From Bacteroidia bacterium (GTDB lineage: Bacteria; Bacteroidota; Bacteroidia; SpSt-205): DNA of 60,459 nucleotides. Positions 1 through 60,459 of this stretch are shown here, in pieces. Made by a program: the position numbers and the translations under genes. The DNA lies in the NCBI GenBank assembly GCA_025057135.1, contig JANWXY010000022.1, positions 1 to 60,459 of the forward strand. The letters run 5' to 3'. Numbering within the stretch: the first letter of the stretch is position 1; each line of letters starts with the position of its first letter. A model generated the notes under the pieces. It was not told the DNA's origin, did not search any database, and saw only the letters and a program-made list of their open reading frames with translations.

Positions 1-30
1 AAAAATCACCTACTGCCAGACCTATACCGC

Positions 31-1419
31 TCACAAATGAATAACCTCACCGTAAGCCGCCGCTGCCGCCTCCATAATCGCTTCTGAAAGCGTAGGATGC
101 GGATGAATAGTTTGGACTATGTCATGCCCCGTAGTCTCTAAACGACGAGCAACTACAAGTTCGGATATCATCTCTGTCGCATTCGGACCTAAAATATGGG
201 CTCCCAGCAACTCCCCATACTTAGCGTCAAAAATGAGCTTTACTAATCCCTCATTTTTACCCATCGCAGAAGCTTTGCCTGACGCTGTATAAGGGAACTT
301 CCCTACCTTTATGTCTATACCTCTTTCTCTGGCAGCTTTTTCTGTAAGCCCCACCGATGCAACCTCCGGCTGGCAGTAGGTACAGCTCGGAATCGTAGTA
401 TAGTCTAAGGGCTGCCTATCTATCCCCGCGATTCTCTCCACGCATATGATGCCCTCCATAGATGCTACGTGGGCCAGCGCAGGTGTGGGCAGGATATCTC
501 CGATGGCATACAATCCAGGGACATTTGTGCGATAATATTCATCTACTACTATCCGCCCTTTCTCCATACGAACCCCTAACTCCTCCAAACCAATGCCTTC
601 CGTATTCGGGACCACGCCCACTGCGAGGAGCGCTAAGTCTGCTTCTACTTGAAGCGTTTCTTTGGGAGTTTGGAGGGTAGCCTTTATGCCTTTCTTTGTT
701 TTTTGGAGGTCAGTTACTTGGGTACTGGTGAGTATAGAGAGACCTTTTTTGCGATATATCTTTTCCAACTCCCGGGCAATTTCCTCATCCTCTCGGGGAA
801 GGATATGGGGAAGAGCCTCCACGAGGGTTACCTTCGTGCCAAGCGTATGATAAAAGTAAGAAAACTCCACACCGATGGCCCCCGCTCCGATAACAAGCAT
901 ACTATTAGGCTGAGTAGGCAGGGTCATAGCCTCTCGGTAACCGATAACCATCTTTCCATCTATCTGTATATGAGGAAGGTTTGCAGGGCGTCCGCCTGTG
1001 GCAAGGATAATGTGAGGAGCCTCTATTACTTTCTTACCTCCATCACTCAGCGAAACTTCCACCTTCGGCCCTGGTAGAAGGCGAGCCGTCCCCTTGATGA
1101 CTTCTATCTTATTTTTTCGCATCAAAAACTCCACTCCTCGGCTCATCTTATCTGCCACGCTACGGCTACGGGCTATGATCTTGGGAAAATCTACTTTCGG
1201 CGTCCCGACTTGGAAGCCGTAGCTTTCCGCCGCGAGAAGGTATTCCAACACCTCCGCAGACTTCAGGAGGGCTTTGGTAGGTATGCATCCCCAGTTCAGG
1301 CATACACCACCCAAGTTTTCACGCTCCACAAGCTGTACCGCAAAGCCCAGCTGTGATGCCCGAATAGCAGCCACGTATCCCCCAGGTCCGCTACCGATAA
1401 CTATTAGTCGTTTATCCAT
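31..1419 (-). CDS. lpd: Dihydrolipoyl dehydrogenase (E3)
   Basis: This FAD enzyme reoxidises dihydrolipoamide in 2-oxoacid dehydrogenase complexes, passing electrons to NAD+ in the cytoplasm. The 462-residue protein begins with the FAD-binding motif GSGPGGY (9-15), followed by the redox-disulfide motif GGVCLNWGCIPTK (Cys40 and Cys45). A second Rossmann motif, GAGAIGVE, lies mid-protein, and the C-terminal HPHPTLSE carries the catalytic His-Glu pair. The length is normal for the family. The open frame extends 37 codons upstream, but the ATG at 1419 fits the family start and sits 5 bases after a TATCTTTG promoter element. The gene is divergent from the TonB-receptor operon. The E1-alpha gene at 16103 probably supplies a partner of the same complex, although the two are not linked here. 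Confidence 0.95.
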   Translation of the reverse strand: MDKRLIVIGSGPGGYVAAIRASQLGFAVQLVERENLGGVCLNWGCIPTKALLKSAEVLEYLLAAESYGFQVGTPKVDFPKIIARSRSVADKMSRGVEFLMRKNKIEVIKGTARLLPGPKVEVSLSDGGKKVIEAPHIILATGGRPANLPHIQIDGKMVIGYREAMTLPTQPNSMLVIGAGAIGVEFSYFYHTLGTKVTLVEALPHILPREDEEIARELEKIYRKKGLSILTSTQVTDLQKTKKGIKATLQTPKETLQVEADLALLAVGVVPNTEGIGLEELGVRMEKGRIVVDEYYRTNVPGLYAIGDILPTPALAHVASMEGIICVERIAGIDRQPLDYTTIPSCTYCQPEVASVGLTEKAARERGIDIKVGKFPYTASGKASAMGKNEGLVKLIFDAKYGELLGAHILGPNATEMISELVVARRLETTGHDIVQTIHPHPTLSEAIMEAAAAAYGEVIHL

Positions 1420-1424
1420 GGGGA

Positions 1425-1432
1425 CAAAGATA
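1425..1432 (-). promoter_or_regulatory. Promoter -7 element of lpd
   Basis: TATCTTTG on the minus strand matches the Bacteroidota -7 consensus TAnnTTTG. Five bases separate it from the lpd ATG, so the transcript should start at or within a few bases of the start codon. Confidence 0.7.
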
Positions 1433-1462
1433 CCCACAACCCTAAACCGCGCAGATGAAGCA

Positions 1463-1492
1463 CTTGCAAATAGACCTTTTGCTTTATATTTG
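1463..1492 (+). promoter_or_regulatory. Promoter of the TonB-receptor operon
   Basis: CTTG at 1463-1466 and TATATTTG at 1485-1492, 18 bases apart, resemble the Bacteroidota -33/-7 promoter. The ATG at 1514 follows after 21 bases. This is one of the few units here with room for a short leader. Confidence 0.65.
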
Positions 1493-1513
1493 CTCTCTGC
1501 AAAGGGAAAGTTT

Positions 1514-4500
1514 ATGCTTCGCAAGCTCACTAACTGGCTGATAGCTCTGACAGGGCTTGGATTGGCTTTGGCTCAGCAGGACGCAGGAAAACTGCGCGGT
1601 GTCGTGCGCGATAAAGTCACGCGTGAGCCTCTGAGCTTTGCTACCGTCGTTATCCTCCAGAATGGCGTTGTAAAGGGCGGGACCAATACGAATGAAAACG
1701 GTGAGTATAGTATCGCCCCCGTATCTCCTGGTACATACGACGTACGGGCGAGCTATGCGGGTAAAACCTTTACAATCAGCGGTGTAATAGTAACTGCTAA
1801 CCGTACCATTGTCCTGGACATCAACATGGAATCCAGCGTGCAGACAGAAACTCAGGAGATAGTAGATTACAAAGTGCCCCTCTTTGAGAAAGACGAAACT
1901 GTAACTGGAAAGACAATCACGCTGGAACAGATTCAGAAGATGGGGACCCGAAATATCACCACTTTTTTAGCCACCTCAGCAGGGGTATATCAAGCCGATG
2001 ACGGAAGGGCATTATTTGTTCGAGGGGCGCGTTCCGATGCTACGCAATACTTTGTAGATGGCGTACGGGTAATCGGAGCTCTGGGAATGCCCCAGAAAGG
2101 CATATCTCAACTTTCCATCTATACCGGAGGAATCCCCGCAGAGTTTGGCGACGTGATGGGAGGGGTCGTCCAAATTACTACGGGTGCGCCCAGTGCCTCT
2201 CATACTTTCGGTGGAGAGATACAGTCCAGCCAGTTCACTGACCCTTACAAGTTCAATCTATTTGCGCTCAATGCCTCGGGACCAATCTTTTCCCGTAAAA
2301 CAGATGATGGGCTGAAGATACCTATACTGGGATACGCTGTAAGCGGAGAGTTTCAGCACGAGCGGGATTATGGCTCCCCTTATGGCGGAGTATACAGAGT
2401 CAAATCCGAAGTTTTGGAGGACTTGGAAAGGACACCTTTACAACCATTTGGTCAAGGATCTGCCTTCTTTGTCAATAGGGCCAACTTTCTACGTCCTGAC
2501 CAGCTGGAAAAAGTCCGTTATCGTCAAGGGGCCCCTCTGAGACAAATCCGAGCGAACTTACGGATGGACCTTCGCCTCGGTGAAAATGCATTCCTAAAGT
2601 TTGGATTCAGCGGGGAGCAATCTCGAGTCGTATCTTGGGACCTTTCTCGGGCTCTGCTCGCCTATAAAAACGCCCCAGTTAGTTACAATCGTACCCTCAG
2701 GTCATTTGTACGACTTCAGCAGACCTTTCCAGGAGATACAGGCAGCCTTCTGCGCAACTTTTTCTATACTATTCAGTTCGATTACACTCGGGTAGACGGT
2801 CGTAGTGTAGATGACAGATTCCAACTGAACTGGTTCAGATATGGACATATAGGACGCTTCCAGACCCGATATGCAGAGCTTATAGTACCGACTTTCCAAG
2901 ACAACCTTCCCGTATATCAGTCTGCCGGGTTTGTAGAAAATGAATATCTATTTGACCCTTCAAACAGTTCGCATCCAATCCTGGCTAACTACAACACCTT
3001 CATATACAACTACCTCGCACAGAGCCCTAGAATTTTGTTCAATCCCATCACTCTACGCCCAGAACCCAGCGGGAGAGTGAGAAACTTCATAGACCTCTTG
3101 CAGTTAGGAGGACATGTAAATGGTATTATAGGCGCTCAGGCTTTGATATACAATCTCTACTTAGGTCAGGGCTATCCAGCCGCTTTCGGAGCATCCTTCA
3201 GCAATGCAGACATGTTCCGTGTGACCGGACAAGCGGCGGTGGAGCTCGGACGGCACAATTTGAAAGTTGGGTTTGAGTTTGATCAGCGATATTCTAGGTT
3301 TTACGGAGTCAGCTCCGCTTATCTCTGGCAGCTCATGCGCCTATACGCCAATCGCCACATTCAAGAGCTGGACCGCTCTCAGCCGATCGTCTCAGGAGAT
3401 ACAATTCGCTATCGCCCACTTTATCAGGCGAGCCAGCAAACCTACTTTGACAGAAAAATGCGAGAGAAGTTAGGTCTACCAGTGGATGGGCTAGACTTCA
3501 TAGACCCAGATGCAATGGACCCTGACTTCTTCAATATAAGAATGTTTGATATCAATGACCTCTTCGCTGGAGGAAATCCCGCCGTTTTCTATCAAGGCTA
3601 CACGCCGTGGGGTGAACGGCTCAGACGAGTAGCCCCAGAAAAATTCTTCACAGATAGGGAAAATCGTCCGCAGAATGCTTTTTCACCCACATATGTAGCC
3701 TTCTACGCTCAGGATAAGTTTGAGTTTGATCGCATGTTCTTCAACCTCGGCGTGCGGGTCGACCGGTTTGATGCTAACCTGCCTGTGCTGAAAGATCCTT
3801 ATATCATTCGGCCATTCTACCGAGCCGAAGAAACTGCTCGTATATTGGGTATAACGCTACCACAAGGTGTGGGAGGGGACTGGGTGGCATATGTAGACAA
3901 TGCCCTCAACCCCACCCGAATTCTCGGTTTTCGCAGCGGCAATACATGGTATGACGCAAATGGCAGCCCCACAAGCGCCTTAGCAATCACCAGAGCCTCC
4001 GGTGGGCGAGCCCTTCCGCATCTGAAACAAGACAGCCTTACTTATGAAGCATTCGACGACTACCGCCCTCAGATAAATATCATGCCCCGAATCTCATTCT
4101 CTTTCCCTATATCTGATGAAGCAACCTTTTTTGCTCACTACGACGTGCTCACTCAGCGGCCCCGTGCTGGTCAAGTCGCTCAGTTCGTGGACTGGCTGTT
4201 TATCCTGCAAAATGCCACCGTTTCCCAAGCTAATCCTGCTCTCCGCCCTGAACGCACCATAGACTTTGAGGTGGGCTTCAAACAGCTTTTATCTCAGAAT
4301 ATAGCCCTTTCCGTTTCAGGGTATTACCGAGAGATGCGCGATCTGGTGCAGAGCTTCTTTTTCCTTGGTGCTTATCCTGTGAGTTATACCGCTTTTGAGA
4401 ACTTAGATTTTGCCACGGTCAAAGGAATAAACATAGATATAGATATTCGTCGCATAGGAGTCTTGGAACTGCGATTTGCTTATACTCTCCAATATGCCAG

Positions 4501-5146
4501 CGGTACTGGCTCCTCGCCGACTTCCAATAGGGGAATTATCGCCAGCTTAGAAGGCTTCAATGTGTTCCGCTCCCTGCTTCCACTTTCCTTTGACCAAAGG
4601 CATACATTCACGGGCGTGGCGGATATACGCTTCCTTGAACGAGGCGTACAAGGTCCCGGTATATCCATCGGCGAAAAAGTGATTTATCCCCTCAAAGGAG
4701 CAGGAATTAATATTACCTACAACTTAGGCTCTGGTCGCCCTTATACACGCTATCTCCTTCCTAATCCAGCTGATGTGCAATTCGGTGTAAATCCCGTGAG
4801 TCTCATTAGCGGTCAACCATTCGGAAATAATCTCCCGTGGTATAATCGCTTTGACATCCGGGTAGATAGAGATTTCATTATCAAGCGCGGGGAGGACAAG
4901 CAATCTACTCTAAACCTATATGTGATATTCCTGAATGCTTTCAACCAAAGAAACATCACAGGAGTGTACCCCTACACTGGCTTGCCTGATGATAGCGGGT
5001 ATATTCAATCTCCTGTGGGACAGCAGTTGGCAGCGAGTCAATACTCGCGTGAGAGCTTTGAGTTTCTCTATCGTATCAAGGAGCAGAATCCCGGATTATT
5101 AGGGCTTCCTCTGCGGATCAGACTGGGTATGTTATTCACTTTCTAA
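1514..5146 (+). CDS. TonB-dependent receptor with carboxypeptidase-regulatory-like domain
   Basis: This is an outer-membrane receptor that would import a ligand using TonB energy. A signal peptide (about residues 1-19, ending LGLALAQ) is followed by a carboxypeptidase-regulatory-like beta-sandwich (about 24-105; GVVRDKVTREPLSFATV and NENGEYSI are typical). A plug domain comes next (LFVRGARSDATQYFVDG; GGIPAEFGDVMGGVVQITTG), then a large beta-barrel ending in an aromatic residue (MLFTF), as outer-membrane barrels do. At 1210 residues it is of SusC-like size, but no SusD follows. Only two bases separate it from a large secreted protein, and a PorV-family gene comes after that. The ATG at 1514 was chosen because the signal peptide starts there; the frame upstream runs antisense through lpd. 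The ligand is unknown. Confidence 0.88.
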   Translation: MLRKLTNWLIALTGLGLALAQQDAGKLRGVVRDKVTREPLSFATVVILQNGVVKGGTNTNENGEYSIAPVSPGTYDVRASYAGKTFTISGVIVTANRTIVLDINMESSVQTETQEIVDYKVPLFEKDETVTGKTITLEQIQKMGTRNITTFLATSAGVYQADDGRALFVRGARSDATQYFVDGVRVIGALGMPQKGISQLSIYTGGIPAEFGDVMGGVVQITTGAPSASHTFGGEIQSSQFTDPYKFNLFALNASGPIFSRKTDDGLKIPILGYAVSGEFQHERDYGSPYGGVYRVKSEVLEDLERTPLQPFGQGSAFFVNRANFLRPDQLEKVRYRQGAPLRQIRANLRMDLRLGENAFLKFGFSGEQSRVVSWDLSRALLAYKNAPVSYNRTLRSFVRLQQTFPGDTGSLLRNFFYTIQFDYTRVDGRSVDDRFQLNWFRYGHIGRFQTRYAELIVPTFQDNLPVYQSAGFVENEYLFDPSNSSHPILANYNTFIYNYLAQSPRILFNPITLRPEPSGRVRNFIDLLQLGGHVNGIIGAQALIYNLYLGQGYPAAFGASFSNADMFRVTGQAAVELGRHNLKVGFEFDQRYSRFYGVSSAYLWQLMRLYANRHIQELDRSQPIVSGDTIRYRPLYQASQQTYFDRKMREKLGLPVDGLDFIDPDAMDPDFFNIRMFDINDLFAGGNPAVFYQGYTPWGERLRRVAPEKFFTDRENRPQNAFSPTYVAFYAQDKFEFDRMFFNLGVRVDRFDANLPVLKDPYIIRPFYRAEETARILGITLPQGVGGDWVAYVDNALNPTRILGFRSGNTWYDANGSPTSALAITRASGGRALPHLKQDSLTYEAFDDYRPQINIMPRISFSFPISDEATFFAHYDVLTQRPRAGQVAQFVDWLFILQNATVSQANPALRPERTIDFEVGFKQLLSQNIALSVSGYYREMRDLVQSFFFLGAYPVSYTAFENLDFATVKGINIDIDIRRIGVLELRFAYTLQYASGTGSSPTSNRGIIASLEGFNVFRSLLPLSFDQRHTFTGVADIRFLERGVQGPGISIGEKVIYPLKGAGINITYNLGSGRPYTRYLLPNPADVQFGVNPVSLISGQPFGNNLPWYNRFDIRVDRDFIIKRGEDKQSTLNLYVIFLNAFNQRNITGVYPYTGLPDDSGYIQSPVGQQLAASQYSRESFEFLYRIKEQNPGLLGLPLRIRLGMLFTF

Positions 5147-5148
5147 AA

Positions 5149-8100
5149 ATGCATACTATCATGACTATGAGGCACATAGGGCGTATCTGGCTGCTGGTGA
5201 TGTTAGTGAAATGGGCATGGGGACGTGAAATCATGACCTCAGTAGAACGGCGAATCGCTCCCCGGACAGTAAGCACCTGTACAGCCCCCACTTCCAGCGT
5301 TCAACTAGACATCAATAATGTCAGATGCCTCATTCACAACGGAGGCGACATGTGGTGGGACCTCGTAAGCAGTCCTCGCTATGAAATCCCAAAAGTGCCA
5401 CCGGGAGTCCCCGCTATACATTCTATGTTCGCTAGTGCCGTGTGGGTAGGAGGCTTAGATGCTGCGGGGAGGTTGCGCCTCGCTGCTCAGACCTATCGCC
5501 AAAGCGGGATAGACTTCTTTGCAGGACCTCTGTCCCTGCAGGGTACTACTGATGCTAATACTTGCCAGCAGTGGGATAAGCACTTTGTCATTACCCGACA
5601 GGAAATAGATGCCTTCCGAGCCGCTTTCCAAACAAATCCTAACAATCTCAACCTCGGCGATTATCCGAATGTGGCTAACTGGCCTGCCATCAACCCTGCC
5701 CCGGGCTTTGAACGGACGCTTGCCCCATTTGTGGATCAAAATAATGATGGTGATTACACCCCAGCCGCAGGTGACTATCCAGATGTTTTAGGGGATATGG
5801 CTATTTGGTGGGTTTATAATGACCGAGGCAATGTTCATACCGAAACGGGCGCACCAGCTATTGGACTCGAAGTGCAAGCTCTAGCGTTTGCCTTTTCCAC
5901 CACCGATCAAATCAATGACATGACTTTCTACAAGTACCGCATCATCAATCGCGGTACTCTATCCCTGCGGCAGACTTACATGGCGATTTGGGTAGATGCG
6001 GATTTAGGGTTTTATGCAGATGACTATGTAGGGTGTGATACCTCTCGGGGTTTAGGCTACTGCTATAATGGAGACCCGGTTGACGACCCATCGGGACCGG
6101 GATATGGAGCAAATCCCCCAGCTATCGGAACGGACTTCTTCCAAGGTCCAATATATGACCCTGACCCGGTAAATCCCAAACGCCTCAAAATGACCAACTT
6201 CATGTATTATGAGAATGACTTCAGCGTCCGTGGTAATCCAACAAATGCTATTCACTTTTACAACTATATGCGTTCTATTTGGAAAGATGGATCCCCCCTG
6301 GTAAATAACAATCAAAATGGCTACGGAACAGGTACGCCCACCAACTTCATATACACAGGACATCCCGGTGGGGTACCAGCGGCCACCAGGTGCCCTTTCC
6401 CGACTCCTACTGGCACATGGAACGAAGCTACCGCAGGAAATAGCCCTTTTGATAGGCGCTACCTCCAATCAGCTGGTCCATTTACTCTTGATCCAGGCGC
6501 AGTAAATGACATCATCATTGGCGTTCCATGGGCTCGCGACATCACAGGCAGGTATGGCCCAGGCGGGGATGGAAGAATAGGTTCTGTCTGTTTATTGTAT
6601 CAAGCCGATGATATTGCTCAGGCATTATTTGACAATAACTTCAAGCTTGTCGATGGACCAGACGCCCCAGACTTGGAAATAGTAGAGTTAGATCAAGAGC
6701 TCATCCTTAACTGGCGCTACAAAAATCCTCTGTCCAACAACTACTATGAAAACTACCGCCAGACCGATCCAGTTCTGCGTTCTCTCGGTGTGTCTGACAC
6801 CACATACCGTTTTGAGGGATATTTAGTCTATCAGCTCAGAGATGCCCGGGTATCGGAAACCGACCTTCAAGACCCGACCAGAGCTGCTCTCATCGCCCAG
6901 TGTGATATCAAAAATGGTATAACTACCATCATAAACCGAGAAGAAACGCTCCTACCAGGGCAATCCACTCCGCTAATTGTCGACAAAGTGATGGTAAATG
7001 GTGAAGATAAAGGACTTTTTCATTCCATACGAGTGACAGAAGATAAGTTTGCTGAAGGAACAGACCCGCGTCTCAAAAACTATCAACGGTATTACTTCAT
7101 GATCGTGGCTTATGCTTATAATGGAGAGCCCACTAATAAACGTAAGTTTCTATTAGGACGGAATAACGTACGCCGTTATGAAGCTATACCGCATAAGCCT
7201 GCCTCTCGGGATGGAGGTAGCATACTCGCCAGCCAATATGGAGACGGTATCCCAATTCAACGAGTGTCAGGACTCGGAAATGGTGGAAATCTGCTCAGAT
7301 TATCTCCTGAAACGGAACAGCAACTACTCACTCCTCCTTATCAAGCTGAAAATCCTACCTATTTAGCGGGATTCGGTCCTTTTCGTGTCCGAGTAGTGGA
7401 CCCTCGCCAAGTCAAATCTTACGACTATCGTCTTGTCATCAACTTAGATACCACTATCCGTGAGACCCTAAATGTCGCTGGTAGTGAGCCAACAATCATT
7501 GTAAAGGAGTGGGAACTATACGGGAAGCCCAGCGGTTCTAACGCTGCCGAGCAGCTGATTTATACCTCGTGGAGTGCAATATCCAAGCGACTCTGGGACT
7601 ATAAACTCAACACATGGAATTTCGTTCTCAATCAGCACCTAAACGGTTCAGAGAAAATCATCCCCGGTCATGGCATATCTATATCGGTCAAGCAGGTGAT
7701 TGATCCCGGGATAGAGGATAGGTTCTTCAGCGGTGCGCAGTACCCCTGGTTATGCGGGAGCAGTGCAGATACCATGTTTTACTTTTTACAGGATGAGCGA
7801 AATGGTCTAATAAATGTACAGATAGAGTACTCAGACCCTACTAAGCCATGGCTTTCTTACTTCTCCCCCGAAGACTTTGGCTGGGGTAAAGGTCCAGGGC
7901 TCTCCCCCGGGCAAACTCCAACTTTTGGCGCTTCAAGTGCCTCTGATGCTGTTCAGAGATATTCCAGAGGCTGCCAGCTTACACAGTATCCTGTATCCCT
8001 CCCAGCAGGTGCTACACCTCTTATTCCATTCCGACCTTCGGCCATTCGGCTTCAACCATGGATTTACTACTACGATGGCAATATCAAAGCATTTTATACC

Positions 8101-9345
8101 GACTCCTCAAACAAAGGATGGCTTCCCTTTGGGTTAGTGACTCCTTTCTCTGATAAAGATGCTTCTCAACTCGGATTCGGACTGAACTATTGTCCAGCGA
8201 ACCCGGGGCAGCCTTGCAGTTCCCCTGCACTTTCTAACATCGCTACTCCGCCATGGGAAGGGGTTACTTTGTCTAAGCTTCCGAGCGTCCAAGTGGTGAT
8301 AACACCGGACCGCTCCAAGTGGTCTAAATGTCTGGTGTTAGAAGCCTCCCCCTCTCTCGGTCTAAGTCGTATCGTGGGAGCCGGTAGTCCTCGGGTCGCT
8401 AAATGGCGCCTCAGCCGAGATGTTATTAAGGGCGATACAACTGCTTTCCGAGATGAGCCTTTGTCTGTGTCTTCTCAAGGATTTAGCTGGTTCCCGGGAT
8501 ATGCTATCAACTTAGAAACTGGACAACGAGTGAATATCCTATTTGCCGAAGCGTCATGGTTCCGTGGCGATAATGGAGACGACATGCTCTTCAATCCAAC
8601 CTCCTCTCTCGGCTCCTCCGGAGATGCCTATGGGGGGCGTCACTGGATATTAGTGACCACCTATCCTTATGACGAATGTGCCAAGTTCGCTGAATGGCTC
8701 TGTGTCGCAGATCAACAGCCCACAGGCATAAATACTGTCAACCGTACCTACTTCTTAACCTTCAATAAGCCTGGGGGGAGTAACGTAGTACGCATAGACT
8801 CCTTTTACAAGTACGTAGCGTGGGTATCTCTGCCCCGAGTGGCCGGAAGGCAGTATGAGTTCCGTCACTACAAGGACATTCCGAGCGAGGTGAAGATCAC
8901 CCTTGCGGTGAATAAATCTTACAGACCCGGTCCGAACAATCAGCCCCCTACGTTTAGATTCTCCACTAACGAAATGGCCGCCAGAACTGGAGACCTTGCC
9001 ACCGCTAAAAGCGCGCTGGATATCATACGGATCGTGCCTAATCCATTCTACGGGAAGTCCGGAGTAGGTCGTGGCCGATATGAGATTAGTCAAATAGATA
9101 CCCGGGCCAAAATCACCAACCTCCCTCCACGCTGCACAATACGAATCTTCACATTGAATGGCGTACTCGTTCGCACCTTCCGAAAAGACTCTGAGGAAAC
9201 ATTCATAGAATGGGACCTCAAAAATGAGTTCGGCGTGCCAATTGCCAGCGGGGTTTACATCATACATGTGGATGTTCCCGGTGTCGGACAAAAAGTCATC
9301 AAGTTTTTCGCAATCATGCCACAAGTAGACCTCAATAACTTCTGA
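5149..9345 (+). CDS. Large secreted protein with T9SS-type C-terminal domain
   Basis: This is an exported protein of about 1400 residues with no recognisable enzyme domain. The start is ambiguous: ATGs at 5149, 5161 and 5167 are all in frame, and the last gives a compact signal peptide (MRHIGRIWLLVML...WAWG). The N-terminal third contains ASAVWVGGLDAAGRLRLAAQTYR, a pattern I associate with large T9SS substrates. DQNNDGDYTPAAGDYPD resembles a calcium-binding loop. The last roughly 100 residues (IVPNPF..., IRIFTLNGVLVRTF, ASGVYIIHVDVPG) form a FlgD/T9SS-like beta-sandwich with a short extra tail. It lies 2 bp from both the receptor and the PorV-like gene, so the three are surely co-transcribed and probably act together at the cell surface. 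The function is unknown. Confidence 0.8.
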   Translation: MHTIMTMRHIGRIWLLVMLVKWAWGREIMTSVERRIAPRTVSTCTAPTSSVQLDINNVRCLIHNGGDMWWDLVSSPRYEIPKVPPGVPAIHSMFASAVWVGGLDAAGRLRLAAQTYRQSGIDFFAGPLSLQGTTDANTCQQWDKHFVITRQEIDAFRAAFQTNPNNLNLGDYPNVANWPAINPAPGFERTLAPFVDQNNDGDYTPAAGDYPDVLGDMAIWWVYNDRGNVHTETGAPAIGLEVQALAFAFSTTDQINDMTFYKYRIINRGTLSLRQTYMAIWVDADLGFYADDYVGCDTSRGLGYCYNGDPVDDPSGPGYGANPPAIGTDFFQGPIYDPDPVNPKRLKMTNFMYYENDFSVRGNPTNAIHFYNYMRSIWKDGSPLVNNNQNGYGTGTPTNFIYTGHPGGVPAATRCPFPTPTGTWNEATAGNSPFDRRYLQSAGPFTLDPGAVNDIIIGVPWARDITGRYGPGGDGRIGSVCLLYQADDIAQALFDNNFKLVDGPDAPDLEIVELDQELILNWRYKNPLSNNYYENYRQTDPVLRSLGVSDTTYRFEGYLVYQLRDARVSETDLQDPTRAALIAQCDIKNGITTIINREETLLPGQSTPLIVDKVMVNGEDKGLFHSIRVTEDKFAEGTDPRLKNYQRYYFMIVAYAYNGEPTNKRKFLLGRNNVRRYEAIPHKPASRDGGSILASQYGDGIPIQRVSGLGNGGNLLRLSPETEQQLLTPPYQAENPTYLAGFGPFRVRVVDPRQVKSYDYRLVINLDTTIRETLNVAGSEPTIIVKEWELYGKPSGSNAAEQLIYTSWSAISKRLWDYKLNTWNFVLNQHLNGSEKIIPGHGISISVKQVIDPGIEDRFFSGAQYPWLCGSSADTMFYFLQDERNGLINVQIEYSDPTKPWLSYFSPEDFGWGKGPGLSPGQTPTFGASSASDAVQRYSRGCQLTQYPVSLPAGATPLIPFRPSAIRLQPWIYYYDGNIKAFYTDSSNKGWLPFGLVTPFSDKDASQLGFGLNYCPANPGQPCSSPALSNIATPPWEGVTLSKLPSVQVVITPDRSKWSKCLVLEASPSLGLSRIVGAGSPRVAKWRLSRDVIKGDTTAFRDEPLSVSSQGFSWFPGYAINLETGQRVNILFAEASWFRGDNGDDMLFNPTSSLGSSGDAYGGRHWILVTTYPYDECAKFAEWLCVADQQPTGINTVNRTYFLTFNKPGGSNVVRIDSFYKYVAWVSLPRVAGRQYEFRHYKDIPSEVKITLAVNKSYRPGPNNQPPTFRFSTNEMAARTGDLATAKSALDIIRIVPNPFYGKSGVGRGRYEISQIDTRAKITNLPPRCTIRIFTLNGVLVRTFRKDSEETFIEWDLKNEFGVPIASGVYIIHVDVPGVGQKVIKFFAIMPQVDLNNF

Positions 9346-9347
9346 TT

Positions 9348-10448
9348 ATGCGCAGGTATCTCGTTTTACTCACTTTACTCGGAGCTGCTCTGGGAGGCAA
9401 TCCCGAACGAGCCGGTTCAGCTGGCGCTACTCAGCTACTCATCAATCCATATGCCCGAAGCTCGGGAATGGGTGGTATCAATATCGCTAATACTTACGGC
9501 ATAGAAAGCGTTATCATCAATCCCGCAGGCATCGCTCTCACTCGCCGAACAGAGTTCATATTCAGCCATACGCGATGGCTGGTAGGTAGCGATATAAATA
9601 TCAATGCATTTGGTTTTGCTCAGGGCTTCAAAAATGGCGGAACGCTTGGACTGGCTGTAATGGCATTTGATCTTGGACAGTTTGAGCGGACTACGATTGA
9701 CAATCCCGACGGTGGTATTGGCTACTTCTCCCCCACCATGCTGAATATCTCTATATCGTATGCCAAAGTATTTGCTGATGATAGGATATTCGTTGGAGCT
9801 ACGACCAAACTTATCCACGAGTCCATCCCCGATGCGGCAGCCAATGGAGTAGCCTTTGATGCAGGTGTCCAATACCGCGATAAGCAAGGCAATCTCAAGT
9901 TAGGAGTAGCACTTCGGAATATTGGTCCTCAGATGCGCTACAGAGGAGAGGGTCTCACCGCTCGAGCCAACCTCGGCGGCGCAGGCAGTGCATTCACGAG
10001 TCTGGTCAGCACGCCGCCCGCTTCATTCGAGATACCTTCGGTGCTTTTGATTGGCGCTGCATACCGTATCGGAATCGGTGGTGAAGCTGAGTTGAAAGCC
10101 CGAGAGTCTGCCGCCGGAGGCACTGGTGGGGATAGAGACTACCTCTTTTCAATCATCCCCATGCTCGGCTTCTACGCAAACTCATTCCAAAATAACCAGC
10201 TCGGTGGAGGCATAGAGCTCCGCTACAAAAATTACTTCATGATACGCGGGGCATATATGTGGGAGCCTGATATTACCAGTAAGGAAACCACACAGAACGC
10301 CTTCATGGGGATTAACTTTGGAGCTACGGTAGAGCTGCCTTTCCGCACAGGGGAGAACCGATATTCCACATTCGGGATTGACTATAGCTACCGTCCGACT
10401 TACTTCTTCAATGGCACACATAGCATTGGCGCCCGTCTATATTTATGA
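9348..10448 (+). CDS. PorV/PorQ-family outer-membrane protein
   Basis: This is a predicted outer-membrane beta-barrel of 366 residues. A signal peptide (MRRYLVLLTLLGAALGG) leads into the family signature region around residues 25-65: GATQLLINPYARSSGMGG, then NPAGIA. The rest alternates in beta-strand fashion and ends YLNGTHSIGARLYL-like (final residues SIGARLYL). PorV in T9SS organisms binds C-terminal signals of cargo leaving the SprA translocon and hands them to the attachment complex; PorQ serves a related role. Immediate linkage to a protein with a T9SS-type C-terminal domain suggests a dedicated partner rather than the general PorV, which is inference. Its stop overlaps the greA start (ATGA). 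Confidence 0.78.
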   Translation: MRRYLVLLTLLGAALGGNPERAGSAGATQLLINPYARSSGMGGINIANTYGIESVIINPAGIALTRRTEFIFSHTRWLVGSDININAFGFAQGFKNGGTLGLAVMAFDLGQFERTTIDNPDGGIGYFSPTMLNISISYAKVFADDRIFVGATTKLIHESIPDAAANGVAFDAGVQYRDKQGNLKLGVALRNIGPQMRYRGEGLTARANLGGAGSAFTSLVSTPPASFEIPSVLLIGAAYRIGIGGEAELKARESAAGGTGGDRDYLFSIIPMLGFYANSFQNNQLGGGIELRYKNYFMIRGAYMWEPDITSKETTQNAFMGINFGATVELPFRTGENRYSTFGIDYSYRPTYFFNGTHSIGARLYL

Positions 10449-10915
10449 GTAGAGTACTGACAAAAGAGGCTTTTGAACGCTTAAAGGAGGAATTGCACGA
10501 GCTAAAAACAACCAAGCGCGCCCAAGTCGCAGCCGCCATAGCCGAGGCCCGAGAAAAAGGAGACCTAAGTGAAAATGCCGAATATGCCGCTGCAAAAGAA
10601 GAACAGAGGCTTTTAGAGGCGAGAATCGCTGAATTAGAGGCTATGCTGGCACAGAGTCAAATCGTAGACCTCTCTCATACCGACCACTCCAAAATCAGCC
10701 TTTTAGCCACAGTCCGCATCCTCAATCTTTCTACCAATCAGGAGGCTATCTACACGCTGGTATCAGCCGTGGATGCAAATGTACGCTCCGGTAAGATATC
10801 GGTGGAATCTCCTATCGGGAAAGCCCTCCTGGGCCGAAGCGTGGGAGAAGAGGTCATCGTTCAAGTACCAGCCGGTCAAATGCGCCTCAAAATCCTTGAA
10901 ATACGCTACGAATAA
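10445..10915 (+). CDS. greA: Transcription elongation factor GreA
   Basis: GreA enters the RNA polymerase secondary channel and stimulates cleavage of backtracked RNA. The 156-residue protein has the N-terminal coiled coil with the signature GDLSENAEYAAAK at 39-51; its tip acids lie in this segment. A C-terminal FKBP-like domain follows (SPIGKALLGRSVGEEV). The length is standard. It overlaps the upstream PorV-like gene by 4 bases and the downstream HIT gene by 1 base, so it has no promoter of its own that I can see and is read from the receptor operon. That is an odd setting for a housekeeping factor. Confidence 0.95.
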   Translation: MSRVLTKEAFERLKEELHELKTTKRAQVAAAIAEAREKGDLSENAEYAAAKEEQRLLEARIAELEAMLAQSQIVDLSHTDHSKISLLATVRILNLSTNQEAIYTLVSAVDANVRSGKISVESPIGKALLGRSVGEEVIVQVPAGQMRLKILEIRYE

Positions 10916-11337
10916 TGCCAACTATTTTCACTCAAATTGCAGAAGGCAAACTTCCCGCCTATCGGGTCGCCGAAACAGATGACTATCTCGCTTTTCTGGA
11001 TATACGCCCCCTCACTCGCGGGCACACACTCGTCATTCCTAAGCGGGAAGTAGATTACCTCTTAGACCTGGAAGAGCCACTTTATGTAGGCTTGTGGCTA
11101 TTTGCCAAGGAAGTCGCTCGGGCTATTCACATGGCTATTCCCTGTGAAAGGGTGGCTTTTGCGGTAGTTGGATTAGAAGTACCCCATGCGCATATTCACC
11201 TGGTTCCCATTCGTTCTATATCTGACCTCAACTTCCAAAATCCTCGGATAGAGCTCTCCCCTCAGGAGTTTCAGGCTACCGCAGAAGCGATTCAAGCAAA
11301 GCTGCGGGAATTGCACCCACAAAAAACCTCCTCATAG
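10915..11337 (+). CDS. HIT-family nucleotide-binding protein
   Basis: This is a small cytoplasmic histidine-triad hydrolase, likely acting on adenosine phosphoramidates or dinucleoside polyphosphates. The 140-residue protein begins TIFTQIAEGKLPAYRV, typical of HinT-like members, has RPLTRGHTLVIPKREV in the middle, and the catalytic triad HAHIHLV with His91, His93 and His95. Its start shares one base with the greA stop (TAATG). Its last 62 bases overlap the 3' end of the opposite-strand HD gene, so the C-terminal tail (EAIQAKLRELHPQKTSS) is encoded on both strands. The substrate cannot be told from sequence. Confidence 0.9.
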   Translation: MPTIFTQIAEGKLPAYRVAETDDYLAFLDIRPLTRGHTLVIPKREVDYLLDLEEPLYVGLWLFAKEVARAIHMAIPCERVAFAVVGLEVPHAHIHLVPIRSISDLNFQNPRIELSPQEFQATAEAIQAKLRELHPQKTSS

Positions 11338-12466
11338 GGGCTCCAAGCGCTCGAAGCCACGGACTCGCCTCAGCCAAGGGAATCAGTCGGTTATCTTTTT
11401 GGAAAATGTAAATATCCTCTCCCTGAGCGGGAAGATAAGCTAAGTTTTCTGCCCAGCCTTCTATCCAAAACCACTCTTTCCATGGGTGCGCTTGTGGGGG
11501 GAGCTTTTCTATCCACTCCTGATACATCTCAGTGGCTTGAGAGGGCTCCCCCAGAAACCTAACCTTGTAGGGTACACGCCAAAGAAGGGCACGACTGAGC
11601 GCCCTCACAGGTGGATGGATGGAGTCTACCCCTTCGTGAATCCAGCTCCAAACGATACTTTCATCCAGCCTGAGAAAAATATCCAACACTGCGTCAGACA
11701 GCCCCGAGCGTAATCGCCGAACAGCCTCAGGCAAACAATCAAAAGCATCCAATACCGCCCACCACCGCTGCAGAAGCCGCTCCGCCCCCAAGACCCCTTT
11801 GTGAAGATAAACCTGCCAGTACATAAACCGTCGCGTAACGATGAACTTCTCCACGGAATTGAGCCCCTTCTCCTCTATGACCAAGCGATTGTCCGCTACC
11901 GCCATGGTATGAATCAACCGTTCCGTACCGATAAGTCCCTCCTGCACTCCCGTGAAGAAACTGTCTCTGACCAAATAATCCAGCCTATCTACATCTAACT
12001 GACTGATCAGCAGCTCAGAAAGAAAAGGAAACTCATGAGAGCCCCGCCACAGTGCGCGAACCTCAGCTAACTCTCCCACTTCCTTCTCCAACAACGCTAA
12101 AACCTCCTCTCCTAACTGCTCATGCGATAAAGGCACAATCAAACCCTCCAAGCTGTGGGAAAAAGGACCATGCCCAATATCATGCAATAGTGCCCCGAGA
12201 AGCACAGACTCCCATGTATCGGCAGAAATCTGGACACCTTTCCTGGTCAGGATGGTAAGAGCCTCATCCGCCAAATGCATCACCCCTAAGGCATGCGCAA
12301 AACGCGTATGAACCGCCCCGGGATAAACAAAGTATGCCAAGCCAAGCTGGGAGAGGCGTCGCAACCGCTGCACAATAGGACTACTTAAGGCACGGAGTAC
12401 CCGCCCCTCTGGTATCCGAATAAACCCATGGACAGGGTCGTTGATGATTTTAGCGGTGGGCAGCAC
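11276..12466 (-). CDS. HD-domain phosphohydrolase (dGTPase/SAMHD1-like)
   Basis: This metal-dependent phosphohydrolase family includes dNTPases. Near the start is the family opening KIINDPVHGFI. The HD metal site is formed by TRFAHALGVMHLA and HDIGHGPFSHS (His59, His95 and Asp96 if GTG 12466 is residue 1), with a later acidic motif, QLDVDRLDYLVRDS. About 396 residues matches the Bacteroidota homologues I recall. The start is uncertain: a TTG at 12481 would add five residues, but it lies inside a putative -7 element (TAGTTTG, 12485-12479), so I prefer the GTG at 12466. The gene is divergent from the acyl-CoA synthetase and overlaps the HIT gene by 62 bases at its 3' end. The substrate is unknown. 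Confidence 0.85.
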   Translation of the reverse strand: MLPTAKIINDPVHGFIRIPEGRVLRALSSPIVQRLRRLSQLGLAYFVYPGAVHTRFAHALGVMHLADEALTILTRKGVQISADTWESVLLGALLHDIGHGPFSHSLEGLIVPLSHEQLGEEVLALLEKEVGELAEVRALWRGSHEFPFLSELLISQLDVDRLDYLVRDSFFTGVQEGLIGTERLIHTMAVADNRLVIEEKGLNSVEKFIVTRRFMYWQVYLHKGVLGAERLLQRWWAVLDAFDCLPEAVRRLRSGLSDAVLDIFLRLDESIVWSWIHEGVDSIHPPVRALSRALLWRVPYKVRFLGEPSQATEMYQEWIEKLPPQAHPWKEWFWIEGWAENLAYLPAQGEDIYIFQKDNRLIPLAEASPWLRALGAPMRRFFVGAIPAALLESLLR

Positions 12467-12478
12467 GCCCAGAAGGTA

Positions 12479-12491
12479 CAAACTATCTTTG
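12479..12491. promoter_or_regulatory. Overlapping divergent promoter elements
   Basis: The plus strand carries TATCTTTG at 12484-12491, four bases before the ATG at 12496. The minus strand carries TAGTTTG at 12485-12479, one base short of the consensus, 12 bases before the HD gene GTG. The two share bases 12484-12485, so RNA polymerase could not occupy both at once. Confidence 0.55.
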
Positions 12492-12495
12492 CTTC

Positions 12496-14583
12496 ATGCA
12501 GATGGAAAATCCTACCTCAGATCAGATACAAGCCTGGTGTGCCGCATGTCGCCACTCTACCCTCTCAGGGGAAGATTTTTCTCGGCACATACGCCTCTAT
12601 GAGCAGATATTCGGGAAAGAGCCCATACCTCCATTCTTTCCTCTGTGGTATCCTCAGTACATGGGAAATGTCCAACAAACCAACCTATACCAGACTATTC
12701 AGCTATGGCGGGAAAAGCTTGTCAAAAATACAAGCGTCGCGCCCAGCGGCGACCTGCCAGAAGAGCTTTATGCAGCTTTTCATCGGTGGAGCGTAGAACA
12801 TCGGGCAGATTTCTGGCGATATGTGATATTTGACCGCCTGAACATCCCTTTTCAGCACCCCCCCGAGACCATCTTGAGTTTCCCTAAAGGAAACATTGAG
12901 CAGCCGAAGTGGCTAGATGGAGCCGCATGGAATGTCATAGAAGTGCTTCTGAGACAGCCCCCTGAGCATACCGCTCTAATCTACGAGCGAGAAAATGGAG
13001 AAAGTCAAAAATGGAACTACGGGGACCTCATCACATATATAAAGCGCACTGCCGGCGCTCTATACGCACAAGGTCTCAGAGAAGGAGACCGAATAGCCCT
13101 ATGCCTGCCTATGCGTCCAGAAGCGATCTTTTTATATCTCGGGGCATTATATGCTGGCATTTCGGTGGCGACAATTCCAGATAGTCTATCAGGTGAGGAA
13201 ATCTCCGCTCGGCTTCGCATAGCCAAGCCTAAGCTGCTATTTATACAAGATGGGCTGCATCGAGAAGGAAAATTTATCCCGCTATACGAACGGCTACAAG
13301 CACACCCGCTCCCCCCTACCATCGTCCTCCCCGGTAAAGAAGCCATACAAACACGCCTGCGCAACAATGCATCCACATGGATGCAGTTCATTTCAGATAG
13401 TCAATCACTTTCCCAGCCCTACTATGGACCTTCCGATAAGGAAATAGGCGTTCTTTTCTCCTCAGGTACGACCGCCGAACCGAAGGCTATCCCCTGGACC
13501 CAGCTCACCGCTATCAAGGCCCTGGCAGACGCCTATTTTTATCATGACGTCCACCCTACCGACACTATCACATGGCATACCAATCTCGGCTGGATGATGG
13601 GGCCTTGGCTGCTTTTCGCAGGTTTCGGGCATGGAGCTACCATAGCATTGTATGAAGGCCCTCCGACAAGCCCCAGCTATTGCAAGTTTATAGAACGGCA
13701 AAGCATCACCATTTTAGGCGTTGTTCCCTCTCTCGTGAGACGCTGGATAGAGACTGACGCATGGAAAGAAGCCGACTGGTCACAGATTAGGTTATTTAGC
13801 TCTACTGGAGAGGCTTCCAATCCATGGCACATGTGGCGCCTCATGGCAAAAGCAAACTATAAACCCATCATAGAATACTGCGGCGGCACCGAAATCGGCG
13901 GAGGATACATTACCAGCACCCTTATCCATCCAAATGCACCGAGCCAGTTTTGTGTTCCTGCTTTGGGGATAGACTTTATCCTTTTGAATGAAATGAACCA
14001 GCCAGACACCGAAGGTGAGCTTTTTCTCCTCCCCCCTTCCATAGGCTTGTCTCAAACCCTCCTGAATGCCGACCATCACAAAGTCTATTACCAAGACACC
14101 CCACCTATTCAAGAAGGGTGGAAAGGGGCTTCTGATGCGCCTATATCGCTCACTTACGAAGGCGTGCGCATGCATTTACGCAGACATGGAGACTACATGC
14201 GACGGTTACCCTCAGGACGATGGAGCTCCGGAGGGCGCGCCGATGATGCGATGAATCTCGGAGGCATAAAGGTATCCGCTGCAGAAATTGAGCGGGTGGT
14301 AGCACAAGTTCCTGGCGTTGGCGAGGCCGCCGCCATCGCCGTACCCCCGCCAGAAGGCGGACCAGAACGGCTTATTCTTTATATCGTCCAGGCGCAGGGC
14401 ACCAGCCGAGAGCCCGAAGAATGGCAGACCCTCCTTTCCCAGCAGATTCGCGAAAAGCTCAGTCCCCTTTTTCATCTCCACGCTGTGGAAATCGTCTCTG
14501 AGCTCCCTCGCACCGCCTCTAACAAGGTAATGCGCAGACTTCTGCGCACACAGTACTTAGAAGCTATTCAGAAGGGCAAATAG
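12496..14583 (+). CDS. AMP-dependent acyl-CoA synthetase
   Basis: This adenylate-forming enzyme would activate a carboxylic acid to its CoA thioester. The 695-residue protein has an acetyl-CoA-synthetase-type N-terminal region, the phosphate-binding motif FSSGTTAEPK (about 324-333), the motif YCGGTEIGGGY, the hinge region GGRADDAMNLGGIKVSAAEIE, and the C-terminal catalytic lysine in TASNKVMRR (Lys677). The long N-terminus and overall layout resemble acetoacetyl-CoA/acetyl-CoA synthetases and plant peroxisomal acyl-activating enzymes 17/18, rather than short medium-chain ligases. The acid substrate is not clear. The start ATG lies four bases after TATCTTTG; a second ATG at 12502 is also possible. 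It is probably monocistronic. Confidence 0.88.
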   Translation: MQMENPTSDQIQAWCAACRHSTLSGEDFSRHIRLYEQIFGKEPIPPFFPLWYPQYMGNVQQTNLYQTIQLWREKLVKNTSVAPSGDLPEELYAAFHRWSVEHRADFWRYVIFDRLNIPFQHPPETILSFPKGNIEQPKWLDGAAWNVIEVLLRQPPEHTALIYERENGESQKWNYGDLITYIKRTAGALYAQGLREGDRIALCLPMRPEAIFLYLGALYAGISVATIPDSLSGEEISARLRIAKPKLLFIQDGLHREGKFIPLYERLQAHPLPPTIVLPGKEAIQTRLRNNASTWMQFISDSQSLSQPYYGPSDKEIGVLFSSGTTAEPKAIPWTQLTAIKALADAYFYHDVHPTDTITWHTNLGWMMGPWLLFAGFGHGATIALYEGPPTSPSYCKFIERQSITILGVVPSLVRRWIETDAWKEADWSQIRLFSSTGEASNPWHMWRLMAKANYKPIIEYCGGTEIGGGYITSTLIHPNAPSQFCVPALGIDFILLNEMNQPDTEGELFLLPPSIGLSQTLLNADHHKVYYQDTPPIQEGWKGASDAPISLTYEGVRMHLRRHGDYMRRLPSGRWSSGGRADDAMNLGGIKVSAAEIERVVAQVPGVGEAAAIAVPPPEGGPERLILYIVQAQGTSREPEEWQTLLSQQIREKLSPLFHLHAVEIVSELPRTASNKVMRRLLRTQYLEAIQKGK

Positions 14584-14711
14584 CCAAAGTCAAGCAAAGC
14601 AGACTGCACAGGCTCAATTTCGTCAGGCAGAATCTGCGCGTCAAAGTATCCTTGACCGCGACCAGCTCTGATGCCCTCTACCAGTAGGCGATCTTCTCTG
14701 GACGCGAAATC
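14568..14711 (-). pseudogene. Possible gene remnant, no start codon
   Basis: On the minus strand a 47-codon open stretch between stops fills most of the 141-base gap between the synthetase and the CDGSH gene. It reads like protein, for example REDRLLVEGIRAGRGQGYFD and PDEIEPVQSALLDFG, but has no ATG or GTG, is blocked upstream by TAA at 14714-14712, and overlaps the synthetase end by 16 bases. It could be the 3' remnant of a lost gene or chance. I do not recognise a family. Confidence 0.2.
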
Positions 14712-14712
14712 T

Positions 14713-14720
14713 TACACTTG
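14713..14720 (+). promoter_or_regulatory. Promoter -7 element of the CDGSH gene
   Basis: TACACTTG differs from TAnnTTTG at one base and ends four bases before the ATG at 14725, the same spacing as at the pdhA and acyl-CoA synthetase genes. Confidence 0.5.
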
Positions 14721-14724
14721 TAGT

Positions 14725-14961
14725 ATGCAGCCTAAAATCCCTCAAAAAGCCCCATACGGAATAGAGCTACAACCAGGGACCTACTACTGGTGCGCCTGCG
14801 GACACAGCCAAAAGCAGCCATTCTGTGACGGTAGCCACAAAGGCACAGGCTTTACTCCGGTGAAGTTTACAATCCAAACGCCTAAAAAGGTCTGGATATG
14901 CGGCTGTAAGCACACCCAATCCACACCCTTTTGTGATGGTAGTCACCGCAGCCTTCCATAA
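14725..14961 (+). CDS. CDGSH iron-sulfur domain protein (two motifs)
   Basis: This is a 78-residue cytoplasmic protein with two complete CDGSH signatures, each binding a [2Fe-2S] cluster through three Cys and one His. The first uses Cys23, Cys25, Cys34 and His38 (CACGHSQKQPFCDGSH). The second uses Cys59, Cys61, Cys70 and His74 (CGCKHTQSTPFCDGSH). This tandem single-chain form corresponds to the small bacterial and MiNT/CISD3-like class, which transfers electrons or clusters. The ATG at 14725 fits both the motif spacing and the promoter; the open frame upstream has no support. It is convergent with recF, and the 89 bases between them hold only a short palindrome (AACAGCTGTT at 15021-15030). 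Confidence 0.9.
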   Translation: MQPKIPQKAPYGIELQPGTYYWCACGHSQKQPFCDGSHKGTGFTPVKFTIQTPKKVWICGCKHTQSTPFCDGSHRSLP

Positions 14962-15050
14962 TCCACTGACTGAGCCAATCAAATTTTGGGCAATATTCGG
15001 CGCCTACTCTTCATAGAAATAACAGCTGTTGCGCGGGGCAGGCCAGCACC

Positions 15051-16085
15051 CTATCGAAGGGGCATACTTACCACCTCTACCTCTGGGAAGGTATCCCTTA
15101 CACGCTGTAAATCTGTGTCTGTGAGAAAGGTCTGCATGGCGAGTCGGCTGAGACGACCGAGAGCCGAGAGTCTATCTCTATCTAACTTTTCGCCTACATC
15201 ATCTAAAAGTAAAATGGGTTGTCCCCCTTTTGCCCGTAGGTGGGCAACTTCTGCCCACTTGAGCGCGATAAGGAGTGATTTTTTCTGTCCCTCGGACGCA
15301 TAGCCACGAGCAGGACGCCCATCCAGCCTGAGGATAAAGTCTTCTAGATGAGGACCTATGAGAGTCCTACCCAATCTTTGTTCATCTTTACGCAGTCGCT
15401 GCCAAGCTGATAACCAAGCCTCACGCTCCATTTCTACGGAGAGCTTATAGTTCAGCTCTAAGGGCTCTCCCCCAAAGTGTGTATAAAACTCTGCGAGAAT
15501 AGGCGAGAAATGTTCGCTGAGCTCTTGACGCATCTTCTGGATGCGAATGCCCTCAGAGATGAGAAGGGTTTCCCAAAGCTCCAGTTGAGCGGGCATCACA
15601 TCGGCTCTGCTTAGCAGAGCATTTCGTTGATCTAAGGCGCGCTGGTACCGGCTAAGGGCCTCTAAGTAGGCAGGAGAAATTTGACATAGGAGCTTATCTG
15701 ACCAGCGACGACGCTCGGCGGCACTACCTTCTATCCAGCTTATATCTGCTGGACGCAAAGACACCACTGGGAAGCGCCCTACCCATTGAGACAAAGGCTG
15801 AACCAGCTCTCCCTGCCAGTATAAGCGATTGCCCTTACCTTTCTCATAGAGCAGCTCCACGATACCCTCGGACACCCGAGCACGCAATCGGTAGGCAGAG
15901 CTGCCCCACCGCACCATCTCCTCATCTTTACCGAAGCCGCGCAGAATCGTGAGCTTTTGGATAGCTTCTAAAATGGAGGTCTTGCCAGAGGCATTTGGTC
16001 CGACCCAAGCAGTACCCCTCTCACCCAGTTCAAGGACTATGTGAGCATAACACCTAAAATTTGACAGCTCAATTGCCCGAAGCAC
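15051..16085 (-). CDS. recF: DNA replication and repair protein RecF
   Basis: RecF is an SMC-like ATPase that helps load RecA at single-strand gaps. The 344-residue protein opens with ELSNFRCY and has Walker A GPNASGKTS (29-37), the RecF-typical segment FPVVSLRPADISWIEG, the ABC-type signature ASEGQKKSLL and Walker B ILLLDDVGEKLD. The length is slightly below the usual 360-370 residues. The start is GTG at 16085; the nearest ATG on this strand (16104) is out of frame. A TACTTTTG element lies inside the first codons of the divergent pdhA gene, 21 bases upstream. No dnaA or dnaN is linked. Confidence 0.95.
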   Translation of the reverse strand: MLRAIELSNFRCYAHIVLELGERGTAWVGPNASGKTSILEAIQKLTILRGFGKDEEMVRWGSSAYRLRARVSEGIVELLYEKGKGNRLYWQGELVQPLSQWVGRFPVVSLRPADISWIEGSAAERRRWSDKLLCQISPAYLEALSRYQRALDQRNALLSRADVMPAQLELWETLLISEGIRIQKMRQELSEHFSPILAEFYTHFGGEPLELNYKLSVEMEREAWLSAWQRLRKDEQRLGRTLIGPHLEDFILRLDGRPARGYASEGQKKSLLIALKWAEVAHLRAKGGQPILLLDDVGEKLDRDRLSALGRLSRLAMQTFLTDTDLQRVRDTFPEVEVVSMPLR

Positions 16086-16090
16086 CAGTG

Positions 16091-16098
16091 TATCTTTG
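16091..16098 (+). promoter_or_regulatory. Promoter -7 element of the pdhA operon
   Basis: TATCTTTG is followed by CTTC and then the pdhA ATG at 16103. The 15 bases TATCTTTGCTTCATG are identical to those at the acyl-CoA synthetase start (12484-12498). A leaderless mRNA is expected. Confidence 0.7.
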
Positions 16099-16102
16099 CT
16101 TC

Positions 16103-17119
16103 ATGGCAAAAGTAAAAGCTCCGGAGGTGCAGCCCTACACGCGAGAGCAACTTCTTTTCTGGTATCGGCAAATGTTAGCGGTGCGGCGCATGGAAGAAAA
16201 AGCCGCCCAGCTCTATACCCAACAGAAAATTCGCGGCTTCCTCCATCTATATATCGGACAGGAAGCCACCGGCATGGGCATAGAGGCAGCTATCCGTCCA
16301 GAGGACTATGTCATCACAGGATACCGAGAACATGGAAATGCCTACTTCCGAGGTATCTCCATGCGCGCAATCATGGCAGAACTGATGGCCAAAGAAACGG
16401 GCTGCTCCCGTGGCAAGGGTGGGTCTATGCACATGTTTTCCAAAGAACGACGATTTCTGGGAGGCCACGGAATTGTGGGAGCTCAAATAGGGATTGGCAC
16501 AGGTGTGGCTTTTGCTATCAAGTATCGTGGAGAAGACTTGATTAGCGTGACGATGTTTGGAGACGGAGCCGCTCGCCAAGGCATGCTTCATGAGAGCTTC
16601 AATATGGCTATGCTATGGACACTGCCCGTTTTGTACATATGCGAAAATAATCAGTATGCTATGGGCACTGCAGTCACTCGTAGCTCTAATGTAACAGAAA
16701 TCTATCGCCTCGCTTGCGCATACGACATGCCCTCTCAGAGAGTAGATGGCATGAGTATATTTTCCGTATATGAAGCGGTGCGTCATGCCGCTGAACATAT
16801 TCGTTCAGGAAAAGGGCCATACTTCCTGGAAATAATGACCTACAGATACCGTGGGCACTCCATGTCAGACCCTGCCAAGTATCGTACTCGCGAAGAAGTA
16901 GAAGCGTACAAGGAAAAAGACCCCATAGCCCATTTGCAAAACTATTTATACGAACATCAGCTTGCCACAGAAGCCGACATAGACCGCATAGAAGAAGAGG
17001 TCGCTGCGGAGGTAGCCGATGCTGTGGCTTTCGCAGAAGCGAGTCCTTTCCCTGCCGCAGAGCAGTTGTATGAAGATGTCTATGTGCAGCCAGATTATCC
17101 TTTCCTCAGAGAATGGTGA
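16103..17119 (+). CDS. pdhA: Pyruvate dehydrogenase E1 component, alpha subunit
   Basis: This is the thiamine-diphosphate decarboxylase subunit that starts conversion of pyruvate to acetyl-CoA; it needs a beta subunit not encoded here. The 338-residue protein has the TPP motif GDGAA...ENN (153-183) and the phosphorylation-loop motif YRGHSMSDPAKYRTREE (249-265). Ser253 aligns with the main regulatory serine of the mitochondrial enzyme (HGHSMSD), while the second mitochondrial site is replaced (DPAKYR in place of DPGVSYR). The upstream 14 codons in frame are rejected in favour of the ATG next to the promoter. Its last 7 bases overlap a PP2C phosphatase gene, which in turn overlaps a Ser/Thr kinase gene, so all three are one transcript. 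Confidence 0.93.
   Translation: MAKVKAPEVQPYTREQLLFWYRQMLAVRRMEEKAAQLYTQQKIRGFLHLYIGQEATGMGIEAAIRPEDYVITGYREHGNAYFRGISMRAIMAELMAKETGCSRGKGGSMHMFSKERRFLGGHGIVGAQIGIGTGVAFAIKYRGEDLISVTMFGDGAARQGMLHESFNMAMLWTLPVLYICENNQYAMGTAVTRSSNVTEIYRLACAYDMPSQRVDGMSIFSVYEAVRHAAEHIRSGKGPYFLEIMTYRYRGHSMSDPAKYRTREEVEAYKEKDPIAHLQNYLYEHQLATEADIDRIEEEVAAEVADAVAFAEASPFPAAEQLYEDVYVQPDYPFLREW
16107..16114 (-). promoter_or_regulatory. Putative recF -7 element inside pdhA
   Basis: TACTTTTG on the minus strand falls in pdhA codons 2-4, 21 bases before the recF GTG. It matches TAnnTTTG perfectly, but it is embedded in coding sequence, so chance is possible. Confidence 0.4.
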
Positions 17120-18534
17120 AGGTCGGTGCCGCTACTCATCCTGGACGGGTCCGTACCACGAATGAAGACTTCATTTATCACGGACCCACTCCTATCGGGT
17201 ACGTAGGCATTGTATGCGACGGGATGGGGGGGCATGAAGCTGGCGAAGTCGCCGCCCGTATCGCAGCCGAAGCTGCCTATAAGTTCCTATGTGAAGCGCA
17301 GCCTACCCGCGACATGGAAGGGCTATTGCGAGATGCCGTACTCTCCGCCAACCAGCAAATACTTCTGAGGGTACAAGCTCACCCCCAAAGCAAAGCCCCT
17401 GGTTCTACAATCGTAATAGCTCTCATAGACGAGACCCACATCACATTCGCCCATGTGGGCGATAGCCGGCTGTATATGTATCACAAAGGCGAACTCACAC
17501 CTCTGACGCAAGATGACTCCTTGGTGCAGCAGATGTTCTCCTCAGGACTCATCACCGCCGAACAGGCAATCAACCATCCGCAGAAAAATGTCCTTACTCA
17601 AAGTTTAGGACAACATCCCGCCCCGACCCCCCATACAAAACGACTCCCAATAAAAAAGGGAGCTATCTACCTGCTATGCAGTGACGGTCTCTCCAACTCC
17701 CTCTCAAAGGAGGAGCTCACTACTGCTCTGGCTCGTGCCGCCGATACACCGCTGGAAGAGATAGCCAACCTACTCATTCAGCAAGCTAACGCCAACGGAG
17801 GGTACGACAATATCTCTGTGGTGCTCCTGCAGCCCCCTCATAAAACCGCTACCTTTGTAGGTCGTATGAACCTCAAGCTCCCCCCTACGAAGTACCTCAT
17901 CGGTGGTGGCATAGCTATTATCGTCGTAATTCTCGCCGTGATCCTTTTTACCAGAGGGCGCCGCACCCCGCAGACCACAGAGTCCGGAGAAATCGTTATC
18001 ACAGACGACACGACCCCAAGTCCCCAGAACGACAGCACCGCCAGCCTCACAGACTCGGAACTCCCTCCCTCCACCCCCGCAGAAGAAATATCCCCTTCTA
18101 CCCCTCCACCTACTTCTAACCTACCAAACAATCCTCCGTCAGAACTGCCTAAAACCTCCAAATCTACTCCTACTACAAAGAAGCCCACAAAAACTTCAAA
18201 AGAAAATTCTGAATCCTCTTCATCCAATGGAGCAGTCATTGAATACACCATCCAGAAAGGCGATAATCTGCTAAAAATAGCAGAGGCATTCGGCGTTTCG
18301 AGAAATGAAATCAGAAAGATAAACGGGCTGAAGGACGATAACATCAAGGTAGGTAAGAAACTCAAGATTCCAGTCAAGGCCGTACAAACTCATGTGGTTG
18401 GGGAAAAAGAGACTCTCTCTGGCATAGCGAGGAAATATGGTACTCGGGTAGAAGCTATAAAGCGAGCCAACGGCTTAGAAGATGAAAAAATCCGAGAAAA
18501 GCAGAAGCTAATTATCCCAATTCTGAAAAAATGA
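17113..18534 (+). CDS. Membrane PP2C Ser/Thr phosphatase with two LysM domains
   Basis: The 473-residue protein has three parts. The N-terminal PP2C domain (1-240) shows RTTNEDF (13-20), CDGMGGHEAGE (35-45), HVGDSRLY (114-121), CSDGLSN (189-195) and GGYDNIS (229-235), which include the metal-binding acids. One membrane helix (261-280) follows. A Pro/Ser/Thr-rich linker then leads to two LysM domains (377-420 and 426-470) that should lie in the periplasm and bind peptidoglycan. The likely role is to dephosphorylate Ser/Thr on cytoplasmic proteins under control of a cell-wall signal; the control is inferred. Its start overlaps pdhA by 7 bases and its stop overlaps the kinase start (ATGA), so substrate, phosphatase and kinase may be linked. 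In the better-known PrkC/PknB systems the wall-binding (PASTA) domains are on the kinase instead. Confidence 0.9.
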   Translation: MVKVGAATHPGRVRTTNEDFIYHGPTPIGYVGIVCDGMGGHEAGEVAARIAAEAAYKFLCEAQPTRDMEGLLRDAVLSANQQILLRVQAHPQSKAPGSTIVIALIDETHITFAHVGDSRLYMYHKGELTPLTQDDSLVQQMFSSGLITAEQAINHPQKNVLTQSLGQHPAPTPHTKRLPIKKGAIYLLCSDGLSNSLSKEELTTALARAADTPLEEIANLLIQQANANGGYDNISVVLLQPPHKTATFVGRMNLKLPPTKYLIGGGIAIIVVILAVILFTRGRRTPQTTESGEIVITDDTTPSPQNDSTASLTDSELPPSTPAEEISPSTPPPTSNLPNNPPSELPKTSKSTPTTKKPTKTSKENSESSSSNGAVIEYTIQKGDNLLKIAEAFGVSRNEIRKINGLKDDNIKVGKKLKIPVKAVQTHVVGEKETLSGIARKYGTRVEAIKRANGLEDEKIREKQKLIIPILKK

Positions 18535-20099
18535 GCACGCTGATTGGCAAAAAGCTGCTCAACTATAAAGTAGAAAAGCTCCTCGGTCAAGGAGGAATGG
18601 GTGAGGTGTACCTCGGGGTACATACCGAAATAGGGCGTAAGGTCGCTATCAAAATGATCAGCCCACATTTGGCTCGCGACCCACGCATCCAAGAGCGCTT
18701 CAAACGAGAAGCCCTCATCATGGCTAAGCTCAATCACCCCAACATAGTCCAGTTATACGACTACTGGGCTCGTCCTGATGAAGGTCTCTTTCTGATCATG
18801 GAGTATGTGGAGGGGATATCATTGGACCGCTATATTCATCGGGTACAGTGCGGACCGCTTCCCCCCAAACAGGCGATAGACATTTTCCTTCAAGTTCTGG
18901 ATGCGTTTGAATACGCACATAAAAATGGAGTCATTCACCGAGATATCAAGCCCAGTAATATCCTCCTACGCACAGATAATGTAGTCAAAGTATTAGATTT
19001 CGGCATAGCTCGGATTATTAGCACAGAGACTAACGACCCAGCTGAATCTCCCTCCCTGACAAAAACTGGCACCACCTTAGGCACTGTATCCTACATGAGC
19101 CCAGAACAGCTCCGCTCCAAAAGCGCTGGCGATATAGACCACCGTTCAGATATCTACTCGTTGGGTGTAGTGTTATTTGAAATGCTAACTGGACGAGAAC
19201 TGTATGACCGCTCTCAACTGTCAGAATTTGAGATATTGGTGAAAATAGCCACTGAACCCCCTCCCCCGCTATCCGAGCTAAACCCCAAAATCGCCCCTGA
19301 TTTTGAACCCATCCTCAAAAAAGCTCTCGCAAAGAACCGAGAAGATCGCTACCAATCTTGTCAAGAGTTCGCCGCAGCTCTCTTACCGCTTATACCCAAG
19401 TATGACAAACCAGATAGCCCACCCCCTGTGCGCAATCCCGCTCTGACCAAAACACAAGTTTCTAATGTCCCCCCTACCCCTTCTCCTAAGATAGAGCCAT
19501 CTAAAAAAGAAGAGCTGAAAAAGCCCTCCAGCCAGGCTGTTTCTGGAAAGCAGCGGCGAGTGATCATGATAAGCGGAATAGCCGCATTACTCATCATAGC
19601 AGCCGTGCTGTGGTGGCAGATGAACTACTCAGCCGCCCGAAATAAAGCCTTAGCCATAGCCGATTCTTTTTCCGTAGCGCTCAATCGCCATGATGAAAAG
19701 CTGCTCGCCAGTCTATTCGCTGATACTTTATCTCCCTTCTATTCGGAAGAAAAAGTTCCTAAGACCCAAGCGCTGCAAAAGTACTTCGCGAGTTTCTGGA
19801 AAAGCATCCAAAAAGACTCTGTCTCTTGGATGACCCCCCCAGAATATAAGCGAGAAGGCGGCACGACCATTGTAGAAGGCACTCTTTACCAACATTACAC
19901 ACCGAAACCCCAAATAGTTACGCAGGTAGAACAGGCACCAGCAGGTCGACAAGCTTGGCGAAGAGCTATTACACCTCGCAGAACCATAACCCGAGAAGTG
20001 CCCTTGCCTCCGATATGCAAAATCAAAAGGCTGAAGATATTCATTTCCGATGAAAAAATCAGGGGCATTCAGCTTTTAGACACTCGGGATTGTCCTTGA
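18531..20099 (+). CDS. Membrane-anchored Ser/Thr protein kinase
   Basis: This is a Hanks-type kinase of 522 residues. The kinase domain (about 12-285) has GQGGMGEVYLG (19-29), the VAIK lysine Lys41, HRDIKPSN (136-143), DFG (156-158), the activation segment with several Thr (about 170-184) and MSPEQ (189-193). All catalytic residues are present, so it should be active and probably autophosphorylates. A Pro/Lys-rich linker, one membrane helix (about 344-364) and a periplasmic domain of about 150 residues follow; the start of that domain (KALAIADSFSVALNRHDEKL) looks NTF2/SnoaL-like, with low certainty. It overlaps the PP2C gene by 4 bases and is the last gene of the pdhA operon, ending 70 bases before the next promoter. 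Confidence 0.93.
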   Translation: MSTLIGKKLLNYKVEKLLGQGGMGEVYLGVHTEIGRKVAIKMISPHLARDPRIQERFKREALIMAKLNHPNIVQLYDYWARPDEGLFLIMEYVEGISLDRYIHRVQCGPLPPKQAIDIFLQVLDAFEYAHKNGVIHRDIKPSNILLRTDNVVKVLDFGIARIISTETNDPAESPSLTKTGTTLGTVSYMSPEQLRSKSAGDIDHRSDIYSLGVVLFEMLTGRELYDRSQLSEFEILVKIATEPPPPLSELNPKIAPDFEPILKKALAKNREDRYQSCQEFAAALLPLIPKYDKPDSPPPVRNPALTKTQVSNVPPTPSPKIEPSKKEELKKPSSQAVSGKQRRVIMISGIAALLIIAAVLWWQMNYSAARNKALAIADSFSVALNRHDEKLLASLFADTLSPFYSEEKVPKTQALQKYFASFWKSIQKDSVSWMTPPEYKREGGTTIVEGTLYQHYTPKPQIVTQVEQAPAGRQAWRRAITPRRTITREVPLPPICKIKRLKIFISDEKIRGIQLLDTRDCP

Positions 20100-20104
20100 A
20101 AACC

Positions 20105-20140
20105 CGACTCGTACTGATAGAGTCGCAGATATTTATATCT
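20105..20140. promoter_or_regulatory. Two inverted repeats upstream of the ABC1 gene
   Basis: CGACTC (20105-20110) and GAGTCG (20120-20125) can form a 6-bp stem with a 9-base loop. AGATAT-TT-ATATCT (20127-20140) is a perfect palindrome centred about 28 bases before the end of the -7 element. The second is well placed to be an operator at the -33 region. The first could be a weak terminator for the kinase operon, although no T-tract follows. Confidence 0.4.
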
Positions 20141-20154
20141 AACATAGAAAAGCG

Positions 20155-20162
20155 TACCTTTG
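20155..20162 (+). promoter_or_regulatory. Promoter -7 element of the ABC1 gene
   Basis: TACCTTTG ends seven bases before the ATG at 20170. A palindrome lies 14 bases upstream of it. Confidence 0.65.
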
Positions 20163-20169
20163 CGATACC

Positions 20170-21507
20170 ATGGCAAAATCGGATGAGCAAAGCAAACTAC
20201 CCACGGGAAAGGTGGCGCGCGCCTCGCATTTTTTGAAAGGTGGATTACGCGTCGGTGCAAATGTAGTTAAACATCAAGCTAAAAAGCTCCTCGGCAAGGA
20301 AGTGTCTCGTGACGACTTAGACCGAGAAAACGCCGAGGACCTTTTGAAGACATTTACACAGCTGCGCGGCTCAGCTTTGAAAGTTGCTCAGACTATATCG
20401 TTAGACACGATAAACTTTTCAAAATCTTTCGTGGAGGTAATGCAAAATGCCCAATACAGTGTACCTCCTATGAGTGGGCCCATGGTAGTGCAAGTATTCA
20501 AACGGAGTATTGGACAGCCTCCCGAAAAGGTTTTTGACAAGTTCAACATTCATGCCATCCGAGCAGCCTCTCTCGGTCAAGTCCATGAAGCGTGGAAAGA
20601 CGGTAAAAAACTCGCCGTCAAAATTCAATACCCCGGCGTCGCAGAATCTATCCAGTCCGACATGAAGATTTTTCGGACATTCGCCCCCCGGATAACTCGC
20701 ATTCCCCTGGAAGAGTTGGAGCCTTACATTCAAGAGATGGAAGAGAAGTTTCTGGAGGAGGCGGATTACCGTAAGGAGCTGCAAAACTCTCTCGCTTTCA
20801 AGGAGCTGTGCAAAAACTTCCCTAACTTGCGGTTTCCAGAGTACTATCCCGAGCTATGTGGAGATAAAGTGCTGACCATGGAGTGGCTAGAGGGGCTCCA
20901 CTTGCGAGAGTACCTCGCCACGAATCCCCCCTACGAAGAGAAACAGCATTTTGGACAAATCATCTGGGACTTTTACAGCTTCCAGATTCATGCGCTGCGC
21001 CAGGTAAATGCCGACCCTCATCCGGGAAACTTTCTCTTTCGCAAGGACGGCACGCTGGGAGTAATAGACTTTGGATGCACAAAACTCATACCGGAGGAGC
21101 TGTATAAAGCTTATTTTTCTCTGGGTGACCCTAAAATCTACGAACCCAAAAACCGCAAAAAGTTAGACGCCACATTTGAGAAACTGGCTCTATACAGGGA
21201 GGATGATACACCCGAAGAGCGAGAATATGTGCGTGACCTTTTTAGCCGCTTCGCTCAAATACTGGCCACCCCTTATAGATTAGGAAAGATGGACTTCCGT
21301 CAAACAGATTTCTTTGAAGCCCTCAATAGCGTCGGAGAGGAAATAGCCCGAACCCGTGAACTGAGAGGGCTGAAAGACTTTTTATTTCTCAACCGAACTT
21401 TCCTCGGACTCTTTAATCTATTTCATCAGCTTGGGGTAGAGTTAGACACGCGCTGCGAATATCTCCCCTATTACGACTATAGCCATTTATCAGCATCCCC
21501 ATCCTAA
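20170..21507 (+). CDS. ABC1/UbiB (AarF) family atypical kinase-like protein
   Basis: This family (UbiB, COQ8) consists of ATPases or kinase-like proteins that support isoprenoid quinone or lipid metabolism. The 445-residue protein has the N-terminal signature region LRGSALKVAQTIS (65-77), the Ala-rich loop AASLGQVHEA (132-141), the ATP lysine in LAVKIQYPG (Lys151), ADPHPGNFLF and the metal motif VIDFGCTK. The signature KxGQ reads KVAQ (71-74), with Ala in place of Gly; I recall the same in other Bacteroidota members. There are no clear C-terminal membrane helices, unlike proteobacterial UbiB. It has its own promoter and a possible operator upstream, and its last 4 bases overlap the end of the opposite MFS gene. 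Confidence 0.88.
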   Translation: MAKSDEQSKLPTGKVARASHFLKGGLRVGANVVKHQAKKLLGKEVSRDDLDRENAEDLLKTFTQLRGSALKVAQTISLDTINFSKSFVEVMQNAQYSVPPMSGPMVVQVFKRSIGQPPEKVFDKFNIHAIRAASLGQVHEAWKDGKKLAVKIQYPGVAESIQSDMKIFRTFAPRITRIPLEELEPYIQEMEEKFLEEADYRKELQNSLAFKELCKNFPNLRFPEYYPELCGDKVLTMEWLEGLHLREYLATNPPYEEKQHFGQIIWDFYSFQIHALRQVNADPHPGNFLFRKDGTLGVIDFGCTKLIPEELYKAYFSLGDPKIYEPKNRKKLDATFEKLALYREDDTPEEREYVRDLFSRFAQILATPYRLGKMDFRQTDFFEALNSVGEEIARTRELRGLKDFLFLNRTFLGLFNLFHQLGVELDTRCEYLPYYDYSHLSASPS

Positions 21508-22712
21508 TCTCTTTCTGTAAAGTCTAACGATACCCCGAAAGTCTCCCGCAGGCGACTCGCCGACCATAGCGCTACGCCGTACAATATAAGCCCTGTAAAT
21601 AAAGCGCTACCCCGGAGTGACAGATAGCCCTGAAATCCCTCCCACAGAAAAGTAGAGAGCACCAGAGAGCCCCTAATCCAGTTGGGCACGCTGGTAGCTA
21701 CAGTAGCCCGAAGGTTAGTGCCGAACTGCTCTGCCGAGCTGGTGATGAGCACCGCCCAGTATCCAGAAAACATACCGAGTAAAAGAGCCAACCCATACAC
21801 CATTTCCACCGAAGAAAACGTCATCAAATTATAAACCACAGAGAGTAATAGGCTGACACTTAGCCACAAAAGCACAGGCTTTTTACGACTGCGTGTGACT
21901 TGACTGAGTATGCCGGCGAGTAGATCACCTATTGACAAGCCGATATAAGCATACATGACCGCTCGCCCTGCACGCACAGGCAGGCCGGCTTCCTTGAAAA
22001 GATCAGGCGCAAAAGTGATAAGTATCCCTATCACATACCATATAGGAACTCCGGCTAAGACTGCATATACATACCGAGCCAACCGTTCTCTCCGGCGAAA
22101 AATCTGGAAAAAATCCCCCATAGGCACCTCTCCGTGCTGACGCAGCGACTCAAACAGTCCTGACTCTCCAACGCCTATGCGTAAAAGCAGCAACAAAAGC
22201 CCCATTCCTCCTCCGATAAAGTAAGCATACCGCCAAGGAAATAAGTCTCCAACTAAGCTGGCTACAACTGCTCCCAAAATACCCAGCGTAGCTATCAAGG
22301 TGGTTCCCCACCCTCTCAAATGCGGCGGCATGATCTCAGCCACAAGCGTGACCCCAGCTCCCAACTCTCCTGCTAACCCAATCCCAGCTATAAACCGCCA
22401 TATCGCATACCCATAGACGCTCTCTACGAGACCGTTGAAGATATTTGCAAGCGAGTAGGTCAAAATTGACCCAAATAAGATAGAGAGCCTCCCTCTTTTA
22501 TCGGCTAAAACGCCCCATATCAGCCCACCTATGAGCATGCCTATCATCTGGAGATTGATGAGGAGCACACCATACCTCAGTTTTTCTGCCCCTGCATACC
22601 CTAAATCAGTCAAGCTGGCTTCTCTCACCACAGAAAATAATATCAGGTCGTAAATATCCACGAAGTACCCCAAAGTAGCTACGATGACCGCCAACCAAAC
22701 CTTACGTGTCAT
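21504..22712 (-). CDS. MFS transporter
   Basis: This is an inner-membrane secondary transporter of 402 residues with about 12 hydrophobic helices. The loop after helix 2 carries the MFS signature GVLADKRGRLSILFG, and helix 4 onward shows RFIAGIGLAGELGAGVTLVAE, which is typical of the metabolite:H+ symporter (sugar/organic-acid) branch. The opening YFVDIYDLILFSVV, with its Asp residues in helix 1, supports proton coupling. The substrate cannot be assigned. The ATG at 22712 lies 7 bases after TAACTTCG, a one-mismatch promoter element. The gene is convergent with the ABC1 gene (4-base overlap) and lies upstream of, and on the same strand as, nothing else nearby, so it is likely monocistronic. 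Confidence 0.88.
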   Translation of the reverse strand: MTRKVWLAVIVATLGYFVDIYDLILFSVVREASLTDLGYAGAEKLRYGVLLINLQMIGMLIGGLIWGVLADKRGRLSILFGSILTYSLANIFNGLVESVYGYAIWRFIAGIGLAGELGAGVTLVAEIMPPHLRGWGTTLIATLGILGAVVASLVGDLFPWRYAYFIGGGMGLLLLLLRIGVGESGLFESLRQHGEVPMGDFFQIFRRRERLARYVYAVLAGVPIWYVIGILITFAPDLFKEAGLPVRAGRAVMYAYIGLSIGDLLAGILSQVTRSRKKPVLLWLSVSLLLSVVYNLMTFSSVEMVYGLALLLGMFSGYWAVLITSSAEQFGTNLRATVATSVPNWIRGSLVLSTFLWEGFQGYLSLRGSALFTGLILYGVALWSASRLRETFGVSLDFTERD

Positions 22713-22719
22713 GCAGCGG

Positions 22720-22727
22720 CGAAGTTA
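22720..22727 (-). promoter_or_regulatory. Weak -7 element of the MFS gene
   Basis: TAACTTCG differs from TAnnTTTG at one base and ends seven bases before the ATG. The region between this gene and the TonB-receptor end (22728-22793) contains only a small stem (CCTTC/GAAGG) without a T-tract. Confidence 0.4.
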
Positions 22728-22793
22728 GGAGTATTTAAAGGTCGGAGTCGCTTGGACTGCCTTTATTCTGCAAAAGCCTTCGGGAGAAGGGGA

Positions 22794-25688
22794 CTACTCT
22801 GCACTCTCCGCTTTCTTCGTGCTCAGAGCCCCAAAGCTCCAGTTCATCCCAATGAAGACCTGCCGGGGCGGTAGGTAGCGTGCCGGATCAGTAGGAGGCA
22901 AACCTGTATCTAAGGGGTTTGGATATTTAGGGTCTCGCCAACCATTAGGCACATCGTCAGGATACTCGTAAGCGCGTCCAGTAACGGGATTTATGATGGC
23001 GGCATTTTTCCAGCTGAAAATATTCCGCCCTTCTATAAAGACTGATAATCGCCCCCGCAGAAAGTTCCGCGTGATGCGCATATCTACCCATCGCCATGGA
23101 CTACCGATGGCAGTATTCGGAGGACCATCTACCCGCTCATACACTGGACGCCCGGAAAAATCATCCCGACCTGCAAGCTGTACGGGTGTATACCGAAGAC
23201 CGGATTTCCATGTCATTGATATGAATACGGTCCATTCTCTAAGCCAAGAAGAATTCCAGGCTCCGGGGGACTTAAGAATGCTCCACAGCTTGATATCCCA
23301 AGGACGGTCCCATGCAAGGAAAAACTCCTGCGTCGCATCGTTTCTTCCACTCTGCCGAATCTGTAAAAGAGACTCTAACGCCGAGTTTGATTTGCCAGTA
23401 GCGACCTGATAGGTTACAGACCCTGCCAATCGCAGCCAGTCGCCTAATTGGCGTTGAAGAAAAATATCCACACCTCGCACTCGAGCATAGTCTAAGTTGG
23501 CTGCGAAGACCCGCTCAGTAAAGCGCCCTGTCTGGTCCCGAATAGTGATAATACGATTGACGATAAAGTCAAATTTATCGTTGTAGAAAGCGCTTGCCTG
23601 CAGGGCCCAGCCTCTACCGAGATTGGATTTTAGACCAATCTCATAGCCTACATTTACCTCGGGATTGAGATTGGGATTACCCAAGAAAGCAAGAAAAGAG
23701 CGATCCTGATAAACGGGGTCCAATCCAGCATATACGAAACGCGGGTGCGGCAGCCGCGTGGAATGGGCGTAGTTGAAGAATAGCACATGATTATCCGTAA
23801 CCGGAAAGGATACTCGCAACCTCGGGAGGAGCCGAGCTTTGAATCTACGACCTAAAATCAATGCTGTCTGCTTTTTGTAAGCCTGTCGGACAGCATCAAC
23901 GATAGGCGCCCGAGGGTCTTCCACAGCTACATCCACGAAAGCCCCAGGTGCCCAGTATGTGAAGCGGGCACCTAAGCTCGCCACTATGCCTTTGTACCGA
24001 ATCCTATCCTCAAAAAAGATGCCCCCCGTGGCAGGCTTGACTCTCCAAATGTCGTTACTCACCCCAATCCTATTAGCAGCATACACCTGCCCATCATCTA
24101 ACCGAATAGGAGCACCTACCCATGGACGACTTACATCTATCCACTGATAATGCTGCTCTCGGTGCTCCAACCCAAATATCCAGAAATGCGATGTACTCTT
24201 GGGTTGAAAAGTGAGCTTGAGCTTGAAGGTGTATTCCTCAGCGAAATGATCATGCCAGAGAGTCGCTATACCTCCGTTATTGAAAAGTCCAGGTCCCGGA
24301 TTCACATAGATGATGCTGTCGTTGGGATTGAAAACTGTGACGGGGTCAGTAACGATAGAAGCGGGGTCATAAATCTGCCTTATCACCGAGTCTCGGAATG
24401 GACGCCCATTCGCATCCGCCCGAAGGTTGACAAAAAGCCGACTTAGCGTCAGCTCCCCAGTCCATACCCGAGACAAGATACGATTGAGTTTCAGAATAGT
24501 GAGGTTAGACCGATGGGTATAAGTGTTAGCGTTATCCGGCTGAAGCATGAAAGCGTACTGAAAACCTGGGACCATAACCTGGTCGCTACCGATGATTTGA
24601 AGGGAGCGCGTGTTCTGATTGATACCGAGGCTTTGTTGTACAGAAAGGGAAAGGCGCGTCCGAGGGTCTATACGATAGGCGAGTTTCACGGTGCTGGACC
24701 ATTTATTATCTTGCCGAGGCGCAAAAAACTCACTTTTTGTCGGGCCACCTAAAAGACGACTGATTGAGGGGAAAATAACATCTCGTCCTTCGGCTTCTTC
24801 TATGAGGCTACTCCTGAGCTGCCGAGCTTGTACTCCGAAGTACTCATCCGTCAGGCGCAAGTCAAAGCTCCCGAAGAAGGTCAAACGCGGCTTTCCTGTG
24901 GAGTCTCTCCATAGAGGCCCGCCAGCACCGAGATTGAAAATATCCGTATTCCAGCCCCATTGAGATATAGCCCCCCCGAGCTGATCTTTCATATATCTGC
25001 CATAGAAACGCCAGCGCTCCCCTCCTTCTTTCAGACGAACTGCTACCACCCCCGAAGTACCATCTCCGTACTCAGCATCTACCCCTCCAGTGATGACTTC
25101 CAGCTCCTCTATGGCGACCTGAGAAACTTCTACTCCAAAGCCCGTACCAGCGAGGGGGTCCTGTGCATTTACTCCATCAACGACATATTGGGTCTCATAC
25201 ACGCGTCCTCCCCGAATCTGTAGCCCATCCAAAGTCTGGGCCACGCCAGGCATGAGAGTAGCCATAGTTTGAACATCCACAGCCGTCGTCTGAGTAATCT
25301 CATCTCCGCTAATTTTCAAGTCCGACTTACCAGACTCTAAATTTACCAGTGGTTTGTCCCCCACGATTTCTACCGTCTGCAAGGTGGTACCAGTAGGCGT
25401 GAGCGAAAGATTGAGCTGAAGGGTCTGATCCGCCTTGACGATAATGCCCGTAAGCTGCAGCTCATTATACCCGACATATGACACCCGCAAGGTGTAAGTA
25501 CCGGGCACAACTTCGGTAATGATGAATCGCCCGTTTTCATCCGTATAGGCGCCCTTGTAAGTACCAACGAGCGCAACAGAAGCTCCAATGAGAGGTTCTT
25601 TTGTACTCTTATCTGCTACGACTCCCGCTATCGTGGCTTTCTGGGCCCACAGACCTGTCAGTATGATGAATAAGACAAGCCTTCTCAT
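22794..25688 (-). CDS. TonB-dependent receptor with carboxypeptidase-regulatory-like domain
   Basis: This is an outer-membrane receptor of 964 residues. A signal peptide (MRRLVLFIILTGLWAQ) leads to a carboxypeptidase-regulatory-like domain (about 18-108; GVVADKSTKEPLIGASVALVG, TDENGRFIITEV). The plug follows (LQIRGGRVYETQYVVDGVN; EVITGGVDAEYGDGTSGVV). The C-terminal barrel contains the motif NPNLNPEVNVGYEIGLKSNL, typical of TonB receptors. No SusD-like gene is present. Its start overlaps the stop of the upstream lipoprotein gene by 4 bases (ATGA), so the two are co-transcribed. The protein ends TKKAESAE rather than with an aromatic residue, a short charged tail after the last strand (MNWSFG). 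The ligand is unknown. Confidence 0.88.
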   Translation of the reverse strand: MRRLVLFIILTGLWAQKATIAGVVADKSTKEPLIGASVALVGTYKGAYTDENGRFIITEVVPGTYTLRVSYVGYNELQLTGIIVKADQTLQLNLSLTPTGTTLQTVEIVGDKPLVNLESGKSDLKISGDEITQTTAVDVQTMATLMPGVAQTLDGLQIRGGRVYETQYVVDGVNAQDPLAGTGFGVEVSQVAIEELEVITGGVDAEYGDGTSGVVAVRLKEGGERWRFYGRYMKDQLGGAISQWGWNTDIFNLGAGGPLWRDSTGKPRLTFFGSFDLRLTDEYFGVQARQLRSSLIEEAEGRDVIFPSISRLLGGPTKSEFFAPRQDNKWSSTVKLAYRIDPRTRLSLSVQQSLGINQNTRSLQIIGSDQVMVPGFQYAFMLQPDNANTYTHRSNLTILKLNRILSRVWTGELTLSRLFVNLRADANGRPFRDSVIRQIYDPASIVTDPVTVFNPNDSIIYVNPGPGLFNNGGIATLWHDHFAEEYTFKLKLTFQPKSTSHFWIFGLEHREQHYQWIDVSRPWVGAPIRLDDGQVYAANRIGVSNDIWRVKPATGGIFFEDRIRYKGIVASLGARFTYWAPGAFVDVAVEDPRAPIVDAVRQAYKKQTALILGRRFKARLLPRLRVSFPVTDNHVLFFNYAHSTRLPHPRFVYAGLDPVYQDRSFLAFLGNPNLNPEVNVGYEIGLKSNLGRGWALQASAFYNDKFDFIVNRIITIRDQTGRFTERVFAANLDYARVRGVDIFLQRQLGDWLRLAGSVTYQVATGKSNSALESLLQIRQSGRNDATQEFFLAWDRPWDIKLWSILKSPGAWNSSWLREWTVFISMTWKSGLRYTPVQLAGRDDFSGRPVYERVDGPPNTAIGSPWRWVDMRITRNFLRGRLSVFIEGRNIFSWKNAAIINPVTGRAYEYPDDVPNGWRDPKYPNPLDTGLPPTDPARYLPPRQVFIGMNWSFGALSTKKAESAE

Positions 25689-27094
25689 GGCTGCAAAGCG
25701 TTTTGGAGAGCTGTAAGAAACGCAATCCTATCTCCTCCTAACTGATGGACAGGCAGGATACATAAAATCTGACGGAACTTGCCCCCGCCTATGGGGAAGC
25801 CAACCGCCGCCGCACGACTAAGCGAACTCGGCCAAGGCTGCCCATTCCCTTGAAAAAGGTTAGGCATCTCGTAGATAATCGTTGCAGTACCTTTCGGATA
25901 AGGTGGATTGATGCTACTCATGAAAAATGGCAGCCCGTTAGTAAGGTTAGGAAACCCCGTCTGAGTAGAGCTAACGCTACTACCAGAAGCTAAAAGCCCG
26001 TTTTGTTGGACCTTAGATATGCTATCAGCCGGGGACCAGCGGAATATCGGCGAGCTTTCTCCTAAATCGTGCCGCAAAGGTAGATTGACAAATAATCGCC
26101 CCCCTCCGCTGAGGTACTGCTCTATTAGCGTTTCCGAGACCTCAAACTCTTCGGTACTGGGTTGACTACCTATCCAGTAGACGCGCGGATAAGCCCGAAG
26201 GATGTGCAGCCACGTGGGAAGCCTCAAAGGAGGACGCTGAGTAGCTCTACGAAGGTTCCAGTAATCATAGCCTCCCCACGCCTGGCGAAACAATCCGTCC
26301 ATAGTATCTATCGCAGTATTATCCGTCCAGCTGTCCATGACGAGCCAATCGGAATTTTTACGCCGTAGAAAGATTGTATTCGTACTGTCTATTTCTGAGA
26401 AAAGCCCCCCTTGATCCTTAGCTCGGACATACAACCGTAAGGTATCATCCAGGGGAAGGGCAGTAGGTATCGTGAAAGCAGGGTTGAGCGAACTACCTAC
26501 ATATACCAAAGTGGGCGAAAGCGCCGAAGGATTTTGCGGAACTAAGGTTAGGAGTGTATGTCTCGGGGAAAACGGCGTCCAACTGCCCGCCGAGCCGATA
26601 CGAATATATACGCTGTCCACGCTCTCCCGCCCATCCGGGTCGTCTATAACTATAGACAGAGTAATCGCTATTAGAGCGGTATCGGGCGGCGCAATACTGG
26701 CGTCTATTCTACAGGTAGGCGGTGAGTTCCTGAGAGGAACGCGAAGACGAGCTGGGGGCTCCGTCCGTAATCCGTCATTGTCCACGGCTCGCAGCTCAAA
26801 TATCACATCCTTATACTGTGTCCCTGGCTCAAATGATACCACAAAAGTGCTTTCCTGAGCCGTGGTGAAGCTCCATGGCCCGCCATTTATACGGAGTTCG
26901 TATCCAACAACATAGCCATCAGGATCATCGCCTGACCAACTCAAACTAAACCGAGACGGTAGCCTATCCTCCTGCTCTAATCCAATAGAGTCTAAAAAGA
27001 AACGAGCCAGAGGCGCTTGGCGTGGAATCGGATTATCCTTCTTACGACAAGCAAAGGGGAAAGCTACCAACCAGAGCCACCAAAGTCGCTTCAT
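25685..27094 (-). CDS. Surface or periplasmic lipoprotein with fibronectin-like repeats, unknown function
   Basis: The 469-residue protein has a lipoprotein signal peptide, with the lipidated Cys at residue 16 (FPFAC). Two segments resemble fibronectin/Ig-like beta-sandwich edges (SLSWSGDDPDGYVVGYELRI; ELRAVDNDGLRTEPPARLRV), and a third repeats the theme (RLYVRAKDQGGLFSEIDST). The C-terminal half has a Rossmann-like look (SGGGRLFVNLPLRHDLG), but I recognise no enzyme. The ATG at 27094 is preferred over the in-frame TTG at 27103, because that TTG is the end of the promoter element. It is co-transcribed with the TonB receptor downstream and may be a lipoprotein partner of it, taking the place SusD has in other loci. 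Confidence 0.7.
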   Translation of the reverse strand: MKRLWWLWLVAFPFACRKKDNPIPRQAPLARFFLDSIGLEQEDRLPSRFSLSWSGDDPDGYVVGYELRINGGPWSFTTAQESTFVVSFEPGTQYKDVIFELRAVDNDGLRTEPPARLRVPLRNSPPTCRIDASIAPPDTALIAITLSIVIDDPDGRESVDSVYIRIGSAGSWTPFSPRHTLLTLVPQNPSALSPTLVYVGSSLNPAFTIPTALPLDDTLRLYVRAKDQGGLFSEIDSTNTIFLRRKNSDWLVMDSWTDNTAIDTMDGLFRQAWGGYDYWNLRRATQRPPLRLPTWLHILRAYPRVYWIGSQPSTEEFEVSETLIEQYLSGGGRLFVNLPLRHDLGESSPIFRWSPADSISKVQQNGLLASGSSVSSTQTGFPNLTNGLPFFMSSINPPYPKGTATIIYEMPNLFQGNGQPWPSSLSRAAAVGFPIGGGKFRQILCILPVHQLGGDRIAFLTALQNALQP

Positions 27095-27100
27095 CCATGT

Positions 27101-27108
27101 CAAAAATA
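27101..27108 (-). promoter_or_regulatory. Promoter -7 element of the lipoprotein/TonB-receptor operon
   Basis: TATTTTTG on the minus strand ends six bases before the ATG at 27094. It is divergent from the DUF4476 gene promoter, 50 bases away. Confidence 0.65.
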
Positions 27109-27158
27109 CCCTTCCAGTGCTAAGCTACGGTAAAGGCATCGGGTACGATTTTTGTCCC

Positions 27159-27166
27159 TACTTTTG
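27159..27166 (+). promoter_or_regulatory. Promoter -7 element of the DUF4476 gene
   Basis: TACTTTTG ends five bases before the ATG at 27172. Confidence 0.65.
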
Positions 27167-27171
27167 AGAAT

Positions 27172-28419
27172 ATGCGCACAATATGGCTAACCTGCATCTT
27201 GAGCAGCATTTTCGCCCAGGGTGCTGTTGGAGATGTTGTGATAATCTCCGAAAGTGGCGAACCTTTTCGCTTATACCTAAATGGGGAATGGTTATCCGAA
27301 GCGCCCGTCACGCGAGTAGAAGCCCATGACGTACCAGAAGGTGCCCAGCGCGCCACCATTTACATTTATCCCAGCGAAGGACGAGTAGTACAGTTCCGAA
27401 CCACACTACATGTAGAGCAGGGCATGATAGAGTACTACGCCATTCGCAAACGAAGAAATCAATACAGAGTCGCTTTATACAATCGTGTGCCCAAGGAAAA
27501 CGTTATCCCCCCTACCCTTCCCCCTTCAACCCCTTCTACACCCACTCCCCCCCCTCCTTCCGCGCAAACCCCTCCCACAGGCGGACAGACCCAAAGTCAA
27601 AATACTACTATCATATTCAATCCCACCATCCAGGTGCAAACAGGCGGCGGAACGCAGGTGAATGCCCCTGCTGGTAGCTCTCTCCCCCCCTCTCCTGCAC
27701 CTACTCCGCATAGCGGAGGAAGCGCTTATACTGGTCCATGTAACTGCACTGTCCCGATGAGCCGAGAAAGTTTCCTTCAAGCTTTGCGCACCTTGCGTCA
27801 GGAGCCATTTGACCAGACGCGTTTAGAACTGGCTAAAAGCATAGCCCGCCAAAACTGCCTACTCTCTCAGGATATACGGGAGATGGTACAAACATTAGAC
27901 TTTGAGGATAATCGGCTTGAACTGGCTAAATATGCTTACGATTTCACGCACGACTTATCAAACTACTTCATGGTGAATGAAGCATTTCAGTTTTCCAGTA
28001 GTAGGGAGGCGCTCTCTCGTTATATTCAGTCGCGTCCAGCTCGTCAGCATTGTCAGCCAGGGGCTTTTCCTGTCAGTCCCATCGGCACTCCGGGCGCGCC
28101 ACCTATTCACCGGCCATGCACGCCGTGTATGAGCGCGACAGACTTCTCCCAAGCCGTAACGACGCTCAATAGAGCAGGCGGAGACCTAAATCGTCTCAGC
28201 ATCGCAAAACAGATTGCCGCCACGAACTGCCTCACTTCAGCGCAAGTGCGAGATATTTGCCAGCTCTTTGGCTCGGAAATCACGCGACTTGACTTTGCTA
28301 AGCATGCCTACCTTCGTACCTGCGACCCGCAGAACTACTTTGTCGTCAATCAAGCATTTAGCTCTGGCACAAGCCAGCAAGAACTCTCCCAGTATATTCA
28401 AAGTCTGAGCGGAAGGTAA
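27172..28419 (+). CDS. Exported protein with two DUF4476 domains
   Basis: This is a 415-residue secreted or periplasmic protein of unknown function. A signal peptide (about 1-20, ending AQGAVG) is followed by a beta-rich N-terminal domain (about 21-105), a long Pro/Thr/Gly-rich linker (110-190), and two helical DUF4476 domains at about 196-286 and 320-411. The domains share the pattern F..A...L......RL..AK.IA..NCL...Q.R, then RLE.AK.AY, then NYF.VN.AF and a final YIQ. Paired Cys residues flank each domain (CNC, CTPC). The family is common in Bacteroidota, and no function is known to me. The gene has its own promoter and is convergent with the barrel gene, 32 bases apart. Confidence 0.82.
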   Translation: MRTIWLTCILSSIFAQGAVGDVVIISESGEPFRLYLNGEWLSEAPVTRVEAHDVPEGAQRATIYIYPSEGRVVQFRTTLHVEQGMIEYYAIRKRRNQYRVALYNRVPKENVIPPTLPPSTPSTPTPPPPSAQTPPTGGQTQSQNTTIIFNPTIQVQTGGGTQVNAPAGSSLPPSPAPTPHSGGSAYTGPCNCTVPMSRESFLQALRTLRQEPFDQTRLELAKSIARQNCLLSQDIREMVQTLDFEDNRLELAKYAYDFTHDLSNYFMVNEAFQFSSSREALSRYIQSRPARQHCQPGAFPVSPIGTPGAPPIHRPCTPCMSATDFSQAVTTLNRAGGDLNRLSIAKQIAATNCLTSAQVRDICQLFGSEITRLDFAKHAYLRTCDPQNYFVVNQAFSSGTSQQELSQYIQSLSGR

Positions 28420-28451
28420 GCCTCAAACTACCTACGACGGCGTAAATACCT

Positions 28452-30914
28452 TTACCAACCCTCTTCGTCTCCTTGAGAAGCGCCACGGCGCCTCCAGAAG
28501 TTTTCACGCACCTTGGCTTGTTGGTATCTTATCTGTATTCCAAAAAGCCTAAATGGAATCCCCGTCTCATTTTCTTGAATGAATCCTACCCCCCTCAACT
28601 GCGTGTGCAAGCGTAGGTATTGATAGAAAGGATTATAGACTATGGCTCCGAGAGACCAGCGTCCGCCACGAAAGTTTTTTCTAACTCCCAACTCTTGAAA
28701 CATGAAAACAGGACGAGTCCCTTGAAGAGTGACACGGGCTGAGTTATAGTTGCCTGAAAGTTCAGCAATCCATGTAGGAGCAGGGCGCCACTGAATGGAA
28801 CCGCGTAAAGAGTACTGCCAGCCTTGATTGCGGAGGCTAAGTTCATCTAGATTGGCTCGTATATCTACACGCTCTACTTCTACGCTACCCTGAATAGAGA
28901 GTTTATCCGAGAAAAAACTCCGCCTAATAAAAGCATTCGCGCCCAAAAGACTGCGCTCACCAGCATTGACAAAAGTAGTATTCGTAATCCCCGACGCATC
29001 TACAAAAGTATATTCCTGGACCGCATCTCTGGTCTGACGAGCGTATAGGGTAATAAATGGGAAAAAGCCCAGTTCCAGAGAATGGGTAATCTCGGGACCG
29101 AGATTAGGCTCCCCATACTGGATATTGCGCGGGTCGGAAGCATCTACGAAGGGATTCAGCTCTTGAATCCATGGACGACGAATCCGCTGGCTGTAACTAA
29201 TCTGGAGAGGGAAAAGCCCCTTGATGCTGTAGCTGAGTAGAAGGTTAGGGAAAAGATTATAGTAGGACTGATAGAATGGCAAAGTGCCACGCAGGAAAAG
29301 CGCCGTATTGTAGGTGTATTCATAGCGGACTCCACCTTTGATAAGCCAGCGAGCTTTGCTCCAACCTAAAGAAAGGTAAGCCGCAGGAATCCACTGTGTG
29401 TAAGTTAGCGTATCCTGCCTCTGCGGTAGGAGTTCAAAAATGCCTTCGGGACGATTATACCGCTCATAGGCAAAGCCGGTACCCAAACCGCGCATATTGA
29501 GACGCAAGCCAGTTTCCAGCTTCCATCGTTCAGCGAAGGGACGAGTGTAATCTGCCTGAAACTGCCCCTCCCATGAGGGACCAGAGTTTCTACTTCTTTC
29601 TCTCAGAAAAAAGGTATCCACCCCAGCAAGCTGGTCTAAGGTGTAACGCTGCTGACGCCGTCCGTAGCCTCCCTGGATAGATAGGAATACCTCTTCTCCT
29701 GGACGCTCAGCCGAGCGATAAGTGAAGTCTAAGTTAGCATTTCCACCGATATCTCTGGAAGGAAATCGGGCTTGGCGTAAATAGCTGATACCATCAAAAG
29801 CTCCCCCTGCCCAACTTACTGTTAGATCATTTGTGCGAAGGAAAGTCATATCGCGCAGATTTACTCCCCAGCTCCAGGTGTAGAGTGCATTTCGCGCATA
29901 CTCCCCACCATAAAAGATATTCGTAGAGAAGCGCCTGGGCAAAAACTCCCCTTCCTGCTTCAGAATAACCGGTCCGAGGGAAGTTTCCTGCTCCCGATAA
30001 AATCGCGTATATCCTGTGCCCGCATATCGGTAGCGTCCCCCTACATTGATAGTATGAGACCAACGAGCCACTTTGGCTCCGATGGTAAGACTCCCATTGG
30101 CGAACTGATTAGATATACCCGCATTTCCTGAGATGGAGAGACCTTCCAGACGATTTCTTTTGAGAACGATATTCAAAATCACCGCCCCTTCGGCTTCATA
30201 CCGAGCTGAAGGATTAGTGATCAGTTCAATCCGCTCTATTTGATCCGCAGGTACAGCTCGGAGAGCATCACTCGGACTATTGGCAAAAAGAAGTGAAGGT
30301 TTGCCATCCAAATAAATGCGTACAGCTCCACTGCCCCGAACTTCTATACGCCCCTCCATATCTACATTCACAGCTGGTAGCTTGCGAAGTACATCCAGAG
30401 CATCTCCCCCTTGGAGCGTAGGGTCTTTATCAGGAGAATAGACGATTTTCTCGGGCTGATATTCAATCGCTCCGCGCTCAGATTGAATCTCAACCGTCTG
30501 CAGCTCCACCCCGACCTCTGAAATATAAAGGGTACCTAAATTTCGGTCCGGTCTGAGAGGGGTGGTTTCTACTATCCTATCCGTCGGCTTGTATCCTAAG
30601 GGATGTATCCGCAGTCTATACTTGCCTATAGGGACATCTGAGAGGGTAAAGTTTCCTTTTTCATCCGAGAGAACGCCTGCGATAAGCCTATCGCCTCGGT
30701 ATAGGCTGACGGATACATACGGCAAAGGTTCATGCGTAACGCTATCTCGGAGAGAGCCCCGGATCGTACCTCTAAGCGCAGCCTCAGAACGAGGGAATTC
30801 GCTAAAGTTTCGTCGGCCCTCCTCCCCTCTACCTTCTGGGCGAAAACCTCCGGGAGAGGGAGGCTGACTCCATGCAATCCCCACTGCCACTACCAAGATT
30901 CGCCACATCAGCAT
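28452..30914 (-). CDS. Outer-membrane beta-barrel receptor-like protein
   Basis: The 820-residue protein starts with a signal peptide (LMWRILVVAVGIAWSQ) and a Pro/Arg/Gly-rich stretch. A carboxypeptidase-regulatory-like domain follows (about 50-135; GSLRDSVTHEPLPYVSVSLY, SDEKGNFTLSDV). A TonB-plug-like domain comes next (VLRKLPAVNVDMEGRIEVRG; YLDGKPSLL; IERIELITNPSARYEAEG), and then a barrel of the outer-membrane protein beta-barrel type. NPSARYEAEG in place of the usual SAxYG(S/T) plug ending is typical of this branch, whose members may be surface proteins rather than true importers. The C-terminal tail (REN FWRRRGASQGDEEGW) runs on past the last strand. Start candidates are ATG 30914 and 30908. 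Confidence 0.85.
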   Translation of the reverse strand: MLMWRILVVAVGIAWSQPPSPGGFRPEGRGEEGRRNFSEFPRSEAALRGTIRGSLRDSVTHEPLPYVSVSLYRGDRLIAGVLSDEKGNFTLSDVPIGKYRLRIHPLGYKPTDRIVETTPLRPDRNLGTLYISEVGVELQTVEIQSERGAIEYQPEKIVYSPDKDPTLQGGDALDVLRKLPAVNVDMEGRIEVRGSGAVRIYLDGKPSLLFANSPSDALRAVPADQIERIELITNPSARYEAEGAVILNIVLKRNRLEGLSISGNAGISNQFANGSLTIGAKVARWSHTINVGGRYRYAGTGYTRFYREQETSLGPVILKQEGEFLPRRFSTNIFYGGEYARNALYTWSWGVNLRDMTFLRTNDLTVSWAGGAFDGISYLRQARFPSRDIGGNANLDFTYRSAERPGEEVFLSIQGGYGRRQQRYTLDQLAGVDTFFLRERSRNSGPSWEGQFQADYTRPFAERWKLETGLRLNMRGLGTGFAYERYNRPEGIFELLPQRQDTLTYTQWIPAAYLSLGWSKARWLIKGGVRYEYTYNTALFLRGTLPFYQSYYNLFPNLLLSYSIKGLFPLQISYSQRIRRPWIQELNPFVDASDPRNIQYGEPNLGPEITHSLELGFFPFITLYARQTRDAVQEYTFVDASGITNTTFVNAGERSLLGANAFIRRSFFSDKLSIQGSVEVERVDIRANLDELSLRNQGWQYSLRGSIQWRPAPTWIAELSGNYNSARVTLQGTRPVFMFQELGVRKNFRGGRWSLGAIVYNPFYQYLRLHTQLRGVGFIQENETGIPFRLFGIQIRYQQAKVRENFWRRRGASQGDEEGW

Positions 30915-30943
30915 TTTTAGGTTTAGAGCGTCCTCAGCGCTAC

Positions 30944-30951
30944 CAAGTTTA
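30944..30951 (-). promoter_or_regulatory. Putative -7 element of the barrel gene
   Basis: TAAACTTG has one mismatch to TAnnTTTG and lies 29 bases before the ATG at 30914, which would give a leader of about 25 bases. Confidence 0.35.
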
Positions 30952-30978
30952 ACAGTCAGTATACAATAAAAGATAGGC

Positions 30979-30986
30979 TAACTTTG
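30979..30986 (+). promoter_or_regulatory. Promoter -7 element of pepA
   Basis: TAACTTTG ends six bases before the ATG at 30993. The in-frame TTG at 30984 is part of the element and is therefore not the start. Confidence 0.65.
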
Positions 30987-30992
30987 CCCGCC

Positions 30993-32453
30993 ATGACCGC
31001 ACAACTCACCTACAAGATAGACCCTCAGCGTCCCGTGCTGTGGCTCATTTCTCCCGACGGAGAGGCCCAGTGGCATAAGATACTCAACGATTTCGGCATA
31101 AAGCCCAGTTACTTTCCTCTCTCAGATAGGCTAAGCTTTTTCGTAAATGGAGATTACCGATGGCTACAGATTCCCCTGCCTGAAAAAGGCATAGAGTACC
31201 TACGCCGAGGCACCTACTATGCTCTGCGAAAAGCCGAAGAAGTAGGATGGAGAGATGTGCAGATATACTGGGTAGCTTCCGCAGCGGAGCAGGGAGACAA
31301 AGACGCCTATCGGGCATTAGGGGAAATGGCTCACATGAGCCTGTATCGCTTCACTAAATACGCCACAGAGGTACCCGCTTCGGTGGAACGCATATCCATA
31401 TATGCTCCAGACGAAACCGCAGGTAAAGCGGTACAGGAAGGTTTTATTATCGGCGAGTCGGTCAATATGACGCGCGACTGGGTGAATGAGCCGCCCAATG
31501 TCCTCACGGCAGAAGAGCTGGCCCGCCGAATCGCAGAAGTCGGACAACAAGTGGGTTTTTCAGTCACGATTTTGGACAAGGAGCAGATACAAGCACACAA
31601 AATGGGCGGGCTCCTCGCCGTCAATCAAGGAAGTCAGAATCCACCGACTTTCACGATTGCGGAATATCGCCCTGACAACCCCATCAATCAGCGTCCGATT
31701 GTCCTGGTGGGAAAAGGGTTGGTTTTTGATACAGGAGGGCTTAGTCTCAAGGACACGACAGACAGCATGGACTACATGAAGTGCGATATGGCAGGAGCAG
31801 CGGCAGTCATTGGAGCTCTGCGGGCAGCCGCTCTCCTTAGGTTACCCTTTCATATCGTAGCCCTCGTCCCAGCTACCGATAATCGCCCTGGGGAAAACGC
31901 CTACACGCCCAATGACATCATTTACATCTCCGATGGCACGCCCGTGGAAATCAGAAATACCGACGCCGAAGGAAGGCTAATTCTCGCAGATGCGCTCGTT
32001 TATGCTCGTCAGTACAATCCAGCATTCGTTCTGGACTTTGCCACCCTTACGGGAGCAGCGGCAATGGCAGTGGGGCGTCACGCTTCCGTCCTATTTACAA
32101 ATTCCAATCAGCCCATCAGAGACGCCCTCATAGAGGCAGGATGGCATACCTATGAGCGACTGATAGAGCTACCCTTATGGGAGGATTATGGGTATATGAT
32201 AAAAAGTGACATCGCCGCTATAAAAAACTCTGCTGGGCGAGAAGCAGGAGCCATTACCGCCGCAAAGTTTTTAGAATACTTCGTGCGATACCCATGGGCT
32301 CATATAGACATCGCCGGAACGGCTTATCTAAACAAGCCATTACCCCCAGAAAGGGGCTTCCCCCGAAGCTACCAAGTCAAATATGCTTCTGGGGTAGGTG
32401 TACGATTGACCTTGGCATTCCTCATGCGACATGGAGAACGGCTCTTCTCCTGA
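30993..32453 (+). CDS. pepA: Leucyl aminopeptidase (M17 family)
   Basis: This is a two-metal cytoplasmic aminopeptidase that removes N-terminal residues from peptides. The 486-residue protein has the M17 catalytic core: VGKGLVFDTGGLSLK (metal and substrate lysines), MKCDMAGAAAV, PATDNRPG and the signature NTDAEGRLILADAL. The N-terminal domain (1-160) is diverged, as is usual for the family. The start is the ATG after the promoter. Its last 23 bases overlap the start of pdxA, so the two are translated from one message. Confidence 0.94.
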   Translation: MTAQLTYKIDPQRPVLWLISPDGEAQWHKILNDFGIKPSYFPLSDRLSFFVNGDYRWLQIPLPEKGIEYLRRGTYYALRKAEEVGWRDVQIYWVASAAEQGDKDAYRALGEMAHMSLYRFTKYATEVPASVERISIYAPDETAGKAVQEGFIIGESVNMTRDWVNEPPNVLTAEELARRIAEVGQQVGFSVTILDKEQIQAHKMGGLLAVNQGSQNPPTFTIAEYRPDNPINQRPIVLVGKGLVFDTGGLSLKDTTDSMDYMKCDMAGAAAVIGALRAAALLRLPFHIVALVPATDNRPGENAYTPNDIIYISDGTPVEIRNTDAEGRLILADALVYARQYNPAFVLDFATLTGAAAMAVGRHASVLFTNSNQPIRDALIEAGWHTYERLIELPLWEDYGYMIKSDIAAIKNSAGREAGAITAAKFLEYFVRYPWAHIDIAGTAYLNKPLPPERGFPRSYQVKYASGVGVRLTLAFLMRHGERLFS

Positions 32454-33462
32454 GATATTCCGAGTAGGATTCACCGTAGGAGAAGCTGGAGGAATAGGTC
32501 CGCAGCTCCTCCTGGCCTTCTTAGAAAACGAAGACTGGAAAGAGTCGGTGATCCCGATATTTTTCGGGCACAGGCGGGTCATAGAACGATGGCGGAGTCA
32601 TCTCGGGCTGCGTTCCATGCGCTACCATATAGTTCGCCTCCCTTCTGAAGCCAAGCCTGGACAGCTTAACTTGATTGAATGTGGAGAGCTCGGGGATTTT
32701 CGGATCGGCAAACCGTCCCATGAGTCGGGACTTTTAGCTCGCCAGGCACTTAGTCATGCTACCACTGCTGCAAATGCAGGCGAAATAGACCTGCTTGTTA
32801 CCCTACCTGCTGACAAACACACTCTCTATGAGTCAGCCTCTTTTCCATATAGAGGGCATACGGAATACTTCCGAGCTCAGTATCCCCAGGCGAATCCAAT
32901 GATGATGATGATCAGTGACGGATTAAAAGTAGCCTTAGCTACGGAGCATATCCCGTTGCGAGATGTCCCAAGTGCTCTATCTGAAGAACTCTTGAAGACA
33001 GCTATAAGGACTCTCCACCTTAGCTTGCGTCAAGACTTCGCTATACAAGCACCGCGTATTGCTGTACTGGCACTCAATCCCCACGCTGGCGATGATGGGC
33101 TGATTGGTGATGAAGAAAAGCGCCTCTTAGCCCCAATCATTTCAGCTTTTTGGGAGGAAGGTATCTATGTTGGAGGACCATTTTCTGCCGATGGATTTTT
33201 CGGAAGTCGGAAATACCTGCAGACTGATGCGGTTGTAGCAATATATCACGACCAGGGCTTGATTCCTTTCAAGCTTCTCGCAGGATGGGATGGGTATCAG
33301 TACTCAGCAGGGTTACCTTTTGTGCGCACCTCCCCAGACCACGGTACAGCCTATGATATAGCGGGGAAAGAAGAGGCAGACCTTCGCAGTCTCTCAGCCG
33401 CTGTATGGGAAGGGATCGGTATTGTGCGCAGAAGACGGGCATTCAAAGAGGCTCATGCCTAA
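32431..33462 (+). CDS. pdxA: 4-hydroxythreonine-4-phosphate dehydrogenase
   Basis: PdxA oxidises 4-phosphohydroxy-L-threonine in pyridoxal-phosphate synthesis by the DXP-dependent route. The 343-residue protein opens with FTVGEAGGIGPQLLL (family GDPAGIGPE-like) and has GHTEYF, NPHAGDDGLIGDEE (family NPHAGExG), YHDQGLIPFK (metal His) and a C-terminal TSPDHGTAYDIAG motif. The opening has Glu-Ala (GEAGGIGPQ) where Asp-Pro is usual, a variation I recall from Bacteroidota. It overlaps pepA by 23 bases and the next gene by 8. A PLP-dependent lyase is encoded at 47229, but the two are not linked. Confidence 0.93.
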   Translation: MENGSSPEIFRVGFTVGEAGGIGPQLLLAFLENEDWKESVIPIFFGHRRVIERWRSHLGLRSMRYHIVRLPSEAKPGQLNLIECGELGDFRIGKPSHESGLLARQALSHATTAANAGEIDLLVTLPADKHTLYESASFPYRGHTEYFRAQYPQANPMMMMISDGLKVALATEHIPLRDVPSALSEELLKTAIRTLHLSLRQDFAIQAPRIAVLALNPHAGDDGLIGDEEKRLLAPIISAFWEEGIYVGGPFSADGFFGSRKYLQTDAVVAIYHDQGLIPFKLLAGWDGYQYSAGLPFVRTSPDHGTAYDIAGKEEADLRSLSAAVWEGIGIVRRRRAFKEAHA

Positions 33463-34330
33463 CCTCCTCTGGCTCTTATCTGCCGCCCCCTCCACACACT
33501 ATGAAATCCTCGGCGATGTATTAGAAGAGCTCGTCCGAGCCATCTCCGAAGAGGTATCCATTTGGGGTATAAGCTGGAATACAAAGCTCCCAGGCCGAAG
33601 CTATGAAATGCATATATGGAATGGTCGCGGACGCTTAGTAGGCTTCCAAGGCAACTGGTCTATCTCTCAAATCACTGAGAAAGTAGAGCATATCTGGAAG
33701 CTGGAAGGGTTTCAGCCCGATACGATTCTACATAGCCAGAGTTCATGGGGTAAAAAGCTGACTCGCCGGTGGAGTCGCCGTTTCTCTGCGAAGGTCATAC
33801 CAGGATTCCCTTTTGCTACGACTCCTCCTCTGTATCTGGCAGGCGGATACAGTCAAGACTTTCTTTTCTCCTCTGACCCGTCGGTAGTCAGCCTTTTCGT
33901 TCAAAGGGAAGGAGCACAAGAAGCAGCTTTCTTAGCTGACCTACTCGCCCTCGAGAAATACCAAGTGATCATCGTCGGTACGCCCAAGGAAGCTACACCC
34001 TTGCGTTCAGTAGAGGCGCGCTTTCCTTCTCGCGTATATCTAAGGCTTAGTTCCTCCTGGATGGATACTGCTCTGTATCTAATGCGCAGTGAAGCTGTGA
34101 TAGCGGTAGGAAAGCCTTTCGGCGAAGAGATTCTGATTCAAGTGGGACGCCCGTGGATCGCACCAGCTGAACATCCTCTGTCTGCCCATGCTCATGCCAC
34201 TTATGACCAAATAGAGAGCATACCAGCTCTACTCCGAGGAGCGCTTTCTCGTCCCGCTGCCTTGACGATTGAAGAGTTTATGCAGAGGCTGAGGGGGCTG
34301 ATTGGATGGGCGAAGGAGAGGGATTTGTAG
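33455..34330 (+). CDS. Uncharacterised protein, faintly glycosyltransferase-like
   Basis: I do not recognise this 291-residue protein with confidence. It has two alpha/beta halves and no signal peptide or membrane helix. The C-terminal half contains [10 protein letters not shown], then [31 protein letters not shown], which resembles the acceptor-to-donor region of GT-B enzymes such as heptosyltransferases (an AxDTGxxHLAaAxGxP-type element), but the key residues are not convincing. The start is the ATG at 33455, overlapping pdxA by 8 bases; a TTG farther upstream is unlikely. Its final 53 bases overlap the 3' end of the opposite-strand GT2 glycosyltransferase. Confidence 0.6.
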
Positions 34331-35084
34331 AGGGGGCCTGACAAATAGCATATCTCCGATGAGGATATATCTTCCACTGCGCTAATACATGTTGAATCGT
34401 GACTCTGAGCACGCCCATCCCATATTTGACGCTACGATGAAAATTGATAGATGAAGCCTCCGGAAAATATCGGGTCGGACAAGACACTTCACCAATCCGA
34501 AAGCCAGCATAAATCACCTGCGACAGAAATTCGTTATCAAAAATATAGTCATCGCTATTGAGCTGCCACCTTAGAGACTCCAGCACATGGCGGCTATACG
34601 CTCTGTACCCTGTGTGGTATTCGGATAGCTTGGCTCCTAAGAAGAAATTCTGAAAAGCAGTCAAGAAGCGATTAGCGATGTATTTGTAAAGAGGCATGCC
34701 ACCCTTTAGAGCGCCCCCACCCAAAATCCGAGAGCCCAAAACCACATCATACAACCCAGAGGCAATCATATAAGCCATCACAGGCAGAAGCTTGGGGGTG
34801 TATTGATAATCTGGATGAAGCATGATAACAATGTCAGCACCAATCCTCAAGGCGTAGTCGTAGCATGTTTTCTGATTCCCACCGTAGCCCTTGTTTCGCT
34901 CATGAACCACTATGTGCCGTATGCCAAGCTTGTGTGCCAGCTCCACTGTCCGGTCTGAGCTCGCATCGTCTACGAGGACTATCTCATCTATGATGGATTG
35001 GTCAATCTCCCCCAAAGTACGAGCGAGTGTAGCCTCAGCATTATAGGCAGGGAGGACGACGACGACTTTTTTTCCTTCTATCAC
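34278..35084 (-). CDS. Glycosyltransferase family 2
   Basis: This is a GT-A-fold transferase of 268 residues that would add a sugar to a lipid or glycan acceptor. It shows [31 protein letters not shown] (nucleotide-binding Asp pair), [31 protein letters not shown] in place of the DxD motif, and FDNEFLSQV. The overall pattern is close to dolichyl/polyprenyl-phosphate glycosyltransferases. There are no C-terminal membrane helices, and the last 25 residues are Pro/Ser/Ala-rich; the end of that tail is encoded within the 53 bases overlapping the convergent gene. It lies 3 bases after the aldehyde dehydrogenase gene and so is read from that promoter. Confidence 0.87.
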
Positions 35085-35087
35085 TCC

Positions 35088-36641
35088 CTACACTTCAAAA
35101 CGAATGCCCTGAGCCAAAGGCAAATCAGTACCATAGTTGATAGTTACCGTCTGCCGGCGCATATAGGCTTTCCAAGCGTCAGAACCAGCCTCACGACCAC
35201 CACCCGTCTCCTTCTCTCCACCGAAAGCGCCACCGATCTCTGCACCAGAAGGACCTATATTCACATTGGCGATGCCGCAATCTGAGCCCCTTGGACTGAG
35301 GAAAAGCTCTGCCTCTCTCAGATTCTCTGTGAAAATACTGGATGAAAGGCCCTGAGGCACGCCATTCTGCATGGCAATAGCCTCTTCTATGTCTCTATAT
35401 TTGAGAATATAAAGTATAGGAGCAAAAGTCTCCCGCTGAACCACAGGCCAACGATTATCGGCCGAGACAATCGCCGGACGAACATAGCATCCGCTCTCAT
35501 AACCAGGACCTGACAAAACCTCCCCTCCAAACAGTACCTTACCTCCCATCTCCTGTACTTCTTTCAAAGCTTGCTGCATGGCTTCCACCGCATCTTTATC
35601 AATCAGAGGCCCTATTAGCGTATCTGGACGGAGAGGATTACCGATACGAGCGGAAGCTTGCTCATACACCTTGAGTAATCGCCCGAGGAAATCTTCATAT
35701 ATAGATTCGTGGAGGATAAGGCGCCGTAATGTAGTACAGCGTTGCCCGGAAGTACCTAAGGCGGCGAAAGTCACCGCCCTCAGCGCCAAATCTAAGTTTG
35801 CATGAGGAGAAACAATAACAGCATTATTTCCGCCCAACTCTAATAGGCTACGCCCGAGACGCTTAGCCACCTGCTGAGCCACGGAGCGCCCCATTCGGAT
35901 AGAACCTGTGGCAGAGATAAGCGGAAGGCGTCCATCACTCGCCATTTGCTGGCCCAAAGTAGCATCACCAATGACGATATTGAATACTCCTTCCGGGGTA
36001 TCCGTTTCTTCCATGGCTTCACGCAGCAGAGAGAAAATGGCTAAGGCAGAGAGGGGAGCTTTCTCACTGGGTTTCCACACAGTGGTATCTCCGCATACAG
36101 CCGCTATGACAGCATTCCATGCCCAGACAGCGACGGGAAAGTTGAAACTGGTGATTATGCCCACCACGCCGAGAGGATGCCACTGCTCAAACATCCGATG
36201 ATTCGGGCGTTCAGAGGCAATCGTCAAACCATACAACTGCCTTGACAATCCCACGCCAAAGTCACACATATCTACTACTTCCTGCACCTCTCCTAAGGCT
36301 TCTTGAAAGGTTTTGCCCATTTCATAGGCGATTATACGGGCAAGGGGAGCTTTGGCTTTACGCACTTTTTCGCCAAAAGCTTTGATAACTTCCCCACGCT
36401 TAGGAGCAGGGACAGTACGCCAGATGAGAAAGGCTTTTTCAGCTTCTTGGATAACCCTTTCGTACGTGGATGGCGCTGTCCAGTACACCACGGGTAAAGG
36501 CTCTCCATCCACAGGAGAAAGATTCACATGAGGAGTAGTGTCATCTGCCAGAATCTCCCGCCCAGTAGAGGCGCCATAGTTTTGATGAGATAGCCCGAAA
36601 AGAGCCCATTCTGGGCGGATTTCCACCTCAGTCATTGACAT
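35088..36641 (-). CDS. Aldehyde dehydrogenase, ALDH7 (aminoadipate-semialdehyde dehydrogenase-like)
   Basis: This is an NAD(P)+-dependent aldehyde oxidiser. The 517-residue protein has the cofactor segment TSFNFPVAVWAWN and KPSEKAPLSA, the general-base motif LELGGNN, the catalytic Cys in SGQRCTTLRR, and a C-terminal GAFGGEKETGGGREAGSDAWKAYMRR, which is characteristic of the ALDH7 (antiquitin) branch. That branch acts on alpha-aminoadipic semialdehyde in lysine breakdown. The start lies among GTG 36647 (inside the promoter element), ATG 36641 and ATG 36635; I chose 36641. A GT2 gene follows in the same unit, with no evident functional link. Confidence 0.9.
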   Translation of the reverse strand: MSMTEVEIRPEWALFGLSHQNYGASTGREILADDTTPHVNLSPVDGEPLPVVYWTAPSTYERVIQEAEKAFLIWRTVPAPKRGEVIKAFGEKVRKAKAPLARIIAYEMGKTFQEALGEVQEVVDMCDFGVGLSRQLYGLTIASERPNHRMFEQWHPLGVVGIITSFNFPVAVWAWNAVIAAVCGDTTVWKPSEKAPLSALAIFSLLREAMEETDTPEGVFNIVIGDATLGQQMASDGRLPLISATGSIRMGRSVAQQVAKRLGRSLLELGGNNAVIVSPHANLDLALRAVTFAALGTSGQRCTTLRRLILHESIYEDFLGRLLKVYEQASARIGNPLRPDTLIGPLIDKDAVEAMQQALKEVQEMGGKVLFGGEVLSGPGYESGCYVRPAIVSADNRWPVVQRETFAPILYILKYRDIEEAIAMQNGVPQGLSSSIFTENLREAELFLSPRGSDCGIANVNIGPSGAEIGGAFGGEKETGGGREAGSDAWKAYMRRQTVTINYGTDLPLAQGIRFEV

Positions 36642-36646
36642 TGCCA

Positions 36647-36654
36647 CAAAGGTA
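36647..36654 (-). promoter_or_regulatory. Promoter -7 element of the ALDH operon
   Basis: TACCTTTG ends five bases before ATG 36641. It lies in the 15 bases between the ALDH start and the flavin reductase stop at 36657. Confidence 0.65.
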
Positions 36655-36656
36655 TA

Positions 36657-37523
36657 TCAAATCCCAGACTGCACATGCTCTATGTACATGCGCCAAGCCT
36701 CCTCTGCCTTATCGGGCAGAAGGGACTGCATTTTCCGATGCAAAGCTTCGGGGTCTGAAGGCTCAGGAAGGGAAGCCAATCGCTCCGCGTCGGGTGGTCT
36801 GAATGCCAAGAGATGCCCTATTTCGGCGGCGGAAAGGACTTTACTTTCCCGAATATCTCGGGGAAGCTCATGCCATGCCATCACCTCAGCTGGATTGCGC
36901 GGCTGCTTCATCCAAAATAGGGACTCAGGTACGAGACGCATATACCAGAAACCGCCCAGACGAGCAATGACATCCATCTTACGAGGATCAGGATGCCCTT
37001 TGTCATTCAGAATGTGCTCAGCTAAATGCAGCCGAACTATCTCGACCAAAATAAGCTGCCCCGCTCCGGGATTATCTCCGAGAGAAATGATCTGGCGAAG
37101 TTTTGCTTCCATTTGGACAGGTGTACCCACAATCCGAGGCGGACGCACCACCTCCGATGGTATCGTATCTAAGCCGGCCCGTTCAATCTCATCAATACCC
37201 CGTTCGTATTCGCCCGTGGTGATATTCATCCGGGCAGCCAAAGCGTAGGGCACCAAATGAATGACACACTCGGGCACTTCCAAAAGGTTCTGATGGGTAT
37301 CCTTAGGCTTACCGGTGCGTGCGCTGGTGCTTGGCGAAAAGGCGGCGACCGGGGGTTTGCTGCTAAAGACGTTGAAATAACTGAACGGAGCGAGATTGGG
37401 GCGCCCACTTTGATCTACCGTAGTTACCCATGCGATAGGACGAGGTACGACACTCCCTATCATGTACGGGTGCCACTCTGGCAGAGGAAAATCAGCCGGA
37501 TTGAGACTGCGGTAGATGGTCAT
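36657..37523 (-). CDS. Flavin reductase-like FMN-binding protein
   Basis: This is a 288-residue split-barrel protein of the flavin reductase (DIM6/NTAB) family, which binds FMN and typically reduces it with NAD(P)H or serves as an oxidoreductase. It shows IGSVVPRPIAWVTTVDQSGRPNLAPFSYF, FSPSTSARTGKPKDTHQN (flavin-phosphate loop) and RIVGTPVQMEAKLRQII. The C-terminal roughly 90 residues (after WYMRLVPESLF) are an extra helical extension. The ATG at 37523 overlaps the stop of the upstream CBS gene (ATGA), yet a perfect TAACTTTG lies 14 bases before it, inside that gene, so it may be transcribed both ways. The partner enzyme is unknown. Confidence 0.86.
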   Translation of the reverse strand: MTIYRSLNPADFPLPEWHPYMIGSVVPRPIAWVTTVDQSGRPNLAPFSYFNVFSSKPPVAAFSPSTSARTGKPKDTHQNLLEVPECVIHLVPYALAARMNITTGEYERGIDEIERAGLDTIPSEVVRPPRIVGTPVQMEAKLRQIISLGDNPGAGQLILVEIVRLHLAEHILNDKGHPDPRKMDVIARLGGFWYMRLVPESLFWMKQPRNPAEVMAWHELPRDIRESKVLSAAEIGHLLAFRPPDAERLASLPEPSDPEALHRKMQSLLPDKAEEAWRMYIEHVQSGI

Positions 37524-38731
37524 ATGATCTGGAGGCGCAAAGTTATGACTCTCTTCTGCGTGGCAGACAACACTTCCCAACGAAAACCATAAGCCTCCCA
37601 TACAGTACCCTTCGGCGGAATGTAGCCCAGAGAATGAAGTGCTAATCCGCCCAGGGTTACTGCGAGCTCTGTGGGCAAGCCGAGAGCATATTTTTCGTTC
37701 AGATAATCAATCTCCAGAGAAGCGTCCAACTCATAGACCCCGGGGGCTGGGGAACGCTCTAAATACTTAGGCTGCTCTTCGTGTTCATCTTGGATTTCCC
37801 CGAAAACTTCCTCTACGAGGTCTTCAGTTGTCACGATGCCCGCCATGCCTCCCCGAGCATCTACGACGACAGCGAGAGCACCTTTTTCTCGCACAAGCTG
37901 CTCTAAGAGACGAGTCGCAGGCATGCTCTCAGGTACGAAGCTGACTGGCTCTATGAGTTCTCGGATGGATTTAGCCCGTCGTGTGAGAGAGCGGATGTAT
38001 ATGTAACCTTTGATGTGATCCAAGTCTCCCTCATACACCAGCACCCGCGAGCGTTCAGAGCTTATGAAAGTCTGACGGAGCTCCTCCAACGAGGCATCTT
38101 GACTGATAGCCACCACATGTGGTCGCGGCACCATAAACTCCCGAACTGGCGTCTCATTTAGAGCGAGAGCTTTGGTCAAAACCGCTTGCAAATGAGGTTC
38201 TGGGGTCTCTACAAAGTGTGATAGGTTCTCTCTGGAAAGCGGCTTTTGAAGTACTTTCTCTCGCAGTTGAAAAGCTGCATACATACCCCTTGTCAATAAA
38301 TACACGATTTCCACCAAGGGGAATAAGAGCGCATACGCAAGCGCTGTAAAGGGCACCACGGCTGGCAGTAGGGCCGATTGCCAGCGGCGAAAGAATACCT
38401 TAGGAAGATACTCTCCGACAATCAGCAAAATGAGCGTTCCTATTATCGTTTCAACCCAAAAAGAAACTTGGGGATTCCACCGTCCCACGGGAATGAGTAA
38501 AGCACTCATTGCCGCAGAAAACCCAACTAAGGCAAGATTATTGGCTATTAGGAGAGTAATGAGAAGGCGGCGAGGATATTTCAGAAAAAACTGTACGATT
38601 CTCCAGCGCCGAGGATACCGAAGGCGCCACATTTCCCAGTAGAGGGGGTTTGCGCTGATCCACGCCATTTCCCCCCCAGATGCCCACCCGCTTAGTAGCA
38701 GAGCCAAAATACCAAGAAGCGCCCAGCTCAT
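37520..38731 (-). CDS. CNNM/CBS-domain membrane protein (hemolysin C/CorC family)
   Basis: The 403-residue protein has an N-terminal CNNM transmembrane domain (about 1-150, several helices, with the motif TLILLIVGEYLPKVFF), a CBS pair (about 195-315; VREFMVPRPHVVAIS and GIVTTEDLVEEVFGEI) and a CorC/HlyC C-terminal domain (about 325-403). Family members are implicated in Mg2+/Co2+ transport; GldE of gliding Bacteroidota also belongs here. The GEYLPK motif is typical of the CNNM core. It overlaps the LptC-like gene upstream and the flavin reductase gene downstream by 4 bases each. Confidence 0.9.
   Translation of the reverse strand: MSWALLGILALLLSGWASGGEMAWISANPLYWEMWRLRYPRRWRIVQFFLKYPRRLLITLLIANNLALVGFSAAMSALLIPVGRWNPQVSFWVETIIGTLILLIVGEYLPKVFFRRWQSALLPAVVPFTALAYALLFPLVEIVYLLTRGMYAAFQLREKVLQKPLSRENLSHFVETPEPHLQAVLTKALALNETPVREFMVPRPHVVAISQDASLEELRQTFISSERSRVLVYEGDLDHIKGYIYIRSLTRRAKSIRELIEPVSFVPESMPATRLLEQLVREKGALAVVVDARGGMAGIVTTEDLVEEVFGEIQDEHEEQPKYLERSPAPGVYELDASLEIDYLNEKYALGLPTELAVTLGGLALHSLGYIPPKGTVWEAYGFRWEVLSATQKRVITLRLQII
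37538..37545 (-). promoter_or_regulatory. Internal promoter -7 element for the flavin reductase gene
   Basis: TAACTTTG lies within the last codons of the CBS-domain gene and ends 14 bases before the flavin reductase ATG at 37523. Confidence 0.5.
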
Positions 38732-39288
38732 TGGACAGGTGATTGGATGGTGCCTCGCATGCGACGCAGTCGGTAGGTGCGCTCTTTTACATTGTATTCC
38801 AGGCCTTCACCCCGCAAAACTTCCTTAGACGTCTCCAAACGAACCCAACCTTCGGCTCTCATGAGGTTTTTTCCTTGCTCCCATCTCAAATAGTCCGTCT
38901 CTAACCGCAGCGGGTCCGATGTATGCAAGACGACATTTCTCTCTGCCACATATACCTCTTGCTCAGGATACGCACGAGCCAGCTCACTATGAAGGGTCTC
39001 CAACGTTTCCTTGCGTCCGTTCATATGAAGCGCATACACATCTCCCCGCAGAACCCAATGAGCTGTATCACCACTTTTGACCCTCATGACCTGCTTGGCA
39101 GATACATATATTCGTTCGCCAGTGGAGTCCATCCATTCAAGGGTATATCCACGAGCCTCATATGGGGATATAGCTTGCCTTTGAGCTATCCACTCCGGAG
39201 AACGCTGGATATTTTTTTGGGGGGATCGGCAAGCCATGCCCATTGCTGCGAAAAGGCAAATAATACTTATCCGGCCAACTATACCCAT
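38728..39288 (-). CDS. lptC: LptC-like LPS export lipoprotein
   Basis: LptC is a periplasmic bridge component that receives lipopolysaccharide from the LptBFG transporter. The 186-residue protein has a lipoprotein-type signal ending at Cys20 (AAMGMAC), in contrast to the uncleaved anchor of E. coli LptC but as seen in Bacteroidota. The remainder is a beta-rich domain with the pattern VLRGDVYALHMNGRKETLET and LRLETDYLRWEQGKNLMRAEG, as in the beta-jellyroll of Lpt proteins. The ATG at 39288 was chosen for the signal peptide; the longer frame starts at TTG. A weak TTTG/TACCTCAG pair lies directly upstream, so it may use that or read-through from the bactofilin gene. Confidence 0.75.
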   Translation of the reverse strand: MGIVGRISIICLFAAMGMACRSPQKNIQRSPEWIAQRQAISPYEARGYTLEWMDSTGERIYVSAKQVMRVKSGDTAHWVLRGDVYALHMNGRKETLETLHSELARAYPEQEVYVAERNVVLHTSDPLRLETDYLRWEQGKNLMRAEGWVRLETSKEVLRGEGLEYNVKERTYRLRRMRGTIQSPVQ

Positions 39289-39401
39289 GCTGAGGTACCC
39301 CCTATGAGAGTACTGGTCAAACCCTTCGGAACGAATGGACACGATCTGGCTGCCTGCGGTTTGCAATAGAGCAGCTCATCGCATAAAAGGTTTAGGCACA
39401 C

Positions 39402-39818
39402 TCATGAACGGCGATTTTTATTGGGAAGGGGAGGCACGCTTTCAGGCTTTCGCAGGGCTTCTTCACCAGTCCAACAGCGCACCTCTAACTTAGCCCCCTT
39501 CTGGCACTCTAAGTGCCGAGCCCTGATTTCTCCTTGTATGCAAGCGGTGGGCGCTATTTCTACTATATCATCTGCGATGATTTCACCTGTAAAATGTCCG
39601 GCCACATGAACCTGCCCAGCATGAATCGTCCCGGTGACTTCGGCAGAAGGTGCAAGCACAAGGCGACCCTCTACTCGGAGGTTGCCGTGGTAGGTTCCTT
39701 CAATGCGCAAGTTACCCGGTGTGTGAAACTCTCCCCTGGTTTCGCTACCTTCACCAAGCAAGGAGAGGGCTTTTTCATAAGCTCCGTTGGATGAAGAGTT
39801 TTTTCTCCAAAAACTCAC
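39402..39818 (-). CDS. Bactofilin
   Basis: This is a 138-residue cytoskeletal protein of the bactofilin family, which self-assembles into membrane-associated filaments. The core (about 25-115) is a right-handed beta-helix with regularly spaced G and hydrophobic residues: GNLRIEGTYHGNLRVEGRL, GTIHAGQVHVAGHFTGEI, CIQGEIRARHLECQKGAKL. The N-terminal tail (SFWRKNSSSNGAYEKAL) may anchor it to the membrane, and the C-terminal tail is polar. The start is GTG, because no other in-frame start occurs before the core, and it is four bases after TATATTTG, which implies a leaderless GTG-initiated message. The 113 bases after it, up to LptC, hold no further gene. Confidence 0.9.
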   Translation of the reverse strand: MSFWRKNSSSNGAYEKALSLLGEGSETRGEFHTPGNLRIEGTYHGNLRVEGRLVLAPSAEVTGTIHAGQVHVAGHFTGEIIADDIVEIAPTACIQGEIRARHLECQKGAKLEVRCWTGEEALRKPESVPPLPNKNRRS

Positions 39819-39822
39819 GCAG

Positions 39823-39830
39823 CAAATATA
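39823..39830 (-). promoter_or_regulatory. Promoter -7 element of the bactofilin gene
   Basis: TATATTTG is followed by CTGC and then the GTG start at 39818. The purD start has the same CTGC spacer. Confidence 0.65.
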
Positions 39831-39915
39831 CTGATACTACACCGTTTCACACACTGTAAATGACGAGCTATCCTACCGCTTTTAGGCATCCCTGGGGAGC
39901 TAAGCGATTAGTGCT

Positions 39916-40692
39916 TCACTTTCGGGGGAAGATTCCGTATATGCTGCTGCCGCTTCCGTTCATGCTGGCATACAAGGCTCCAGCATCATATAAGGCTTTC
40001 TTGAGACTGACGAGGGTGGGATAAATCTGAAAGCTGACATGCTCTAAATCATTGTGGAGCTGCTCAGGCCATACTTCTATGCCACGATGGATAATGGGCT
40101 GTATGGATGTTCGGCTCCAGTGAGTACTGCGTAAGCCGCGATAAACGTGTTTAGTGGAACAAGGCACGGGGGGCGTCAGCATGACAATCTCATAAGCACT
40201 CAAGTCTATGGAAAAGGGGGTAAGTTGCGTCCCCGTATCGGTAGCAAGCATAGGACCCTCATACAGGAAAAAAGGTACATCACTGCCAACCTCAGACGCC
40301 ACTTCATGCAGGAAAGACAAAGGGAGCTCTAATACCTCTTGCATGATCCGCAGGAATGCCCCGCTATTACTTGAGCCGCCTCCTAACCCCCCACTCACAG
40401 GAATGCGCTTATGTAACCGAACGGACATCGCAGGTAGAGGCCGACCGAGCTTCTCTCTCAGGGTGCGGTAGGTAGTTTCTAAATAGTTTTCCTCCGAGTC
40501 TGGTATCTCCATTCCAGTGAGATTTAGCTCTAGCCTATCTCGCCCAGACAAAACTCGGACTTCCAAATCGTCATACAGTACCGGATAAGGCACTAAAAGG
40601 GTTTCCAGAATATGATACCCATCAGGCCATCGGCCGAGTATGTGGAGTCCGAGATTGAACTTAGCGATGCTGGTGGCATAGTAAGTTTTCAT
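39916..40692 (-). CDS. ispE: 4-diphosphocytidyl-2-C-methyl-D-erythritol kinase
   Basis: IspE phosphorylates CDP-methylerythritol in the MEP isoprenoid pathway. The 258-residue GHMP kinase has the N-terminal AKFNLGLHILGRWPDGYH (Lys11), the ATP loop PVSGGLGGGSSNSG (98-111), VGSDVPFFLYEGP with the catalytic Asp, and the C-terminal MNGSGSSIYGIF. The length is close to the family minimum. It overlaps the DUF58 gene by 4 bases and is the last gene of a three-gene unit with an exported acidic protein and a DUF58 protein. Confidence 0.94.
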   Translation of the reverse strand: MKTYYATSIAKFNLGLHILGRWPDGYHILETLLVPYPVLYDDLEVRVLSGRDRLELNLTGMEIPDSEENYLETTYRTLREKLGRPLPAMSVRLHKRIPVSGGLGGGSSNSGAFLRIMQEVLELPLSFLHEVASEVGSDVPFFLYEGPMLATDTGTQLTPFSIDLSAYEIVMLTPPVPCSTKHVYRGLRSTHWSRTSIQPIIHRGIEVWPEQLHNDLEHVSFQIYPTLVSLKKALYDAGALYASMNGSGSSIYGIFPRK

Positions 40693-41594
40693 GACATTCT
40701 CTGGCGCTTGAGCAGGTAACGGCGCAAAGGTTCAAAAAAATCTGAGGCTAAATCCACCTCTACCCAATCTATGCGCTGTCTGATGCAGAAAGTCTTTAGG
40801 CGATTTTCCCAGGTCTGAAAGTGGCTTTGGTAAAGTAGCTGCATTTCAAGCGGATGTATCTTGACTTCTCGTCGGGACTCTATATCTATCAATCGCAAGG
40901 GCTCTAATGGAAGCTCAAATCGTCTTTCAGTCTTTTCATCCCAGATGCGAAAGAAAATCACCTCGTGCCCATCGTGGCGCAGACGCGCTAAACCCCGCAT
41001 AAATGCCCCCTCATTTTCAGGCAGAACGAACCCATCACTCAGAAGTAGAATAAGACTACGACGCCGAAGCCGTTCAGCTACTACCCCCATTACCTGTGGA
41101 AGCATAGTCAAACGGCCCCCGCTGATTCGTTTCCTTAGCGACTCCAACTCTAAAAGTATCCTTCGTAACCAAGTGCGTCGAGCCCGCGCAGGAAGCACAT
41201 ACTGGATATTCTCATCAAATACATACAGCCCCACAGCGTCTCTCTGCTGAATGAGGAGGTAAGCCAGAGCCGCACCTAAGAAAAGCGCATAGTCCAGTTT
41301 CGTGTAGGGGGATTTCAAAGGATAGTGCATGGAACCGCTCGTATCTATCAAAAGATACGCTTGAAGATTGGTCTCCTCTTCGTAACGCCGAGTATAAAGC
41401 CTCTCGCTTCGCGCAAATACTCGCCAGTCTACTTTATCCAGCCCCTCACCCTGTTGGTAAGGACGATACTCAGAAAACTCCACCGAAAAGCCTTGATACG
41501 GGCTCCGATGGAGCCCAACGAGAAAGCCCTCCACAATCTGACGGGCAACTATTTCCAAGTTAGCTAACTGAGCCGCTTGCTCTGGCCTAATCAC
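40689..41594 (-). CDS. DUF58 domain protein (vWA-like)
   Basis: This is a 301-residue cytoplasmic protein with the DUF58 signature YRPYQQGEGLDKVDWRVFAR (43-62) followed by a von Willebrand A-like domain whose metal site begins DTSGSM (84-89). DUF58 proteins usually sit beside a MoxR AAA+ ATPase and vWA/BatA-type proteins and are thought to take part in chaperone-like assembly. Here no MoxR gene is linked. It overlaps the upstream acidic-protein gene and the downstream ispE by 4 bases each. The function is unknown. Confidence 0.88.
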   Translation of the reverse strand: MIRPEQAAQLANLEIVARQIVEGFLVGLHRSPYQGFSVEFSEYRPYQQGEGLDKVDWRVFARSERLYTRRYEEETNLQAYLLIDTSGSMHYPLKSPYTKLDYALFLGAALAYLLIQQRDAVGLYVFDENIQYVLPARARRTWLRRILLELESLRKRISGGRLTMLPQVMGVVAERLRRRSLILLLSDGFVLPENEGAFMRGLARLRHDGHEVIFFRIWDEKTERRFELPLEPLRLIDIESRREVKIHPLEMQLLYQSHFQTWENRLKTFCIRQRIDWVEVDLASDFFEPLRRYLLKRQRMS

Positions 41595-42310
41595 AGCTCA
41601 TCCGAATCTATATCCTCCAGGTCGATTTCCTCTTCATCCCCCAGCCCCTCAGGTAGGTCTATTTGAATATCATCATCATCTATGCCCAAATCTTCATCTT
41701 CTACGGAGGGCAGAGGGTCCTGTGTGAGCAGCCTTTCCGTGGGTATCTCTATGTCGTCTAACTTAGGGTCAGAAAAACCTATGTCTTCGGAACCAGTAGC
41801 CTTAGAAGTAGTTGGGGTTTTAGATTGTCCTGCGGTGGAAATCGGCTGCTGCCCTGTAGAGGGCTTTTTACTCGAGGATGTCGCTACTTGTTGGCTTTGA
41901 GCGGCTCTTAGAGCACTTGGAGTAGGAGCCTGAGCGTCTGTAATATACACTCGGGCCAGGGCTAAGACTGGACGAGATTGACGAGGTAAGCATACAAAAA
42001 CAAAGTAAATGCCAGAATTGCGGAAAATCACTCGCCCCCTGTAAAGGTTTCGGCTGGCTTTGGAGCGATATAGAATAAATACCGCAGCTGGCTTTTTTGC
42101 CGAACGCACAACCGCCCAGAGTGTATCAGCAGCCGGAGCCGATGCAAACCTCGCCTCTAACCAAAGAGACAAGGGAGAAGCCGTCTGTAACTGAAACACC
42201 GTATCTGCGCCAACAAGCTGACCTTGCTGATTATATCCCTTTCCTAATCGGAGCTTACCCTGAGCATAAACGGCGACTAGCAGGCAATACATTAGGGGAA
42301 GCCAGCGCAT
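41591..42310 (-). CDS. Exported protein with strongly acidic C-terminal tail, unknown function
   Basis: The 239-residue protein begins with a signal peptide (MRWLPLMYCLLVAVYAQ), followed by a beta-rich domain of about 110 residues (VRSAKKPAAVFILYRSK; GRVIFRNSGIYFVFVCLP). A Ser/Thr/Gln/Lys-rich linker then leads to a final 55 residues dominated by Asp and Glu (DDDDIQIDLPEG, EEEIDLEDIDSDEL). I recognise no family. The tail could bind cations or a basic partner. It is the first gene of the unit with DUF58 and ispE, with a TATATTTG element 5 bases before the ATG, and overlaps the DUF58 start by 4 bases. Confidence 0.7.
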   Translation of the reverse strand: MRWLPLMYCLLVAVYAQGKLRLGKGYNQQGQLVGADTVFQLQTASPLSLWLEARFASAPAADTLWAVVRSAKKPAAVFILYRSKASRNLYRGRVIFRNSGIYFVFVCLPRQSRPVLALARVYITDAQAPTPSALRAAQSQQVATSSSKKPSTGQQPISTAGQSKTPTTSKATGSEDIGFSDPKLDDIEIPTERLLTQDPLPSVEDEDLGIDDDDIQIDLPEGLGDEEEIDLEDIDSDEL

Positions 42311-42315
42311 TCCGT

Positions 42316-42323
42316 CAAATATA
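42316..42323 (-). promoter_or_regulatory. Promoter -7 element of the acidic-protein/DUF58/ispE operon
   Basis: TATATTTG ends five bases before the ATG at 42310. The 78-base gap up to the lgt stop holds nothing else that I can support. Confidence 0.65.
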
Positions 42324-42388
42324 CAGACAACTCCTCACTTCCACTCTGACAGGTGCTATTGAAACAACCACTCACAGGTAGGAGCGAT

Positions 42389-43165
42389 TCACCTGCGCAG
42401 AAGCAGATACAATCCCACACCGACGAGCGGCAAACTGAGAAGCTGTCCCATATTGACTGGTAGAGCCATTTGAAAAGCTTCTTGGGGCTCTTTTACGAAC
42501 TCTATAAGTATGCGCGCCCCGAAAACCCAAGTCAAAAATAACCCCAACGGTCTTCCCACTTTCCAGCTTTGAAGGGAGCCCTTTGCATAAAGGTATAGTA
42601 GCAGAAAAAACAAGGCGAGGTAGGTAGTGGCTTCATATATCTGCGTCGGATGGCGGGGATGAGGGTCTACACGCTCAAAGATAAATGCCCATGGAACATC
42701 CGTGATTTTTCCAAAAATTTCTGAGTTGAAGAGGTTCCCAATACGAATCAAAGAAGCGGTAAGCGCTGTTGGAATGGTAAGCCTATCAGCTAACCACAAG
42801 AAAGGCTGGTCGGGATGGCGAAGCGCGTATAAGTAAAGTGCAAGCAAAACTCCGGCCGTTCCGCCGTGGCTGGCGAGTCCGCCTTCCCATATTTTGAGAA
42901 TCTCTATTGGATTGGTGAGGTAGTACTCTGGCTCATAGAATAAACAGTGCCCCAGACGAGCCCCTAAGATAGTTCCCAAGAGAAGGTACCCTAAAAGTGC
43001 ATCTAAGTCTTTTTCGGGACGAGCTTCTCGGCGATAGATACGCTGCATGATATAAAAGCCGACAAAAAAACCTGTGGCGAATAGCAGCCCATACCAGCGA
43101 AGTTGTATGGGGCCGAGCGTCAGGAGCTCGGGACTCACATTCCACCGGATGTAAGCAAAAATCAT
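42389..43165 (-). CDS. lgt: Prolipoprotein diacylglyceryl transferase
   Basis: Lgt is an inner-membrane enzyme that attaches diacylglycerol to the lipobox Cys of prolipoproteins. The 258-residue protein has about seven membrane helices, the motif GGLASHGGTAGVLLALY, and the signature LIRIGNLFNSEIFGKITDVPWAF, followed by HPTQIYEATTYL with a conserved Tyr. It processes proteins such as the lipoproteins encoded at 25685 and 38728. It overlaps the lipase gene by 4 bases and shares its promoter. Confidence 0.94.
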   Translation of the reverse strand: MIFAYIRWNVSPELLTLGPIQLRWYGLLFATGFFVGFYIMQRIYRREARPEKDLDALLGYLLLGTILGARLGHCLFYEPEYYLTNPIEILKIWEGGLASHGGTAGVLLALYLYALRHPDQPFLWLADRLTIPTALTASLIRIGNLFNSEIFGKITDVPWAFIFERVDPHPRHPTQIYEATTYLALFFLLLYLYAKGSLQSWKVGRPLGLFLTWVFGARILIEFVKEPQEAFQMALPVNMGQLLSLPLVGVGLYLLLRR

Positions 43166-43992
43166 AGCTTACTCAGGAATGTTAGAAGGTCACCGTAAAC
43201 TTTTTCCCGAAAGGTCTCATGCAGAGGCTCATGATAGGAGCCTTCATAGGAAATGAGCTGCTTTTTCGGGGCAGGAAGGTGATGGAAAAACCGCTGTGTT
43301 GCTTCTGAGTCGCATACCGGATCCTCCTTAGGAAGGAGGAATAGATATGCACCTTCGGTCAATTTGGGTAAATCTTTCCACAGCTCCACCTGGGCGCGCT
43401 GAATCGCAGCAAACCAGCCCGCTGTCGCTACACGAAACACCAAGGGGTCTTGGGCATAGGCCAGAGCTTCCGCCTCATCATGGGTGAGATGCTTCGGCTC
43501 CAGTCCAGAGGGCAAACTCAAAGTGGGAAAAAAACGCGCGGCAATCTGTCCAAGGGTCTTTTTCCAAGCAGGAACTTGAAGACGCAGCTGAATCAGCGGA
43601 GCACTGACTATCGTCGCAGCAGGCGACCATATTTCTGGATACTTCTGCCGATATCGCAAAACAATAAGCCCTCCGAGGGAGTGCCCAAAAAGAACGGTAG
43701 GTTCAGAGAATTTCCCCTTCCAGTGGGTTCGTACAGCAGTCAAATCATACAGATACTCTTCCATATCGGTGATGAAGCCGCGCCTCCCTGTAGAGCGTCC
43801 GTGACCGCGCAGGTCCCAGACGAGATTACCCCAGCCCTGAGCAGACAAATACCGAATGACGGCTTCGTAGCGTCCACTGTGTTCTGCGTACCCGTGTACC
43901 CAGAGAATGCTGCCTCTGAGCTTACCAGTAGGTGGATACCAAATAGTGTATAGCCTTTCACCCTGGTACCCTGCGACCGTATGGATGTGCAT
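43162..43992 (-). CDS. Alpha/beta hydrolase (lysophospholipase/monoglyceride lipase-like)
   Basis: This is a serine hydrolase of 276 residues, without a signal peptide, probably acting on a lipid ester. It shows the oxyanion region ILWVHGYAEHSGRYEAVIRYL, the motif WDLRGHGRSTGRRGFI, the nucleophile elbow GHSLGG, and a late SYEGSYHEPLHE with the catalytic His. The acid is likely the Asp in LLPKEDPVCD. This is the monoacylglycerol-lipase-like pattern. The ATG at 43992 is chosen; the long frame upstream runs antisense through the end of the permease gene. A TACCTTTG lies 10 bases upstream. It is followed by lgt in the same unit. Confidence 0.87.
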   Translation of the reverse strand: MHIHTVAGYQGERLYTIWYPPTGKLRGSILWVHGYAEHSGRYEAVIRYLSAQGWGNLVWDLRGHGRSTGRRGFITDMEEYLYDLTAVRTHWKGKFSEPTVLFGHSLGGLIVLRYRQKYPEIWSPAATIVSAPLIQLRLQVPAWKKTLGQIAARFFPTLSLPSGLEPKHLTHDEAEALAYAQDPLVFRVATAGWFAAIQRAQVELWKDLPKLTEGAYLFLLPKEDPVCDSEATQRFFHHLPAPKKQLISYEGSYHEPLHETFREKVYGDLLTFLSKL

Positions 43993-44002
43993 TTCCACTG
44001 GA

Positions 44003-44010
44003 CAAAGGTA
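44003..44010 (-). promoter_or_regulatory. Promoter -7 element of the lipase/lgt operon
   Basis: TACCTTTG ends ten bases before ATG 43992, in the 26 bases after the permease stop. Confidence 0.6.
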
Positions 44011-44018
44011 GAAACTCC

Positions 44019-45245
44019 TCACTCGTAGCGCAGAGCATCCACAGGATGAAGTCGGGATGCTTCCAGAGCCGGTTGGTAGCCCGCAAGTATTCCTACGATA
44101 CCACTCAAGAGCACCGAGAGTAGTACCCACCGCCACGGCATCACAAAAGTGCTTCCAATCAATACTGACACCAAGTTTCCTATCAATAGACCAAGAAGAA
44201 TGCCGCCAGCCCCCCCTATTAGAGCGATAACTATGGATTCTGTGAGAAACTGCCAACGAATCATCAACCGTGTAGCCCCCAGAGCCATCCGCAGGCCTAT
44301 CTCATGGGTACGCTCCTTAACGATGACGAGAAGGATATTCATCAGGCTCAAAGCCGCCCCAAGTAACGTGATTAGACTAATCCCAATCGTCGCCAGCGTA
44401 ACTATCCGAATCTGATCCAAGACAAAATCCGCAAGCTGCTCCCCCTGGATGATACTGAATGAGTCCTGCTCAGAGGGACGTAAGCGCCTGACCGTCCGCA
44501 TAGCGAGACGAGCGGCTTGGATGACATCGGGCACTTTCTCCACAGAAGGCGCACCGATATATAGAGAGACAGTGAGAGAGCGACTGTGATTTTGAGCTAC
44601 CGTCCACGGAATAAAACATTCCCAATCCAAACTAAACCCAAACAAACTACCCCGACGACTCAGGACACCGACCACTCTGTACAGCTGCCCTTGAATAATG
44701 ACCCATTTACCAAGTGGAGACTCATCGGTAAAAAGTTGGGTAGCGACATTATCTCCAAGGACTATTACAGGCTGATGATGTAAAACCTCTGAGGATGAAA
44801 AAAACCGCCCCTCAGCCAAACTAAGCTCTTGTATGCGGAAGTAGCTTGGGTCTACTCCCACGATGCGCACTTGCGCAGGTGTTTTCCGCCTCCCATACAT
44901 TGCCTGAGCTGAAAAATTGACAGGGATGTGCCGAGAGATGCGCGCCCCTGGATAAGAAAAGAGCTGTTCAAACTGCCTAACTTCCCAAAGGTGAATGGGA
45001 TTTCCCTCGCCCCCCATGGATAGTCGCCCCCGAGAGGTGCGAATGCGTATTTGAAAACCGCCTCCCCCCGATATAGAAAAAGCCTGACTGCCCAGTCCTG
45101 CAAGGTTCCGAGCGATAAAAGTACGCAGAGCCTCCAAAGAAGTAAGGATACCTACCAGAGCCGTAGTCCCAAATGCCAGGATGCTCAGCGTGAGAGCAGC
45201 GCGCAGGCGATATTCCCAGAGGGCTTTGAGGGCTTCGCGTATCAC
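44019..45245 (-). CDS. ABC transporter permease (MacB/FtsX type)
   Basis: This is an inner-membrane permease of 408 residues with the MacB-like layout: one N-terminal helix (ALTLSILAFGTTALVGILT), a large periplasmic domain (about 45-275) and three C-terminal helices. The FtsX signature is ERTHEIGLRMALGATRLMIRWQFLTES. It needs an ABC ATPase, which is not in this window. Such proteins act as mechanotransmission exporters for lipoproteins, peptides or macrolides. It overlaps purD by 4 bases, so it is read from the purD promoter. Confidence 0.88.
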   Translation of the reverse strand: MIREALKALWEYRLRAALTLSILAFGTTALVGILTSLEALRTFIARNLAGLGSQAFSISGGGGFQIRIRTSRGRLSMGGEGNPIHLWEVRQFEQLFSYPGARISRHIPVNFSAQAMYGRRKTPAQVRIVGVDPSYFRIQELSLAEGRFFSSSEVLHHQPVIVLGDNVATQLFTDESPLGKWVIIQGQLYRVVGVLSRRGSLFGFSLDWECFIPWTVAQNHSRSLTVSLYIGAPSVEKVPDVIQAARLAMRTVRRLRPSEQDSFSIIQGEQLADFVLDQIRIVTLATIGISLITLLGAALSLMNILLVIVKERTHEIGLRMALGATRLMIRWQFLTESIVIALIGGAGGILLGLLIGNLVSVLIGSTFVMPWRWVLLSVLLSGIVGILAGYQPALEASRLHPVDALRYE

Positions 45246-46513
45246 CCTTTAGCGATATCCGTACGATAGTGACGACTTTCAAAGGGTAGCTTCTCAAGCC
45301 CTGCATAAGCGCGTTGGCGGGCGACTTCTAAAGTTTCGCCGAGCCCCACTACGGTGTAAGCTCGCCCCCCAGTAGTTCGGAGCTTGCCGCTTTCATCCGC
45401 CTCTACCCCAGCCCAATATACATATTCATTCGCTTCTAAGCGGGCGCCTCCTTCTTCGGTAGAAGGAAGCGCAATCAGCTGTCCTTTTTGAGGAGACTCA
45501 GGATAGCCCCGGGTAGCAGCGACCACACCGACACTAAAGCCTGGCCGCAAGCGAAGCTTAAGTTCGCTCAGCTTTTGAATGGTGTAATAGTATAATATCT
45601 CCTCCATAGAGTTTTCCACCAAAGGGAGGATAAGCTGGGCCTCTGGGTCACCCAATCGGACGTTGTACTCCAGCACATAAGGCTCTTCCTCCACCTTCAT
45701 CAATCCGATAAATAAAAATCCACGATAAGGCGTCCCTGCTTGACGAAGGGCATACAGAGTGGGCTCTATAACCTTTTCGCGGACGGATTCTATCCACTGG
45801 GAAGTATCAGCGGGTGCATAGCCTCCCATCCCACCAGTATTGGGGCCTTGGTCGCCATCGCCTAAGCGCTTATAATCGCGGGCAGCAGGGAAAATCACAT
45901 ACCCTTTCCCATCAGACAGCAAGATAACCGAGCGTTCCTCTCCGAGGAGAAACTCTTCTATGACGACAGTATGTCCAGCTGAGCCAAAACGAACACCCGA
46001 AAAACACTCTCTCAGAAAACTAAGAGCCTCCTCATTATTTTGGGCAACTAAGACGCCTTTTCCGCCTGCTAAACCACTGGCTTTCACCACGATGGGATAA
46101 GCCGCTCCTTGCAAATAAGCTTCTGCATCCGCTTGTCTCATGCGCTCAAAAACCACTGCAGAGGCGGTAGGCACACCTATCGTTTCCATAAACTGCTTGG
46201 CTTTGGCCTTGCTACTCTCTAAAAAAGCCAGCTTTTGAGGTGGAGCGATCACTTTGGCTACATCGTGGAGATCATCATACACTCCCCGCGCAATCGGGGC
46301 CTCAGGACCGACAATCACATAGTCAATCTTATTCTGGCGAACAAAGTCTCTCAGACGAGAGAAATCCGTTTCTTCTATGGGAACCCGCCGAATGGGCTCC
46401 TTCATCCCTGCATTTCCCGGAGCTACATACACCTCCATGTTTTTGGACAATAAAGCCTTATGAGCGATGGCATGCTCCCGAGCCCCTCGTCCCACCACCA
46501 AAAGCCGCACCAT
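45242..46513 (-). CDS. purD: Phosphoribosylamine-glycine ligase
   Basis: PurD catalyses the second step of purine synthesis, joining phosphoribosylamine and glycine with ATP. The 423-residue ATP-grasp protein shows LLVVGRGAREHAIAHKA, the motif ASGLAGGKGVLVA, DYKRLGDGDQGPNTGGMGGYAP and YVLEYNVRLGDPEAQ with metal-binding residues. The length is normal. The start ATG is four bases after TATTTTTG. An inverted repeat at 46529-46552 lies just upstream. It is followed by an ABC permease gene in the same unit, with no obvious link in function. Confidence 0.95.
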   Translation of the reverse strand: MVRLLVVGRGAREHAIAHKALLSKNMEVYVAPGNAGMKEPIRRVPIEETDFSRLRDFVRQNKIDYVIVGPEAPIARGVYDDLHDVAKVIAPPQKLAFLESSKAKAKQFMETIGVPTASAVVFERMRQADAEAYLQGAAYPIVVKASGLAGGKGVLVAQNNEEALSFLRECFSGVRFGSAGHTVVIEEFLLGEERSVILLSDGKGYVIFPAARDYKRLGDGDQGPNTGGMGGYAPADTSQWIESVREKVIEPTLYALRQAGTPYRGFLFIGLMKVEEEPYVLEYNVRLGDPEAQLILPLVENSMEEILYYYTIQKLSELKLRLRPGFSVGVVAATRGYPESPQKGQLIALPSTEEGGARLEANEYVYWAGVEADESGKLRTTGGRAYTVVGLGETLEVARQRAYAGLEKLPFESRHYRTDIAKG

Positions 46514-46517
46514 GCAG

Positions 46518-46525
46518 CAAAAATA
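46518..46525 (-). promoter_or_regulatory. Promoter -7 element of purD
   Basis: TATTTTTG is followed by CTGC and the ATG at 46513, which predicts a leaderless message. Confidence 0.65.
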
Positions 46526-46528
46526 CAG

Positions 46529-46552
46529 GCTCTACCTTATCCGATAAGGAGC
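46529..46552. promoter_or_regulatory. Inverted repeat upstream of purD
   Basis: CCTTAT-CCG-ATAAGG (46535-46549) is a perfect 6-bp stem with a 3-base loop. The flanking GCTC (46529-46532) and GAGC (46549-46552) could extend an alternative stem. It could be an operator or a factor-dependent terminator for the PLP-lyase unit; no T-tract follows directly. Confidence 0.35.
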
Positions 46553-46561
46553 TCAGAACCA

Positions 46562-47227
46562 TTAGTGGGTGTCGTCCTGATGAAAATGAGCAGGCCAGCG
46601 CCTCAGTAACTTCACCAAAGTGCCCGTATCATGCATGTCGGACAGCTCAGCTTGATAGTTTAGGATTTTCTCTTCCCCATGACCTGTGGGTTTGAGTGTC
46701 CAATCATTTACTTCCACCAGCCAGTTCCATCCAGCCAGAGTTATATCTACCACACTTACCCCACCAAGGGCCTGATGTATCTCTTCCCATGCTGCATTTG
46801 CGGGGAGGTTCTGTATAAACTCCTCATCATGCACGACGAGCCAGAGGAGGATATCTACACATTTTATTTCTGAAAGGATGTGAAGCTGCTTCGGAGTGAT
46901 ACAACGCCCCAAAGGAAGCCAGTGTGCAGCACTCCAAGTTTTGACTTCCATGTTGAGATAGATTGCTTTGCGTGGATAGATCAGGAAGTCAGGCTTATTT
47001 TTTTCTGACGACTGCTTACGGAAACAGGGCATAAAATCTACTCCCTGTTCTGACAACCACTTCTCTGCGGCGATTTCGCCCAAAGCTCCCCGCAAATGAG
47101 TTAGGGGTTTATTCGGATAGTGTGGCTTCTGATAGCTCTGCCAGCGTGTGTGACGGTCCTCGGCTACTCGGACCGCATCTAAGATGGCTTGCCTGTGAAG
47201 GGATACTTTAGGTACAGAGCCATTCAA
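46562..47227 (-). CDS. Putative PD-(D/E)XK-fold nuclease-like protein
   Basis: This is an uncharacterised 221-residue protein. The segment from 47 to 98 has the order expected of the restriction-endonuclease-like fold: a helix with GALGEIAAEKWLSEQG (Glu51), then KPDFLIYP (Asp80), then NMEVKTW (Glu94 and Lys96). The rest has no clear domain, and no methyltransferase or other restriction gene is nearby. The start is TTG at 47227, one base after the stop of the PLP lyase; an ATG at 47223 is out of frame. Codon use looks like its neighbours. A DNA-repair or structure-specific nuclease is possible, but this is inference. Confidence 0.6.
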   Translation of the reverse strand: MNGSVPKVSLHRQAILDAVRVAEDRHTRWQSYQKPHYPNKPLTHLRGALGEIAAEKWLSEQGVDFMPCFRKQSSEKNKPDFLIYPRKAIYLNMEVKTWSAAHWLPLGRCITPKQLHILSEIKCVDILLWLVVHDEEFIQNLPANAAWEEIHQALGGVSVVDITLAGWNWLVEVNDWTLKPTGHGEEKILNYQAELSDMHDTGTLVKLLRRWPAHFHQDDTH

Positions 47228-47228
47228 G

Positions 47229-48668
47229 TCAGTGCTCCAGAGCTTTGTCTAAGAAGTCTTCTACAAGCTTTTCTACGGAGCCTTGTTTGGGCAGGGCAGC
47301 CATCATACCATACAAGGCCGCTGTGCGACGAGGCGGCTGATTTGACTGAGCCGTGCGACTGATGAGCCTCGCTACACCTCTTATCCACCTCTCAGGCAGG
47401 ACTGCCAAACCTGTGCGCAAAAGAGCCCTGCCCGCCCGTCTGCGCCAGCCACTTCTCTGCATTCGTGATTTCTCCTCCTCCACAGCAGCGGCCAAATCTT
47501 GTATGAAAGTTTCCACTACTCGCGCATGCCCAGCTGTAACCGTCAGATGTAGGCTTGCTGGATTCTGCTGGCGGTCTAAAAACCACCCCCTCTGAGCAAG
47601 TGCATCCCCTATCCGGTAAATATCCAGCGGAGCATGAGCGGCAATGGCGAGGATAGTTGCGTGGGGGTTACCGACGATGTAAAGCTCTGGTATTTTTGAA
47701 ACAGCTGAACGAATGCGCTGAGTAGTTTCCCAAGCCAAACGCGCGGCTTCCCTATAACCTGACTCTCCGAGATATTGAAGGACGGACCATGCGGCAGCGA
47801 TAGCCCCAGCCGAACGCGTCCCAGAAAAAGTCGCCGAGGCATAGATTCCCCCAGACCACCCGCTATAAATGAAAAACTGATACCGGCGAAGGCTCCTTTC
47901 CCGATACAGCACGACGGAGGCACCCTTAGGCGTATAGCCGTATTTATGCAGGTCCGCAGATATGCTGGTAACGCCCTCTACACGAAAATCGTAACTAGGC
48001 AGCTCAACGCCATTTTTCTCCAAAAAGGGCAAAATGAATCCCCCTACACAGGCATCCACATGACACAGCAGGTGATACTTCTGAGCAAGAGCGGCAATAT
48101 CACTGATAGGGTCTATCACTCCATGTGGATAAGAGGGAGCGGAGCCAATGAGGAGAATAGTCTGTTCAGAAATCGCCGCCTCCATAGCGCGTACATCCAC
48201 TTCCCCAGTAGAAGTTACTGGGACATGCACTACCTTGAGCCCAAGGTAGTGAGCCGCCTTGTCAAAAGCAGGATGAGCGGATGCAGGAAGGATGATTTCA
48301 GGCTGATAGAGGTGTGGCTTATATCTGCGAGCATAATCCCGGGCGGTCTTGACAGCGAGAAAGATGCTCTCCGTACCCCCGCTGGTGAGTGTGCCAGCCG
48401 CACTGGCAGGCGCATGAAGAATAGACTTGACGATGCCGAGAATTTCATTTTCCATTCGGCGCAAACTCGGAAATGCCATCGGATTGAGCGCGTTTTCGGA
48501 GATATAGTAGGCATAAGCCTGCTGAGCCAGACGAAGAAGCTCTTCGCTGTGATAATATACCAGACTCCACAGCCGACTGCTACTGCTATCAGTGTCCTGA
48601 GATTTTCGGGATAGTAGATCATTTAGGATTTCCTCGGCAGGGCGTCCAGCAGGTGGGAGCATGTACAT
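47229..48668 (-). CDS. PLP-dependent lyase/decarboxylase (sphingosine-1-phosphate lyase-like)
   Basis: This is a fold-type I PLP enzyme of 479 residues. It shows NPMAFPSLRRMENEILGIV, TSGGTESIFLAVKTARDYA, HVDACVGGFILPFLE (Asp binding the PLP ring) and SADLHKYGYTPKGASVVLY with the PLP lysine. The order and spacing match the sphingosine-1-phosphate lyase/glutamate decarboxylase superfamily, and the Cys-Val-Gly-Gly stretch after the Asp is typical of the lyase branch. The C-terminal region (RRRAGRALLRTGLAVLPERW) is extra and basic. The start is ATG 48668 or 48662, with a near-promoter TACCTTAG four bases upstream of the first. It is divergent from rbfA. The substrate is unknown; a phosphorylated sphingoid base would fit sphingolipid-bearing Bacteroidota. 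Confidence 0.85.
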   Translation of the reverse strand: MYMLPPAGRPAEEILNDLLSRKSQDTDSSSSRLWSLVYYHSEELLRLAQQAYAYYISENALNPMAFPSLRRMENEILGIVKSILHAPASAAGTLTSGGTESIFLAVKTARDYARRYKPHLYQPEIILPASAHPAFDKAAHYLGLKVVHVPVTSTGEVDVRAMEAAISEQTILLIGSAPSYPHGVIDPISDIAALAQKYHLLCHVDACVGGFILPFLEKNGVELPSYDFRVEGVTSISADLHKYGYTPKGASVVLYRERSLRRYQFFIYSGWSGGIYASATFSGTRSAGAIAAAWSVLQYLGESGYREAARLAWETTQRIRSAVSKIPELYIVGNPHATILAIAAHAPLDIYRIGDALAQRGWFLDRQQNPASLHLTVTAGHARVVETFIQDLAAAVEEEKSRMQRSGWRRRAGRALLRTGLAVLPERWIRGVARLISRTAQSNQPPRRTAALYGMMAALPKQGSVEKLVEDFLDKALEH

Positions 48669-48672
48669 ACAC

Positions 48673-48680
48673 CTAAGGTA
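48673..48680 (-). promoter_or_regulatory. Weak -7 element of the PLP-lyase gene
   Basis: TACCTTAG has one mismatch to TAnnTTTG and is followed by GTGT and then ATG 48668. Confidence 0.4.
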
Positions 48681-48691
48681 CAAAATATGCG

Positions 48692-48699
48692 TACTTTTG
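48692..48699 (+). promoter_or_regulatory. Promoter -7 element of the rbfA operon
   Basis: TACTTTTG ends three bases before the rbfA ATG at 48703, the tightest spacing in the window. Confidence 0.65.
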
Positions 48700-48702
48700 A
48701 GC

Positions 48703-49092
48703 ATGGCACGCCCACCGAATCTTCGTCAGCAGCGCTTCGCCGCCGAGGTAAAACGATTGCTGTCTGATATCGTCCGAGAAGCGGTAGAGGAGCTCCCCGA
48801 ACTCTCAGGCTGCCTCGTGGAGGTGAGCGACATCCGAGTAACAGCCGACCTACAACAGGTACGGGCCTATCTACTCGTATCGCCCTCGGACAAACAGAAC
48901 TTCGTCGTACGCCTTCTCAACCAACACCAGAAGACCATTCGGTATCGGCTCTCCCAGCAAATTCGCAATCAGGTCAAGGTCATGCCGACCGTACAGTTTT
49001 TTGCGGACGAAGTAGAACTCCGGGCACGCCGTGTGGAAGAGATTCTAAAAAACCTCCCTCCACCTGCCAAAGACAGCCCCTCGGAAACCTGA
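48703..49092 (+). CDS. rbfA: Ribosome-binding factor A
   Basis: RbfA assists maturation of the 30S ribosomal subunit. The 129-residue protein has the KH-like pattern RQQRFAAEVKRLLSDIVRE, VEVSDIRVTADLQQVRAYL and the C-terminal VMPTVQFFADEVELRARRVEEIL, as in the family. The ATG at 48703 is selected because of the promoter three bases upstream and the usual family start. It is first in a unit with a LolC/E-type permease (8-base gap) and a patatin-barrel protein (6-base gap). Confidence 0.94.
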   Translation: MARPPNLRQQRFAAEVKRLLSDIVREAVEELPELSGCLVEVSDIRVTADLQQVRAYLLVSPSDKQNFVVRLLNQHQKTIRYRLSQQIRNQVKVMPTVQFFADEVELRARRVEEILKNLPPPAKDSPSET

Positions 49093-49100
49093 GCCCTCTT

Positions 49101-50294
49101 ATGGGCGCTCTGATTTGGCGATATCTTTTCCGTAGCCCGCGTCCTATTATTCGCTGGCTGCTGCGACTCAGCTTAATAGGCTTGTCCCTTTCTGCGTGGG
49201 CATGGATCGTCGTCGCCTCTGTATTCAATGGATTTAGTGACTTTTTGGAGGAGGTTTTTCAACGGGCGGATCCTCAGGTGAGGCTAATAGGCCGAGGGCT
49301 GTCTGACTCGCTGCGTTCAGCGATTGAGAAATATCCAGAAGTCTTAGCCGCCTCTGGCATTTATGAGCGCATAGCCCTTCTACGATATGGTGGACGCCAG
49401 GCTGCTGTTCGCCTACGGCTCGTAGATGAAAAATATCCTCAGGTCAGCCATATAGGCTCACAACTCCTCTGGGGAGAAACCTTTCCTCTACGTCCCAAAG
49501 CCATACTAATGGGCGCAGGCATAGCCGCTCAGTTAGCCGTCGCAGACGCAGAAGAGATGCCTTTGTGGATATATGTCATTCCCTCGGGGAAAAAGATAGC
49601 TTTCGTAGGATTAGAAGGACTTCAGAAGCAGAAAGGGGTGATTCAAGGTATATTTAGCGTTCAGAAAGAGTACGACGAGTCTTGGGTTATCGCGCGGCAA
49701 GCCGACTGGACGAATCTCCGTTTGTCTGACTACGAAGTCATAGAGTTGAGATTGCGCCCCGGCTATAGCATAGAGCGTTTCATCAAACACCTCAAATCTG
49801 CCCTGCCTTCGCAGATTCATATTCAGGACCCTCGGCAGCAACATGAAGGATTATACAAAGTCCTATCTCAGGAAAAAGTCCTCGCTCGGATAGGATTGTT
49901 TTTTTTACTGATACTGACTCTGACAGGCGTTATTAGCACACTTTCGGCTTTTTTATTGCTCGGACGCAGGGACTGGGCTCTATATCAAGCCTTGGGGGCA
50001 TCTCAGAGTTGGGTAGAGCGTTTTCTACGGCACCTAAATCTTGCTTTGCTTGCCACAGCTATCAGTTCAGGACTGCTTTTAGGAACCGCCACGGTCATCC
50101 TTCAAGACCAATATCACCTTGTCAAGTTACGAGGGGGGGAAGGTTTTTTGATTGAACATTTTCCCGTCAAACTCGCTGTAGATGACTACTTGTGGATGAT
50201 AGGGCTCGTAGCTGGGGCATTCATGTTACTATCCGCCTATACTAAATATCAACTGCGTCAAATAGATTTGCGGTCATCTTTACAAGGAGACTGA
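49101..50294 (+). CDS. LolC/LolE-type ABC permease
   Basis: This is an inner-membrane permease of 397 residues, with one N-terminal helix (LLRLSLIGLSLSAWAWIVVASVF), a periplasmic domain and three C-terminal helices. FNGFSDFLEEVFQRADPQVRL near the N-terminus and RRDWALYQALGASQSWVERFLRHLN are characteristic of lipoprotein-releasing (LolC/E) permeases. These take mature lipoproteins from the inner membrane with LolD ATPase and LolA; no LolD is in the window. It follows rbfA by 8 bases, a linkage I recall from other Bacteroidota, and precedes the patatin-barrel gene by 6 bases. Confidence 0.87.
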   Translation: MGALIWRYLFRSPRPIIRWLLRLSLIGLSLSAWAWIVVASVFNGFSDFLEEVFQRADPQVRLIGRGLSDSLRSAIEKYPEVLAASGIYERIALLRYGGRQAAVRLRLVDEKYPQVSHIGSQLLWGETFPLRPKAILMGAGIAAQLAVADAEEMPLWIYVIPSGKKIAFVGLEGLQKQKGVIQGIFSVQKEYDESWVIARQADWTNLRLSDYEVIELRLRPGYSIERFIKHLKSALPSQIHIQDPRQQHEGLYKVLSQEKVLARIGLFFLLILTLTGVISTLSAFLLLGRRDWALYQALGASQSWVERFLRHLNLALLATAISSGLLLGTATVILQDQYHLVKLRGGEGFLIEHFPVKLAVDDYLWMIGLVAGAFMLLSAYTKYQLRQIDLRSSLQGD

Positions 50295-50300
50295 AACGCC

Positions 50301-52604
50301 ATGCGGCAGTTATTTTTGCTGACTTGTATAGCCCTTATCTGGGCTCAGACACCTGATACCGTACGCAGGCCAAAGATAGGACTTGTACTATCTGGCGGCG
50401 GAGCAAGAGGTGCTGCGCATGTGGGAGTCATTCAAGCGCTTGAAGAGGCTGGAATACCCATAGACTATATCACTGGGACATCTATGGGCGCAATGGTGGG
50501 AGGATTTTATGCGGCAGGATACTCACCAGCTGAGATGCTTCTCCTGATGATGCGGGAAAATCGCCAGTGGCTCAGTCCTGGTCCATTTTTCCGAGAGTAT
50601 GCCTACTACTCCCCTGCCCGGTCGTATGACATTACGAGCTGGGAAATTCCGCTGGAGTTTTTATCTAAGGGGGATTTACCCTTACCAGAGCAGGTCGTAT
50701 CTGACTTTGAGATTAACCTTGGACTGAATGCTAAGCTGGCTGGAGTAAGCCTGGCGAGGAAGGGAAACTTTGATAGCCTGCTCGTACCCTACCGAGCCAT
50801 AGGAGCAGACCTCTACAGACGCCGCCCGGTTATCTTTCGCAGTGGGAGTTTGCCCTTAGCCGTGAGGGTTTCTATCTCAGTTCCGATATTTTTCTCACCG
50901 CTGACCACCCGAGAATACACTAATCTGGTAGATGGCGGTGTGTATGATAACTTCCCCGTAGAGCCTATGAAAAGGGAGTTTGCGCCTGACTACATTATCG
51001 GCGTACATGTGGGCTCTCCTCCGATGACCTTGGAAGAGTTTCGTCAAAAGGGATACTATTATCGTCTTTTTTCGCACTTAGCCGACCAGAGCTCTTGGCA
51101 GAAACTCCCCGAACGAAGCTTCTTCATCCAGCCGGACTTAGGTGAGATGAGCAGCACAGACTTTTCTACGGGCGCCCTATCCTTCGCTGTGCGACGCGGC
51201 TATGAAGCGACCTTAGCCTGCATAGAAGAGTTGAGAGAGCAGATCGGTCCCTGGCGAGCTGACTCGGCCGCATTAGCCCGGCACCGACAGCAGTTGCGTC
51301 AGTACAGAAACCGTCCGATTCCTATTAGCACTGTGAGTTTTCATCCAGCCCATCCTGCCCAGAAGTTTTTCTATCGGCAAGTGCTGGGCATAAAGCCAGG
51401 TGAGACTCTAACCATAGATAGGCTGCGGCGTCGCCTGTTCATGCTCAGGAGAGCCTCTTCATTTTACAGTCTTTTCCCAGAGTTTATCCCAGACTCTCAG
51501 TTTGCGAACAAGTCAAACCTCACTGTGCTGGTTCGCCCTCGTGGTGATGCATTTCTGAGGGTGGGGTTAGGGGTATTCTCTCCGTCTGGGTATGCTATTC
51601 AGGTGGGAGCTCGCATAGAGAAAGTCTGGTGGGCGGGATGGGAAGGAGAAGCTTTACTCACCCAAGGTTCCTTCGCTCAAGGCGTGGAGTTTCGGTTACG
51701 CATTCGTCCGCCTTTACCCTTAGACATCCGCTTATTCGGTGAGACCCAAATCAATCGGTTTATTTACCAGCAACTCGGCAGTTATTGGCTTCCACTTCCC
51801 AGACAAGCCGGTGTATTCACAAGTACAGACTTCTTCGGAACCGGCATTCAGTTTGCTATAAAGCGATTCGAAGCCCAGATTGGTGTAGGCCGTTATTCCA
51901 TATTAGATAGCTACAACGAATCTGGCGTAGAGACTGAGGTACGGTCACTGACAAACTATTTACGCCTACTCGTAGATACCGAAGATGATCGCCAATATCC
52001 CACCGCAGGCAGTAGAATTTATGCGGCTATTTACCTCAATCATGCCCTTGAAAAGCCCTATTTTGCTCAGGCACCGTACGCACAAGCCCAGCACTTTTGG
52101 CCTCAGGCTGTATTGCGCTACCGTCAGAGCTTGTCTGTCTTAAGAGCCTTTAGTATGGGCTTCCGAATAGAGGGAGGACTTTCGCTTCAGGTGCCTTATG
52201 CTGATTCGGTTGCTGCCATCTTAGCCTCCCCCAGCTTTTATCCTTTTCCAGAAAGTGCTACCCTGTACTTGCCCCAACTGTATCAAAGGGGCTTCGCCGC
52301 TCTGGGAGGACATCTAACCATTCGTCTCAGACAGAAGCTCTTTCTCAGAGCAGAGGGATATATTCATCAGGCATTTCTGAACATGGAGTTTCCGAGCATA
52401 GAACAGCCCCAGGGAAAGCTTATTCTTCCCACGACTCTGAAAGATATCCCCCCTATCCAGCGTTACCTCATGGCAGGTATTTTCTACCGAACATTCATAG
52501 GTCCTCTCGGAGCGTTTATTTCCTATTATGACAGACAGCCACAGCCCCTGAGGATATTTCTTCATCTTGGCTACACGAGATTTTTAGAGCGCCCATGGCA
52601 GTAA
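50301..52604 (+). CDS. Patatin-like phospholipase with C-terminal outer-membrane barrel (type Vd-like)
   Basis: The 767-residue protein has a signal peptide (MRQLFLLTCIALIWAQ), then a patatin domain (about 24-300) with the oxyanion motif SGGGARG (31-37), the nucleophile GTSMG (Ser61) and DGG (Asp211) as the dyad. A POTRA-like segment follows (about 340-400; FYRQVLGIKPGETLTIDRLRRRL), and a BamA-like surface-antigen barrel runs to the C-terminal LGYTRFLERPW. This order matches PlpD, the type Vd autotransporter of Pseudomonas, with phospholipase A activity. Whether the patatin domain reaches the cell surface or faces the periplasm in this organism is unknown. All catalytic residues are present. 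Confidence 0.92.
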   Translation: MRQLFLLTCIALIWAQTPDTVRRPKIGLVLSGGGARGAAHVGVIQALEEAGIPIDYITGTSMGAMVGGFYAAGYSPAEMLLLMMRENRQWLSPGPFFREYAYYSPARSYDITSWEIPLEFLSKGDLPLPEQVVSDFEINLGLNAKLAGVSLARKGNFDSLLVPYRAIGADLYRRRPVIFRSGSLPLAVRVSISVPIFFSPLTTREYTNLVDGGVYDNFPVEPMKREFAPDYIIGVHVGSPPMTLEEFRQKGYYYRLFSHLADQSSWQKLPERSFFIQPDLGEMSSTDFSTGALSFAVRRGYEATLACIEELREQIGPWRADSAALARHRQQLRQYRNRPIPISTVSFHPAHPAQKFFYRQVLGIKPGETLTIDRLRRRLFMLRRASSFYSLFPEFIPDSQFANKSNLTVLVRPRGDAFLRVGLGVFSPSGYAIQVGARIEKVWWAGWEGEALLTQGSFAQGVEFRLRIRPPLPLDIRLFGETQINRFIYQQLGSYWLPLPRQAGVFTSTDFFGTGIQFAIKRFEAQIGVGRYSILDSYNESGVETEVRSLTNYLRLLVDTEDDRQYPTAGSRIYAAIYLNHALEKPYFAQAPYAQAQHFWPQAVLRYRQSLSVLRAFSMGFRIEGGLSLQVPYADSVAAILASPSFYPFPESATLYLPQLYQRGFAALGGHLTIRLRQKLFLRAEGYIHQAFLNMEFPSIEQPQGKLILPTTLKDIPPIQRYLMAGIFYRTFIGPLGAFISYYDRQPQPLRIFLHLGYTRFLERPWQ

Positions 52605-52613
52605 AAAATCATC

Positions 52614-52621
52614 TACCTTTG
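52614..52621 (+). promoter_or_regulatory. Promoter -7 element of the universal stress protein gene
   Basis: TACCTTTG ends five bases before the ATG at 52627 and begins ten bases after the patatin-barrel stop. Confidence 0.65.
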
Positions 52622-52626
52622 CGAAG

Positions 52627-53481
52627 ATGAAAGCCATATTGCACCTTACAGACTTCTCTGAAGTCGCTCAAAATGCGTATGCTTACGCAATAGCCCTGGC
52701 TAAAAAGTATGGCGCAGAGCTTCATATAGCCCATATATATGACCGCCCATATGCCAGTATTGCTTATCAAGGAGGGCTCTCTGCAATAGTCGATGCAGAG
52801 ATGGACTCAAAAATCCGCAGAGAGCTCATCAAACATTTAGAAAACTACGCTGCTTCCACTTCAACTGATGGCGTACGGGTCTTACTCCACCTTTGGGGAG
52901 ACCAAACAGTCTGGCGACCCGACCAATACATAGATAAGGCGCCTAATACTGGCTTAATCGTGATGGGCACTCGCGGCGCTACAAGCCTATGGCATGGTGG
53001 CCTCTTCGGAACGAATACAGCTCGGCTGATTCGGCACAGCCCTGTACCAGTACTCGCCATTCATCCGAAAAACTCGTATTCAGACTATCAGAAAGTTCTC
53101 CTACCAATAGACATTTTTGACGATTCCGCCATCTATCTCATCCAATCCGCAGTAGATTTCCTGCATCCATGGAAGGCAATGAAAGTCGTTCTGCTGGTGA
53201 TAAATACACCCTATGTCTTCTATGACACACCATCAATAGACAAGTTCTTGGCAGAGGTCAAAAATACTCTCCGGCACCCGAATATGGAACTTCGGGTATA
53301 TAACGACATCTCCGTAGAAGAAGGCCTGCGACAAGCCATGGAGGCTGAAAAAGCTGACTTACTCGTGATGGGAACTCACGCCCGCAAGGGGCTGGCCCAG
53401 CTTCTTTTTGGCAGCATAACCGAAAATGTGGCGCAACATTTACAATATCCCCTGCTGGTATTTCCTCCCAAGCAAAGCTAA
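52627..53481 (+). CDS. Tandem universal stress protein
   Basis: This is a cytoplasmic protein of 284 residues with two UspA-like domains (about 1-148 and 150-284). The first ends GLIVMGTRGATSLWHGGLFGTNTARLIRHSPVPVL, where the glycine spacing of the ATP-binding loop is visible. The second ends LLVMGTHARKGLAQLLFGSITENV, with the G-9x-G-(S/T) form. Both therefore probably bind nucleotide. Tandem Usp proteins are common in Bacteroidota; precise roles are unclear. The gene has its own promoter, is monocistronic, and is followed by a strong hairpin terminator between it and the convergent giant gene. Confidence 0.92.
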   Translation: MKAILHLTDFSEVAQNAYAYAIALAKKYGAELHIAHIYDRPYASIAYQGGLSAIVDAEMDSKIRRELIKHLENYAASTSTDGVRVLLHLWGDQTVWRPDQYIDKAPNTGLIVMGTRGATSLWHGGLFGTNTARLIRHSPVPVLAIHPKNSYSDYQKVLLPIDIFDDSAIYLIQSAVDFLHPWKAMKVVLLVINTPYVFYDTPSIDKFLAEVKNTLRHPNMELRVYNDISVEEGLRQAMEAEKADLLVMGTHARKGLAQLLFGSITENVAQHLQYPLLVFPPKQS

Positions 53482-53524
53482 CTGCAAGTTCCCATAGAGA
53501 AGCTATACAACCACGCCAAGCCGA

Positions 53525-53573
53525 CCTTACCAAAGTAAGGGGGGGCATCTGAGATGCCCCCCGCTCAATTTTT
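53525..53573 (+). terminator. Double-hairpin terminator between convergent genes
   Basis: CCTTAC-CAAA-GTAAGG (53525-53540) is followed at once by a 10-bp stem, GGGGGGCATC-TGA-GATGCCCCCC (53540-53562), and then a short T-run at 53569-53573. The two stems share G53540, so they may compete. The order fits termination of the universal stress protein gene, and the hairpin may also block transcripts from the opposite giant gene. It is the only clear intrinsic terminator I found in the window. Confidence 0.75.
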
Positions 53574-53601
53574 GGAGTACCTCTATGTCTGTGCTCTACG
53601 G

Positions 53602-56600
53602 CTACGGGACGAGCTTAAGGAGCTTCATGGAAGTCTCCTCCCCATTTTTGACAAACTGGAGAGTATAAACCCCAGTTGCCCAGTGCCGAACATCTACCCG
53701 AACTTCATGAAATCCTGTGGGATAGACCTGAGGCGTGATGTATGAAACCAACGCGCCCTTCGCATCGTATATCCGAACCCCGACATACTTTTCGTCAAAC
53801 AGACTAAACTGAACCGTGAGAAGCTCGGAGACTGGATTCGGAAATGCTCTGATAAATTCCTGAACAACTGGATTCTCTGATGAGAACTTGACCTCTGCGA
53901 CATTACTATACACAATCTGTCCTCCCTGGTGCTCGCTCATTACACGATACAGATTGGCTGCCTCAAAGCTCGGGAAGCTGTCCAACCATGTGAAGCTCGT
54001 GGCGCCTTGGACATCATGTCTATAGATGGATACCCACCCCGTATCTACCCGTTTTTGAAGAACCGCATACTGGATGGGGACATTCGTTTGCCAGAAAAGA
54101 CGGGCATGAGCTTCAGGGGTTGGGTAAGCCGCTAACACGCTCTGAATAGCAGGTAGCGGTGAGCAGTTAATAACATTGACGCTTTGCTGGACCGTATCGG
54201 GACAAGCACCGGGCGCGCTCACGACCATGGTGATGGTCTTCGTACCTGGTGTGCTCCAAGTGCAGGATTGGGAGCTACCCGAGTTCCAAGTTGTACCATT
54301 ATCGCAGCTCCACTGGACATTTCCGCCAATCACAGGTGAGCTGGAATAGACCTGAAACTCGCCAAATGTGGGGGCATTTGCTGCCTGCACATCAAACTCT
54401 AAACGCCACAGCTGCGCAAAGATAACTTGAGTCTCTGTAAAGACACCGCTGTCGTATACATAGGTACTCGGTGCGAAGGAGAAAGTTTTAGCCAGCTTCC
54501 ATCCGGAGCCGTCATTGTAGTACAGACGAGCGCGTCGGGGAATGCGCTGAGATGCATTTACACAGGTCTGACACGCCCAAAATACGACTCTATTTACGCT
54601 GCGTGGAATAGGATAGCGCCACATAGCCCACTGAGTACCAGCGCCAGTATTATTTGCGGTCCATGCCGTGCCGTTTTGATACACCCCATCCCCAAGCTGG
54701 GCGAAGTTGGCTGTTTGAACCGAAGAGAAGGTGAGCTGGGTCATATTAGGAACCGACCCATGCGTACCGAAGCTGCTGATGAGAGTTCCAAAGCTGGGTT
54801 GGCTGGGACCAGATATTAGGGTTTGATTGGTGAAAGTGACAGGCTGCCCCGTACAATACGGGATGGGACTGATAGAAAACTGACCATTCAAGTGGGGCAG
54901 GGCAATAGCCGCTACTGGTACTCTCTCTGAGGCGCAGGAGTTCTCTACCCAATACACCTGCGACTGGGAGAGAGGGGAAATGACAAGCGTAGGTGTATTG
55001 GAAGCAATAGGAGTACCACCAGAGGAAGAGGTATACCAGTTAGAAGGAAGTCCCGCTTGGAGTGTCAAGGAGCTACCAGCACATACGGCGGTATCTTTTT
55101 CCTGAGCCAAAAAGTTAGTCGTATAAGCTGTCGCAGCTCCATCATACGGTCCGCCAACAATAGGAAGAGGACATCCACCGAGAAGTACTCGCGTCGCAGA
55201 CCCATCATATGGCCCCCCTGCGTAGCTAAGAGTAGGACAGCTCGCTAACAATACCCCACTCGCTGAACCATCATATGGACCTCCCGCATATGGCAGTTCA
55301 GGAGGAGGACAATTTATAATAGAAGCAACGGCGGAACCATCATAAGGCCCTCCAGTGTACTGCGTGATTGGCCAACATATAGCACCCACAAACGCCGTAG
55401 CAGAACCATCATACGGACCGCCGGCATAGCTAAGCGTAGGGCACGCAGCTACAACTACCATGGTTGCAGCCCCATCATAAGGCCCACCATTCACTGGAAA
55501 AGGACAATCACCACCAACAAATGCCGTAGCAGACCCATCATACGGCCCACCGGCATAGCTAAACGTAGGACATGCAGCCACAACTACCATCGTCGCAGCC
55601 CCATCATAAGGCCCACCTTCCACCGGCAAAGGACAAGCACCACCAACAAATGCCGTAGCAGACCCATCATACGGACCTCCAGTGTAACTCAGAGTGGGAC
55701 AACTCGCCACCAATACTTGAGTCGCTGAGCCATCATATGGACCGCCAGCCCTTGCGGGCCACACCACATCAAACTCTATACAGAATGTAGAGTCACACAG
55801 AGTGCCATTGACGACGGTAATACATACACGCTTTCGTCCGGGTATAGTATAACTCACAGGCGGAGGGGTGGCGCCTATGTAGTCTAACTGGGAAGCTCCA
55901 CATCCAGCAGTACCATTTGCGCAGAAGTTCCAGTAAATATTTGCCCCGGTTCCATTTACAGTGTCGGTATAGGTAGGAGTAAAGGTGATCGGCACACCGA
56001 GCGGGACAGGGGAAGTAGGACTCATAGCCACACTTACCCCAGGTGTAGGATAGATAATCAAATAGCGGCAGGCTGTATCTGATTGTGTGCCGTTACTCAC
56101 ACCTAAGCACACGAGGTATGTATCTGGCACCGCATACATGTGCTGAGGTTGGAAATGGGTAGAGGTATTCCCATCGCCAAAGAGCCAGTAGTATTGTACG
56201 CCCGGTCCGACTGAGGAGTAGTTTAGAAACTGGGTAGGCTGCCCAAAACAAGAGCCAACATAGTCAAAGTTCGCTCTTGGCTTTCCAGGATCTGGGGGAA
56301 TACAGGTCTGCAGAATAGGATTCGCTGTTACATTTACGGTGATATCCCCCGTCGCCCACTCTGGCATTACGATCTGTACCCAGAAACTCTTGAATGGCGG
56401 ACGGCATTTTAAGTGTAGCGTTACATATGTACCTTCGGCGACGCACTCCTCCTGATTCATCGTACTGCAGTCTCCCGTAAGTACCCGATATAGAACCTGA
56501 CTACCCAGAGCCGTAGTGTTTTCTATAATCTGCACATCAAAATCCATTGTGTCAGGCGTGAGGTTATTTACTAACACCCACGCAGACTTCTTACCCACTG

Positions 56601-59600
56601 GGGTGCCAAAGCATGCCATGATAGTGTCGGCTTCTCCAGCTCCCTCTCCAATAGTAAAGCAATTGATAAACAGATTGGCTGAATAAGGACCACCTGCAGC
56701 AGCCACAGGTATCATCACAGAGTCTTGACAAAAGTCCCCTGGATGTCTCTGGAGCCATATGCGAGGGATTACCAGCCCCAAATGATTACATCCTGTGAAC
56801 ATAATGTAGTACCGTCCCGGCCGAATACATCCTCGACCCCAGTAGCGGTAACCCAAGCTAGGATGGGTTTGCCACATGCCCGTCAGCGGGACCCGAACTA
56901 ACCCTGTGGACGAAGAGTCCCCAGGTACAGCTTGGTAGTAAAGCTGAATATCGTCAGGATTGTAGTTATACTGACTGACGCCAGGGCGGTCATAGTTTAG
57001 GAAGATGTAGCCAGTGATGGCTGACTCAAACGCGTACCAGATAGTATGATTCCCACAGGTATTCTGGTCCGTCGGGTCCTTGGTCGCACAGGCGAGATCG
57101 CCCTGACAGCCTGTGTAAGTACCTGATGTTAGAGGGAGCCAGGTATACGGAGCATCACACTGAGAAGTAGGATTTCCAGTGATTACGTTTGCTTGTGAGT
57201 AATGGTTATACTGAACAGACCAGCCGGGCAGAGGTTCATATCTAACCTCCACCTGGATTTGAAGATTAGGTTCTTTGCCACATGTATTACGCTCCACAAC
57301 TACGTAATACCTCGTAGGCGGCGGGGGGTTGCACACATCTCGTATGAATGACACTGCATTAGATTGAGAACAGCACCACCAGCCCTGAGAGCTTGTGACA
57401 AAAGAGAGGCCTTGCGCTATCGTGGAATCCACCGAACCAGGAAACGCCGAAGGGGGATCATTACTGCTATACACGGCAAAAGCTGGCTGAGCACCGCCAC
57501 TAGTCAAGTTGGTCACTCGGACGTGTACTCTTCCACTTCCCGCCACTACAAACGTAAACCAGAGATTTCGTCTTCTATCCACAGGTAGTACAGCAGGAGG
57601 AGCACTAGACGGGGTGGTGTTATCCACCGTACCTATGGGGCAGTTAGCTGCCGGATCACTACTGAAGGCATCCGTTGTACAAAATATAAAGTCTGTACTT
57701 GCAGGACGACCATAAGGACCGAGAGGATCAAGTGGATTACCGGCATACCACTGATCATTCAGAGGTATAGTACCAAAGTCATAGGCATTTCGTGCATAGT
57801 TGGAGCGGGAAAATCCCACAGAGTCCACATAAATCGTTGGAGTGTAAGTCCAACCGATACAGCCATCTCCTGCGAAGGTCACAAGAGTATAAGTACCAGG
57901 AGGCACCCAGCATATGTGCCCCGTACCCGTGAAACAATCGTGAATGATAGTATAAGGGGGCGTAATAGCAGTAATATCCCCTTGATACAAACGGGAAGAG
58001 CTATAACAGCCACTCTGATGGATAATGAGATAGCTTGGACGAGTGACAGAAAACACTCTATAGCTCACTCTATTCTGCCCCCCACCGCACGGGGTGATTC
58101 CTGCAGGAAAAGGCAGGTTATTAGCACAGCTCCAAAACTCCCAGTCCAGCGTATAGCTACGATGTTGATTGGGGGCATAGACATAATCTGGAACCCAGTC
58201 TAAATTTCCAGGGCGGTCAGCCGTAGTAAAAGTTCCAAACTTCTGCACCCTCGGGTCCCGTGAGATAGTAAACCAGATACGGTTGCCTATGGCTCCACCT
58301 CTCCCACTTGTGTAGGTAGGGTTACTGTAAGTGCCTCCGACCGCATACACTACGAAGGTATACCAGCCTGGCTGCATACATGCCGTATATCCTCCGTGGC
58401 AGTCCATGAAAAGAGAGGTAAGGGTATTATCACTTATTCTTCCGCGGAAAGTGCGCCAGCCTGTAACCCCAAGTTCGGGCCAGGCAACGTAGGCATATTG
58501 AGGAGAAAAAGTCACCAAGCTCGGCTCCGCGATATATACTTCCCAGTAAAACTGCTTCGTAGCTCCGCCACAAGGCGCATAGCCTAATATGGTCAAAGGA
58601 TTATTGTGACAGGTAACTCGGGTCCACGTCGCGGTCAAAGAGTGGGTAGTACCTCCTATGGTACCCACCTCTTCAACATTTGGACGAGGGTCAGGACTTC
58701 CGGGTAGACTTACAGGGGCGGTTGGCGTGTAAAATCGCCGCTCTCCGGGGGGGAATACATGAAAGCGAAACCATGGACGGTCTCTTTCTCCGATATCTGA
58801 ATTGTCTCCAAAGCTAACCAGTGTATAATAACCTGGGGTGACGCAAACCTTGACTGGATAATAAAGGTCTTGACAGCCCACTTGGTCAATCAAGTTCTGA
58901 ATATATCCTCCCACTATGGGTTCTATGCGAGCATCACCCCTGTAAAGCCTATATTGAAACCGCCACCAGTTCCCCCCGCCTATCTCTAAAATTCCTTCTT
59001 GGTCTATTCTGATAATCCGATAAATAGCACGATTATTTCCAGCACCACAAACGCTTCCCGCCGGTAAAACTGTGGTCCTACAATCCAAGGTATCCCAGGT
59101 AGCGTAATAAGTTACTCCGGGGGTCAGAGGGGCGCCATTATTGATAGAGTCAGCCTCCTGCGGGCGATTATGTAAGCCAAAAAGCTGCTGGGGAGTGGAA
59201 CCGAGCTGTACGCGAAAGTTAACAGGTAGTCCCAGAGCAGTATAAGGAGCCCAACATGTCCGCCATAAAGCTGAACGATTAATCCGAGCAAGCACCTGTA
59301 CAGTATAAGTCCCTGCTGTCAAGCAGTTTATCCAGCCATCATTATCAACTGTGGCGCGCAGAGTGAGATTACACCCATTTACGGCAGGTGTGCCCTCAAA
59401 TATCCTAAAACGCACCGTACCCATGCAGTACCACCACCACCACGGATGGGAATACCAGAAGCGCACATGCGCCGCACCAGTCAGTGTGAAAGTATAATAT
59501 AGAGCCAAATCAAAATCTCCTATGGTATCATCAGGAGTCACTGCGCTACCGAAGGCGCTGCAGGGATTATTGGCAATACGACTTTGGCATCCCCAGAAAT

Positions 59601-60459
59601 CGCTTACCGTATAGGTGGGACCAAAAGATAGAGTCCCTAACTGATGTGTGGTTGGAATGCTCAAAGGATTATAAGAAATAGCCGGCTGGCTACCTCGCTC
59701 ATACAGACGCAGCCGAACTCTATTAGAGTAACTGGTTCTACCTAAGATTTTGATAGAGTAGTAGGTATTCGGCTGGAGCTGGCACAATATATCATAACGG
59801 GCACTCGTACTGCTATTATTCTGAACCATAGGGATGCAGCCCTGGATGAGCGTCAAGCCAGATGCAGAATCGGTCAGCGCATTACCCTGATAAATGAAAA
59901 GGCGCCACTCTCTTGGGGAGGGATTGGAGCTATTCCATGGGTCTTCCATGAACTCTATGCCCACCCAATCCACATGGGCATCAGTTCTGAACACATGCCA
60001 AGTGGACTTACTCCAGCTTGAGTCATTATCGCAAATGGCCTCGCCCTGGCTTACAGATTGACAGGCATAATCGAAAGTAACATCTTTCCGTAGAACTGCA
60101 CTGGAAGAGGTATTGAGCACTCCAAGATTTTGCGCCGTAGCCATATGATCGTACTCTGCCTCAGCGCCTGCGCTGATGGAAGGGGCAGAAACAATCAGCT
60201 CCAAGAATATCTCACCACTCGCTGCGAGGTTGGCTCCCACCTGGACCATATACCATCCCCTTTGAAGGCAAGCATGAGTATAACCCTCCATGAGGACTAT
60301 CGGAGGGTCTACCCGCTGCGCTGCGCCTGGCAGACAGGTAGTGCCCCGATATAAAGTCCATCCTGCATGTGTAGGGTCAATAGAAATTCCCACCTGACGG
60401 AGGATTATTCGCACAGTGCGAGTAGTTGGAAGGTAGAAGCGATACCAGACAGACTTACC
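53602..60459 (-). CDS. Giant T9SS-secreted multidomain protein (5' end outside the window)
   Basis: This is a secreted or surface protein with 2285 residues visible; the frame stays open to the right edge, so the start lies beyond it. Residues about 1-1300 are repeated beta-sandwich modules of roughly 150 residues, each with paired Cys and a closing strand such as LTAGTYTVQVLARI or VPPGTYTLVTFAGD, resembling pre-peptidase C-terminal (PPC-like) domains. A PKD domain (about 1390-1480; YYWLFGDGNTST) follows. Ten GGPYDG repeats occupy about 1570-1777, then comes an Ig-like domain (WYTSSSGGTPIASNTPTLVI), a discoidin-like domain (about 1880-2040) and a T9SS type A sorting domain (AFPNPVSELLTVQF; WATGVYTLQFVKNG). 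It is likely an adhesin or surface fibre. No catalytic domain is visible. Confidence 0.87.
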   Translation of the reverse strand, partial: GKSVWYRFYLPTTRTVRIILRQVGISIDPTHAGWTLYRGTTCLPGAAQRVDPPIVLMEGYTHACLQRGWYMVQVGANLAASGEIFLELIVSAPSISAGAEAEYDHMATAQNLGVLNTSSSAVLRKDVTFDYACQSVSQGEAICDNDSSWSKSTWHVFRTDAHVDWVGIEFMEDPWNSSNPSPREWRLFIYQGNALTDSASGLTLIQGCIPMVQNNSSTSARYDILCQLQPNTYYSIKILGRTSYSNRVRLRLYERGSQPAISYNPLSIPTTHQLGTLSFGPTYTVSDFWGCQSRIANNPCSAFGSAVTPDDTIGDFDLALYYTFTLTGAAHVRFWYSHPWWWWYCMGTVRFRIFEGTPAVNGCNLTLRATVDNDGWINCLTAGTYTVQVLARINRSALWRTCWAPYTALGLPVNFRVQLGSTPQQLFGLHNRPQEADSINNGAPLTPGVTYYATWDTLDCRTTVLPAGSVCGAGNNRAIYRIIRIDQEGILEIGGGNWWRFQYRLYRGDARIEPIVGGYIQNLIDQVGCQDLYYPVKVCVTPGYYTLVSFGDNSDIGERDRPWFRFHVFPPGERRFYTPTAPVSLPGSPDPRPNVEEVGTIGGTTHSLTATWTRVTCHNNPLTILGYAPCGGATKQFYWEVYIAEPSLVTFSPQYAYVAWPELGVTGWRTFRGRISDNTLTSLFMDCHGGYTACMQPGWYTFVVYAVGGTYSNPTYTSGRGGAIGNRIWFTISRDPRVQKFGTFTTADRPGNLDWVPDYVYAPNQHRSYTLDWEFWSCANNLPFPAGITPCGGGQNRVSYRVFSVTRPSYLIIHQSGCYSSSRLYQGDITAITPPYTIIHDCFTGTGHICWVPPGTYTLVTFAGDGCIGWTYTPTIYVDSVGFSRSNYARNAYDFGTIPLNDQWYAGNPLDPLGPYGRPASTDFIFCTTDAFSSDPAANCPIGTVDNTTPSSAPPAVLPVDRRRNLWFTFVVAGSGRVHVRVTNLTSGGAQPAFAVYSSNDPPSAFPGSVDSTIAQGLSFVTSSQGWWCCSQSNAVSFIRDVCNPPPPTRYYVVVERNTCGKEPNLQIQVEVRYEPLPGWSVQYNHYSQANVITGNPTSQCDAPYTWLPLTSGTYTGCQGDLACATKDPTDQNTCGNHTIWYAFESAITGYIFLNYDRPGVSQYNYNPDDIQLYYQAVPGDSSSTGLVRVPLTGMWQTHPSLGYRYWGRGCIRPGRYYIMFTGCNHLGLVIPRIWLQRHPGDFCQDSVMIPVAAAGGPYSANLFINCFTIGEGAGEADTIMACFGTPVGKKSAWVLVNNLTPDTMDFDVQIIENTTALGSQVLYRVLTGDCSTMNQEECVAEGTYVTLHLKCRPPFKSFWVQIVMPEWATGDITVNVTANPILQTCIPPDPGKPRANFDYVGSCFGQPTQFLNYSSVGPGVQYYWLFGDGNTSTHFQPQHMYAVPDTYLVCLGVSNGTQSDTACRYLIIYPTPGVSVAMSPTSPVPLGVPITFTPTYTDTVNGTGANIYWNFCANGTAGCGASQLDYIGATPPPVSYTIPGRKRVCITVVNGTLCDSTFCIEFDVVWPARAGGPYDGSATQVLVASCPTLSYTGGPYDGSATAFVGGACPLPVEGGPYDGAATMVVVAACPTFSYAGGPYDGSATAFVGGDCPFPVNGGPYDGAATMVVVAACPTLSYAGGPYDGSATAFVGAICWPITQYTGGPYDGSAVASIINCPPPELPYAGGPYDGSASGVLLASCPTLSYAGGPYDGSATRVLLGGCPLPIVGGPYDGAATAYTTNFLAQEKDTAVCAGSSLTLQAGLPSNWYTSSSGGTPIASNTPTLVISPLSQSQVYWVENSCASERVPVAAIALPHLNGQFSISPIPYCTGQPVTFTNQTLISGPSQPSFGTLISSFGTHGSVPNMTQLTFSSVQTANFAQLGDGVYQNGTAWTANNTGAGTQWAMWRYPIPRSVNRVVFWACQTCVNASQRIPRRARLYYNDGSGWKLAKTFSFAPSTYVYDSGVFTETQVIFAQLWRLEFDVQAANAPTFGEFQVYSSSPVIGGNVQWSCDNGTTWNSGSSQSCTWSTPGTKTITMVVSAPGACPDTVQQSVNVINCSPLPAIQSVLAAYPTPEAHARLFWQTNVPIQYAVLQKRVDTGWVSIYRHDVQGATSFTWLDSFPSFEAANLYRVMSEHQGGQIVYSNVAEVKFSSENPVVQEFIRAFPNPVSELLTVQFSLFDEKYVGVRIYDAKGALVSYITPQVYPTGFHEVRVDVRHWATGVYTLQFVKNGEETSMKLLKLVP
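55130..55752 (-). repeat. Ten tandem GGPYDG-encoding repeats
   Basis: The DNA on the plus strand repeats CCATCATAnGGnCCnCC at 55139, 55202, 55268, 55337, 55406, 55472, 55535, 55601, 55664 and 55730, a spacing of 63, 66 or 69 bases. Each encodes GGPYDG(S/A)A followed by a hydrophobic stretch with a Cys-Pro. Spacing is always a multiple of three, and synonymous third bases vary, which shows the peptide is under selection. Confidence 0.9.
55406..55663 (-). repeat. Near-identical 129-base tandem duplication within the array
   Basis: Bases 55406-55534 and 55535-55663 are two copies of a 129-base unit, each holding two GGPYDG motifs (SATAFVGG-type and AATMVVVAACPT-type), with few differences. This points to recent duplication inside the older array. 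Confidence 0.75.

Follow-up and report, generated by a model that had tools for sequence, protein, structure and literature searches.

A GGPYDG repeat array of varying length with one cysteine per unit in a giant predicted T9SS substrate of Bacteroidia

Results

The window analyzed here is a stretch of 60,459 bases from the genome of a Bacteroidia bacterium (contig JANWXY010000022.1), and its minus strand carries at 53602-60459 an open reading frame of at least 2285 amino acids. The frame is still open at position 60459, so the N terminus lies beyond the edge of the contig and window; complete-looking ORFs of orthologs are mostly 2322-2536 aa long, with one of 3194 aa. The protein contains a PKD domain (56071-56244, minus strand, residues 1406-1463; Pfam PF00801, E 2.2e-11), an Ig_7 domain of the CHU_C-associated type (54895-55098, minus strand, residues 1788-1855; PF19081, E 9.5e-9) and a T9SS type A C-terminal sorting domain (53620-53844, minus strand, residues 2206-2280; PF18962, E 4.2e-9, and TIGR04183). 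The repeat array that is the subject of this study is located between PKD and Ig_7, and Ig_7 directly follows its last unit.

The sorting tail scored above the cut-offs of both models (26.8 bits against 23 for TIGR04183, 37 bits against 27 for PF18962). Additionally, SprA is present at full length in the genome (2222 bits, model positions 5-2318), alongside 47 sorting-tail matches, which makes T9SS export of the giant protein, as claimed in an earlier note on this DNA, a well-supported prediction. Attachment to the cell surface is an expectation that we infer from this. Nine of the protein's 71 cysteines (in 2285 residues) fall within the array. The N-terminal part of the protein in the window (56300-60459, minus strand, about 1300 residues) is Cys-rich, looks on inspection as though it contains repeated units, and matched no Pfam family. 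Orthologs show a weak galactose-binding-like match at their start and weak F5/8C-like and galactose-binding-like matches elsewhere in the sequence. A separate 1398-aa protein is encoded on the plus strand of the window at 5149-9345, directly downstream of a TonB-receptor-like gene; it has a T9SS sorting-tail match at 9115-9300 and no Pfam match at 1e-5.

The array itself spans 55138-55746 on the minus strand (residues 1572-1774). We found ten exact GGPYDG motifs, each followed by SA or AA, at intervals of 22, 21, 22, 21, 22, 23, 23, 22 and 21 residues, which agrees with the ten in-frame copies at 63-69 bases that had been noted previously. The motif occurred in none of 2000 shuffles of the giant protein. 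Nine units contain exactly one Cys, spaced at 22, 21, 22, 21, 22, 22, 24 and 22 residues, and the tenth contains none. Variation within the motif is entirely synonymous over all unit pairs (pN = 0, pS = 0.62), also as described earlier. The invariant TATGAT codons of the array could be ruled out as a DNA signal, with TAC and GAC both present in orthologs.

A 129-base double unit is present as proposed, in the form of units 2+3 (55552-55680) and units 4+5 (55423-55551), both on the minus strand and 90% identical. The two copies differ at 13 of 129 bases, eight of these differences being synonymous, and their pS of 0.23 indicates that the duplication was not very recent, contrary to the original description. 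Units 6 and 7 (55285-55422, minus strand) form a pair, ..GAICWPITQYT GGPYDG ..NCPPPELPYA, that matches the corresponding pair of other species and is referred to below as the core pair.

The Asp-Gly pairs had also suggested calcium binding, which for this array would mean a roll of the RTX type. The two share Gly-rich turns bearing Asp, and units of three relatives (L049-L051) carry 3.5-4.2 acidic residues each. Window units, however, have only 1.3, RTX repeats (HemolysinCabind) need nine-residue GGxGxDxUx units rather than the 21-23 residues found here, and no RTX model in Pfam matched at E<1. Calcium binding is thus unsupported for the window protein, and we regard an RTX-like roll as most improbable.

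Matches to the array were found in 10 of 100 related genomes searched. The order PKD, array, Ig_7, sorting tail is kept in orthologs from the same genus and from more distant families of the class, and ortholog records bearing names are Bacteroidia or Bacteroidetes MAGs. Ortholog arrays occupy the same location between PKD and Ig_7 and contain 10-18 units (14, 10, 18, 10, 18, 10, 12, 11, 14, 16 and 10 in L041-L051, the 18 of L045 being reached after allowing two single-base shifts), compared with ten in the window. Copy number is therefore not fixed between species. One-base frameshifts lie inside the repeat arrays of L045 (7901-8200) and L052 (8961-9160). Phase variation is an unlikely reading, since each shift is a single base, both MAGs belong to one series and sequence errors are the probable cause. 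The giant protein has a paralog in the MAG of L045 (L053:3093-9878), with an array of only five GGPYDG units, of the GGPYDGASLTYISCRP type.

More distant arrays place the repeat in a wider group. The genome of the window encodes a second GGxYDG protein, a paralog of 688 aa (G000 contig 22, about 28320-30390; L031:3323-5386) that consists mostly of such units. About 17 of them directly follow an apparent signal peptide, and downstream come what looks like an FN3-like part and then a sorting tail. Its units are spaced at 25 residues and read K-aromatic-x-GG; L038 and L052 share this build, and the repeats of L038 align to those of the window at E 6.1e-17. When a profile of the window array was run against 396 sampled genomes of the phylum, one genome besides the window's own passed E 1e-5, with an array of the GGxGDG type (G267, E 1.8e-10), and other searches yielded further Cys-free arrays such as GGYSDGSAS. 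The Bacteroidota GGxxDG/GGxGDG proteins L056, L063 and L065 share with the window array a tandem aromatic-x-GG-x-x-DG every 21-30 residues and have neither the regular Cys nor the Pro-Tyr. Their arrays directly follow an apparent signal peptide, as do those of the Cys-bearing L031 and L038, whereas the array of the giant protein is internal; the C-terminal end of L056 reads like a T9SS tail. Kinship with GGxxDG-type repeats, which the earlier note had mentioned for other T9SS substrates, is thus borne out, and by its sequence the Pro-Tyr-Cys form is one version of a wider GGxxDG repeat with a sparse distribution. We found no curated family for these repeats.

Across 16 sequences, at least one Cys was present in 183 of 183 units and exactly one in 182, at a location that shifts by a few residues within the unit. 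An aromatic residue stands two positions before the GG in 157 of the 183. The exactness of the one-Cys rule makes cross-linking of the array through these residues more plausible, and we consider it plausible on this sequence pattern. Cys-free GGxxDG relatives exist, so the residue appears dispensable for the repeat as such. Additionally, most arrays have an odd number of cysteines because the last unit lacks one, and some Cys therefore cannot pair inside the array. Selection is the most likely reason that both motif and Cys have been kept.

The arrays are also organized in twos. Spacers are more similar at a lag of two units than at a lag of one in 8 of 12 arrays; the pattern is absent from the other four. 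Non-core units found their best match within their own array in 93.3 of 114 cases, compared with 8% expected, which is read from the sequences as the mark of concerted evolution. In contrast, the core pair almost always finds its best match in the core of another species (..CWPITxYT / ..CPPPxxPYA, with ..CxDTMxSxWS in distant relatives). Counting units on the N- and C-terminal sides of the core gave 6+4, 6+8, 4+6, 8+10, 4+6, 8+10, 4+6, 6+6, 6+8, 7+9 and 4+6, that is, even numbers on both flanks in nearly all species, with the 7+9 array as the exception; given related sequences and counts that are not independent, we assign no probability to them. The core was not recognizable in the 11 units of L048.

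A conserved pair between flanks that turn over could mean that the array is a ligand-binding module, with the core pair as the site for a glycan, a metal or the surface of another cell and the flanks as a variable shell. The weak F5/8C-like and galactose-binding-like matches in orthologs would fit glycan-facing proteins. However, no binding-domain family matches the repeat, and the motif is retained in every unit, well beyond the core. We consider binding unlikely, though with a real chance of being correct.

The profile search that had been recommended recovered relatives and no curated family. None of the sequence families in Pfam, NCBIfam or the PDB covers the GGPYDG repeat, leaving no known domain there that would account for the array, and we found nothing in the literature on the motif. 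Matches of single relatives to DUF7244 and PsbU were rejected, as no single stretch passes and the members disagree. The best PDB sequence match was a designed protein with kelch-blade-like aligned repeats (E 8e-5); it was not accepted as a family identity, its E-value being summed from individually weak stretches.

We ran AlphaFold twice, on five and on ten units. Repeats slipped register in the MAFFT alignments, so only in-register rows were kept. Confidence was low (pLDDT 60.6 and 60.5; pTM 0.55 and 0.53), and within a run the five models disagree with each other. Both models place one main strand of 7-11 residues in each unit, starting at or just past the DG. Structure prediction of several units, a check proposed in advance, thus delivered a strand per unit and no confident fold. 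Foldseek searches with these models returned nothing significant (best E 0.27, TM up to about 0.36), and the top of the lists was mostly taken up by beta-solenoids and beta-helices, with the names CsgA, ice-binding proteins, GlmU and LpxD. CsgA headed one of the lists, at a non-significant E of 0.29. On these models a beta-solenoid is the favoured but unproven fold of the array.

Low model confidence and a composition rich in Gly, Pro and Ala would also be expected of a flexible, mostly disordered linker without a fixed fold. Such a linker would not readily explain a motif and Cys strictly conserved across several bacterial families, the conserved core pair or the strand predicted in each unit, and we judge it quite unlikely. 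A curli-like fibre, in which cross-beta stacking joins molecules outside the cell and cysteines cross-link neighbours, would draw on the single Cys per unit and on the unit length of 22-23 residues, as in CsgA. The array resembles CsgA and other beta-solenoids in having about 22 residues per unit and in its top Foldseek names. It differs in showing no sequence match (none to the curli repeat in Pfam), in structural matches that are not significant (E 0.29 for curli) and in being one segment of a multidomain protein that exceeds 2285 aa and carries a sorting tail, so that an inter-molecular fibre has only a slim chance of being right.

The two-unit periodicity and the mostly even counts could instead reflect a beta-propeller in which two units (43-44 residues) form one blade, and the kelch-like designed protein, for all the weakness of its individual stretches, points the same way. 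Orthologs would then have 5 to 9 blades, which would be unusual, and the 11-unit and 7+9-unit arrays violate the rule. The families shown at E<1 for 28 members did not include kelch or PQQ, and we noticed no propeller among the Foldseek matches listed. A propeller is therefore very unlikely.

Discussion

The explanation that we prefer, tentatively and with confidence that falls somewhat short of calling it probable, is that the array is a T9SS-exported, Cys-bearing beta spacer in which recombination of two-unit blocks causes the length to drift. The array would be the spacer segment of the giant protein between its PKD and Ig-type domains. Each unit of 21-23 residues would be a small beta element, a GGPYDG turn plus one strand ending near the Cys, and the units would stack into an elongated, solenoid-like rod. 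Disulfides may engage the single Cys of each unit, and the simplest arrangement would join the two units of a pair. The central fixed pair would anchor the array, and the flanks would gain and lose mostly two-unit blocks through recombination between similar copies. Rod length would thereby come to differ between species while selection retained the motif.

A length-drifting spacer is the most likely function, and by analogy it can be compared with the stalks of Periscope Proteins (SasG, Rib, Sgo_0707 and CdrA; PMC8201768). Those elongated stalks, which project an adhesive domain, mostly consist of globular domains in tandem; the repeats share very high identity at the DNA level and differ between strains. 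Both involve a large bacterial surface-type protein with tandem repeats of varying number, and in both similar DNA repeats permit recombination. In contrast to the Periscope stalks, the unit here is about 22 residues, most units are moderate in DNA identity, with one pair of two-unit blocks reaching 90%, and the variation is known between species only.

Disulfides are known to be important for the machineries of gliding and of T9SS in Bacteroidota (PMC12635249), which indicates that the chemistry is available and not that the array uses it. A more specific form of the spacer model, which we hold to be possible and on balance unlikely, is a disulfide-laddered beta rod with one Cys per coil, coils paired, a fixed core pair and flanks growing by whole pairs. 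If true, T9SS-exported proteins would have in it a spacer of adjustable length that is locked by covalent bonds. The strict rule of one Cys per unit makes the idea of a disulfide-built extracellular spacer directly testable. With this array, a repeat family that had not been catalogued joins those of the T9SS-exported proteins in Bacteroidota. The array also offers a clear natural case of array evolution, in which a core pair is conserved, the flanks homogenise and change comes mostly by pairs.
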